Assembly: GCA_031255175.1 (NCBI GenBank)
Contig: JAIRTA010000009.1
Span: forward strand, 1-44,421
Direction: 5' to 3'
Source of the DNA: Oscillospiraceae bacterium
GTDB lineage: Bacteria; Bacillota; Clostridia; Oscillospirales; UBA929
DNA: 44,421 nucleotides
Part shown: positions 1-44,421 of the stretch, piece by piece
How positions within the stretch are numbered: the first letter of the stretch is position 1
How the letters are laid out: each line of letters begins with the position of its first letter
The notes under the pieces: generated by a model
The model's database searches: none
What the model saw: only the letters and a program-made list of their open reading frames with translations
Told to the model about the DNA's origin: nothing
Translations under genes and position numbers: made by a program

Positions 1-72
1 TGCTATAAAATGGAGATCTTGGTTTTTATATGCAGTTATGGTTCAGTCATCCTGCCCTCAAACTATCTTTCA

Positions 73-102
73 GCCTCCAATGGTCGCCGGGCCATTGGAG
101 GC
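73..102. repeat. Perfect 11-bp inverted repeat (hairpin)
   Basis: GCCTCCAATGG and its exact complement CCATTGGAGGC are separated by 8 bases. The transcript would form a stable hairpin on either strand. On the + strand it is followed by GTTCTCTC rather than a clean T tract, so it may be a weak terminator of a gene lying before the window. Its role is unproven. Confidence 0.5.
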
Positions 103-532
103 GTTCTCTCGAAAAAGGCTGTCAACCCCGCAGACTCGCAGAATGTGCATGGTAAGATGAATTTACAGTGGAACGCTTTGACCGTGAGCCCGCTTTCGGT
201 GCGCTTGTGCACCACGCCCGCCCAATGCGTCAATCTGTACTCCGCTGCGATCTCTCTTGTGTTCTGCATACAAATTCTAATCCGGCTTGAATTTACACCA
301 CTTGTGCTTTTTCATGCCCTCTTGGTGTCTATTGTACCATCGCGGCCCCGCCCTTATAAGGCGCCTCGGGTTTTGACGGTTCTTCCCGGCGTCGGCGTGG
401 AGACACAGCCGCGCCGGCGGCGCTCTTTGGGTGCGGGGACATCCGCCGCCGGAAAGTGAAGCGGCGCTCTACAGAATGCCCTCTTGTGTATCGATAGGCA
501 TTGTGGGGTTGTCGCAGTGCTTTGTTTCCCTG

Positions 533-561
533 TTGTGAATATATATACATACAATTCACAA
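533..561. promoter_or_regulatory. Candidate distal ArgR operator (inverted repeat)
   Basis: TTGTGAAT and ATTCACAA form a perfect 8-bp inverted repeat with 13 bases between them, in an AT-rich tract about 120 bp upstream of the argG promoter. The left part, TGAATATATATACA (536-549), matches 11 of 14 core positions of the Bacillus AhrC/ArgR box as I remember it (TGAATAAAAATKCA). ArgR hexamers often bind one promoter-proximal and one distal box, so an auxiliary operator is plausible. This is a pattern match only. Confidence 0.4.
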
Positions 562-650
562 TTTATCCTTTCGATTTTGTCCAGTCTCTTCGCGAATTTC
601 CCTCATATTTCAATGTTTTTCTCTCATTTCCTGTCGTCGCGAAAAAATTT

Positions 651-680
651 GTTGCATATTTATTCAGTTTGTGTTATCAT
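651..680 (+). promoter_or_regulatory. argG promoter with overlapping ARG box
   Basis: TTGCAT (652-657) and TATCAT (675-680) are separated by exactly 17 bases, and the start codon of argG follows 31 bases later. The reverse complement of 651-668, ACTGAATAAATATGCAAC, matches about 14 of 18 positions of the Bacillus ARG box CATGAATAAAAATKCAAK as I remember it. This box covers the -35 element and part of the spacer, a position where bound ArgR would block RNA polymerase. Arginine-dependent repression of the operon is therefore likely. No argR gene is in the window. Confidence 0.65.
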
Positions 681-711
681 ATTTCCAGACCATTTGAACA
701 GGAGGCGCGGT

Positions 712-1919
<1,208 letters not shown>

Positions 1920-1923
<4 letters not shown>

Positions 1924-3392
1924 AAAATACATCAAACCGGACCGGACCGGACCGGAACACGGAGCCCGCCGGAAAGCTGTGGGCCGGGCGTTTTCAAAAG
2001 GACACCGACGCCCTTGTGGGGGACTTCAACGCCTCCCTCTCCTTCGACGCCCGCCTGTACCGGGAGGACATCGAGGGCAGCGCCGCCCACGCGGCCATGC
2101 TGGGCGCGCGCGGCATCATCCCGCCGGAGGACGCCGAGGCCATCATCGCGGAACTGGGCCGCCTGTTGACGGACATAGAGGAGGGGCGCGTGACGCTGAC
2201 GCCGGAGGCCGAGGACATCCACATGAACATCGAACAGCTCCTCACCGCGCGTCTCGGCGACGCCGGCCGCCGTCTGCACACCGCCCGCTCCCGCAACGAC
2301 CAGGTGGCGCTCGACCTCAGGCTGTATCTCAAAAAGCAGATTTGCGGGCTTCACAGCCTGACCCTCTCGCTGCTGGACACGCTGGCGACTCTCGCCGAGG
2401 CGCACACCGGCACGGTGATGCCCGGCTACACCCACCTCCAGCGCGCGCAGCCGATCACGCTGGCGCACGCGCTGACGGCCTACGCCGAGATGTTCTCGCG
2501 GGACGTGACGCGGCTGGAGGACTGCCACCGGCGCATGGACGTCTGCCCGCTGGGCGCCGGCGCGCTGGCCGCCACGACCTACCCGATCGACCGGGCGCGG
2601 GTGGCGCGGGATCTCGATTTTGCGGACGTCACGCGCAACAGCCTGGACGCCGTGGGCGACCGGGACTTCTGCATCGAACTCTGCGCCGCGCTGTCCCTGC
2701 TCATGATGCATCTCTCCCGGCTCGCGGAGGAAGTCATTCTCTGGTGTTCGTGGGAATTCGGCTTTGCCGAGCTGGACGACGCCTACTCGACCGGCTCGTC
2801 GATCATGCCGCAGAAAAAGAACCCGGACGTCGCCGAGCTGGTGCGCGGCAAGACCGGCCGGGTGTACGGCGATCTCATCGCGCTGCTCACCGTCATGAAG
2901 GGGCTGCCGCTCGCTTACAATAAGGACATGCAGGAGGACAAGGAGCCCGTGTTTGACGCGGTGGACACCGCCCGGCAGTGCCTCTCGGTGTTCGCGCCCA
3001 TGCTGTCCACACTCACCTTCCGGCCCGAGGCCATGCGGCGGGCCGCGGCCTCCGGGTTCCTCAACGCCACCGACTGCGCGGACTATCTGGTGCGGCGCGG
3101 GCTGCCCTTTCGCGAGGCCTACGGGATCGTCGGGCGGCTGGTGCGGCTGTGCCTCGTCCGCGGCAAGGACTTGGAGGGCCTGACACTGGAGGAATTTCGC
3201 TCCGTCTCGGAGCATTTTGACCGCGACGTGTATGACGCGCTCGCACTGGACGCCTGCGTGGCGGCGCGGAACGTCCCCGGCGGCCCGGCGACGCCGCAGG
3301 TGCGCGCACACATCGAAGCCCTGCGCGCCTTTTGCCGCGCCCACAAGCACTTCCCGGGCGCGCCGCGCGGAACCGGGGGGAAGATCCCATGA
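1920..3392 (+). CDS. argH: Argininosuccinate lyase
   Basis: Splits argininosuccinate into arginine and fumarate, the last step of the pathway. The protein is 490 residues, slightly longer than most because of a basic, glycine-rich tail after the last helix. Family landmarks are LWAGRF near the N terminus, the [15 protein letters not shown] segment, [16 protein letters not shown], and the lyase signature [12 protein letters not shown]. The mobile-loop catalytic serine is one of residues 293-294. The ATG at 1920 overlaps the argG stop (ATGA), and the argH stop overlaps the argC start in the same way. Expression of argG, argH and argC should therefore be coupled. The ORF beginning at 1665 is only an upstream extension. 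Confidence 0.96.
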
Positions 3393-4372
3393 GCGCCGCG
3401 CGGAACCGCCGCGGGCCGGCGTCGGTCCGCGTCTTCATCGACGGGCAGGCGGGCACCACCGGGCTGCAACTCAAAACCCGGCTGCGCGCGCGCCCGGATG
3501 TCGAACTGCTGACGCTCCCCGCCAACCGGCGCCGTGACCCGGACGCCCGGCAGGCGCTGCAAAACAGCGCCGACATTGTCTTTTTGTGCCTGCCGGACGA
3601 CGCGGCGCGGGACGCGGCGCGCCTGGTGACCAACCCGGACACCTGCGTCATCGACGCCTCCACCGCGCACCGGACGGCGCCCGGCTGGGTCTACGGCCTG
3701 CCGGAGCTCTCGTCCCTGCACCGGGCCGCGCTGGGGCGGGCCAAGCGCATCGCCGTCCCCGGCTGCCACGCCACCGGCTTCGCGGCCGCCGTGTATCCGC
3801 TGATCGCCGGCGGCCTGCTGCCGGCCGACACGCCGCTCACCTGCACCTCCCTCACGGGCTATTCCGGCGGCGGGAAGGCGCTGATCGCCCGCTACGAGAC
3901 CGCCGCGCGGACGCCCGGCGACGCGCTGTGCGCGCCGCGCCCCTACGCGCTGACGCTGACACACAAGCACTTGCCGGAGATGCAGTCCGTGTGCGGGCTC
4001 ATCCATCCGCCGCATTTTTACCCGGTTGTGGGCGACATGGCGCGGGGGATGCTGGTGTCCGTCCCGCTGTGGGGCCATCAGTTCACGCGGCCCGGCGGCG
4101 CCCGCGCCGTGTGGGAGCTTTTGTCCGGCCATTACGCGCGCAGCCGCTTTATCCGCGTGCAGCCCCAAGGCGCGGCGGACGCGCTGGAGGCGGGCTTTCT
4201 CGACCCCACCGCCCTGAACGGCACAAACACGCTGGAGCTCTTTGTCTTCGGCCACGAGACACAGGCGCTCGTGGTGGCCCGGCTCGACAACCTGGGCAAG
4301 GGCGCCTCGGGCGCGGCGGTACAGTGCATGAACATCGCCCGCGGCCTGCCCGAGGACACAGCGCTTATTTAG
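3389..4372 (+). CDS. argC: N-acetyl-gamma-glutamyl-phosphate reductase, uncommon (type 2) form
   Basis: Reduces N-acetylglutamyl phosphate to N-acetylglutamate semialdehyde with NADPH. The 327-residue protein opens with VRVFIDGQAGTTGLQL, a nucleotide-binding motif typical of the shorter, less common ArgC family rather than the classic form of about 345 residues. The catalytic cysteine is in VPGCHATGF (Cys126), and HKHLPEM and TSLTGYSGGGK are also preserved. The ATG at 3389 overlaps the argH stop (ATGA). A gap of 231 bp then separates it from argJ and contains a duplicated hairpin element. The type assignment is from motif recognition and has not been searched. Confidence 0.93.
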   Translation: MSAARNRRGPASVRVFIDGQAGTTGLQLKTRLRARPDVELLTLPANRRRDPDARQALQNSADIVFLCLPDDAARDAARLVTNPDTCVIDASTAHRTAPGWVYGLPELSSLHRAALGRAKRIAVPGCHATGFAAAVYPLIAGGLLPADTPLTCTSLTGYSGGGKALIARYETAARTPGDALCAPRPYALTLTHKHLPEMQSVCGLIHPPHFYPVVGDMARGMLVSVPLWGHQFTRPGGARAVWELLSGHYARSRFIRVQPQGAADALEAGFLDPTALNGTNTLELFVFGHETQALVVARLDNLGKGASGAAVQCMNIARGLPEDTALI

Positions 4373-4457
4373 TACGCCGCTTTATGACAAGATTTAGATG
4401 ACACGGCGTACCAGTCCGCTGCGCCACCCAAATATTTACAAATCTCCGGTCTTTTTC

Positions 4458-4588
4458 CCGCCAGGCTGCGTTGGCGGAATCTGTTGATACAACAAGTATT
4501 TTGTTTGTTGGCACAGCCCATTTTGACGCCCTGTTGCCGCGAAGCGGCAACAAAAATAAGAATTTTGTTTTTGGGCACAGCCCATTTT
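4458..4588 (+). repeat. Two tandem copies of a hairpin plus A/T-rich element before argJ
   Basis: Each copy is a GC-rich hairpin followed within about 5-15 bases by a 33-bp tract. Copy 1 has hairpin CCGCCA/TGGCGG (4458-4477) and tract 4492-4524. Copy 2 has hairpin GTTGCCGC-GAA-GCGGCAAC (4533-4551) and tract 4556-4588. Both tracts share ATTTTGTTT and GGCACAGCCCATTTT. The tract contains a small hairpin, TGGGC-ACA-GCCCA in copy 2, followed by TTTT. A third copy precedes argB. The element sits in the only long gap of the operon and could act as a processing or attenuation site. The function is unknown. Confidence 0.7.
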
Positions 4589-4603
4589 AGGAGTTGATTT
4601 CCC

Positions 4604-5824
4604 GTGCTTCAGATTGTTCCCGGCGGGGTGACGGCGGCCCCCGGTTTTACGGCGGCGGGCCTCCACTGCGGCATCCGCCGGAACCAGGCCAAACCGGACC
4701 TCGCGCTGGTGCTGGCCGACCGCGACTGCGCCGCCGCCGCCGTCTACACGACGAACCGCGTCCAGGCGGCGCCGATCGCCGTGACGCGCGCGCATTTGGC
4801 CGACGGGCGGGGCCGCGCCATTTTGGCCAACAGCGGCTGCGCCAACGCCTGCGCCCCCGGCGGGCTCGAGAACGCGCGCCGCGTCTGCGCCGCCGCCGCC
4901 GCCGTCCTCGGCCTGCGCGAGACGGATATCATCGTAAATTCCACCGGCGTCATCGGCGTGCCGCTGCCCGTCGAGGCCATTGAGAGCGCCCTGCCGGCGC
5001 TGGCCGACGCCCTCTCCCGGGCGGGCGGTGCCGACGCCGCGCTGGCCATCATGACCACCGACACGCGGCCCAAGGAGGCCGCCGTCACCACGGAGATCGA
5101 CGGCCGGACCGTCACGGTGGGCGGCATGGCCAAGGGCTCCGGCATGATCCACCCCAACATGGCGACGATGCTGGCCTTTCTCACCACCGACTGCGCCATT
5201 GCCCCCGGCCCGCTGCGCGCCGCGCTGGCCGACTCCGCGCGCCGCACCTACAACCGCGTCAGCGTAGACGGAGACACTTCCACCAACGACATGACGGCCA
5301 TCCTGGCCTCCGGCGCGGCGGGGCATCCGCCGATCGAGAGCCCGGACGACCCCCGTTTCGCGCTGTTTAAGGAGGCGCTCGACGCCGTCAATCTGACGCT
5401 GGCGCGCGCCATCGCGCGGGACGGCGAGGGGGCCACCCGCCTGGTGGTCTGCCGCGTGCGCGGCGCCGGCAGCGAGACGGACGCCGAGGTCCTCGCGAAG
5501 GCGGTGATCACCTCGTCGCTCGTCAAGACGGCGCTGTTTGGCGCCGACGCGAACTGGGGCCGCGTGCTGTGCGCGCTGGGTTACGCGGGGGCGCCTCTGC
5601 GCCCGGAGTCTGTGGATGTGGCGTTCTCGTCGACGGCCGGCCGGGTTGTCGTCTGCCGCGGCGGCGAGGGGCTGCCGTTTGACGAAACTCTGGCAAAGGA
5701 GATCCTCTCCCAGAGCGAGGTCACGCTCGAAGTTGACTGCGGGGCGGGCGCCCACGGCGCGGAGGCCTACGGCTGCGACCTCAGCTACGACTATGTGCGG
5801 ATCAACGGCGACTACCGGACCTGA
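4604..5824 (+). CDS. argJ: Glutamate N-acetyltransferase / amino-acid acetyltransferase
   Basis: Transfers the acetyl group from N-acetylornithine to glutamate, recycling acetyl groups, and in bifunctional members also acetylates glutamate from acetyl-CoA. The 406-residue precursor is of normal length. The self-cleavage motif is GMIHPNMATMLAFLTTD, with Thr188 expected to become the N-terminal nucleophile of the beta chain. TNDMTAILASGAAG and SSLVKTALFGADANWGR are further family motifs. Translation starts at GTG 4604 after AGGAG. No argA or argE is seen in the window, so the cyclic pathway is used. Whether it is mono- or bifunctional cannot be read from sequence alone. Confidence 0.95.
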   Translation: MLQIVPGGVTAAPGFTAAGLHCGIRRNQAKPDLALVLADRDCAAAAVYTTNRVQAAPIAVTRAHLADGRGRAILANSGCANACAPGGLENARRVCAAAAAVLGLRETDIIVNSTGVIGVPLPVEAIESALPALADALSRAGGADAALAIMTTDTRPKEAAVTTEIDGRTVTVGGMAKGSGMIHPNMATMLAFLTTDCAIAPGPLRAALADSARRTYNRVSVDGDTSTNDMTAILASGAAGHPPIESPDDPRFALFKEALDAVNLTLARAIARDGEGATRLVVCRVRGAGSETDAEVLAKAVITSSLVKTALFGADANWGRVLCALGYAGAPLRPESVDVAFSSTAGRVVVCRGGEGLPFDETLAKEILSQSEVTLEVDCGAGAHGAEAYGCDLSYDYVRINGDYRT

Positions 5825-5877
5825 ACGCCCTTTCGCGCCCGCCGGCCGCACAGGGGCAGGAAAAATTTGGTAATTTC

Positions 5878-5932
5878 TTGCCGCGCGGCGGCAACTTAAA
5901 CACAAGAATTTTGGTTTGGGCGGCGCATTTTG
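5878..5932 (+). repeat. Third copy of the hairpin plus A/T-rich element, before argB
   Basis: The hairpin TTGCCGC-GCG-GCGGCAA (5878-5894) is followed by a tract at 5901-5932 beginning CACAAGAATTTTGG and ending GCGCATTTT. It is clearly related to the copies at 4533-4588, and the hairpin arms are almost identical, while the last part (GGGCGGCGC instead of GGGCACAGCCC) has diverged. It ends about 25 bases before the argB start, so it lies near the ribosome binding site. Confidence 0.65.
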
Positions 5933-5956
5933 GGGCCGCCCGGAAGGATGAACCTT

Positions 5957-6811
5957 ATGCTCTCCAACGTCGATAAGGCACGGCTGCTGTCGGAGGCGCT
6001 GCCTTACATTCAAAAGTACAACAAGAAAACCGTGGTGATCAAGTACGGCGGCAGCGCCATGCTGGAGGACACGCTCCGGCGCGCCGTCATCAGCGACATC
6101 GTTCTCCTCTCCCTCGTGGGGATCCGCGTCGTCGTCGTACACGGCGGCGGCCCGGAGATCAACGAGATGCTCGCCAAGATCGGCAAGGAGCCGCGCTTTA
6201 TAGGCGGCCTGCGCCACACCGACGAGGAGACGATGGAGGTCGTCCAGATGGTGCTGTGCGGCAAGGTGAACAAGGCGCTCACCCAACTCATCGGCGAGCT
6301 GGGCGGCCGGGCGCTGGGCCTGTCCGGCCTGGACGGGCGGCTGCTGACCGCCCGGCAGCTCGACGAGGACCACGGCCTTGTCGGCGAGCTCGAGAGCATC
6401 GACCCCGCCCCGCTGATCACGGCGCTCGACCACGGTTATATCCCCGTCGTCTCCACCGTGGCCGGCGGCGCGGCGCCGGGTTCCGTTTACAACATCAACG
6501 CCGACACGGCGGCGGCGCGTCTCGCGGCGCGCCTCGCGGCGGAAAAGCTCATACTGCTGACCGACGTGCGCGGACTCATGCGCGTCCCGGGGGACGAGGA
6601 CACGCTGATCCCGATGGTGACGCTGTCGGAGGTGCCCCCGCTGCTCAAGAGCGGCGCCGTCCGGGGCGGGATGATCCCGAAAGTCTCCTGCTGCGTTGAG
6701 GCGCTGCGCGCCGGCGTGCGGCGCACCCATATCCTCGACGGCCGCATCCCGCATTCGATCTTGATTGAAATGCTCTCCGACGAGGGCGTCGGCACCATGA
6801 TTTTGAAGTAG
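5957..6811 (+). CDS. argB: Acetylglutamate kinase
   Basis: Phosphorylates N-acetylglutamate with ATP, the second step of the pathway and often the arginine-feedback point. The 284-residue protein has the amino-acid kinase fold: VVIKYGGSAM (ATP phosphate loop) near the N terminus, VVVVHGGGPEIN for substrate binding, NINADTAAARLA, and LLTDVRGLM with GGMIPK near the end. The start at 5957 gives the family-typical N terminus MLSNVDKARLLSEALPYI. GGAAGGA lies 8 bases upstream, whereas the ATG at 5948 abuts the ribosome site. The N-terminal helix seen in arginine-sensitive enzymes seems to be present in part, so feedback inhibition is possible but unproven. argD follows 12 bp downstream. Confidence 0.96.
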   Translation: MLSNVDKARLLSEALPYIQKYNKKTVVIKYGGSAMLEDTLRRAVISDIVLLSLVGIRVVVVHGGGPEINEMLAKIGKEPRFIGGLRHTDEETMEVVQMVLCGKVNKALTQLIGELGGRALGLSGLDGRLLTARQLDEDHGLVGELESIDPAPLITALDHGYIPVVSTVAGGAAPGSVYNINADTAAARLAARLAAEKLILLTDVRGLMRVPGDEDTLIPMVTLSEVPPLLKSGAVRGGMIPKVSCCVEALRAGVRRTHILDGRIPHSILIEMLSDEGVGTMILK

Positions 6812-6823
6812 AGGCGTGAGACG

Positions 6824-8005
6824 ATGCAACAGATCTTTGAAGCCTACGACGCGCATGTGCTCCCCACATACGGACGTTTCCCCGTGGCGTTTGCGCGCGG
6901 GGCGGGCTGCCGCCTGTACGATGAGGCGGGCCGCGCGTACATTGACTTTGCCTCCGGCATCGGCGTGAACTCGGTGGGGCACGCGCACCCCGTCTGGGTT
7001 GAGGCCGTGGCGCGCCAGGCCGCCACATTGACGCATGTGTCGAACCTTTATTACAGCGAGCCGGGCGGACGCCTGGCGGTGCGCCTCTGCGCGCTCTCCG
7101 GCCTGCGCGGCGTCTTTTTTGCGAACTCGGGCGCGGAGGCCAACGAGGGCGCGATCAAGGTGGCCCGCAAATACAGCCACGACCGCTACGGGCCGGACCG
7201 GTCCGTCGTGGTGACGCTCTCCGGCTCCTTCCACGGGCGCACGGTCACGACGCTGGCCGCCACGGGGCAGGAAATCTTCCACCGGCATTTCGGCCCCTTC
7301 CCCGCGGGGTTCCGGCATGTGCCGCCGGACGATTTTGAAGCCCTCGCGGCGCAGCCGGACGACGTGTGCGCCGTGCTGCTGGAGCCCGTGCAGGGCGAGG
7401 GCGGCGTGTGGCCGCTGGACGGCGCGTATGTCCGGCGGGTGGCGGCGCTCTGCCGCGAGCGGGACTGGCTGCTCCTCTGCGACGAGGTGCAGACCGGCAT
7501 CGGCCGCACCGGGGACTGGTTTGCCTTTCAGTCGCTGGGGGTCGAGCCCGACGTCGTGACCTTCGCCAAGGGGATCGCCGGCGGTCTGCCGTTCGGCGGC
7601 TTTCTGGCCGGCGCGCGCGCGGCGGACACACTGGGCCCCGGCGACCACGCGACCACGTTCGGCGGCACGCCGCTGTGCTGCGCGGCGGCGCTGGCCACAC
7701 TGGACATTCTGGCGCCGGTGCTGCCCGGCATCAAGGCCAAGGGGGCGGCGCTCCGGCGGTCCATCGCGGAGATGGGGCTGCCGCGCGTGACCGGCACGCG
7801 CGGCGCGGGCCTCATGATCGGCGTGGCCCTGACGCCGGGCGAGACCCCCCGCGACTGGGCGGAGAGGCTGCTGCGCGCGGGGCTCGTCGTCCTCACCGCC
7901 GGGCAGGACGCCCTGCGTCTGCTGCCCCCGCTCGTCATCGGCGACGACGACATCGCCGCCGGACTCTCGATCTTCGAAAACGTTTTGGGCGGCGCTGCGG
8001 AATAA
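6824..8005 (+). CDS. argD: Acetylornithine aminotransferase
   Basis: A PLP-dependent class III aminotransferase that converts N-acetylglutamate semialdehyde to N-acetylornithine using glutamate. The protein has 393 residues. Visible motifs are DFASGIGVNSVGHAHP, FFANSGAEANEGAIKVAR (cofactor phosphate), SFHGRT, LLEPVQGEGGV, LLCDEVQTGIGRTG and TFAKGIAGGLPFGG, in which Lys249 is the expected Schiff-base lysine. HVSNLYYSEP supports the acetylornithine assignment, as do the flanking argB and argF. Spacing to argB is 12 bp. The gap to argF is 113 bp and contains only the argF ribosome site and GC-rich sequence. Confidence 0.95.
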   Translation: MQQIFEAYDAHVLPTYGRFPVAFARGAGCRLYDEAGRAYIDFASGIGVNSVGHAHPVWVEAVARQAATLTHVSNLYYSEPGGRLAVRLCALSGLRGVFFANSGAEANEGAIKVARKYSHDRYGPDRSVVVTLSGSFHGRTVTTLAATGQEIFHRHFGPFPAGFRHVPPDDFEALAAQPDDVCAVLLEPVQGEGGVWPLDGAYVRRVAALCRERDWLLLCDEVQTGIGRTGDWFAFQSLGVEPDVVTFAKGIAGGLPFGGFLAGARAADTLGPGDHATTFGGTPLCCAAALATLDILAPVLPGIKAKGAALRRSIAEMGLPRVTGTRGAGLMIGVALTPGETPRDWAERLLRAGLVVLTAGQDALRLLPPLVIGDDDIAAGLSIFENVLGGAAE

Positions 8006-8118
8006 TCTTTCCGCCCGCGCCTGCTTTGTATCGCCCCGACCTCGTCGGCGGAACCCGCCGCCTCCGCCGGGGCGCGATCATGACCCCCCGGCGGGACACC
8101 GGGGAGGAAGGGGACATT

Positions 8119-9036
8119 ATGAAAAAAGATCTGCTGTGCATGCTCGATCTCACAAAGGAAGACATCTCCGGCATTTTGGACCTGGCCGACCAGATGAAGT
8201 ATGACCTGCGCCACGGGCAGGCGCACCGGCACCTCGAGGGCAAGACGCTGGGCATGATTTTTGAAAAGGCCTCCACCCGCACCCGGGTCTCGTTTGAGAC
8301 CGGCATGTATCAGCTCGGCGGGCAGGCGCTGTTTCTCTCCGCGAACGACTTGCAGATCGGGCGCGGCGAACCGGTGGAGGACACGGCGCGCGTGCTCTCC
8401 CGCTACCTGGACGGCATTATGATCCGCACGTTTGCCCAGCGCGAGGTGGAAGACATGGCCCGCCACGCCTCTGTCCCCGTCATCAACGGGCTCACGGACC
8501 TGGCCCATCCCTGCCAGGTGCTGGCCGACCTGATGACCGTGCGGGAGCGGCTCGGCACGCTCGCGGGCGCGGCGCTCTGCTACATTGGGGACGGCAACAA
8601 CATGTGCAACTCGCTGACTGTCGGGGCGCTCACGGCGGGCCTGTCGGTGTCTCTCGCCGTGCCGGCCGGTTATGACCCCGCGCCGGAGGCGCTGACGTTT
8701 GCCCAAACGTTCGGCGACAGGTTCCGGCTGTCCCGCGACCCGCGGGAGGCGGCCCGGGGCGCCGACGTCGTGGTGACGGATGTCTGGGCCAGCATGGGCC
8801 AGGAGGACGAGGCCGCCGCCCGCCGGCAGGCGTTCGCCGGCTTCCAAGTGAACGACGAGATTATGGCGCTGTGCGCCCCGCACGCCGTGGTGCTGCACTG
8901 CCTCCCCGCCCACCGGGGCGAGGAGATCACCGCCGCCGTCTTTGAGGCCCACGCCGACAGCATCTTCGACGAGGCCGAAAACCGCCTCCACGCGCAAAAA
9001 GCGGTGCTGACGCAGCTGCTCGCGCCGGGCAGCTGA
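8119..9036 (+). CDS. argF: Ornithine carbamoyltransferase
   Basis: Forms citrulline from ornithine and carbamoyl phosphate. The protein is 305 residues, normal for the family. STRTR (52-56) binds carbamoyl phosphate, HPCQ (130-133) is the second conserved loop, and HCLPAHRGEE is the ornithine-binding motif that separates this enzyme from aspartate carbamoyltransferase. The ATG at 8119 is chosen because GAGGAAGGGG lies just upstream. An in-frame ATG at 8080 would add 13 residues with no family match. It is the last gene of the arg operon and is followed by a strong hairpin. carAB, which supplies carbamoyl phosphate, is not in the window. Confidence 0.96.
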   Translation: MKKDLLCMLDLTKEDISGILDLADQMKYDLRHGQAHRHLEGKTLGMIFEKASTRTRVSFETGMYQLGGQALFLSANDLQIGRGEPVEDTARVLSRYLDGIMIRTFAQREVEDMARHASVPVINGLTDLAHPCQVLADLMTVRERLGTLAGAALCYIGDGNNMCNSLTVGALTAGLSVSLAVPAGYDPAPEALTFAQTFGDRFRLSRDPREAARGADVVVTDVWASMGQEDEAAARRQAFAGFQVNDEIMALCAPHAVVLHCLPAHRGEEITAAVFEAHADSIFDEAENRLHAQKAVLTQLLAPGS

Positions 9037-9062
9037 CATTTGGCCCCAATATGCTTCGCACA

Positions 9063-9107
9063 ATACACCGCCATATCTTGTGAATTTTACAAGATATAGC
9101 GGTGTAT
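9063..9107 (+). terminator. Long hairpin ending the arg operon
   Basis: Two 19-base arms, beginning ATACACCGCC and ending GCGGTGTAT, pair with one mismatch around a 7-base loop, 26 bases after the argF stop. The downstream tract is CGCGCTGTTTT, so the T run is displaced. It is probably a transcription end or an mRNA 3' stabilising structure. Confidence 0.65.
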
Positions 9108-9154
9108 CGCGCTGTTTTAGGAAAAAACGGCGGTTAAAAACTGGGAAAACCCTC

Positions 9155-9183
9155 TTGAATTCCTACGGCGCCTGTGATATAAT
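9155..9183 (+). promoter_or_regulatory. Promoter of the + strand GH97 gene
   Basis: TTGAAT (9155-9160) and TATAAT (9178-9183) are 17 bases apart, an excellent housekeeping promoter. The predicted leader is about 185 bases long. It contains an AAAGGAGGTG sequence at about 9264-9273 well before the chosen start at 9375. The rest of the interval 9037-9374 holds no gene. Confidence 0.75.
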
Positions 9184-9374
9184 CAATTTATTAATATTCA
9201 CTGTATCTTTCTTATATTTTTAGGCAAAACATACTACTCGGGTTCATTTCCTCATCGGCCCACGCAAAGGAGGTGTTAGGGGAAGCCTGCCGTTGCACCC
9301 AGGAAGATCCACAGAAGTTTTGGAAGAAGTTTTCGGAGAACAGAAATTTGTGGAAGAAAAGGAGAAATTCCGGT

Positions 9375-12300
9375 ATGCATGTATCCAAAAAGAGAATCCT
9401 CAGCGCCCTCCTCGCCGCGATAATGCTCTTTTCGTGCTTTTCGATGGGAGCTCTCGCGGCGCCTATTGTCGCCGTCAGAGTGGACAACCCGCCCTTTGAG
9501 TTCCTTGAGATAGGCAAGCAGTACCAATTTACCGCCACCGTAAAACCGGTTGACGCGGAAGGGTTGACCTGGAACGTCTGCCAGGAAGACGGGCTGACGC
9601 CCTCCGACAAGGCCGTCATCGACGAAACGGGTCTGTTGACGGCCCTGAGCGGCGGATACATAACCGTCGTCGCCTCCGACCCGGCGAAGGCCGTCCGCAG
9701 CGCTTACCTGATGTTTATTTTGGACACCTCCAAAGTCTACAACATCCTCAGTAAGCGGACATCCTCCGCGCTGACGGCCAACACGGCCGGCACCGGCGTC
9801 ACGGTGGCGGCCAACACGGATTCCGCCGCCCAGCAGTGGAAAATCCATCTCAGCCCCGAGGGCCATATGAGCTTCCAAAATGTGGGCACCGGCGGGTTCA
9901 TCAACGCGACCGGCGACTCCTCGCTCTCCCTGGCCGAGTACGCCGACACGGCCAGCCAGCGCTTTTCCGTGTCCGGCAAAGTGGAATACGGGGTGTCCAA
10001 TTACACCTCCCTCAACGACGACCTGCCGCTTGTGGAACTCGGCGCCTTCCGCTTCACCAGCATGTCGAACCCGGGCAGAGTGTTCAGCGGCAGCTCCGGC
10101 ACGCTGAGCATGGCGGCCCTCGCCATAGAAGACTCTTACACCGAACAGCGGTCGGCGCAGAAATACACCTTTGTGGAATCCGGCGTGCCGGCCGTCAGCC
10201 TGGAGGGCCTGCGCAAAACGGCCAAAGTCGTGGCGACGTTCGGCACATCCCCCTACAGCGCCTCCTCCACCTTCGACAAGGCCTTTGACGGCAGCACATC
10301 CACCGTCTTCGACAGCAGCAACGGCGCCGGCTACGCCGGGATTGAACTGGCGGAGCCGACGGTGGTCACGGCGGCCAGGTTTTACCCCAGAAGCAATTAC
10401 AACATCCGCGCCTTCAGGGGCGTCATTCAGGGTTCAAACAGCAAAGAGTCCGGCTATGTGGACCTCTACGAGTTCAACGCCACCCCCTTCTCCACGGCGT
10501 GGACCACCGTGAGCATCAACAACACGACGGCCTACCGCTTCTACCGCTATGCTTCACCGCCCTACGGCTACACCAACGTCGCCGAGATCGAGTTCTACGA
10601 ACCCGACATCGAAGAGGCCAAGACAGATGTGCAGATCGCGGCCCCGGACTTTTTGACCGTGGGGCAGTCGTACGATCTGACCGTGAGCCTTTCTCCCGAA
10701 GACGCGTTCACCCCGATTTGGGGCGTCTACCAGGAGGACGGCTACACGGCGACCAACAAGGCCTCCATCGACAGCGGAACCGGCCGTTTGACAGCGCTGG
10801 AGACAGGGTATGTCACGGTGGTCGTCACAGACCCGGAAAAGACGGCGCGCGGTTCTTATCTGCTGTTTATCTTAGACCCGCAAAAGACCTATCAGATCGT
10901 CAGCAAGCAGTCGGGGCAAGCCCTGGCGGCCAACGAAACGGGTGACGGCGTCGCGCTCCTCGCGGCATCGGCGGACAGCCCCGCGCAGCAGTGGGCCGTG
11001 CATGTCTCCGAATCGGGTTTGGTCTTCAAAAATACCGAAAATGGTAAATTTATCCAACCCTCCGGGAACGGCCTTGTTTTGGCGGAGGAGGCCTCCGACG
11101 CCGCGCAGCGGTTTGGCGTCGTCAGCAAGATCCCTTACACCGCGTCGAATTATACGCAGTTCGGCTCCGTGACCGAGCTGGGCGCCTTTAAGTTTGAACG
11201 CGACGGCGCCGTGCTCACCGCCGACGGCGGCGCGCTTCTGCTGGCCCCGCCCATCGCGGAGGACAGCGTGACCGAGCAGGGCGCACAGCAAAAATGGACA
11301 TTTGTGCCCGTGGGCAGCCCCGCCTTCAGCCTCGAGGGCCTGGTCAAACTGCCCGTCATCGAAAGCTTCGGTGGCTACGGGGACCCGTACAGCGCCAGCA
11401 ACGCGGTCGGCGCGGCGTTCGACGGCGACACGAACACATTCTTTGACAACAAATACAACATCGGGTACGCCGGCATCCAGCTGGAACAGCCGAGAGAACT
11501 GAAAGCCGTCCGGTTCTTCGCCAGAGCCGGGTTCAACATCCGCGCATTCAAGGGGTACATCGAGGGCTCCGACGACGGCGTTCGTTTTGACAAGCTGTAT
11601 GAGTTGAACGCGGCGCCGACCAGCGCCGGGTGGACGCAATTCTATGTCAACACGGGCAAGCCTTACCGGTACTACCGTTACATCTCGCCGGATTACGGCT
11701 ACGGGAACGTCGCCGAAGTCGAGTTTTACGCCGAGGCGGACCCCCTGGAGGCGGCGCTCATCTCGGAGACGGTGACATCTCCCGACGGCCAGATCTCCTT
11801 CCGCCTGACGCTCAACCATTACGGCGTGCCGAAGTATTCCGTGGTGCGCGACGGCGCCGAGGTCATTGAGGAGTCCGGCCTCGGGTTTGTGACGAGGGAC
11901 GAGAGCTACACCGGCGACCTTGTCTATGCCGGCAAAGAGGACAATTATGTGGACGCGGTGTTCCACATGGTCTCCGGCAAGAGTTCCACCATTCGCAACA
12001 ACTACAACGAAACCACATTCCGCTTTACCAAGAACGGGAAGCCCTTTGGCATCCGTGTCCGCGCTTATGACGACGGCGTAGGGTTCAAATACCTGCTGGA
12101 CGGAAGCGGGTCGGCCGTGGCCTCCGCTGAGAAGACGTCCTTTAAGCTGCCGCCCGGGTCCGTCACATGGGCCATGCCGTACCAGGCCGCCCATGAGACG
12201 CTGTATGTAAAAAGGCCGGTCACGTCGCTCTCGGGGTCGTACATCATGCCCTTCCTGGCCAACGTCCGCGACGACACCTTCGCGCTGCTCCTCCAGTCCG

Positions 12301-14930
12301 ATCTGGATTCGAGATATGTGGGCTCACAGCTGACGACCCGAGGCATGGGGCTGCTGAACACCACCTTTGTCAGCCAACAGGGCTCCGCGGCCGTAAACCT
12401 GACGCTGCCGTTCGAATCCCCGTGGCGCGCCATTGTCATCGGCTCCCTCAAAAACGTGGCGGAGAGCAACCTGGTGCAGTGCCTCGCGCCCGAGACCACG
12501 ATGGACACCAGTTGGATCGAACCGGGCGTCACCGCCTGGACCTGGTACAACAACGACTCCTGCCGCGACTTCGAAGTGTACAAATCGTACATCGACCTGG
12601 CCCACGAGATGGGCTGGAAATACATCCTGCTGGATGAGGGCTGGCAGCTCGGCAACAACGAGGGGACTGTCGGCGGCTCCAACTATTACGGCGTACTCCC
12701 CTGGATCCCGGATCTCATTGAATACGGGCGCGAGAGGGGCGTCGGCCTGCTGGTCTGGGCGCACTACCGCGACATGCAGGGCGACAAGATAAACCGCATC
12801 CGGGAATGGGCCGAACTGGGCATCAAGGGAACCAAAGTGGACTTCTTTAACAGCGAGGCGCAGAGCGTCCTGGCCGAGATAGACAGGATCCGCGAGGAGA
12901 CGGCCAAGTGGGGCCTGCTGCTCAACCTCCACGGCGCGGTGACGCCGACGGGCGAGAACCGCACCTACCCGCACCTCCTCTCACGCGAGGGTGTCTACGG
13001 CGAGGAGCAAAAGAAGTGGAACTCCACGACGGTGTCGCAAGACATCATCCTGCCCTTCACCCGCGGCGTCCCCGGCGAGGTGGACTACACCCCGGCGTAT
13101 TCCACGCTGTTTGGCAGGGCCGGCAGCCGGACATACGGCTACAGCACCGCGCTGACGGTGGTGCTCGAAAACGGCATCCCCTGCTTCGCCGACAAGCCCG
13201 CCGTGTACCGCACGGCCGCGACCTACGACTTCTTCCGGAACATCCCGGCGGTTTGGGATGAATCCCTCTTCCTCGGCGGTTACCCGGAGGAATACGCGGC
13301 CTTTGCGAGGAGAAGCCAGGAAAATTGGTACATCGGCGCCATCACCGCCGCGGCGCGTACGTTCACGGTCGACCTCGACTTCTTAGAGGCGGGAACGTCT
13401 TACTACGCCTCCATCTACACAGACGGCGCGACACGGACCGACGTCAACATCGACTACCGCCGGGTGTCTAAGGGCGACACCATCGACCTGCCCATGCTGA
13501 CCAGCGGCGGCGCGGTGGTCAAACTCACCAAACAGGCGCCGAAGCTTCCCAAAAATGTCACCGTCAGCCCGTCCGCCCTCAGCGTTGACCTCGGCAAGAC
13601 GGCCCGCTTCGACGCGGCGGTGGACACCTCGGACGGCATCCCGGACATCACAAAGTTCATCTGGGCGGCCGAAGACCCGGAGATCGCGGAAGTCTCCGCC
13701 ACCGGCGTCGTGACGGGTAAGAAACCGGGGCGCACCGCCATCTCACTGATGAGCCCGGCGGGCGCTGTCGCCACGGCCTACGTCACGGTGGAACCCGGCT
13801 TTGTGCTGAACGACTCCTGGCGCGTGCTGCGCGGGAACAGCAACGCCGCCGTTTTGTCCCCCACGAGCCTCGAGATCTCGACCGAGCCCGGAGACCTTTG
13901 GCAGATGCGCAACAACGCGGGCACCGTCAACAACATCTATCTGACCGACGTTGAGAACACGGCGGACGGCTCCTTCACCGTCACGGCGGAGCTCACCTTC
14001 CGGCCCACCGTCAACTATCAGACAGCCGGCATCGCCGTCTACCTGGGAGACGGCAACTTCGTGTCGATCCTGCGGCGCTACCATTCCGGCGGCTCACCTT
14101 TCAACTGCGTCATGTCCGTCATGAACACAAACTCCAGCGCCACCAACCCGGCCACCCCGACGAGTTCGTCGGAGAACCGCTACGCGGACGTCGCCACGGA
14201 GAAGATCTACTTGAAATTGGAAAAAGTTGGATCCTCCATCACCGGCTACTACAGCGCCAACGGAGAGACGTGGACACCGACCGTCGCCCGGACAAACGCC
14301 CTTCTGACCAACGCACCGGTGCTCGGCGTCGGCTTCTACGCGGCCAACGGCAATGTGTCGACTTCCATTCCGGCGGTCTTTGAAAACTTCCGGCTGAACG
14401 ACACGCTCATCCCCTTCTCAGAAAACGTCATCGCCGCCGCCGCCGAGGAGAGCATTTTGACATCCGTTGGCGTCGCGCCCACGCTCCCCGCCGCGGTGCA
14501 GGTGAAATACAGCGACAAATCGGAAGACACAGCCGCCGTCATATGGGATTCTTACGACCCCGCCCTGCTGGACACACCCGGTGTCTTTGTGGTGGAGGGA
14601 ACCATTGACGGGACGAACAACGTCAGGGCGAAGGCCCGTGTGACGGTCCTGCCGCCCACGCTCACGGCGTCGCTCACGCTGTCGTCTCCGGAGCCCGGCC
14701 GCGCGAGAGTCGACGCGGAACTGCTCAACGGCGGCGCGCCGGTCTCCTACTTCCTCATCCTCGCCTTCTACGACGCCTCCGGACGCCTGGCCGGCACGGA
14801 AGTCTCGGCCGGTATCTCGGAGACCCTGTCGGCACAAGCGTCGCTTGAAGCCGCGTGGCCGGAGGACTGCACAGCCCGCGCGTTCCTGTGGGACGCAAAC
14901 TTCCAACCGATTCAAACAGTTAACAGTTAA
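9375..14930 (+). CDS. Secreted multi-modular GH97 glycosidase, retaining type
   Basis: A predicted extracellular glycoside hydrolase of 1851 residues. MHVSKKRILSALLAAIML...ALAA is a signal peptide. Residues about 31-414 and 415-791 are two copies of a Big2-like / ricin-like / F5/8 C (CBM32-like) block. The GH97 barrel spans about 791-1386, followed by Big2 (1391-1472), a concanavalin-like domain (1474-1674), a Big_4-like domain (1691-1761) and the shared C-terminal module (1762-1851). Family motifs include WTWYNND, YILLDEGW, GTKVDFF and LHGAVTPTGENRTYP. Asp1156 in KVDFF fits the nucleophile of retaining GH97 alpha-galactosidase-type members, and Glu1210 or Glu1211 is the likely general acid. 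The start at 9375 follows AAGGAG and gives the signal peptide. The in-frame GTG at 9273 adds a charged, non-secretory segment. The substrate is unknown, but an alpha-galactoside is the first guess. Confidence 0.85.
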   Translation: MHVSKKRILSALLAAIMLFSCFSMGALAAPIVAVRVDNPPFEFLEIGKQYQFTATVKPVDAEGLTWNVCQEDGLTPSDKAVIDETGLLTALSGGYITVVASDPAKAVRSAYLMFILDTSKVYNILSKRTSSALTANTAGTGVTVAANTDSAAQQWKIHLSPEGHMSFQNVGTGGFINATGDSSLSLAEYADTASQRFSVSGKVEYGVSNYTSLNDDLPLVELGAFRFTSMSNPGRVFSGSSGTLSMAALAIEDSYTEQRSAQKYTFVESGVPAVSLEGLRKTAKVVATFGTSPYSASSTFDKAFDGSTSTVFDSSNGAGYAGIELAEPTVVTAARFYPRSNYNIRAFRGVIQGSNSKESGYVDLYEFNATPFSTAWTTVSINNTTAYRFYRYASPPYGYTNVAEIEFYEPDIEEAKTDVQIAAPDFLTVGQSYDLTVSLSPEDAFTPIWGVYQEDGYTATNKASIDSGTGRLTALETGYVTVVVTDPEKTARGSYLLFILDPQKTYQIVSKQSGQALAANETGDGVALLAASADSPAQQWAVHVSESGLVFKNTENGKFIQPSGNGLVLAEEASDAAQRFGVVSKIPYTASNYTQFGSVTELGAFKFERDGAVLTADGGALLLAPPIAEDSVTEQGAQQKWTFVPVGSPAFSLEGLVKLPVIESFGGYGDPYSASNAVGAAFDGDTNTFFDNKYNIGYAGIQLEQPRELKAVRFFARAGFNIRAFKGYIEGSDDGVRFDKLYELNAAPTSAGWTQFYVNTGKPYRYYRYISPDYGYGNVAEVEFYAEADPLEAALISETVTSPDGQISFRLTLNHYGVPKYSVVRDGAEVIEESGLGFVTRDESYTGDLVYAGKEDNYVDAVFHMVSGKSSTIRNNYNETTFRFTKNGKPFGIRVRAYDDGVGFKYLLDGSGSAVASAEKTSFKLPPGSVTWAMPYQAAHETLYVKRPVTSLSGSYIMPFLANVRDDTFALLLQSDLDSRYVGSQLTTRGMGLLNTTFVSQQGSAAVNLTLPFESPWRAIVIGSLKNVAESNLVQCLAPETTMDTSWIEPGVTAWTWYNNDSCRDFEVYKSYIDLAHEMGWKYILLDEGWQLGNNEGTVGGSNYYGVLPWIPDLIEYGRERGVGLLVWAHYRDMQGDKINRIREWAELGIKGTKVDFFNSEAQSVLAEIDRIREETAKWGLLLNLHGAVTPTGENRTYPHLLSREGVYGEEQKKWNSTTVSQDIILPFTRGVPGEVDYTPAYSTLFGRAGSRTYGYSTALTVVLENGIPCFADKPAVYRTAATYDFFRNIPAVWDESLFLGGYPEEYAAFARRSQENWYIGAITAAARTFTVDLDFLEAGTSYYASIYTDGATRTDVNIDYRRVSKGDTIDLPMLTSGGAVVKLTKQAPKLPKNVTVSPSALSVDLGKTARFDAAVDTSDGIPDITKFIWAAEDPEIAEVSATGVVTGKKPGRTAISLMSPAGAVATAYVTVEPGFVLNDSWRVLRGNSNAAVLSPTSLEISTEPGDLWQMRNNAGTVNNIYLTDVENTADGSFTVTAELTFRPTVNYQTAGIAVYLGDGNFVSILRRYHSGGSPFNCVMSVMNTNSSATNPATPTSSSENRYADVATEKIYLKLEKVGSSITGYYSANGETWTPTVARTNALLTNAPVLGVGFYAANGNVSTSIPAVFENFRLNDTLIPFSENVIAAAAEESILTSVGVAPTLPAAVQVKYSDKSEDTAAVIWDSYDPALLDTPGVFVVEGTIDGTNNVRAKARVTVLPPTLTASLTLSSPEPGRARVDAELLNGGAPVSYFLILAFYDASGRLAGTEVSAGISETLSAQASLEAAWPEDCTARAFLWDANFQPIQTVNS
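9465..11745 (+). repeat. Duplicated 380-residue block inside the GH97 gene
   Basis: The encoded blocks at about 9465-10615 and 10620-11745 align end to end. Paired segments include NVCQEDG / GVYQEDG, YLMFILDTSKVYNILSK / YLLFILDPQKTYQIVSK, AAQQWKIH / AQQWAVH, and NIRAFRG / NIRAFKG. Each block is Big2-like, then ricin-like, then an F5/8 C-type carbohydrate-binding fold. The copies have diverged substantially, so this is an old tandem duplication that likely raises avidity for a polymer. Confidence 0.85.
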
Positions 14931-15071
14931 CAGATAACAGTTGGTGCTTTCTGCAGCGTGTTTCTAAAGATAGAGGCCGTCAGGCGATTTGCCTGACGGC
15001 CTCTTTTGGTTGGGTTGGTTTTGTGTGTTTGCTTTTGGTTGTTAACTGTTATCTGTTAACTGTTAACTGTT
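14915..15071. repeat. 28-bp perfect inverted repeats spanning two convergent gene ends
   Basis: The 28 bases at 14915-14942 (7-bp period of TAACAGT type) recur as an exact reverse complement at 15044-15071, with 101 bases between. The left arm contains the last codons and stop of the + strand GH97 gene (TVNS), and the right arm contains those of the - strand GH2 gene (TVNR). A terminator hairpin sits in the middle. The arrangement resembles a small inserted element or a shared dispersed repeat that supplied new C-terminal tails. Confidence 0.9.
14973..15003. terminator. Bidirectional intrinsic terminator
   Basis: GAGGCCGTCAGGC and GCCTGACGGCCTC form a perfect 13-bp stem with a GATTT loop. 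On the + strand the stem is followed by TTTTGGTT. On the - strand it is followed by TATCTTTAG. It lies between the convergent GH97 and GH2 genes and should end both transcripts. Confidence 0.9.
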
Positions 15072-18000
15072 GCTTGGGGTCGATCAGGGGGGTGAGGTCG
15101 GCGCTCCATAGGAATATTTTTGTTTGCGCGGCTGCGCTGAAGTCGAAGTCGGTCTCGAGGGATATAAGGCCCGCGCCTTCCGCGCGATACTGCTCCGCGT
15201 TCAGCAGTCTGCCCTCGTCGTCATACGCGGCCAGGATCACAAACGCGTCTATGGGGTTGGGGGCGTGGACGGTCAGCCGCGTCACTGTGTTTTCGTCCCG
15301 CGCCACGTCGATCCACAGCGTCCATATGGCGTACAGCGTCAGGTCTTCGGCCGGCATTGTGATCTCCTCGCCGGGCTGATAGCCCGTGCCGGAGCCGTCC
15401 GGCTCGGTGTTCCATTCGACAAACGAGGCCTCCTCGCCCGGCGGTGTGATCCCTCCGACGTGGGCCGCGCCGAATGCGTCCCCGGCGCCCACGGTCGGCT
15501 GGATCGGGACTTCGCCGCCTCCGCCGTTGAGATCGTATGTGACCATGTAGTCGGGTTCGGCCGCGATCTCAACGCGAAGTGTCGGCGCCCGCGACGGATT
15601 TGCGCCGGCGCCCTCCTTGGAGGTGATCCTGTAGTCGGCGGAGGTGCTGTTTGCGCTGAGCGCGATCGCCAGTTGGTTGTCGACGTCCGGCACGCGGCGG
15701 TATATGTCCGTCACGTCGATGGTCACCGCTCTGCCCGACCCCGTTGAGAACGTGCCGGATTCCGCCGTCCCCTCGGAGGCGTAGAAGCCACGCGCGTAGT
15801 TGACCCATGTCACTTGGTTCTCGTTCCAGGTCGGATTGGCCCTGGCGGCGCGCAGCAGGATGTTGCCGGAGGCGGTGCCGTTTTGCGAGCCGGCGTACCA
15901 CAGGGCCAGCGTGGCCGATTTGATGTCCATCCCCTTCAGCGACTCGATGTTGAACCGGATCAGGCTTGTCTTGATGTCGGTGCCGTCGCTGGTGCTTGTG
16001 CTTGTGAAATTTTCGCCAAACTGGCCGTTTGTGCCGGTGTTGTTGGTCTGACGCAGCAGCATTTCCGAATCGCTGCCGTAGTTGCTGTTCTTTTCGGACT
16101 GCCACGTCTTCAAAGTCGCGTCGGCGCTCGCCCTGATCTCGATGTACGGATTTTTCTCCCAGACGGCATAGAACGTCGTGTCGTCCGTGATGACGACGTC
16201 GCCCACCTCCACCGGCGTTTTGCTCGCGCGGTCGGTCGTCCAACCGCGGAAGACGTAGCCGTCTCTGGTCGGGGACGCCGCGGGCGCCGGCGCGGACGTG
16301 CCTTCGGGCACAAAGACAACGATGTCCTCCGCGCTGTCGCCGATGCTTCCGCCGTACATGTTGAAGCTGACGTTGACGCCTCTGCCGACGGTCACGACGT
16401 ACGCCTTCTCCGCGCCGCCGTTCGACACGATGTAGGTGACCGGGTTTGTGAAGTCCTGCGGGCCGGCCGGGCGAACGGCCGCGCCGGCGCTCGGGACGAC
16501 TTCGGGCGTGAGGTTCGTCACATTGACCGCTTTGGGCACCGTCACGGTGACCGTGCCCGCGTTGTGGTCGATGATGCCGTCGTATTCGCCCAGCTTGAAG
16601 TAGGCGAGGGCCGTGTCGTACAGGGTTGTCTCACGGCCGCCTCTGAGCGTGATGCCTGTCATGTTGAATTGCCACGTGTTGCCGGACGGATATGTCACGC
16701 GCAGGAAGTTCGTGCCCTCCGGGAACGCGGCCTCGTCGTTTGACGTGAACGTCCTCTGCGGCCAGACCGAGCCGGTGCCGGTGCCGGAGAGCACGCCGCT
16801 CTTGGTAAAGGCGGTGAAGTTTGTCCAGTTTGTGCCGTCGGTTGACGTCGCGAAGGTGAAATTGCCGCTGTTTGATATGGCCGTTGTGCTCGCCACATTC
16901 AATATCCGGAAATAGCGCAGGCCGGGCGCGGCAAAGACAACCTGGTTGTTGTTCCCGGACGCATTCGGGTACGCGCCGTATTCGAAGCCGTAGCTTTGCA
17001 CGTTCTCGACCCTCATGTTGGCGCTGGCCGAGTAGATCAGCTTCGACGTCGGCGCCGCGGTGCTGAGGTTCAGCATGTTTGCGCTGCCCAGCCCGATCGG
17101 GTAGTCGAATTTCTCGCTCTCGCTCCAACTGCCGACCTTGTCGTGGAAATTGTCCTGCCGGCGCGCCGCGTTGTAGTCCGTGATGACCCGCGCCAGCGCC
17201 ACGCCGTTGGATGTGCCCTCAAGCGGACCGTAGACCGGCTGCACGCTGCCCGCCGGGAACATGCCCGCGGTGAGCGGCTGCCACATGACTTTGAAGTTCA
17301 CGGCCCCCGCGCCCGGGACGGTCGCCTGCACGGTGGACGGCAGCGTGGGAATCCGCCCGTTGCTGTTTAAGTAGATCTGTTTGGGGAGGTCGACTTCGCT
17401 CACGGCAATGCGCGTCGAAAGGAACTTCGTATCGACCCAGTCGGCCAAGTCGTGTTCCGGACCGTCTGTCCCCCTCGCCTCCGTGACAAGCCTGACGGCG
17501 GACCTTCCGGTGACGTCGATGTCGAGGAAGGCGGCCTCGTGGGCGCTGTCCATGACCGGGCTCGCGAAGACCGGCTCGGTCTCGTCGTCGAGATACACTT
17601 TGAACGCGACCGCGCCCGGCGCGGCCACGCCGCCCCCGTATATGCTCAGATTGATGTAGGACTGGAAGCGCTCATAGCCCTTTCCGGCTATGTCGATCGC
17701 CACCTCGGCGGGCGCCAGCGTCCCTATGCCTTTTTCGTACGCTTCGCCGGGGCCGCCCTGCAAACCTCTCGCCTGCAGGAGCCTGCCGTCTATCATTTTG
17801 TCTTTGTTTACCGTCCCCGTTTGAGACGTCCAGGGCAGGTCGCTCGCGTACACGGCGATGTTGACGCGCACCCAAGCCGTGGCCTTGATGTCGGACGCCA
17901 AGACCACACCCGTCACCTTTTTCACGCCGACAAACTCGACGTCATCGGGTGTGATGTCCCAGTCGACGCCCAGCATCTCCTGCGTGCCGTCGGTGAATTT

Positions 18001-21000
18001 TGCCATAACGGTCGCCGGCATGACCGGCATCTCGTTGACCACGGTGTGCAGCGTGATGTCGTCGATAGACTGAAGCCGCTTCACCGTCACGTCGGCCACG
18101 ACGTTCAGGGCGGGGCCGAGTTTGCCCGTCACGGTGAACGTGCCCTGATCCGCGTACTGCGCGGGGCTGACCGGGTCCCACGTCACCTGCGCCGCGCCGA
18201 CGGTGCCGTCCGCGAAGCGGAGTGTGACGGACCTCGGAAGCGGCGGCTGCACGCCCGCGATCGTCGTCACGGCCACTCTGTCAATGGAGTCGATCGCCTT
18301 GACGTGGACAATGGCCTCGATCTGCCCCGACGTGCCAACGGACACGCCGCGCGCGGTGTATGTCCCGACGGCGTTCAGATCGACGCCGGCCAAGTCCCAT
18401 GAGGAGATGTCGACCTGCTCGATCAGGCCGTTGTCGTAGATGACGCCGACGGTCTCCGGCAACACCGGCGGGAGGCCCGCCCCCGTGGTCACCTCGGGTT
18501 TTTCGTACGCGTAGATGCCGGTTCCGTCCCCTATCGCCGCTCTTGCCCCGACGGTGACGGTGTTGGAAGCGATCTGCCCCTCGGTCGCGGGCGCCGTGGC
18601 CGTCACGACGATGTCATCTACGCTGCCCTCTGTGGCTCTGACAATGGCCAGCGCCTTGCCGTTGAAGGCCCTTCTGTTGTTGCTGGTGTTTCTGTTGTAG
18701 TCGTTGTTCGTGCCCCTGAACGGGTCGTTGTCCCTCGGGTCGCCGTTGTCGAGCGCGACGATCTCGCCGCCCTGCACGGCGAATGTGATGCGGTTGTTGG
18801 CCGTGGGCACCATGACGCCGGCGCTGTCGACGACCGTGGCCTCCACAAACAACAGGTCTGTCCCGTCATTTCTGATAAACGCCCTGTCGCCGGAAAGGAC
18901 AATGGACTGCGCCTCGCCCGCCGTGTATACCACGTCGGTGGCGATGACGTTGCCCGCCGCGTCTTTGGCGACCGCTTTGAGCTCGCCCGGCTGGAAGAGC
19001 TGGAAGCCGAACTCCAGATACACGGGGGAAGCGGTCTTCTTGTCGTAACTCTTGACGCCCAAAGACCTGTCGTTGATGAACACCTCGACGCTCGCCGCGT
19101 TGGTGTACACCATGATGGGGACCTGGGTGCCCATGTCCCAATTCCATTTTTGCGGCAGCAGATGCACGGTGGGGATATCTGTCCACGCGGAACGGTACAT
19201 GTAGAACGCGTCTTTTTCGAAACCGGCCGTGTCTATGATCCCGAAATACGAGCTCCTGGAAGGGTTGCCGTGGGGCGTCGGCTCTCCCAGATAGTCGTGG
19301 CCTGTCCAAACCATCTCGCCGAAAAGGAAGGGCATCATGTCTTCGCGGTGCTCGCGGATGGATATGCTGGCCGTCACGAAGTTCCTGTTAAACGGCCATT
19401 CGGAGGCGTAGCCGCTGGAGTGGGCTTCTCTGAACCCGGCTTCGCCGCCTTTGTAGTGGTCGATGTTGTAGACGCCCCTCGTGTAGAAGGCCGAAACCGT
19501 CTCTGTGCCGGCCACGCTCATGTTGGGGTATCTGTTTTTGTGGGTGGCGTACTGGTTGGTGGCCCTGGAATAGTTGTGGCCGCCTATATCCGCCATAGCC
19601 ATGTTGTCGATCATCGCGGAGGCCCCGCTGTCCCACGTGGGCGGCGCGGATGAGACGGGCCTGGCGTACCGGCCGCCCCTGACCGCGTGGTCTGTGGTGT
19701 AGTTGTTGCTCGCGCTGGGCAGCGCGGCATGGTTTTGGCTGGGGGTGGGGCGTATCGTCCGGTTGGTATCGGTGTTGATCACGCTGGTGTAGGGGATGTT
19801 GTCCAGCGAGTCGATCTCTTTGATCGCCGCCGCGAGCAGCCACTGCGTATCCAGCCCGTGGCCTTCCTTTGTGTCGTAGATCTCATTGCCGGTGCTCCAC
19901 AGGAAGACGGACGGGGAGTTTTTGTCTCTGTTTACCATCGCCTGGATGTCGCGCACGGCGTTGGGGACAAGGTCGGGCCTCAGCCACTGCACGTAGGTGT
20001 TGGCCCCCGTGGCGGCGGAGCGCTGAAACACAACCGTCGTGCCATCCGCGGCTTTGTTGAAGTAATTGGAGTAGTCGCCGCCGTTTTTCGACGCCATCCA
20101 CTGGTCGAAGCCCTCTTCGAAGATGAGCATCCCAAGCCGGTCGGCGGCCTCGATGTATTCGGGCGAGATTGGGTTGTGGGCGGTCCGGACGACGTTGACG
20201 CCCATGCTCTTCAGCTTTCTGAGCCTGCGGTCAACGGCGGCCTGGTATGTCTCCATGCCCAGCGCGCCGAGGTCGCGGTGCTCGCAGACGCCGTGTATCG
20301 GCGTGTATTCCCCGTTCAGGTACAGCCCGCCGAGCGTGTTGTCCTCGCTGTACGGCGCGGTGTAAGAACCGGGCGACAGATACAGATACCGTATGCCGAA
20401 CCTCGTGTCGAGCGTGTCCGCGACCCGGCCGTTTTGTATGATCTCCGTCTTTACCCAATACAGGTTCGGTTCCTGTATGCTCCAAAGCTTCGGGTTCGCG
20501 ATGTCGATCAGCTGGTCGATTTTAACCTTCCCGCCGGCCGGAACGACGACGCCGTCCTCCTGTTTGGAGGCGACGTTGGCGTTCTCTTTGCTGTAGATGA
20601 CCGAACGGATGGACACTTCGGCGGCGGCGGCGGTCTTGTTTTCGACGTTTGTGCGGACATTGACCGTCGATTTGGCCCTCAGCGCGTCCATATCCGGAGG
20701 TCTGTGAAAATCAGGCGTCACATATTTTCCATTTTCTTCCACCACCGCGGCGACGTGGATGCCGTTAACGGGGATATGTATCTTGTCGGTGGCGATCAGA
20801 TACACGCTGCCGTAAATCCCCGCCCCCGGGTACCAGCGGGCGCTGTTGTTCGCCGAGAACGCCTTGACCGCGATGACGTTTTCCTGCCCGTCGAAGCGGA
20901 GGTATTCCGTAATGTCGTACTCGAAGGTGACGTAGCCCAAAAATTGCTTGCCCAAGTGCGTGCCGTTGACCCATACGTCACTGACCATTTGCACGGCGTC

Positions 21001-21396
21001 AAATTGCAGCACAACGTTCTTGTCTTTTAAGTCGTCGGAAAGCGTGAACGCCTTGCGGTACCAGCCGGTGCCCCCGATCAGAGCGCCTTGGGCCGCCCGC
21101 GCCGTTGAATAATCGAATCCCTGGTAGATGCTCCAGTCGTGAGGCAGCTGCACCGTACTCCATGTTCCGGTCTCGGTGTAGCCGATCTGGCTCGCCGTCG
21201 CGTCCAGCGTGGTGTTATTGGTGTTGTTGGTGGCGAGATGCCGGAACCTCCAATCGTCATTCATTTTGATCTTCCGCGCACCGAATTCCACCGGTTCCCG
21301 GGCCTCGGCGCGCAGATCTGCACTGCTCAGCGTGTAAGGCAGTACACTGAGAAGCATGGCAAGCGCGAGACATAGCGGCAAAAACCTTTTTCGCAT
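15049..21396 (-). CDS. Secreted multi-modular GH2 beta-galactosidase-like enzyme
   Basis: A 2115-residue predicted exoenzyme with signal peptide MRKRFLPLCLALAMLLSVLP. The GH2 sugar-binding, Ig-like and barrel domains cover about 40-700. Barrel motifs are GVCEHRDLGALG, FLWSTGNEIYD (Glu505, acid/base), GTETVSAFYTRG (Glu632, nucleophile) and GEMVWTGHDYLGEPTP. GH2-associated Ig modules follow (to about 905). Next come three Big_4-like repeats (930-1175), an NPCBM/CBM51 domain (1181-1331), a discoidin-like segment (1419-1586) and an InlB-type repeat (1676-1749). A DNRLRE/CBM96-like domain (1751-1944), a second InlB-type repeat (1949-2026) and the shared C-terminal module complete the protein. AAGGAG precedes the ATG. 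It has its own promoter at 21493-21521 and ends convergently with the + strand GH97 gene. The exact linkage specificity is unknown. Confidence 0.88.
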   Translation of the reverse strand: MRKRFLPLCLALAMLLSVLPYTLSSADLRAEAREPVEFGARKIKMNDDWRFRHLATNNTNNTTLDATASQIGYTETGTWSTVQLPHDWSIYQGFDYSTARAAQGALIGGTGWYRKAFTLSDDLKDKNVVLQFDAVQMVSDVWVNGTHLGKQFLGYVTFEYDITEYLRFDGQENVIAVKAFSANNSARWYPGAGIYGSVYLIATDKIHIPVNGIHVAAVVEENGKYVTPDFHRPPDMDALRAKSTVNVRTNVENKTAAAAEVSIRSVIYSKENANVASKQEDGVVVPAGGKVKIDQLIDIANPKLWSIQEPNLYWVKTEIIQNGRVADTLDTRFGIRYLYLSPGSYTAPYSEDNTLGGLYLNGEYTPIHGVCEHRDLGALGMETYQAAVDRRLRKLKSMGVNVVRTAHNPISPEYIEAADRLGMLIFEEGFDQWMASKNGGDYSNYFNKAADGTTVVFQRSAATGANTYVQWLRPDLVPNAVRDIQAMVNRDKNSPSVFLWSTGNEIYDTKEGHGLDTQWLLAAAIKEIDSLDNIPYTSVINTDTNRTIRPTPSQNHAALPSASNNYTTDHAVRGGRYARPVSSAPPTWDSGASAMIDNMAMADIGGHNYSRATNQYATHKNRYPNMSVAGTETVSAFYTRGVYNIDHYKGGEAGFREAHSSGYASEWPFNRNFVTASISIREHREDMMPFLFGEMVWTGHDYLGEPTPHGNPSRSSYFGIIDTAGFEKDAFYMYRSAWTDIPTVHLLPQKWNWDMGTQVPIMVYTNAASVEVFINDRSLGVKSYDKKTASPVYLEFGFQLFQPGELKAVAKDAAGNVIATDVVYTAGEAQSIVLSGDRAFIRNDGTDLLFVEATVVDSAGVMVPTANNRITFAVQGGEIVALDNGDPRDNDPFRGTNNDYNRNTSNNRRAFNGKALAIVRATEGSVDDIVVTATAPATEGQIASNTVTVGARAAIGDGTGIYAYEKPEVTTGAGLPPVLPETVGVIYDNGLIEQVDISSWDLAGVDLNAVGTYTARGVSVGTSGQIEAIVHVKAIDSIDRVAVTTIAGVQPPLPRSVTLRFADGTVGAAQVTWDPVSPAQYADQGTFTVTGKLGPALNVVADVTVKRLQSIDDITLHTVVNEMPVMPATVMAKFTDGTQEMLGVDWDITPDDVEFVGVKKVTGVVLASDIKATAWVRVNIAVYASDLPWTSQTGTVNKDKMIDGRLLQARGLQGGPGEAYEKGIGTLAPAEVAIDIAGKGYERFQSYINLSIYGGGVAAPGAVAFKVYLDDETEPVFASPVMDSAHEAAFLDIDVTGRSAVRLVTEARGTDGPEHDLADWVDTKFLSTRIAVSEVDLPKQIYLNSNGRIPTLPSTVQATVPGAGAVNFKVMWQPLTAGMFPAGSVQPVYGPLEGTSNGVALARVITDYNAARRQDNFHDKVGSWSESEKFDYPIGLGSANMLNLSTAAPTSKLIYSASANMRVENVQSYGFEYGAYPNASGNNNQVVFAAPGLRYFRILNVASTTAISNSGNFTFATSTDGTNWTNFTAFTKSGVLSGTGTGSVWPQRTFTSNDEAAFPEGTNFLRVTYPSGNTWQFNMTGITLRGGRETTLYDTALAYFKLGEYDGIIDHNAGTVTVTVPKAVNVTNLTPEVVPSAGAAVRPAGPQDFTNPVTYIVSNGGAEKAYVVTVGRGVNVSFNMYGGSIGDSAEDIVVFVPEGTSAPAPAASPTRDGYVFRGWTTDRASKTPVEVGDVVITDDTTFYAVWEKNPYIEIRASADATLKTWQSEKNSNYGSDSEMLLRQTNNTGTNGQFGENFTSTSTSDGTDIKTSLIRFNIESLKGMDIKSATLALWYAGSQNGTASGNILLRAARANPTWNENQVTWVNYARGFYASEGTAESGTFSTGSGRAVTIDVTDIYRRVPDVDNQLAIALSANSTSADYRITSKEGAGANPSRAPTLRVEIAAEPDYMVTYDLNGGGGEVPIQPTVGAGDAFGAAHVGGITPPGEEASFVEWNTEPDGSGTGYQPGEEITMPAEDLTLYAIWTLWIDVARDENTVTRLTVHAPNPIDAFVILAAYDDEGRLLNAEQYRAEGAGLISLETDFDFSAAAQTKIFLWSADLTPLIDPKQQLTVNR

Positions 21397-21424
21397 CTTC
21401 TAAAACTCTCCTTCCCAAAAATGA

Positions 21425-21441
21425 TTGCGTGATGCACGCAA
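21425..21441 (-). terminator. Possible leader attenuator of the GH2 gene
   Basis: On the - strand TTGCGTG-CAT-CACGCAA is followed by TCATTTTT, the layout of a short intrinsic terminator. It lies between the promoter and the GH2 start codon, so it could stop transcripts early unless counteracted. The stem is only 7 bp, so the call is tentative. Confidence 0.45.
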
Positions 21442-21446
21442 AGAGA

Positions 21447-21475
21447 ACCGGCGGACGTGATCGGCGTCCGCCGGT
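21447..21475 (-). repeat. GC-rich hairpin in the GH2 leader
   Basis: ACCGGCGGACG and CGTCCGCCGGT form a perfect 11-bp stem with a 7-base loop, just before the terminator-like hairpin at 21425-21441 in the direction of transcription. It may be an mRNA-stabilising or regulatory element. Confidence 0.6.
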
Positions 21476-21492
21476 CCCCTCTTATAGGACCA

Positions 21493-21521
21493 ACTATACC
21501 AAATAAACCGGCAAAGTGCAA
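21493..21521 (-). promoter_or_regulatory. Promoter of the GH2 gene
   Basis: On the - strand TTGCAC (21521-21516) and TATAGT (21498-21493) are 17 bases apart. The spacer and flanks resemble those of the promoter at 26532-26560, which drives the neighbouring GH97 gene. Confidence 0.8.
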
Positions 21522-21558
21522 GGGACGCTTGTAAAAATCATGTGTGTCCGTGTGATTT

Positions 21559-21602
21559 TTGTATAAAATCACCGCATGATCAGGCGGGGAATTGTCCGGC
21601 GG
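21559..21602 (-). repeat. 44-bp conserved block, copy 1
   Basis: This block is identical to 26597-26640 at 42 of 44 positions. It starts just after the stop of the inverting-type GH97 gene and lies 37 bases upstream of the GH2 -35 element. Here GTGATTTT and AAAATCAC (21552-21572) also form a hairpin that is not kept in copy 2. Confidence 0.9.
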
Positions 21603-21608
21603 CGATTC

Positions 21609-24600
21609 CTATGCTTCCGCGTACATCGCAAGCGGTTCCGTTTCTTCCCATAGGAAGGCCCGCAGGGAGACGCCGTCCGCCGGGGGCGCGCAGGGGATCG
21701 TCTCCACCAGGAAGCTGTCCGCCGTCGCCTCTGCGGTCTGTGTCCGCACGCCAAGCAGCCGGCCCGACGCGTCGTATTCGGCCAGCAGGCAGGTGACTGC
21801 CCGGGCGGCTCCCGTGTCGTTGGCCAGGGCGAAGCGGGCGGCCGGGGCGTCGGTATCGGTCTCAAAGAACGGGAGCCCCGAGAGCGCCGGCTGCGTGGTG
21901 AGGAATTTGGCGTCGGCCCAGTTCGCGTGGTCGGCCGCCTGGTTGCCGGCCGCGTCCAGCGCCAGACGGATTGTCTGCGCGCCGGTGATGTCGAGGCTGA
22001 TAAACTGCGCCGGCGTCCGGGAATTCATCACGCCGCTCTCGTAACGCTTCTCCCCGTCCACATACACCCTGAAGACGACGGAGGAACGCGGCGGCCTGTA
22101 GCCTTGCCCCAACTCGATCTCGTGCGTCCCGTATGGGATGCCGACATAGGCCTCGAACCGATGATAACCGCGGCCCGTCAGGTCGTAGGTCACCGCGCTT
22201 TCCCGCCCGGCAACGGCGTGGCCGCCGAGTCCTTTGGCAAAACGCGACTCCGCGGCACCGTCCGCGGCGGTCACCGCCATTGGGCTGTTGTTGCGGATGG
22301 AGACATCCCGGGAGACCGTGCCGTCTAAGTAATCGCATGACGCGTACGCCAGATCGCTCAGATACGCCGCCTCACCTCCGCCGGCGCGGAAGCTGACGCC
22401 GTACCAAGCATATGTCCCGTCCCGTTTTGTGGCGCGCACGACGGTGGTGCCGGGGACCTCCCGCGCCGCGAAGACCCGCACCGTCACCGCCGATGAAACC
22501 GGGTCGGCCGTCACCTCCGGCACAGCCCCTCCTGCTTCGGCCGGATAGACATAGTGGAACACATTGGGGTCAAATTCGGGCAGCGGGCTGCCGTTCACCC
22601 ACAGACCGTGCAGCGTCGCCGCCGGGTCCTCATAACGGATGAGCTTCGCGCCGGCCCAGTCGGCCCAGTCGCCGTTGCGGTTCGCGCCCATGTCGGCCTC
22701 GAGTTTCAGTTCCCGGACGCCCTCGATGCCGACGCGCAGGAACTGGCATTCCGCGGCCCCCATGCCGGACTCCCGGCTCTCCCCGAGGAGCCGCCCGTCG
22801 CCGTAGACCCGGAACGTCACGCTGCCCATGTCGAATTTCTCCGCGTCGACACCCACATAGGCCTCGAATACTTTGAAATTCTGCCCCGCGAGGTCGTAGT
22901 ACAGCTCCGCGGGCGCGTCGCACACAACGCCCTTGTCAAAATAGACCCGCTCGCCGCCGAGGATGAGCGAAATTTGATTTCCGGTCCTGTTTTTGTCCTT
23001 TTTGATCTGGCCCGTCTGGCCCGCGCTCACAGACCAGGACTTTGCGGCGTAGTCCACATCGCTCAGGTGGACGACCTCCAGCAGGGGGTTTTTCTCCAGC
23101 GATCCGAGGGCCTCTCGAATGGCTTCCGCCGCCGCGTCGATCTCCGGCTGCCCCGCCGACGTGTCATACAGCGCCCGCCCGGCGTTCAGCGCCGTTTCCA
23201 GATGCGCCCAGCTCCCCGGTGTGTATTCGTAGAACGTCAGCGCCTCCGCCGCGGCCACGGCCTCCTCCAGTGCACCGAAAATCCGCTCATCCAGGGCGTA
23301 GATAAGGAAATTGGCATCGGCCAGGTCCGCCCAGTCGCTGTCGTTTGAGCCCAGTTCGTCGATCTCGATCTTGAGCACGTTCACGCCGTTGACCGGCAGG
23401 CTGACGAACTGCGCGTTTCGCGACCCGTTGCCGGTCTCCGCGCTCTCGTACATCAGCACATCATCGCCGTATATGCGAAATTTTACATTGCCGCCGCTTG
23501 CCTTCGCGTAGTCGATGCCGAGATATGACTGGAACCAGTGGAACCCGTACGCGCCGATGTCGTAGATGAGTGTGGCGATCCCCGGTTGGGTCTTCGCATG
23601 GGCGGATACGCCCCTGTCGAATGTCCGCACGGCACCGTCAACCATCAGTTGGATCTTGCCGCCTCTGTCGCGGCGGACGTCGCGCCGGATCCCGTTCTCC
23701 CCCGCGCCGTCGTGCGTGACGCTGCCCGGGCCGAGCCGCAGAGTCTCGTCAGACAGATACGTCATGCCCTGCGGACGGCGGTTTGGGTGCACCGCGAGCG
23801 CGGCGACGGCGTCGTTCACCGCGCGTGCCGCCGCGTCGATCTCAGCTTGCGCGTGCAGGCCCGTCAAAAGGCCGTTCCCGGCCGCGACCGCGGCCGCCAG
23901 CGCGCCCCATGACTCCCCGGTGTAGTGCTCCGGAACAAAATAGGTGATCTTCGCGAGCGCTTCCCGCAGCGCGCGTATATCGCCCAACCCGTCGACAGCC
24001 GCTTGCAGTGCGCCGCGCGCCGTTTCGACGGCCGCCGCCGCGGGGACGGTTTCGGTGATTTGCGGCACACGCAAAACACGCTCCGCGTCCGCCAGCGCAC
24101 TTGCGAGAACAGCCCACGATTCCGGGGTATACAGGCTCTCCGTGAGGCCGTACGCGGCCCCTATCTGTGTCCGCAGCCGCTCAATGTCCGTGCGGTACGC
24201 CGGAAGCGCGGCGATCTCGTCCGCCGTCGCCGGCGTCAGCTTGACCGCATACCCAAATCCGTATCTCAGCGGACGCGAAAGCGTCATGCCGCTGCTCACC
24301 AGAGAGGTCGTATATTCCAGCGTCTGGCCGGCTTTCGAGCTGTTCGCGCCTGTCTGCCGCCCGCCGGACGGGTCGGCGTCCGCGCCGTCGGCAAAGATCT
24401 CCGCCTTGTATAAGACGCCGTCGTCCAGGAACGTGAGCGGCAGCGACAGTTCGCGCGTCACCGCCGACAGGCTCGCGACATACCATACGTTGTCAAAACT
24501 CTTGCGCGCGTAAGTCACATATTCGCGGATCCGCGCTTCGAGGTACAGCGATTCTTTCCACGTGGCGGGCAGGTTCTCCCAAAAGCCGTGTTTGCCCACG

Positions 24601-26270
24601 TCGCCCGCCGGTATGAGTTCGGGATTGGTGTACCAGTAGAGCAGGTGCAAGCCGGATCTAAAGATGACCGGCGAGGCCAGCGCGTAGGCCTTGGTCGCCT
24701 TGCCCACATAGCAGTATGTGTGGTCGGCGGGGCCTTGTATCATCCGCGTGAAGGCGAAAGAAAGGTCGTCCGACACCTCAAGCGACGCCTCCTCGTCACC
24801 CTTTATGCCCTCGACGGTCAGGCAGTTTGGGAACGTACGCTCTGTCCCGGTCGTCACGTATTCGTCGTGTAGCGTCAAGATCAGACGGTGGCGGGCCGCC
24901 GCCTCGATGATGTATTGGTTGTTGGCCTCGTTCTTCTGTGAGTTGACGTCCACAAACCCCGGTTTGACGCCCTTGACGCCCCATTTCTCGTAGTAGGCGA
25001 ACAGTTCGTCGGCTGTGAAGCGGTATCGACCGCTGCCGTCGTCGGGGAAAAACACGCCGTTTACGTACAATATGACGCCCACACCCCGCTCATTCGCGTA
25101 CGCGCAGAGCGCCGGGACGTCGACGTCGACCGAACCGTTGCGGTAAACGCCCTCGCCCGTGCCGCCATACCCCTCGCCGCTTTTGCCGAGCAGATTTTTA
25201 TACGCGACGTCGCTGGCTACATTCATATCAAGCGCGGCGGGGTCGAGCCGCGGGTCGTTTGTCAGCGTCGATTCCTGGCCGTACCAGCCCGCGTCAAGCA
25301 GAACGTATTTGTGGCCGTTGGCCGCGCACATGTCGATCACGTTTTTGATAAATGTGTTGTTGAGCCCCGTCGCGCGGACGGCCGAGCCTGGTTTGACCCA
25401 CTGTGAAAAGCCGTACGCCGCCTCGTCGGGCGCCTCGTTCAAGTTCGCGATGATGTCGGCGTTTTTCGGCAGTTTTGTCAGATCTCCGGCGCAGACGACC
25501 ACGCGCCACGGCGACGTGTTCGGCCCTTCCCCGGTCACGGTAACGTTTGAATAGAGCCCGGCCTTCACCGCCCGCGTACCGTTGGGCGACAGGTTCATCA
25601 CGGCGTAGTTGTCGAGATTGGCCTCGGCAACCGTAATCGCCATGCCGTTCGGATAGATCACCGTCATAGGCCGGCGGAACGTGCCGGAACCAAGGCTTGT
25701 CACCGCCCTGATGGTCTGCCCGGTTTGGTTTGTGCCGTTGTGTATATAGGCCGTGCCGCCGCTGGCGAACGTAAACCGCGTCTCCTCGCCTGTCACGGTG
25801 TAGCCCGCGCCTTCGGGCAGTATGTAGCGCAGGGCGGCGCCGCCCTGGTCGTACGCCCGCAGTTCGACGCCCAGGCGCAAGTCGCCCTTTTCGAGCGTAA
25901 ATATCTTGCCGTTGTAACGGTCGATGATCGTTTCGCGTTCGCCGACGACCGGTGTCCACGCCGCGTCGCCCGCATGCGCCGTCACTTGATAGCCGGTGAA
26001 GCCATCGAACAGGCCTCCCAGCGATGTATTGATCCCAAGGCGGGACGGCTCGACGACCTCAAAGCCGTTCAGCACGACATTGTAGTACGGCGTCCCGTCG
26101 TTTATCCAAAAATTGGCAATTACAGCGCCGTCCGGAGACGCCACGGTCTCCGCGCCGGCGGGCGCCGCTCCGTAGACGGCGGGCGCGAATACGAACGTGG
26201 GTATGACGATCGAAATGGCAAGCAGTGCTGCCAGCATGCGTTTCCGCATGGTAATTCTTCTTTGATACAT
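21609..26270 (-). CDS. Secreted multi-modular GH97 glycosidase, inverting type
   Basis: A 1553-residue predicted exoenzyme. Translation from ATG 26270 gives MYQRRITMRKRMLAALLAIS and a signal peptide, with AAAGGA seven bases upstream. The ORF extension to 26504 crosses a terminator and is rejected. GH97 spans about 30-680. The nucleophile position of retaining members reads KPGFVD with Gly438, and Glu470 in HDEYVTTG plus Glu493 or Glu494 in KGDEEA fit the base and acid of SusB-like inverting members. FIVAR modules lie at 686-828 and 994-1062, NPCBM/CBM51 at 836-991, 1064-1216 and 1299-1461, a cadherin-like module at 1219-1294, and the shared C-terminal module at 1471-1553. An alpha-glucosidase-type activity is suggested by SusB. 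The true substrate is unknown. Confidence 0.85.
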   Translation of the reverse strand: MYQRRITMRKRMLAALLAISIVIPTFVFAPAVYGAAPAGAETVASPDGAVIANFWINDGTPYYNVVLNGFEVVEPSRLGINTSLGGLFDGFTGYQVTAHAGDAAWTPVVGERETIIDRYNGKIFTLEKGDLRLGVELRAYDQGGAALRYILPEGAGYTVTGEETRFTFASGGTAYIHNGTNQTGQTIRAVTSLGSGTFRRPMTVIYPNGMAITVAEANLDNYAVMNLSPNGTRAVKAGLYSNVTVTGEGPNTSPWRVVVCAGDLTKLPKNADIIANLNEAPDEAAYGFSQWVKPGSAVRATGLNNTFIKNVIDMCAANGHKYVLLDAGWYGQESTLTNDPRLDPAALDMNVASDVAYKNLLGKSGEGYGGTGEGVYRNGSVDVDVPALCAYANERGVGVILYVNGVFFPDDGSGRYRFTADELFAYYEKWGVKGVKPGFVDVNSQKNEANNQYIIEAAARHRLILTLHDEYVTTGTERTFPNCLTVEGIKGDEEASLEVSDDLSFAFTRMIQGPADHTYCYVGKATKAYALASPVIFRSGLHLLYWYTNPELIPAGDVGKHGFWENLPATWKESLYLEARIREYVTYARKSFDNVWYVASLSAVTRELSLPLTFLDDGVLYKAEIFADGADADPSGGRQTGANSSKAGQTLEYTTSLVSSGMTLSRPLRYGFGYAVKLTPATADEIAALPAYRTDIERLRTQIGAAYGLTESLYTPESWAVLASALADAERVLRVPQITETVPAAAAVETARGALQAAVDGLGDIRALREALAKITYFVPEHYTGESWGALAAAVAAGNGLLTGLHAQAEIDAAARAVNDAVAALAVHPNRRPQGMTYLSDETLRLGPGSVTHDGAGENGIRRDVRRDRGGKIQLMVDGAVRTFDRGVSAHAKTQPGIATLIYDIGAYGFHWFQSYLGIDYAKASGGNVKFRIYGDDVLMYESAETGNGSRNAQFVSLPVNGVNVLKIEIDELGSNDSDWADLADANFLIYALDERIFGALEEAVAAAEALTFYEYTPGSWAHLETALNAGRALYDTSAGQPEIDAAAEAIREALGSLEKNPLLEVVHLSDVDYAAKSWSVSAGQTGQIKKDKNRTGNQISLILGGERVYFDKGVVCDAPAELYYDLAGQNFKVFEAYVGVDAEKFDMGSVTFRVYGDGRLLGESRESGMGAAECQFLRVGIEGVRELKLEADMGANRNGDWADWAGAKLIRYEDPAATLHGLWVNGSPLPEFDPNVFHYVYPAEAGGAVPEVTADPVSSAVTVRVFAAREVPGTTVVRATKRDGTYAWYGVSFRAGGGEAAYLSDLAYASCDYLDGTVSRDVSIRNNSPMAVTAADGAAESRFAKGLGGHAVAGRESAVTYDLTGRGYHRFEAYVGIPYGTHEIELGQGYRPPRSSVVFRVYVDGEKRYESGVMNSRTPAQFISLDITGAQTIRLALDAAGNQAADHANWADAKFLTTQPALSGLPFFETDTDAPAARFALANDTGAARAVTCLLAEYDASGRLLGVRTQTAEATADSFLVETIPCAPPADGVSLRAFLWEETEPLAMYAEA

Positions 26271-26405
26271 ATTACATTCCTTTCTTGCCTCATGGTGTGG
26301 TAAGCAAATCACGCCGGTCTTCTCCTCTGCTTCCGGGTACGCTGCACACACACCCGGTTGCCGGCCCGGCTTTTTTGCTGTTGCGCCTCTCGTCTCCTCT
26401 ATAAA

Positions 26406-26452
26406 AACACCCCCGCAGACGGATTTTTTCTTGACTCCGCCGCGGGGGTGTT
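26406..26452 (-). terminator. Strong intrinsic terminator inside the GH97 leader
   Basis: On the - strand AACACCCCCGC pairs perfectly with GCGGGGGTGTT, the stem can extend through GCGGA/TCCGT, and TTTTTATAG follows. It lies downstream of the promoter at 26532-26560 and upstream of the start at 26270. It would stop both read-through from the GH127-like gene and initiation at that promoter, so it may be an attenuator. No specific ligand-binding structure was recognised. Confidence 0.85.
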
Positions 26453-26531
26453 CAAACATGTGATACGGCATTGCCGCAGTGAGCCTGTCGGGCGCCGTCA
26501 GCACCCGCCCTAGTGCCCCTCTTACGAACGA

Positions 26532-26560
26532 ATTATAACAAATCAGCCGACAAGATGCAA
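26532..26560 (-). promoter_or_regulatory. Promoter of the inverting-type GH97 gene
   Basis: On the - strand TTGCAT (26560-26555) and TATAAT (26537-26532) are separated by 17 bases. The predicted leader is about 255 bases and contains the terminator at 26406-26452. The spacer CTTGTCGGCTGATTTGT resembles that of the GH2 promoter. Confidence 0.85.
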
Positions 26561-26596
26561 GAGATATCTGTAAAAAACATGGATCCTCGCGTAACT

Positions 26597-26640
26597 TTGT
26601 ATAAAATCACCACATAATCAGGCGGGGAATTGTCCGGCGG
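26597..26640 (-). repeat. 44-bp conserved block, copy 2
   Basis: This copy is 42 of 44 identical to 21559-21602. Here it encodes the last residues (GQFPA) and stop of the GH127-like protein, while copy 1 is entirely downstream of its gene's stop and would read in another frame. It lies 36 bases upstream of the -35 element, nearly the same spacing as copy 1. Confidence 0.9.
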
Positions 26641-29600
26641 CGCAGAGCGGTGCATGGGTGTCCCGCTCCCAGAGATACGCCCGGGCCGTTCCGTCGGCCG
26701 GGAGGGCCGCCGCCATCGTATGGTGATAGGCCGCCCCCGCGCCGACGTCCGCCTCATCGGCGTACAGGCCGATGAGGCGGCCCCGCGCGTCGTAGACGGC
26801 CAGCAGACACAGCACCGCCCTGCCGCCGCCGGCTGTGTTGACCACGGTGAAGGCGGCCTCGGCCGTGCCGTCGCCGCCGCCCGGGCCCACGCTGACGGAC
26901 GCTCTGAACGCGGTGTACTCCGCCTCGTCGGAGTCCGGCTTGGCGGCGCAGAGCAACAGCTGCCGGGCCAGCCCGAGCGTCATCTGGTTCGCCTGGGGAT
27001 CTTGGCTCACGGCGTCGGCGTACGCGACCGCGCGCGCCCACCGCGCGGCGCTGGCCCCGGTAAACGCCGACGTATCCCACACCCTCGCCTCGGCCAGCGT
27101 CGCCGTCAGCTGTCCGGCGATTTTCTCCGTCGTCTCGCGCCCGCCCGTCGTCACGGCGATCTCCCGCGACGCGGCCACAAGGTTCATGTTGCTCAGCGCG
27201 TAGAACCGCAGGTAATAGACGCCGGGCGCGGGCACGGCAAAGGCGGTCTTGCCGGCGGTGATCACCCCGGCCGCGTACCCGCTTGTCACAATGTCCGTGA
27301 TCTCCCCGGTGTACACCCCCGGCTGTATGCCGTAGGCCACCTTGTACGCGGTGGCGCCCGCGACCTTCGGGAATTTTATCTGGATGATCGTGCCGGCGGA
27401 CGCCGCCGTCACGTCGATCTCCTGAACCGGCCGCGCGCTGAGTTCGGCCCTGTCCTGCCCGGAGACGGCGCGGACCGTCACATTGTCCGCCGTGAATTTC
27501 CGGTTGTACCCCCGCAGGCCGATCTTGCCCGCCGCAAACTGCGTGTCGCTGACGCTGTACACCGGCACGCCGTTGACGGAATAGTGGAGCTCGCCGCCGC
27601 TCGCGACGACCTTCAAGTGGTTCACCTGGCCGATGGGCTTCACCGCACCGTGGGCCGGCTCCGACAGAGACGTCCAGTTGTTGTTGGCCTTGCCGATGAC
27701 AACCCCGTCGCGCCGGATGCCGAAGTAATAACCCCTGTAGGCGTCCGCGCCGGACCCCTCACCCGTCACACGGACCATGAGGCCCGCGTTGTTGCCGTTG
27801 TTGTCGTCCACCAGACGGATGTCGGCCTCATATACATAGTCGGACCAATCCGCCTGCCCGGCGACGGCCTTGATGTTGCTGCTGCTGCCCAGCTGGATGA
27901 CGCCGCCGTCCACCGTGACGAGCGATGTGTTTCCGTATGCCGTCCACCGGGCGCCGGACGCCGCGGCGTCGGAGAAATCGTCGAAGAAATCGGGCCCGGC
28001 GGGGGCGGCGAGCCAGGCGAGATCCTCCCGCGTCACGGGCCTGACGTCGACGCCGTAGACCGTAAACGCCTCGTTGTAAGAACGCAGGCCGACCGTCCCG
28101 GCGGCAAAGCGCGCATCCCGGACGGCGCCGGCCCACACGCCGTCTACAAACGCCGCGATCGTCTCGCCGTGGGCCACCACTTTCAACGCGTATGTCCGCC
28201 CGGCCTCGATGTGCCACGGGATCCATTTGAGCGTGTGCCAGCCACCGTCCGCGTAGCCGATCACCACACCGGTCCCGTTCACCTCACTGACCCGCCCGAT
28301 CCCGACAAAATACCCGCGATAGTTGTCCGGCCCGGCCCCGCTGCCGGAGGCGCGGATCATCAGGCCGGCGTTGTTGTTGTCCGCCAGCGTGACGGACAGC
28401 GCCGCCTCGGCCGTGTAATCCGTCCACGTCTGCGGGGCCGCCTCCGTCTGCGGGGCGCGGACGAGCACCGTTTTGACGTCGCTGTCCCGCCCGAACGCCA
28501 GCCGCGTCCGCCCGTCTTCCTCCTCGGGCACGATCATCTGGGTATTGCCGTACGCCTGCCACTCGGTCCGGTACGCCTCCGCGGAACCAAAACCCGCGTA
28601 CCGCGCGTCGGGCGCGCCGGCGTCCGGTTCCGGGCTCTCCTGCGATGTGCCGTTGAACGCGCTCAGGTCCTCCTGTGTGACGGGGCGGACCGTGACGCCG
28701 TAGACGGTGAACGCCTCGTCGTAAGAGCGCAGACCGACCGTGCCGCTCGCGAAGCGGCTGTCCTCAAACGTCGTGACAAACTCGTTGTCCAGATAGACGG
28801 CGAACTTCTCCCCGCGGGCCACCACCTTCAGCGTGTAAATCCGGCCGGGCACAATGGGCCGCGCCGCCTGCTTGATGTCGTGCCAGCCGCCGTCCGCGTA
28901 GCCGATCACCACATGGCTGGTGCCGGCCGCGGCCGCCCCGAACCGGCCGATGCCGACAAAGTACCCCTCATACCCGTCTGCGCCGTCCCGGGGGTTCGAC
29001 ACCCGGAGCATCAGGCCGGCGTTGTTGCGCTCGATGTCGTCCACCGACAGGCGGACCTCCGCGACGTAATCGGTCCACTGCGCGGCGCCGGCCGCGTTCA
29101 GATAGGCCTTGTGGTTTGTGCCCCGTTCGAACCGGACGCGCGCCGGGTCTCCCTCCGGAACGGACACGGTGCCGCCCGGGCTGATCCATGTCCAGTCGCG
29201 CCGTATGTCGTCCGGCGCGGCGAATCCGCCGTACACCGCCTCCGGCGCGTTCGGGTCGGGCGTCAGCGCGCCGTCGGACGGCGCCGGCGCCAGCACATAT
29301 TCCCTGCTCTCTTTGGCGGCGCCGTTGATGACGGCCCGGACCCGCACGTAGTAGGTCGCCTCCGGGTTTAGCCCCGTGATCTGCGCGGCGCCGCCGGCAA
29401 AGCCGGACACCTCCGCCGTGTAGACGCCGGGCTCCGTTCCGTACACCACGCGGTACGGGGTCTCCTGGGCGCTGAGGTTGGTCGTCAGCCGGATCCCCGT
29501 CGTCGTCCGGCTCACGCTGCCGACCGCGATGTCACTGATGGCCCTGCCGACGGGGATGACCTCGACAAAGGACACCGTGAGCCCCTCGGTGAAGCGCAAA

Positions 29601-31873
29601 TTGTTCAGCTGTTCGTGGCGGAACTGGAAGCTGCCGCTCGTCTTTGTCTTCAGCCCCGTCACAGTGGCCGTGCCGCCGGACAGATCGAGCGCCTCGCCGT
29701 ACCGGCTGTTCACCTGCACCCGGCCCGCGCCCGTCCCGTGAACGACGAGCGTGTAGTCTTCCGCCGCCGGCACCACCACGTTGTCAAACTCGGTGTACAC
29801 CGCGCCGCCCTGCCGGACCGTACCGCCGTCGCGCCGTATGACCGTCTCCGACGGCGCGCCGATGCGCGGAAATTGGGCGATCCTGAGCCGCCCGGACCCG
29901 TATGGGATCAGCTCGACCGGCTCCGTCATGGTCTCGTCGTGGGGCGTGATGAAGGGCTGCGGACCGGTCAGATTGCCGTTCAGCGTCCACTCCGGGATGA
30001 TCTGCCCCGTGGCCCTCAGCGTCACGGGCGGGGTCTCCGCGCTGAAGGGTTGCAGCGGGATCTGCGCCGCCTCCTCGACGGCGATGCCCGCCGCCGGGTT
30101 GTCGTAGTCGATCACCAGGCCGTAGTTCCAGCGGCTGGCCGCATACACCTCGCGCGTCGGGTAGTCCTCCTTGTGGGGCACCTTGATCTCGCGCAGGTCG
30201 TTGCCCTCCGTGCCGTCCAGGCGGCGCCACTCCTCGTCGATCTTGAGGCCGTATATCAGCGCGCCCTTTTCGATGCCGACGGAGTTGTTGTACCAGGTGG
30301 AGGCTTTGATCTCGCCGGGGAAGACCAGGTTCACCACGTCGCCGTATGTCCACACCCGGTCCACCGTGTAGTATTCGCCGGACACGACGCCCTCGCAGAC
30401 CGCGCCGTTGACCGTGACGACCGGGCCGGCCGCCCACGCGGGGATGCGCAGTTTCAGTTCGAACGCCGCCTCGTCGCCGCCGTAGGTGAGCTTTACGGCG
30501 TCTTTGAACGGATAGTCCGTCTCCTGGCTGAACCGGGCCGTCTTGCCGTCGGCCACCTTGGCCGTCACCCGGTTTGGGCCGTAGGCCGTGACGGCCAGGC
30601 CGCCGTTGTATGTCGCCATCCACATCGACTGCACAAACTTCGCCCACCCCATGTGGTAGTTCGAGAAGCAGCAGTCGTATCCGTCCGGCGCGCCGAAGGC
30701 GGCGCTGTCGCCGTGGTCGTTGTCAAATTCGTGGTTACCCAGTGTGGCCAGCACCTGGTTTTGCTGGATAAAATAGACGTGCCCCGTCCCGTCGGGCGTC
30801 GTCGTGGCGGGCAGCGCGTTGTACGCCATCCTCTCGATGTAGTCGCCGATCCACGCGTCGCCGAGGATCCTCTCGGTGATCTCCATCGAGAGCAGGTTTT
30901 CCACGACGCCGCAGGTCTCCGAACCGCGGGTGGCGCGGTTGTCCCGCGCGCCCTCGTCCGCGTTCGGCAGCCCGTCTATGCGCCCGTGGTCGATGCCCCA
31001 GTGAAAGATCCCATTTGCGGCGGCGTTGCGCCACGCGGCGTCGCCGTTATACTGATAGTACACGGCGGGCGTCTTGAGCCCCTGGCTCGTGTTGACCACG
31101 TGGTAACGCGCCGTCGACGTGTTGTAGATGTCCGCCCAATTGTTCGTCTGGCTGATCAGCAGTTCGCCGAGGCGCAGCAGCCACTCCGTATCCTCCGGGT
31201 CGGCCGCGTCGTACAGGCGGTTGTACAGCCAAAATACACTGTCGATGTTGTCGCCGCCGCGCGCGTCCGCCCAATTTGAGAGCCTATATCTGGGAAGATT
31301 TTCCAATTGATAGCGGAAATACGCCTCCATAAACGGCAGCACGCGCGCGTCCGGCGCGCCGATGTGTTCCGTGTAGCCGTAATAGTCACGCAGCGCCATC
31401 AGCACCGGCATGTTCGGCCACCAATCGCCCAGGCCCGTCGGTCCGAAGGCGCCGTCTGCGCGTTGGCTGCCCAAAATCGCCTCGATCCACTGCTGCGCCT
31501 CGGCTTTCAGCGTCGCGTCGTCCAGCGTAAAGGCCAGCGCCACCAGGCCGCGCATGTAGTAGGGCCCGCGCTCCCACGCCTCGCCGGTCGGCGCCCTCAG
31601 CCAACGGCTGGTGGCCGCGTTGTACTCGTTGAACAGGTGCATATGCCCGCTCAGGCCGTTTTTTTGCAGCAGCAGCTGGTTTTCCAGCCACCCGCTGGCG
31701 CGAACGGCCGACAGCGGCAGCGCCGCGAACGCATCGGCCACAAGCGCCCCCTGGTTGCTGTAATAGTTGGCGTTGCCGGCGCGCGCGGCGGCGGCGGATG
31801 TAAACCGCGCAGTCTGGACGGGCAGAAGCATCGCCAACGCCACGCACAACGAGATGAGTCTTCTGATTCGCAT
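26618..31873 (-). CDS. Secreted GH127/DUF1680-like glycosidase with three concanavalin-like modules
   Basis: A 1751-residue predicted exoenzyme with signal peptide MRIRRLISLCVALAMLLPVQ. An alpha/alpha-barrel domain of the DUF1680 (beta-L-arabinofuranosidase) type spans about 45-600. Glu319 and Cys321 in SETCGVVENLLS, and Cys401-Cys402 in DCCFSNYHMGW, match the zinc-thiolate site of the characterised GH127 enzyme, in which one Cys is the nucleophile. The usual GE-x-F acid/base segment 16 residues before ETC is not recognisable here. A fibronectin-like module (about 778-865) and three related concanavalin-like modules (878-1068, 1081-1281, 1298-1478) follow, then a second fibronectin-like part, a helical stretch and the shared C-terminal module. 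GGGGAG precedes the ATG. The activity could be beta-L-arabinofuranosidase, but another sugar is possible. Confidence 0.8.
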   Translation of the reverse strand: MRIRRLISLCVALAMLLPVQTARFTSAAAARAGNANYYSNQGALVADAFAALPLSAVRASGWLENQLLLQKNGLSGHMHLFNEYNAATSRWLRAPTGEAWERGPYYMRGLVALAFTLDDATLKAEAQQWIEAILGSQRADGAFGPTGLGDWWPNMPVLMALRDYYGYTEHIGAPDARVLPFMEAYFRYQLENLPRYRLSNWADARGGDNIDSVFWLYNRLYDAADPEDTEWLLRLGELLISQTNNWADIYNTSTARYHVVNTSQGLKTPAVYYQYNGDAAWRNAAANGIFHWGIDHGRIDGLPNADEGARDNRATRGSETCGVVENLLSMEITERILGDAWIGDYIERMAYNALPATTTPDGTGHVYFIQQNQVLATLGNHEFDNDHGDSAAFGAPDGYDCCFSNYHMGWAKFVQSMWMATYNGGLAVTAYGPNRVTAKVADGKTARFSQETDYPFKDAVKLTYGGDEAAFELKLRIPAWAAGPVVTVNGAVCEGVVSGEYYTVDRVWTYGDVVNLVFPGEIKASTWYNNSVGIEKGALIYGLKIDEEWRRLDGTEGNDLREIKVPHKEDYPTREVYAASRWNYGLVIDYDNPAAGIAVEEAAQIPLQPFSAETPPVTLRATGQIIPEWTLNGNLTGPQPFITPHDETMTEPVELIPYGSGRLRIAQFPRIGAPSETVIRRDGGTVRQGGAVYTEFDNVVVPAAEDYTLVVHGTGAGRVQVNSRYGEALDLSGGTATVTGLKTKTSGSFQFRHEQLNNLRFTEGLTVSFVEVIPVGRAISDIAVGSVSRTTTGIRLTTNLSAQETPYRVVYGTEPGVYTAEVSGFAGGAAQITGLNPEATYYVRVRAVINGAAKESREYVLAPAPSDGALTPDPNAPEAVYGGFAAPDDIRRDWTWISPGGTVSVPEGDPARVRFERGTNHKAYLNAAGAAQWTDYVAEVRLSVDDIERNNAGLMLRVSNPRDGADGYEGYFVGIGRFGAAAAGTSHVVIGYADGGWHDIKQAARPIVPGRIYTLKVVARGEKFAVYLDNEFVTTFEDSRFASGTVGLRSYDEAFTVYGVTVRPVTQEDLSAFNGTSQESPEPDAGAPDARYAGFGSAEAYRTEWQAYGNTQMIVPEEEDGRTRLAFGRDSDVKTVLVRAPQTEAAPQTWTDYTAEAALSVTLADNNNAGLMIRASGSGAGPDNYRGYFVGIGRVSEVNGTGVVIGYADGGWHTLKWIPWHIEAGRTYALKVVAHGETIAAFVDGVWAGAVRDARFAAGTVGLRSYNEAFTVYGVDVRPVTREDLAWLAAPAGPDFFDDFSDAAASGARWTAYGNTSLVTVDGGVIQLGSSSNIKAVAGQADWSDYVYEADIRLVDDNNGNNAGLMVRVTGEGSGADAYRGYYFGIRRDGVVIGKANNNWTSLSEPAHGAVKPIGQVNHLKVVASGGELHYSVNGVPVYSVSDTQFAAGKIGLRGYNRKFTADNVTVRAVSGQDRAELSARPVQEIDVTAASAGTIIQIKFPKVAGATAYKVAYGIQPGVYTGEITDIVTSGYAAGVITAGKTAFAVPAPGVYYLRFYALSNMNLVAASREIAVTTGGRETTEKIAGQLTATLAEARVWDTSAFTGASAARWARAVAYADAVSQDPQANQMTLGLARQLLLCAAKPDSDEAEYTAFRASVSVGPGGGDGTAEAAFTVVNTAGGGRAVLCLLAVYDARGRLIGLYADEADVGAGAAYHHTMAAALPADGTARAYLWERDTHAPLCAAGQFPA

Positions 31874-31982
31874 GTTTGCACTCCCCTTCTTTTATCGCTC
31901 TTCCGTTTCCCCAGACGCGCCCGCGTCGCCGCAGCGCCCAAAACACGCGTCTTTCTCCCGATGTCGCTTTTTTCCCGCCTCT

Positions 31983-32011
31983 ATTATATGGGACAGCCTC
32001 TATGCTGTCTG
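31983..32011 (-). promoter_or_regulatory. Promoter of the GH127-like gene
   Basis: On the - strand CAGACA (32011-32006) and TATAAT (31988-31983) are separated by 17 bases, giving a leader of about 100 bases. The interval 31874-32291 has no gene. It carries this promoter, a 15-bp palindrome (32060-32090) and a terminator (32159-32199). Confidence 0.65.
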
Positions 32012-32059
32012 TACACCTGTTTGAGCATTTTGGTCGTATTTTTGATATGGGAACACAAA

Positions 32060-32090
32060 GAACACAAAAGGAACGGTTCCTTTTGTGTTC
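32060..32090. repeat. Perfect 15-bp inverted repeat upstream of the GH127-like promoter
   Basis: GAACACAAAAGGAAC and GTTCCTTTTGTGTTC are separated by one base, a nearly continuous 31-bp palindrome about 50 bp upstream of the -35 element. A partial third copy, GAACACAAAG, abuts it at 32051-32060. It fits an operator for a dimeric regulator, or a terminator remnant, but neither strand has a T tract. Confidence 0.75.
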
Positions 32091-32158
32091 CCGGCCTCAT
32101 CGTCTGCATGAATAACGTGGACAACCGGCGCGCCGCCACCGCACCCGCGTTGCGACAA

Positions 32159-32199
32159 AAGCCCCCGCCGCCTCCGTCATACGGGGGCGGCGGGGGCTT
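32159..32199 (-). terminator. Terminator of the toxin-antitoxin pair
   Basis: AAGCCCCCGCCGCC and GGCGGCGGGGGCTT form a perfect 14-bp stem, with further pairing inside the loop. On the - strand CTTTTGTC follows. It lies about 90 bases after the toxin stop. Confidence 0.75.
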
Positions 32200-32291
32200 G
32201 CTGCTGCGGAGCCGGTCGCCTGATACGGCAACGAAGCAGTTTGGACGACACATGCTGCGTGAGAAACCGTCATACGACCTGCGCAGCAGTC

Positions 32292-32612
32292 TTAGTATAA
32301 ACTCTTATTTTCCTGCCGGCAGTCAATAATCGCGTCGATATATACCTCATCGCCTTCAACCAGAAACAACGCCTTATATCGTCCATAAAACAGACATTTC
32401 CGGTATGTTTCGGCCGGCATATCCGGCACGTCCATCTCATCGGCATATGGAAATTGAAACGGATCATCGGCAATGCGTTTCGAGGCCGCTTTGAAATCCG
32501 TCAGCAGGCCGCGCGCGGCGGCGGGGCTGACGTCCGCCAAAAAACCGGTGTGCGCAATCAGCATCCAATCGGCGCGCCGGGCAAGTGTGACTTTATAGTG
32601 TCCCCGCGCCAT
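32292..32612 (-). CDS. RelE/ParE-superfamily toxin
   Basis: A 106-residue basic protein of the RelE/ParE fold, which in most members cleaves ribosome-bound mRNA or, in ParE types, inhibits gyrase. The C-terminal part, YRKCLFYGRYKALFLVEGDE followed by IDAIIDCRQE, is the typical beta-sheet core of the superfamily. The start overlaps the antitoxin stop by 20 bp, so translation is coupled, as in most such pairs. Which subfamily it belongs to, and therefore its target, cannot be settled by eye. Confidence 0.85.
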   Translation of the reverse strand: MARGHYKVTLARRADWMLIAHTGFLADVSPAAARGLLTDFKAASKRIADDPFQFPYADEMDVPDMPAETYRKCLFYGRYKALFLVEGDEVYIDAIIDCRQENKSLY

Positions 32613-32889
32613 GTTCAGCCTCCGTTATGATCCGCGCCATTTCGTCGGCCACGCTGTCTGCCGTCCTCCCGGCGTAACCGGCCAAACGGTCGGTTTTGGC
32701 GAAATTGAGTTCGTCGCTGACGCTGCGGTTCAGCGACAGCGACAAAGGAATGGCCCGCTCCCGCACAATCTGATGGAACAGCATATTGATGACGGTCGTC
32801 ATATTCAAGCCGAACTGCGCCAACACAGTCTCCGTCTGTTCCTTCAATTGTGAATCCATCCTGATGCTGATACTCGTATCCTTCACCAT
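32593..32889 (-). CDS. RelB/DinJ-family antitoxin
   Basis: A 98-residue protein starting MVKDTSISIRMDSQLKEQTE, a ribbon-helix-helix DNA-binding segment, followed by GLNMTTVINMLFHQIVRERAIPLSL, the typical RelB/DinJ continuation. The C-terminal half should wrap and neutralise the toxin encoded downstream. The start at 32889 is preferred over 32919 because GGGAGG lies 8-13 bases upstream and the extra ten residues match nothing. RHH antitoxins repress their own promoter, and a palindromic TGTATATACA overlaps the promoter here. Confidence 0.88.
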   Translation of the reverse strand: MVKDTSISIRMDSQLKEQTETVLAQFGLNMTTVINMLFHQIVRERAIPLSLSLNRSVSDELNFAKTDRLAGYAGRTADSVADEMARIITEAEHGAGTL

Positions 32890-32910
32890 ACAGACACCTC
32901 CCGGTTCTTG

Positions 32911-32946
32911 TATATACATTGTACATCATCAAATATGCAATGTCAA
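32911..32946 (-). promoter_or_regulatory. Toxin-antitoxin promoter with palindromic operator
   Basis: On the - strand TTGACA (32946-32941) and TACAAT (32923-32918) are 17 bases apart, a near-consensus promoter. Just downstream and overlapping the -10, GTACAATGTATATAC contains the palindrome GTATATAC, a plausible binding site for the RHH antitoxin. Confidence 0.85.
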
Positions 32947-32981
32947 GCCGGGAGTTTTGCAAATATGGAAAAATATGTATG

Positions 32982-34505
32982 TCACACAGGTTGAAACAGG
33001 TGGTCCAGCGACCGGTATTGTACCGCTTCGGCCAGGTGGCCGGTTTGGATGGCGTCTTCGCCTTCCAGGTCGGCGATTGTGCGGGCTACGCGCAGTACGC
33101 GGTCGTAGGAGCGGGCCGTGAGACCCAGGCGCTCGAACGCGCGGCGCATCAGTGTCTGGCCCTCGTCGTCCAGCGCGCAGCAATCCTTCATCTGCGCGCT
33201 CGAAAGCCTGGCGTTGCACAGGGAGGCGTCCGCAAACCGGCCCCGCTGGCGTGCCCGGGCCGCCTCTACGCGGGCGCGGATGTCGGCCGAGGGCTCGGCG
33301 TCCGCCCGGCCGGCCAGCGCGTCGAATTCGACCGCCGGCACCTCGACCTGCAAGTCGATGCGGTCCAGCAGCGGGCCGGACACACGGCCCAGATAGCCGC
33401 GCACCGAGTCCGCCTTGCACAGGCACCGCCCCGAGGGGTGGCCGTACCACCCGCAGCGGCAGGGGTTCATCGCCGCCACCAGCATGAACGCGGCCGGGTA
33501 AGACAGCGTGCCGGACACCCGGGCGATCGTCACCTGCCCGTCCTCCATCGGCTGGCGCAAAACCTCCAGGGCCAGCCGGTCAAACTCGGGCAGCTCATCC
33601 AAAAACAACACGCCGCCGTGGGCCAAGGAGATCTCCCCCGGGCGCGGGATGGACCCGCCGCCGGAGAGCCCCACCGGCGAGATTGTGTGGTGCGGGGCGC
33701 GGAAGGGCCGCTGGGCCGCCCGCACCCCCTGGGCCAGGTCGGCAAGCCCGGCCACCGAGTGGATCTCGGCGCTCACCAGCATCTCCTCCCGGCTCATCGC
33801 GGGCAGGATCGAGGGCAGGCGGCGGGCCAGCATACTCTTGCCGGCGCCCGGGGGCCCCACCATCAGGATGTTGTGCCCGCCCGCCGCGGCGATCTCCAGC
33901 GCGCGCTTGACATTTTCCTGCCCGCGCACCTCCGAAAAATCGGGCAGCGCGCGCGCACCGTCCTCCGGCGTCCAAACCGGCGCGCACGCCAGCGGGGTCC
34001 GGCCGTCCAGATGGGCCAGGATCTCTTTGAAATGCGCGGCGGGGTAGATGTCGATCCCGTCGGCCAGCGCCGCCTCCCGGGCGTTGGCGGCCGGGATAAA
34101 GATGCTCTTTACGCCGCAGCGCTTGGCGGCCAGCACCATCGGCAGGATGCCGCACACCGGGCGCAGCAGCCCCTCCAGCGAGAGCTCCCCCACAAAGGCG
34201 GCGTCCTCCGGCGGCGGACGGATCTCGCTGTTTGCGGCCAACAGCCCCAGGAGAATGGGCAGGTCGTACAGCGCCCCCTCCTTGCGGGTGTCGGCCGGCG
34301 CCATGTTGACAGTGATCCGCCCGAGCGGGAACTCAAACCCGGAATTTTTCGCGGCGGCGCGCACCCGCTCCCGCGATTCGCGCACGGCGGCGTCGGGCAG
34401 GCCCACCACGTCGAAAGCCGGCAGACCGCCCGAGAGATAACACTCGACGGACACCTCATAACCCGAGATGCCCAAAAGCCCCATACTGCGCACCTTGGCT
34501 ACCAA
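32982..34505 (-). CDS. comM: YifB/ComM-family Mg-chelatase-like AAA+ ATPase
   Basis: A 507-residue cytoplasmic protein. The N-terminal third (LVAKVRSMGLLGISGYEV to NMAPADTRKEGALYDLP) is a Lon-protease-like fold. The AAA+ core has Walker A GPPGAGKSMLARRL and Walker B GGVLFLDELPEF, and a Mg-chelatase C-terminal domain follows. In Vibrio and Haemophilus, ComM is a hexameric helicase that promotes branch migration during natural transformation. In Clostridia its role is less certain. The start is read as TTG 34505, which gives the family-typical N terminus. The upstream region is a large nested palindrome. No dprA or topA is next to it here. Confidence 0.93.
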   Translation of the reverse strand: MVAKVRSMGLLGISGYEVSVECYLSGGLPAFDVVGLPDAAVRESRERVRAAAKNSGFEFPLGRITVNMAPADTRKEGALYDLPILLGLLAANSEIRPPPEDAAFVGELSLEGLLRPVCGILPMVLAAKRCGVKSIFIPAANAREAALADGIDIYPAAHFKEILAHLDGRTPLACAPVWTPEDGARALPDFSEVRGQENVKRALEIAAAGGHNILMVGPPGAGKSMLARRLPSILPAMSREEMLVSAEIHSVAGLADLAQGVRAAQRPFRAPHHTISPVGLSGGGSIPRPGEISLAHGGVLFLDELPEFDRLALEVLRQPMEDGQVTIARVSGTLSYPAAFMLVAAMNPCRCGWYGHPSGRCLCKADSVRGYLGRVSGPLLDRIDLQVEVPAVEFDALAGRADAEPSADIRARVEAARARQRGRFADASLCNARLSSAQMKDCCALDDEGQTLMRRAFERLGLTARSYDRVLRVARTIADLEGEDAIQTGHLAEAVQYRSLDHLFQPV

Positions 34506-34521
34506 CCCGGACCCCCCCGAC

Positions 34522-34640
34522 AGACCGTGTGAAAATCACACTTTTTGAATTTAGGCATACAACATATAGTATATGTATACTATATGTTGTATGTGCATGG
34601 GAACACTTTCAGGTTTTCACACGGTCTTTTGAGCCGTGTG
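34522..34640. repeat. Nested palindrome between comM and glgP
   Basis: The outer arms AGACCGTGTGAAAA (34522-34535) and TTTTCACACGGTCT (34614-34627) are a perfect 14-bp inverted repeat. Inside lies a perfect 18-bp inverted repeat (34556-34573 with 34576-34593) with only TG between arms. Competing pairings exist: GTGTGA-AAA-TCACAC (34528-34542), and CACACGG (34618-34624) with CCGTGTG (34634-34640). It could be a mobile palindromic element, an operator, or an RNA switch. Confidence 0.85.
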
Positions 34641-34653
34641 CATCACAAAACAG

Positions 34654-34707
34654 GCGCCTCTCATCGCCTCCGCCGCGCGACGCCGGGCGTGAAGCGGTGA
34701 GAGGCGC
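34654..34707 (-). terminator. Terminator of the glycogen operon
   Basis: On the - strand GCGCCTCTCA pairs with TGAGAGGCGC, with further GC-rich pairing between, and CTGTTTTGTG follows. It starts 4 bases after the glgP stop. Confidence 0.75.
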
Positions 34708-34711
34708 TCGC

Positions 34712-37123
34712 TTAAGCCTCCCAGATGTGCCGGCGATATTGCGAGACGCTGCGGTCGGCGGCAAACCGGCCGGCGCTCGCGATGTTGAGAAGCGACATGC
34801 GGTTCCAGCGTTCCGGCGACCGGTAGATCCGGCGCACGCGGTCCTGCGCCTGCCGGTAGCTCTCGAAGTCCGCCAACAGCAGGTACGTGTCGGACAGCAG
34901 CAGCGACGAGGTGATGTCGTTGTAGGCAACGCCGTCGTCAAAGCCCACGGAGATGTGGTCGAGCACCCGCTTCAGCTCCGGCGAGTGGTTGTAGTACTGC
35001 ATGGGCTCGTAGCCGTCCCGCACCAGGGCCTCCACCTCTTCGGCGCGGAGCCCGAACAGGAAGATGTTGTCGAGTCCCACTTCCTCGCTGATCTCCACAT
35101 TGGCGCCGTCCAGCGTGCCCAGCGTCAGCGCGCCGTTCATCATAAACTTCATGTTGCCCGTCCCCGACGCCTCCTTGCCGGCGGTGGAGATCTGCTCCGA
35201 GATCTCGGCGGCCGGCATGAGCATCTCCGCCACGGACACGCGGTAATTTTCTAAAAACACCAGCCGGATCCGCCCGGCCACCAGCGGGTCGCTGTTGATC
35301 TGCTCGGCCAGGCTGTTGATCAGGCGGATGATGCGCTTGGCCATGTGGTAGCCCGACGCGGCCTTGGCGCCAAACAAAAAGGTGCGCGGCTGCATCTCCT
35401 GCCGCGGGTTGTCGCGCAGGCTGTTGTACAGCGCGATGATGTGCATCACGTTGAGCAGCTGCCGTTTGTACTCGTGCATCCGCTTCACCTGGACGTCAAA
35501 AAGGGAGTCCGGGTCCACGAGCAGCCCTGTCTCGGACCGGATGTAGTTTGACAGCCGCTGTTTGTTCTCCCGCTTGATCGTCCCCAGCGTGCGCAGCGCG
35601 GCGGTGTCGCCGGCAAACGCGCCCAGCTTTTCCAGCGCCGCCGGTTGCAGCAGGTACTCGTCGGAGCCGGTCAGTTCACAGATGAACGCGTGCAGCCGCG
35701 GGTTGATCTGCGCCAGCCAGCGGCGGTGGTCGATCCCGTTGGTGATGTTGAAAAACTTGTGGGGCGTCCGCTCGAAGGCGTCGCGGAAGATCGTCTGCCG
35801 CAGGATCGTGCTGTGCAGCTCCGAGACGCCGTTGATCGCAAAGCAGGCGCACACGCACAAGTTGGCCATGCGCACCTCGCCGTCCCAGATGATGGCCGCC
35901 TGGGCAAGCTGCTCCCCCGTGTAGTGGCAGTCCTCGCTGAGCATCCGCAGATAGCGGTTGTTGATCTCGCAGAGGATCATCCAGATGCGCGGCAGCAACA
36001 TCTCCACCATCGGCTGCGACCAGCGCTCCAGCGCCTCCGACATCACCGTGTGGTTTGTGTAGGCCACCGTGTGCGTGACAATGCTCCACGCCTCGTCCCA
36101 TTCCATGCCCTCCTCGTCGAGAAGGATGCGCATGAGCTCCGGGATCACCAGCGTGGGGTGCGTGTCGTTGATCTGGATCACGTGGCGCAGATGGAAGTTG
36201 CTCAGCGTGCCGTACCGCGCCCGGTGGCGGCGCGCGATCGACTGCACGGTGGCGGACACAAAGAAATACTGCTGCCGCAGCCGCAGAAGCTTGCCCTCGA
36301 AGTGGTTGTCCTCCGGGTAGAGGACCTTTGAGATGACCTCCGCCAAGGCGTTTTGCTCCAGCGCCCGCAGGTATTCCCCGCGCGAAAACAGCGACATGTC
36401 GATCTGCGTGGTAGATTTGGAATCCCACAGCCGCAGCGTGTTCACACGGTCTGTCCGAAAGCCCGTGATGGCCATGTCCATCGGGACGGCCAACACCGAC
36501 GTGTAGTCGCGGTGGACAAAACGGGCGTGCCCGTCCTCCTCCCACACTTGGTCCACAACGCCGGAGAAGCGCACCTCCTCGGCCTCGTCCACATGCGGGA
36601 TGAGCCAGACGTCCCCCGTCTCAAGCCACGGGTCGGGCAATTCCACCTGCTGCCCTTCCACGATCTTTTGCCGGAAGATGCCGTAATGATAACAGATGGA
36701 ATACCCGGTGGCCGGGACCCCGAGCGTCGTCATGGAATCCATGTAGCAGGCGGCCAGCCGGCCGAGCCCGCCGTTTCCGAGGCCGGCGTCCAGCTCCTGC
36801 TCAAAGATCTCGCCCGGCTCGACGCCGAGGGAGATGAGCGCCTGCGTGAGATCCTCCAGGATCCCCAGATTGTAGGCGTTTTTCATCAGCGAACGGCCCA
36901 GCAAAAATTCCAGCGACATGTAGTGGACCTGCCGCCTGTCGGCGACTTTTTCGCACTCCGTCCGGTGCACCAGCCCGGCCGACATGCGGTCCCGCAGCAG
37001 CAGGGCGCACGCTTTGAAGATCTGCCCGCGCGAGGCGTCACCAACCTCACGCCCAAAGTGCCGCTGCAGCTTGCTCACGATCTCCTCGCGCAGCGCAGCG
37101 GCCTCAGAGTGATTGTTAGACAT
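34712..37123 (-). CDS. glgP: Glycogen/maltodextrin phosphorylase
   Basis: A PLP enzyme that releases glucose-1-phosphate from the non-reducing ends of alpha-1,4-glucan. The protein has 803 residues, close to the family norm. Motifs include QFDAGLGNGGLGRLAACYMDS-like EQELDAGLGNGGLGR, the VKRMHEYKRQ segment, and EASGTGNMKFMMNGALTLGT, whose lysine carries PLP. The start ATG 37123 follows AAAGGGG. It is the last gene of the glycogen operon, 17 bp after glgA, so synthesis and breakdown genes share one transcript. Fine control must therefore act on the enzymes rather than on their relative transcription. Confidence 0.96.
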   Translation of the reverse strand: MSNNHSEAAALREEIVSKLQRHFGREVGDASRGQIFKACALLLRDRMSAGLVHRTECEKVADRRQVHYMSLEFLLGRSLMKNAYNLGILEDLTQALISLGVEPGEIFEQELDAGLGNGGLGRLAACYMDSMTTLGVPATGYSICYHYGIFRQKIVEGQQVELPDPWLETGDVWLIPHVDEAEEVRFSGVVDQVWEEDGHARFVHRDYTSVLAVPMDMAITGFRTDRVNTLRLWDSKSTTQIDMSLFSRGEYLRALEQNALAEVISKVLYPEDNHFEGKLLRLRQQYFFVSATVQSIARRHRARYGTLSNFHLRHVIQINDTHPTLVIPELMRILLDEEGMEWDEAWSIVTHTVAYTNHTVMSEALERWSQPMVEMLLPRIWMILCEINNRYLRMLSEDCHYTGEQLAQAAIIWDGEVRMANLCVCACFAINGVSELHSTILRQTIFRDAFERTPHKFFNITNGIDHRRWLAQINPRLHAFICELTGSDEYLLQPAALEKLGAFAGDTAALRTLGTIKRENKQRLSNYIRSETGLLVDPDSLFDVQVKRMHEYKRQLLNVMHIIALYNSLRDNPRQEMQPRTFLFGAKAASGYHMAKRIIRLINSLAEQINSDPLVAGRIRLVFLENYRVSVAEMLMPAAEISEQISTAGKEASGTGNMKFMMNGALTLGTLDGANVEISEEVGLDNIFLFGLRAEEVEALVRDGYEPMQYYNHSPELKRVLDHISVGFDDGVAYNDITSSLLLSDTYLLLADFESYRQAQDRVRRIYRSPERWNRMSLLNIASAGRFAADRSVSQYRRHIWEA

Positions 37124-37140
37124 GTGTGAAGGAAGCCCCT

Positions 37141-38577
37141 TTAGCGCTTACCCGTCAGGTTCCGGTATAGCGTCAGATATTTTGCGGCCGAATCGCTCCA
37201 GCCAAAGTCGAGCCCCATGTTGTGCCTTTGCAGCACGGCCCACGCCTCTTTGTTGTGATATGTCTCCACGGCCTGCCCCAGCACATATTGCATGTCGCCG
37301 GCGTTGTAGTTTGCAAACGTAAAGCCGTTGCCCTCTCCCGTCTCAGGGATGTAGGGGTGCACCGTGTCGCGCAGCCCGCCCGTCTCGCGCACCACCGGCA
37401 CGGCGCCGTAGCGCATGGCCATCATCTGAGACAGCCCGCACGGCTCCGCCTGCGACGGCATCAAAAAGATATCGGCGCCGCCGAAGATCTTCATCGCGAG
37501 ACCGAAATTCACCATAATATTGGCCGACAAGCGCCCGCTGTAGGTGTTCTGCGCGTTGGCGAACACCTGCTCGTAGTGCCAGTCGCCCCGGCCGAGGATC
37601 ACCAGCTGGACCGACATGTCCATGATGGCGTCCAGCGAGGCCGTGACGAGATCCAGCCCCTTGTGCCCGACCAGGCGTGAAACCATCGCGATGATCGGGA
37701 TGGTCTCGTCCTGGTTGATGCCCAAAATCTTCTGGAGGTCCAGCTTGTTGTACACGCGGTCGGGGAGGGTGTCAGGCCCGAAGTTTCGTTCCAGGTTCGG
37801 GTCTGTCTTCGGGTCGTAAAGCGCCATGTCGATGCCGTTTAAGATGCCGGAGAGCTTGTGCCGGTTGTTGGACAGCACCCCCTCCATGCCGTGGGCGTAA
37901 AACGGATATTGAAGTTCGTCCGCGTAGGTGGGGCTCACGGTCGTCACGGCGCTCGCGCATTCGATCCCGCCCCGCATCAGCGAGATCCCCCCCATAAAGG
38001 AGAGCGTGTTGTCCTCCACAAAACTCTCGGGCAGGCCGAAGATATCCCCCACGAGCGCCCAGTCATAGCGCCCCTGATATTCTATGTTGTGAATGGTCAG
38101 CACCGTACGCATGTCCTCGTAAAACGGGTGGCCCGCGTACAGCTTGTGAATGTAAACGGGCACCAGTGCCGTTTGCCAGTCGTTCACATGGACGACGTCC
38201 GGTTTCCAGTCCAGCTCGGGCAAAATGTCCGCCGCCGCTTTGGAAAAGAAGGCAAACCGCTCCCCGTCGTCAAAATGCCCGTAGAGCTCGCCGCGTTTGA
38301 AGTAATACTCGTTGTCGAGAAAATAATACACCACGCCGTCTTTTTTCATCTCAAACAACCCGCAGTACAGGTTGCGCCACGAGAGACTGATGTATACATA
38401 TTTGACAAACTTCATCTGCGAGCGCCACTGCTCGCCGATGGTGCCGTACAGCGGCATCATGACGCGCACCGAGACGCGCTTGGCCGCCACCGCCTTCGGC
38501 AGCGCGCCCATCACGTCGGCCAGGCCCCCGGTTTTGACGAACGGGGTACATTCGCTGGTGACATACAGAACTTTCAT
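37141..38577 (-). CDS. glgA: Glycogen synthase (ADP-glucose type)
   Basis: A GT5 enzyme adding glucose from ADP-glucose to growing alpha-1,4-glucan. The 478-residue protein starts MKVLYVTSECTPFVKTGGLADVMGALP, with the KTGGLADV ADP-glucose motif. The C-terminal GT-B domain has MPSQAEPCGLSQMMAMRYG, holding the conserved Glu, and VRETGGL. The start at 38577 is preferred over 38616 because GGGAGGA precedes it and family members start here. It lies 88 bp downstream of glgD and 17 bp upstream of glgP. No regulatory element is evident in the 88-bp gap beyond a small GC hairpin. Confidence 0.96.
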   Translation of the reverse strand: MKVLYVTSECTPFVKTGGLADVMGALPKAVAAKRVSVRVMMPLYGTIGEQWRSQMKFVKYVYISLSWRNLYCGLFEMKKDGVVYYFLDNEYYFKRGELYGHFDDGERFAFFSKAAADILPELDWKPDVVHVNDWQTALVPVYIHKLYAGHPFYEDMRTVLTIHNIEYQGRYDWALVGDIFGLPESFVEDNTLSFMGGISLMRGGIECASAVTTVSPTYADELQYPFYAHGMEGVLSNNRHKLSGILNGIDMALYDPKTDPNLERNFGPDTLPDRVYNKLDLQKILGINQDETIPIIAMVSRLVGHKGLDLVTASLDAIMDMSVQLVILGRGDWHYEQVFANAQNTYSGRLSANIMVNFGLAMKIFGGADIFLMPSQAEPCGLSQMMAMRYGAVPVVRETGGLRDTVHPYIPETGEGNGFTFANYNAGDMQYVLGQAVETYHNKEAWAVLQRHNMGLDFGWSDSAAKYLTLYRNLTGKR

Positions 38578-38665
38578 GACTGTCCTCCCAAGTTTTGAAT
38601 CTGCGAGCGGGTCCACCCGCCGGGCCCCTCCGATTTCCCGCTTCCGTCATCCTCCCCCGGCGGCG

Positions 38666-39787
38666 TCACACGACGCTGCCCTTGGCGATCGCGATGGGGT
38701 ACGTCTCATGTCCCAGCAACATGCGCCCCCGGTTGATGACAACTTCTTTGTCCGTGATCGCGTAGCCAAGCACGGCGCCCTGGCTGACTTTGGTATTTTG
38801 CATCAGGATGCTGTTATGTACCCGCACGCCCTCACTGATGCGAACGCCGCGGAAGATCACGCTGTTTTCCGCCTCTCCCTCGATGTAGCAGCCGTCGGCC
38901 ACCACACAGTTTCGCACGGAGGCGCCCGGCCCGTAGTAGGTGGGCGCCTGGTCGCGCCCCTTTGTCTTGATGGGGCGCTCCTTGCGAAAGATGGACTCGC
39001 GCACCTCCGCGCGCAGCAGGTCCATGTTGCACCGGAAAAACATGGAGGTGGAATGCAGACGGGCCACATACCCGTCGAACAGATAGGCCACGACGTCGAG
39101 GTCGCGCATACGCTGCAGCACGTCTCTCTCGAAGTCGTAGGCGTTGTGCGCGGAACAGTACCCGACCAGCGAATCGAGCAGGGAGCTCGACAGGATGCTG
39201 ACGTTCAAAGACTCGAACATCTCCGGCTCTTTGCGCCCGATTGAGATGTCCGAGACCCGGTTTTTCTCCCCCAGCGCGACATTCACCGCGTATTCCGGGC
39301 TGCCGACGGTCCGCGGGGAGCAGATGAGCGTGATGTCGGCGCCGCTGTCGATATGGACCCGCAGCGCGTCCTCCAACGGCAGATTGGCCACCAGATCCCC
39401 GTCGGCCATCACCACGTATTTCTCACGGATCCGCGACAAATACGAGTTCACCCCGGCAAGCGCCGCCATGTTGCCCAAAAAGGCGCCCCCCTCGTGCTGC
39501 ACCCGCGTGACATTGTAGCCGAACGGCGGCAGGAGTTTGAGGCCGCCGCGCTTGCGGGCGAGGTCCCAGTCTTTTCCAGACCCCAGGTGGTCGAGCAGCG
39601 ACTGGTAGTTTTCACGCATGATGACGCCCACATTGACAATGTCGGCGTTCACCATGTTTGACAGCATGAAGTCGATGGCGCGGTACCGGCCTCCGAAGGG
39701 AAGGGACGAAACCGTGCGATGCTCCGTCAACTCCTTAATATGGGGCCCCCCCGCATATGCAAAGATGAGCCCATGCATATCGTTCAT
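38666..39787 (-). CDS. glgD: GlgD, glucose-1-phosphate adenylyltransferase accessory subunit
   Basis: A 373-residue paralogue of GlgC found in many Firmicutes. It lacks the catalytic GGxGxRL loop: the matching segment reads [18 protein letters not shown]. The nucleotidyltransferase fold ([19 protein letters not shown]) and the C-terminal left-handed beta-helix repeats are kept. In the Bacillus and Clostridia systems known to me, GlgD joins GlgC in a hetero-oligomer and changes its kinetics. The start ATG 39787 overlaps the glgC stop by 4 bases, so the two subunits are translationally coupled at near-equal dose. The ORF extension to 40285 is a shadow inside glgC. Confidence 0.94.
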
Positions 39788-41040
39788 GCTCTCCCCCCCT
39801 TTTTCCCGGCCGCGGGCGGAGCCGGCGGGTCCGCCTCCTGCGTCAGTTTGTCCGCCCCGACCATCTCGCGGGTCTTGACCACGACGTCCGGGCCGACCGT
39901 GACCCCCTGGGCCACCACCGTGACGCCCCAATCCGCCACCGGGACCACACTGGGGTCGGCCCCGACGCGCGCGCCCCGTCCGACGCGCGCGCCCTCGGCG
40001 ATGATGGCGTATTCTACCACGGCTTCTTTTTCGATGACCGCGCCCGGCATCACGATCGAATATTTGACGAACGCCCCGGGCTGGATGACCACATCGGTAA
40101 ATATTACAGAATTTTCCACTTCTCCGTGGATCTCGCACCCCTCCGTGAGCAGGGAGTGGGTGATGCGCGCGCTTTCGCCGACGAAGTGGGGCGGGGCGGA
40201 CTTGGCGCCGCAATAGATCGGCCACGAGCGGTCGAAGATGTCCAGCTCGCTGTCGGTGGCCAGCATATCCATGTTGGCCTCCCAAAGGCTCTCGATCGTG
40301 CCGACGTCCTTCCAGTAGCCCTTAAACTGATAGATCAGCATCCTCTCGTCGGCGTTCAACATCATCGGGATGATGTTCGACCCGAAGTCGTTGCGGGACT
40401 TCGGGTTGTTGTTGTCCTCCAACAGATACGCGCGCAGTTTGCTCCAGGTGAACACGTAGACGCCCATCGACGCCAAGTTGCTCTTCGGCTTTTTGGGCTT
40501 TTCTTCGAAGTCGAGGATCACGCCGTCGGCGTCGGCGTTTAAGATCCCAAACCGGCAGGCCTCGTCCGCCGGCACCTCAATGACCGCGATCGTGCAGTCG
40601 GCCTGTGTCCGCCGGTGTTGGTTGATCATCTGCGCGTAGTCCATCTTATAGATATGGTCGCCCGACAGGATCAGCACGTATTCGGGGTCGTAGGTTTCGA
40701 TGAAGCCCATATTTTGGTAGATTGCGTTGGCCGTGCCCTTGTACCACTCGCCGCCCTTGCCCTTGACGTAAGGCGGCAGCACGCGCACGCCGCCCTCCAG
40801 CCGGTCGAGGTCCCACGGCAGGCCCGCCCCAATGTAGGCGTTCAGCTCGTGGGGCTGGTACTGCGTGAGCACCCCCACCGTGTCGATGTTGGAATTGACG
40901 CAGTTCGACAGCGGGAAGTCGATGATCCGATACTTCCCGCCGAAGGGCACCGCGGGCTTCGCCACGTTGGCCGTCAGCACATACAGGCGGCTGCCCTGCC
41001 CCCCTGCCAACAGCATGGCGACGCACTCTTTTCTCCTCAT
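39784..41040 (-). CDS. glgC: Glucose-1-phosphate adenylyltransferase
   Basis: Makes ADP-glucose from ATP and glucose-1-phosphate, the committed step of bacterial glycogen synthesis. The 418-residue protein has the active-site loop [50 protein letters not shown] and [11 protein letters not shown], followed by a beta-helix domain. The loop reads LYVLT where LGALT or LEPLT is usual, a small oddity. The start at 41040 is the family-typical [15 protein letters not shown]. The ribosome site (GGGGTGCGG) is weak. It lies 20 bp after glgB and is coupled to glgD. Confidence 0.96.
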
Positions 41041-41060
41041 AAGCCGCACCCCGCGATATT

Positions 41061-43016
41061 TTAACTGTTTTTTTGGAAGAAAACCGCACCGAACGGCGGC
41101 AGTGTGAACGTCAGTGTGCAAGGGCGCCCCAGCCATTCGGCGTCCTGCGTGTAGAGATCGCCGGGGTTTTTGTGCCCCCAGCCGCCAAAGTCCGCGTCGT
41201 CTGAATTCAGCACCTCGCGGTAGCGCCCCGGCGCGGACACCCCCAGCCGGTAGCCTTCTTTCAGCATGGGGGAGAAGTTGAAAACGGCCGTCAGTTCGCC
41301 GCCCGACACGTCCATCCGCCGGTACGCCAAGGTGTTGCCCTGGTAGTCCCCGTGGTTGAGCCAGTCAAACCCCGCCTGTTCGCAGTCGCACTCCCAGAGC
41401 GCGGGGCAGGCGAGGTACAGGTGGTTGAGCGCCTTTACATATGCGTGCAGCTTCTTGTGCGCGTCATATTCCAACAGGTGCCAGTCGAGTGAATGCGCGA
41501 AATTCCACTCGATGAACTGACCAAATTCGTTCCCCATAAAATGTAGCTTTTTACCAGGATGCGTCATCATATACGCCAAGAATGTCCGCACTCCGGCAAA
41601 TTTATCATCGTAATATCCAGGCATTTTCTGAAGCAGGGAACACTTTCCATGCACCACCTCGTCATGCGAAACGGGCAGGATGTAGTTCTCCGAAAACGCG
41701 TACATGAGAGAAAATGTCAGGTTGCCGTGGATATACTGCCGGAAGATCGGGTCGCTCTTCGCGTACTCCAGCGCGTCGTTCATCCAGCCCATGTTCCACT
41801 TGAAGTTGAAGCCCAGCCCGCCCGTGTAAGTGGGCGCCGTGACCATCGGCCACGCGGTGGACTCCTCGGCGATCATCAGCGCGTGCGGGAAGGAGGCAAA
41901 CACCTGCTCGTTCAACTGGCGCAGGAAGCTGATGGCCTCCAGATTCTCACGCCCGCCGTGGACATTGGGCCGCCACGTCCCCGCCTCGCGCGCGTAGTCG
42001 AGGTAGAGCATGGAGGCCACGGCGTCTACGCGGAGCCCATCCACATGGTATTTGTCGAACCAAAACAGCGCCGACGACATCAGAAAAGAGCGGGCCTCGT
42101 TGCGGCCGTAGTCGAAGACGCGTGTACCCCACTCTTTGTGCTCCATCTTGCAGGGGTCGCCGTATTCGTAGCAGTAGGTGCCGTCGAACTCAACAAGCCC
42201 GTGCGCGTCTTTGGGGAAGTGCGCGGGCACCCAGTCGAGCAGTACGCCGACGCCCGCCTGGTGGCACCGGTCGACAAAGCGCATAAAATCGTGCGGCGTG
42301 CCGAAACGCGAGGTGGGCGCGAAGTACCCCGTCACCTGATAGCCCCACGACGCGTCCAGCGGATGCTCCATGACCGGCATCAGCTCGATGTGGGTGTAAC
42401 CCATCTCCTTCACATAGGGGATGAGCCTGTCGGCGATCTCGTCGTAACTCAGCAGGCGCTCGTCCTCCCCCCGACGCCAGGAACCGAGATGCACCTCGTA
42501 GACGTTGAGCGGCCGGCTGTACGGGGAGGCGTGCGCGCGCCGCCACGCCTCGTCGCCCCACTCGTAGCCGTCCAGCGCAAAGACTTTGGACGCCGTGTGG
42601 GGGCGGGTCTCCGCGTGGAACGCGTAGGGGTCGGCCTTTTCGAGAACCCGGCCCTGTTTTGTCTCCAGCGCGTACTTGTAGGCGGTGTATTCCCCCGCGC
42701 CGGGCACAAAGAGTTCCCACACGCCCACCGAGATCTTCGTCATCGCGTGCTTTTCGCGGTCCCAGTCGTTGAAATCGCCGACGACGGACACCTGCGCCGC
42801 GTCGGGGGCCCACACGCGAAACAGCACGCCCCGCCGGCGGCCCCGGGTTGTCACACGGGCGCCCAAAAACTCGTAGGCGCGGCTGTCTGTCCCCTCGTGG
42901 AACAGATGGAGATGCAGCGCCAGGGTCTCATCCGCCGCTTTGAGGGCCGGCGTTTTTTCTTTGCCGGCGCCGGCCGCGGACCGCGCGCGGGTTGTCTTTT
43001 TTCCGCTCTCTGCCAA
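41061..43016 (-). CDS. glgB: 1,4-alpha-glucan branching enzyme
   Basis: A GH13 enzyme that creates alpha-1,6 branches in glycogen. The protein has about 651 residues. It begins with a basic, low-complexity N terminus, then a CBM48 domain ([21 protein letters not shown]), and the GH13 barrel. Catalytic segments are [12 protein letters not shown] (nucleophile Asp), [10 protein letters not shown] (acid/base Glu) and [11 protein letters not shown] (transition-state Asp). The preferred start is TTG 43016, six bases after GGAGGA. The ORF start at 43037 would lie within the ribosome site, and ATT 43019 is an alternative. It lies 26 bp after the PduL-like gene. Confidence 0.95.
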
Positions 43017-43042
43017 AATGACTCCTCCAGCTCTCAAAGGGC

Positions 43043-43621
43043 TCAGCCGACAATGACCGTGCCCGTCGTCTCGCCGGACAAACCGGCGGCGTTCATCTCG
43101 TCGAAGTCGAGATGCATCCGCGTGCAGAATGTCGGAGAGACGCGCACAACGACCTCACCAAAGGTGAGTGCCCGCTCCCCCTCCACGCGCACGGATACAA
43201 TGTCTCGGTTTTTGAGGCCATAAGCCTCCGCGTCCTCCGGCGTCACGTGGACGTGACGCTTGGCAATGATCGCCCCCTCGGTCAGTTCCACCGCCCCGGC
43301 CGGGCCGACGACGCGGCAGCCGGCGCTTCCGGCGAGCTGCCCGCTCTCGCGGATCGGCGGCGTCAGCCCCAAGACGCGGGCGTCTGTCAGCGACAGCTCC
43401 ACCTGCGTGGCCTTGCGCTCCGGCCCCAAGATGGAGATACGGTCGATGGCCCCGCGGGGCCCCTCCACACGCACCTTCTCCTCCGAGAGGAATTCCCCCG
43501 GCTGCGAAAGTTCGCGCTTGTTGTGCAGGCGATACCCGGCACCAAATAATGTCTCCAGGTCTTCACGCGTCACATGGACGTGACGGGCCGACCCCTCAAT
43601 GATGATCGACAGCTGCTCCAC
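43043..43621 (-). CDS. pduL: PduL-family phosphate acyltransferase
   Basis: Converts acetyl- or propanoyl-CoA plus phosphate to acyl phosphate and CoA, a phosphotransacetylase unrelated to Pta. The 192-residue product keeps the two metal-binding beta-barrels: ARHVHVTREDLETLFG near the N terminus and AKRHVHVTPEDAEAYGL in the second half, plus TRMHLDFDEMNAAG at the end. No microcompartment-targeting N-terminal helix is seen, so it is likely a free metabolic enzyme supplying acetyl phosphate for acetate kinase and ATP. The start is GTG 43621, nine bases after AAAGGAG. It heads the glycogen operon, an unusual neighbour. Confidence 0.9.
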   Translation of the reverse strand: MEQLSIIIEGSARHVHVTREDLETLFGAGYRLHNKRELSQPGEFLSEEKVRVEGPRGAIDRISILGPERKATQVELSLTDARVLGLTPPIRESGQLAGSAGCRVVGPAGAVELTEGAIIAKRHVHVTPEDAEAYGLKNRDIVSVRVEGERALTFGEVVVRVSPTFCTRMHLDFDEMNAAGLSGETTGTVIVG

Positions 43622-43699
43622 GACAGAACACTCCTTTCCTGACGCCGCGCCCGGCGGCATGAAGGCGCGCGGCGTTTGTGGCTGTCCGCTTTTGCATTT

Positions 43700-43728
43700 A
43701 TCTTACCACAAAGCCGCGCCAGGTGCAA
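43700..43728 (-). promoter_or_regulatory. Promoter of the pduL-glg operon
   Basis: On the - strand TTGCAC (43728-43723) and TAAGAT (43705-43700) are 17 bases apart. The leader to the GTG start is about 70 bases and GC-rich. No other promoter stands out between here and glgP, so the six genes are probably one transcript. Confidence 0.7.
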
Positions 43729-43847
43729 TATTTTTCCGGTTGAGTGTCCGCAAGAAACCTCTGGGGCCCGCAGATCAGCGCCCGCGAGCCCCTGCCGGGG
43801 ACTTGTGTTGCCATCGGCATCGCAAAACCGCATAGCCGGAGAAGCTG

Positions 43848-44405
43848 GTGAACGACGAAGCCCTGTTCGCCGATTGGTCTACCCGTGCCGACATCAAGAA
43901 CCAGTTGAACATGGATTTGAACTTGGAACTGAACTTGGAACTGAACTTGGAACTGACTTGGAACCTACTTGGAACTAAAAACGCCAAGAATGAAAATCTG
44001 ATATTTGAGACCGGCATACGCAAATCAAAACCTCTTCCAGACTTCCGACACTCTGATAATTATCTGGTTCATATGGTGTTGCCAGGCGATAGACTCAAAG
44101 AGCGAATGCTTGCTATGTTCAGGAAGATTGACAAAGAGATAATGGATGGTCTTTCCACCCAAGAGTTGATGATAATAAATTTGTTGTTTCATGGTTTATA
44201 GGCAGATGAAACCTTGATGCCGTATATGCCCAGATTGTTGGATATTGGATTAATCAAGCAAGGCGGCGGCATCGACTATTTCATAAATCCACAAGTGCGC
44301 GACATGTGGCCGAATGATGACATAAATGTCACTGTCAATGGCGAAAACGGCTCGCTAAACAGCACAATATTCCAATCTTGCGCTGATACTGTTTTTACGG
44401 CATAA
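43848..44405 (+). pseudogene. Decayed C-terminal fragment of an AlbA/Schlafen-type ATP-binding regulator
   Basis: Reading frame 43848-44201 ends FHGL with TAG, but the same frame continues at once with ADETLMPYMPRLLDIGLIKQGG up to 44405. Joined, PLPDFRHSDNYLVHMVLPG, STQELMIINLL and MPRLLDIGLIKQ match the C-terminal end of ATP-binding proteins with an AlbA_2 (Schlafen-like) domain, as I recognise them. The N-terminal domains are missing: upstream is only a 12-bp tandem repeat and a short unmatched segment after GTG. The most likely reading is a truncated, nonsense-mutated remnant. Its base composition is much more AT-rich than the neighbouring genes, so foreign origin is plausible. A short expressed 117-residue protein cannot be excluded. 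Confidence 0.65.
43918..43976 (+). repeat. 12-bp tandem repeat, about five units
   Basis: TGAACTTGGAAC occurs three times exactly (43918-43953), then twice in shortened 11-base form (TGACTTGGAAC and CTACTTGGAAC). In the pseudogene frame it encodes the LNLELNLELNLEL stretch. It looks like slippage expansion at the broken 5' end of the gene fragment. Confidence 0.85.
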
Positions 44406-44421
44406 CCAGGGCAACATGGGA

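Follow-up and report, generated by a model that had tools for sequence, protein, structure and literature searches.

Inverted heptamer arrays at the ends of two convergent glycoside hydrolase genes: a lineage-specific pair and its likely relation to S23-type elements

Why should two convergent genes both end inside the arms of a single exact inverted repeat? The question is raised by a 44,421-nucleotide stretch of DNA from an Oscillospiraceae bacterium (hereafter the window), which belongs to a genome of 2.5 Mb and 97% completeness, here termed G000. The original prediction for this locus offered three answers, namely a miniature element, gene conversion between gene ends, or selection for a cruciform terminator. 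The features concerned are as follows.

9375..14930, + strand: multidomain GH97 glycoside hydrolase gene (Pfam), with its stop codon within the left array
14915..14943, + strand: left heptamer array (AACAGTT AACAGTT AACAGAT AACAGTT G), which gives the GH97 gene its last codons and stop
14972..15004, + strand: intrinsic terminator between the arrays, a perfect 14-bp stem (AGAGGCCGTCAGGC/GCCTGACGGCCTCT) followed by a T-rich tail
15039..15071, - strand: right heptamer array, inverted (on the - strand AACAGTT AACAGTT AACAGAT AACAGTT AACAA), which gives the GH2 gene its last codons and stop
15049..21357, - strand: multidomain GH2-family gene (Pfam), with its stop codon within the right array

Pfam confirmed GH97 and GH2 domains in the two facing genes. 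The arms (14915-14942 and 15044-15071) are 28 nt each, 100% complementary and 101 nt apart, exactly the perfect repeat with a 7-bp period that had been predicted. Both are heptamer arrays, the left one composed of (AACAGTT)2 AACAGAT AACAGTT, and the right array runs beyond its arm to a length of 33 bp (15039-15071). The GH97 frame (+ strand, end 14930) closes with ..Q-TVNS* and the GH2 frame (- strand, end 15049) with ..TVNR*; both stops fall within the arrays, and the two tails are thus encoded by the repeat, as anticipated. The central intrinsic terminator is a feature separate from the arrays. It had been described as bidirectional, of which the terminator itself stood and the second direction was not borne out, as the T-run lies on the + strand only and a scan of the - strand found no intrinsic terminator. 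It probably belongs to the GH97 gene, the sister genomes showing a terminator at the same place. The 101-nt core between the arms holds no ORF and has no match elsewhere in the genomes searched, where only the arrays match. The RNA fold of the 157-bp unit is predicted at -84 kcal/mol (z=-10.7), and the terminal inverted repeats are able to form a long RNA stem, as in elements of the intervening sequence (IVS)/S23 type. Chance identity of the arms had been called negligible. This was overstated, because few unit variants exist and two type-I four-unit arrays would match with a chance of ~1% (arithmetic from unit counts). The identity is therefore notable, though not overwhelming; gene conversion or template switching may lie behind it, one arm having perhaps been copied locally from the other. 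Elsewhere in the window, a 47-bp sequence occurs at 21558-21604 and 26596-26642 (96% identity), close to where large genes that follow one another end, and a 12-bp tandem repeat, TGAACTTGGAAC, is present in ~6 copies at 43906-43976.

The arrays are by no means confined to this locus. Allowing at most one mismatch, AACAGTTAACAG has 7 matches in the window vs 0.06 expected, and a search of the genome for the window 28-mer found it not to be unique, a third exact copy lying at C118:7067-7094. The degenerate class RAYARWK, which comprises two subfamilies (AACAGTT/AACAGAT/AACAGTG and GACAATT/GACAGTT/GATAATT), gives 87 pattern matches in G000, corresponding to ~45 arrays. With their tandem 7-bp units (at least two) and many similar arrays genome-wide, the window arrays are dispersed heptamer tandem arrays. 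Pattern matches in family relatives range from none to 249, and exact copies of the 28-mer, with the identical two unit variants, were found in cyanobacteria, Bacteroidetes and Bacillota. The arrays of G000 mostly occur singly, and most flank no terminator. Shared unit order between array loci, considered as proof of array copying in G000, showed no excess over shuffles and was set aside. By simple count, some two dozen of the places listed for G011, a relative, show the mosaic GACAATG-AACAATT-GACAATT.

The placement of the arrays relative to genes was analyzed using gene 3' ends from codon-usage gene calls, and arrays within 40 bp were counted. Near gene 3' ends (<=40 bp) in G000, ~20 arrays lie in sense and 4 in antisense orientation (p=0.0008), sense being the orientation that supplies stop codons, and in ~13 cases the array overlaps the gene end. 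On one strand, every RAYARWK unit contains TGA, TAA or TAG, and a period of 7 puts stops into all frames; the orientation bias may therefore result from selection for insertions that are tolerated. A stop codon in every unit was also considered as a general property, which holds for RAYARWK only; stops are lacking from S23-flanking arrays built of other units, such as CAATTCG. Placement bears as well on the idea that the arrays are binding sites of a translation or RNA regulator, as proposed for the TAACTGA arrays of Beggiatoaceae. Similar intergenic heptamer arrays in three other bacterial groups would fit such a role (PMC4679880). The TAACTGA arrays, however, lie mostly upstream of starts (PMC4679880), whereas the near-gene arrays here are mostly found at 3' ends, overlapping the stop, and they are not conserved at orthologous genes, which makes regulator sites a quite improbable account.

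The locus was also compared with sister genomes of the same genus. G003 and G004 keep the GH97 gene with 80% nucleotide identity up to window position 14896, and in both the gene ends in ..FRPLAESAG* or ..FRPLTESAG*, with an ordinary terminator behind it but no array. The original prediction had proposed that a 28-mer unique in the genome and differing arms in sister strains would argue against a mobile or dispersed element; the 28-mer is not unique, and the arms turned out to be absent, not just different, in the sister species. A joined-flank query was used for seven other array sites. Empty sites were found for L101 in G003 and G002, for L104 in G004 and for L024 in G002 and G003, while the L101 site in G004 carries a GAGAATG-type array instead. 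Similarly, the end of a uvrB-like gene carries a GACAATT array in G000 and an AACAGTG array in G003, and some array sites in sisters hold another dispersed hairpin repeat. No target-site duplication is visible at the window pair, where the intergenic sequence of the sisters has diverged beyond alignment; intergenic divergence in this genus prevents a base-exact reading of the insertion. Since orthologous gene ends are empty or carry a different array, the arrays are, as far as sequence comparison indicates, lineage-specific insertions rather than a conserved terminator, and gene ends are recurrent landing sites for them. As a separate observation, a dispersed repeat, GTTGCCGCGAAGCGGCAACAAAAAACAAGAATTTGGGTTGTGGG, occurs at gene ends in sister genomes (L190, L195, L196, L201 and L210), its L210 copy lying inside an inverted heptamer pair.

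The same comparison bears directly on a selected bidirectional terminator or cruciform, in which the outer arms would make the terminator more stable and shield the transcripts of both convergent genes. The convergent genes, the central terminator and the very stable predicted fold are what such a structure would lead one to expect. Nevertheless, in the sisters the GH97 gene is closed by an ordinary terminator that lacks arms, the arrays of G000 mostly stand alone and away from terminators, the central T-run is on one strand only, and array position and unit change between species. Selection for a cruciform terminator, as originally suggested, is accordingly improbable, and a conserved terminator function for the window pair is unlikely.

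Close pairs of arrays (within ~300 bp) provided further information. The ratio of inverted to direct pairs is 6:0 in G000 and ~12:0 in G036, and ~5 inverted to 2 direct pairs occur in G011. In G015, ~9 direct vs ~5 inverted pairs were counted, many of the direct ones being tandem duplications of array-bearing repeats, which contradicts a general rule that close pairs are always inverted. Two loci of the latter genome, L281 (G015:C40) and L280 (G015:C131), contain array-bearing units of ~103-118 bp that are tandemly duplicated 3-4 times and intermixed with further dispersed repeats that are GC-rich. G036 has nine inverted pairs around related cores of ~84 bp, and that core always lies between inverted arrays; the array pair therefore moves as a unit in that genome. 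The suggestion of a miniature or dispersed element can thus be retained for the arrays, which number ~45, are lineage-specific, favour inverted close pairs in most genomes examined and have a MITE-like version in a relative; it does not extend to the 157-bp unit, the core of which is unmatched and holds the terminator.

These data can be set against a purely local origin, in which the arrays would be neutral heptamer microsatellites grown by polymerase slippage and the match of the arms would be accidental or due to a template switch over the hairpin of the terminator. Such switching is well established near hairpins, the unit variants are few, and shared unit order does not go beyond shuffles. 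A 7-nt preference of slippage has also been proposed earlier, according to a statement quoted in PMC4679880. Such growth, however, does not account for three phyla sharing the same unit variants, for close pairs in G000 and G036 being more often inverted than direct, for the bias in orientation at gene ends or for the conserved core between the G036 arrays, and we regard it as unlikely.

One of the G036 inverted pairs encloses an S23 gene (23S-rRNA intervening-sequence protein family, PF05635). Beyond its place in 23S rRNA IVSs, this family is not known to have a function; the closest solved structure is 2rld. Of 48 S23 genes from the same order, 6 have period-7 arrays on both sides and 9 on one side, compared with 0 and 24 of 878 control placements, and arrays of periods 5, 6, 8, 9 and 10 are almost never seen. 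For plasmid S23 genes, period-7 arrays occur on both sides of 11/14 and on at least one side of 14/14 (1/69 and 3/69 for control genes), and none of periods 5, 6, 8 or 9 were seen. These 14 loci span Bacteroidota, Spirochaetota, Cyanobacteriota, Bacillota and Chloroflexota, L217 and L219 being close relatives, and the 69 control genes were taken from two of the plasmids. The flanking arrays are usually inverted, with exact inverted matches of 33-39 bp in four plasmid loci; the unit is different at almost every locus and the period constant. Moreover, the gene upstream of the plasmid S23 loci often ends inside an array, as do the window genes.

Empty sites on related plasmids revealed that the S23 unit replaces target DNA (467 bp for ~328 bp, 423 for ~188 and 587 for ~62), and no obvious target duplication was found in these comparisons. 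For instance, L217 (555-1451) and L219 have an S23 unit inside a DNA cytosine methyltransferase gene, where it replaces ~328 bp; the inverted heptamer arms of the unit are perfect over 34 bp, and the methyltransferase gene is intact in the related plasmids L236 and L237. The cyanobacterial plasmids L220 and L222 carry S23 units that separate cas2 from cas1 and replace ~62 bp, the two genes being adjacent in other plasmids (L234 and L235). Replacement of this kind also bears on a conventional MITE, with terminal repeats recognised in trans by a DDE transposase and with target duplication. Inverted ends, small size, dispersal and the conserved core of the G036 version would all suit a MITE; its ends would nevertheless have to be variable tandem arrays in place of fixed terminal repeats, a target duplication was not observed, the S23-carrying relatives replace target DNA and the window core is unique. 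We consider this origin very improbable.

No match to PF05635 was found in G000 (97% complete) or in G011, the relative richest in arrays, and no S23 genes were found at the exact-28-mer loci in cyanobacteria, Bacteroidetes, Bacillota or viral contigs. In view of the former result, the arrays persist, and probably spread, without S23. In the open-access journal literature searched, a remark on a Coxiella heptamer was the only mention of S23 together with heptamer arrays. Besides, many S23 genes that lack heptamer arrays (L158, L143, L165, L168, L179, L136 and L162) are flanked by arrays in which a conserved spacer of ~6-9 nt alternates with variable palindromes, for example GGCTAAATC-hairpin-GGCTAAATC, GATATG-hairpin and TGAATTG-hairpin, possibly a second arm type. 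The only PF05635-like gene of the genus, at L155 (G003:C59), is followed by a sequence resembling the variable region of a diversity-generating retroelement, which suggests that it encodes an Avd-type protein.

Taken together, the explanation we prefer, at roughly even confidence, is that the window carries two dispersed heptamer arrays as a close, inverted and lineage-specific pair, which is most likely an ORF-less solo element of the S23/IVS type. Because neither G000 nor G011 has an S23 gene, we infer this most likely membership from architecture. RAYARWK arrays would have arrived in the window lineage after its split from the sequenced sisters, by copying or replacement at gene junctions, one for each convergent gene, at its 3' end, and oriented so that each unit brings a stop codon. 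With period-7 stops in all three frames, the genes would then end within the array, a few of their C-terminal residues having been substituted. As a warning for annotation, the C-terminal residues of genes that end in such heptamer arrays are not native. Inverted heptamer pairs of the window type would be the arms of a wider element class, the coding member of which would be the S23, or 23S-rRNA intervening-sequence, protein. The 23S rRNA IVSs are known RNase III substrates; if transcribed, the arms would likewise pair into a ~30-bp stem, and an RNA-stem or RNase III step as well as a role of the S23 protein may be involved.

More tentatively, with a probability that we place clearly below even, inverted heptamer arrays might serve as arms for a single class of selfish elements that spans the bacteria and has S23 ('four helix bundle protein') as its sole gene. 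The IVSs, the S23 cassettes of gene junctions and dispersed heptamer arrays like the window pair, which have long lacked an explanation, would then be coding and ORF-less forms of this class, settling at gene junctions by replacing target DNA and tolerated as their arms stop translation and/or fold into a processed RNA stem. Heptamer tandem arrays have been reported in scattered bacteria since at least 2015 without a mechanism. The association of S23 with heptamers, which concerns period 7 only, is usually inverted and comes from several phyla with empty sites, would join two open questions and make both testable.

Several known systems resemble the window pair in part. MITEs share small size, dispersal and inverted ends with the G036 version and differ in that the array ends here are variable and tandem, no target duplication was seen, there is no link to a transposase and the window unit is not multicopy. 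The short tandemly repeated repetitive (STRR) heptanucleotides of cyanobacteria are likewise dispersed heptamer tandem arrays, with unit sequences that differ from the window arrays, and we know of no description of inverted pairing among them. TAACTGA direct repeats, described in marine Beggiatoaceae, Cyanobacteria and Bacteroidetes (MacGregor 2015, PMC4679880), are also short tandem heptamers that are intergenic and patchy across phyla, and TAACTGA, read on the other strand, is one letter away from AACAGTT. They lie mostly just upstream of start codons, with 169 direct sets and one indirect (PMC4679880), and are thus almost never inverted, whereas RAYARWK arrays are mostly at 3' ends and their close pairs are usually inverted. 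The 23S rRNA IVS of Coxiella has tandem GACAGAT beside an S23 ORF and a 28-bp terminal stem, is excised by RNase III and replaces a loop of the 23S rRNA (PMC4990558). Unlike this IVS, the window pair has no ORF and lies between two glycoside hydrolase genes rather than in 23S rRNA; yet IVSs replace a target segment, as S23-carrying units do, a 28-bp inverted stem is common to the IVS and the window pair, and the IVS heptamer GACAGAT fits RAYARWK.
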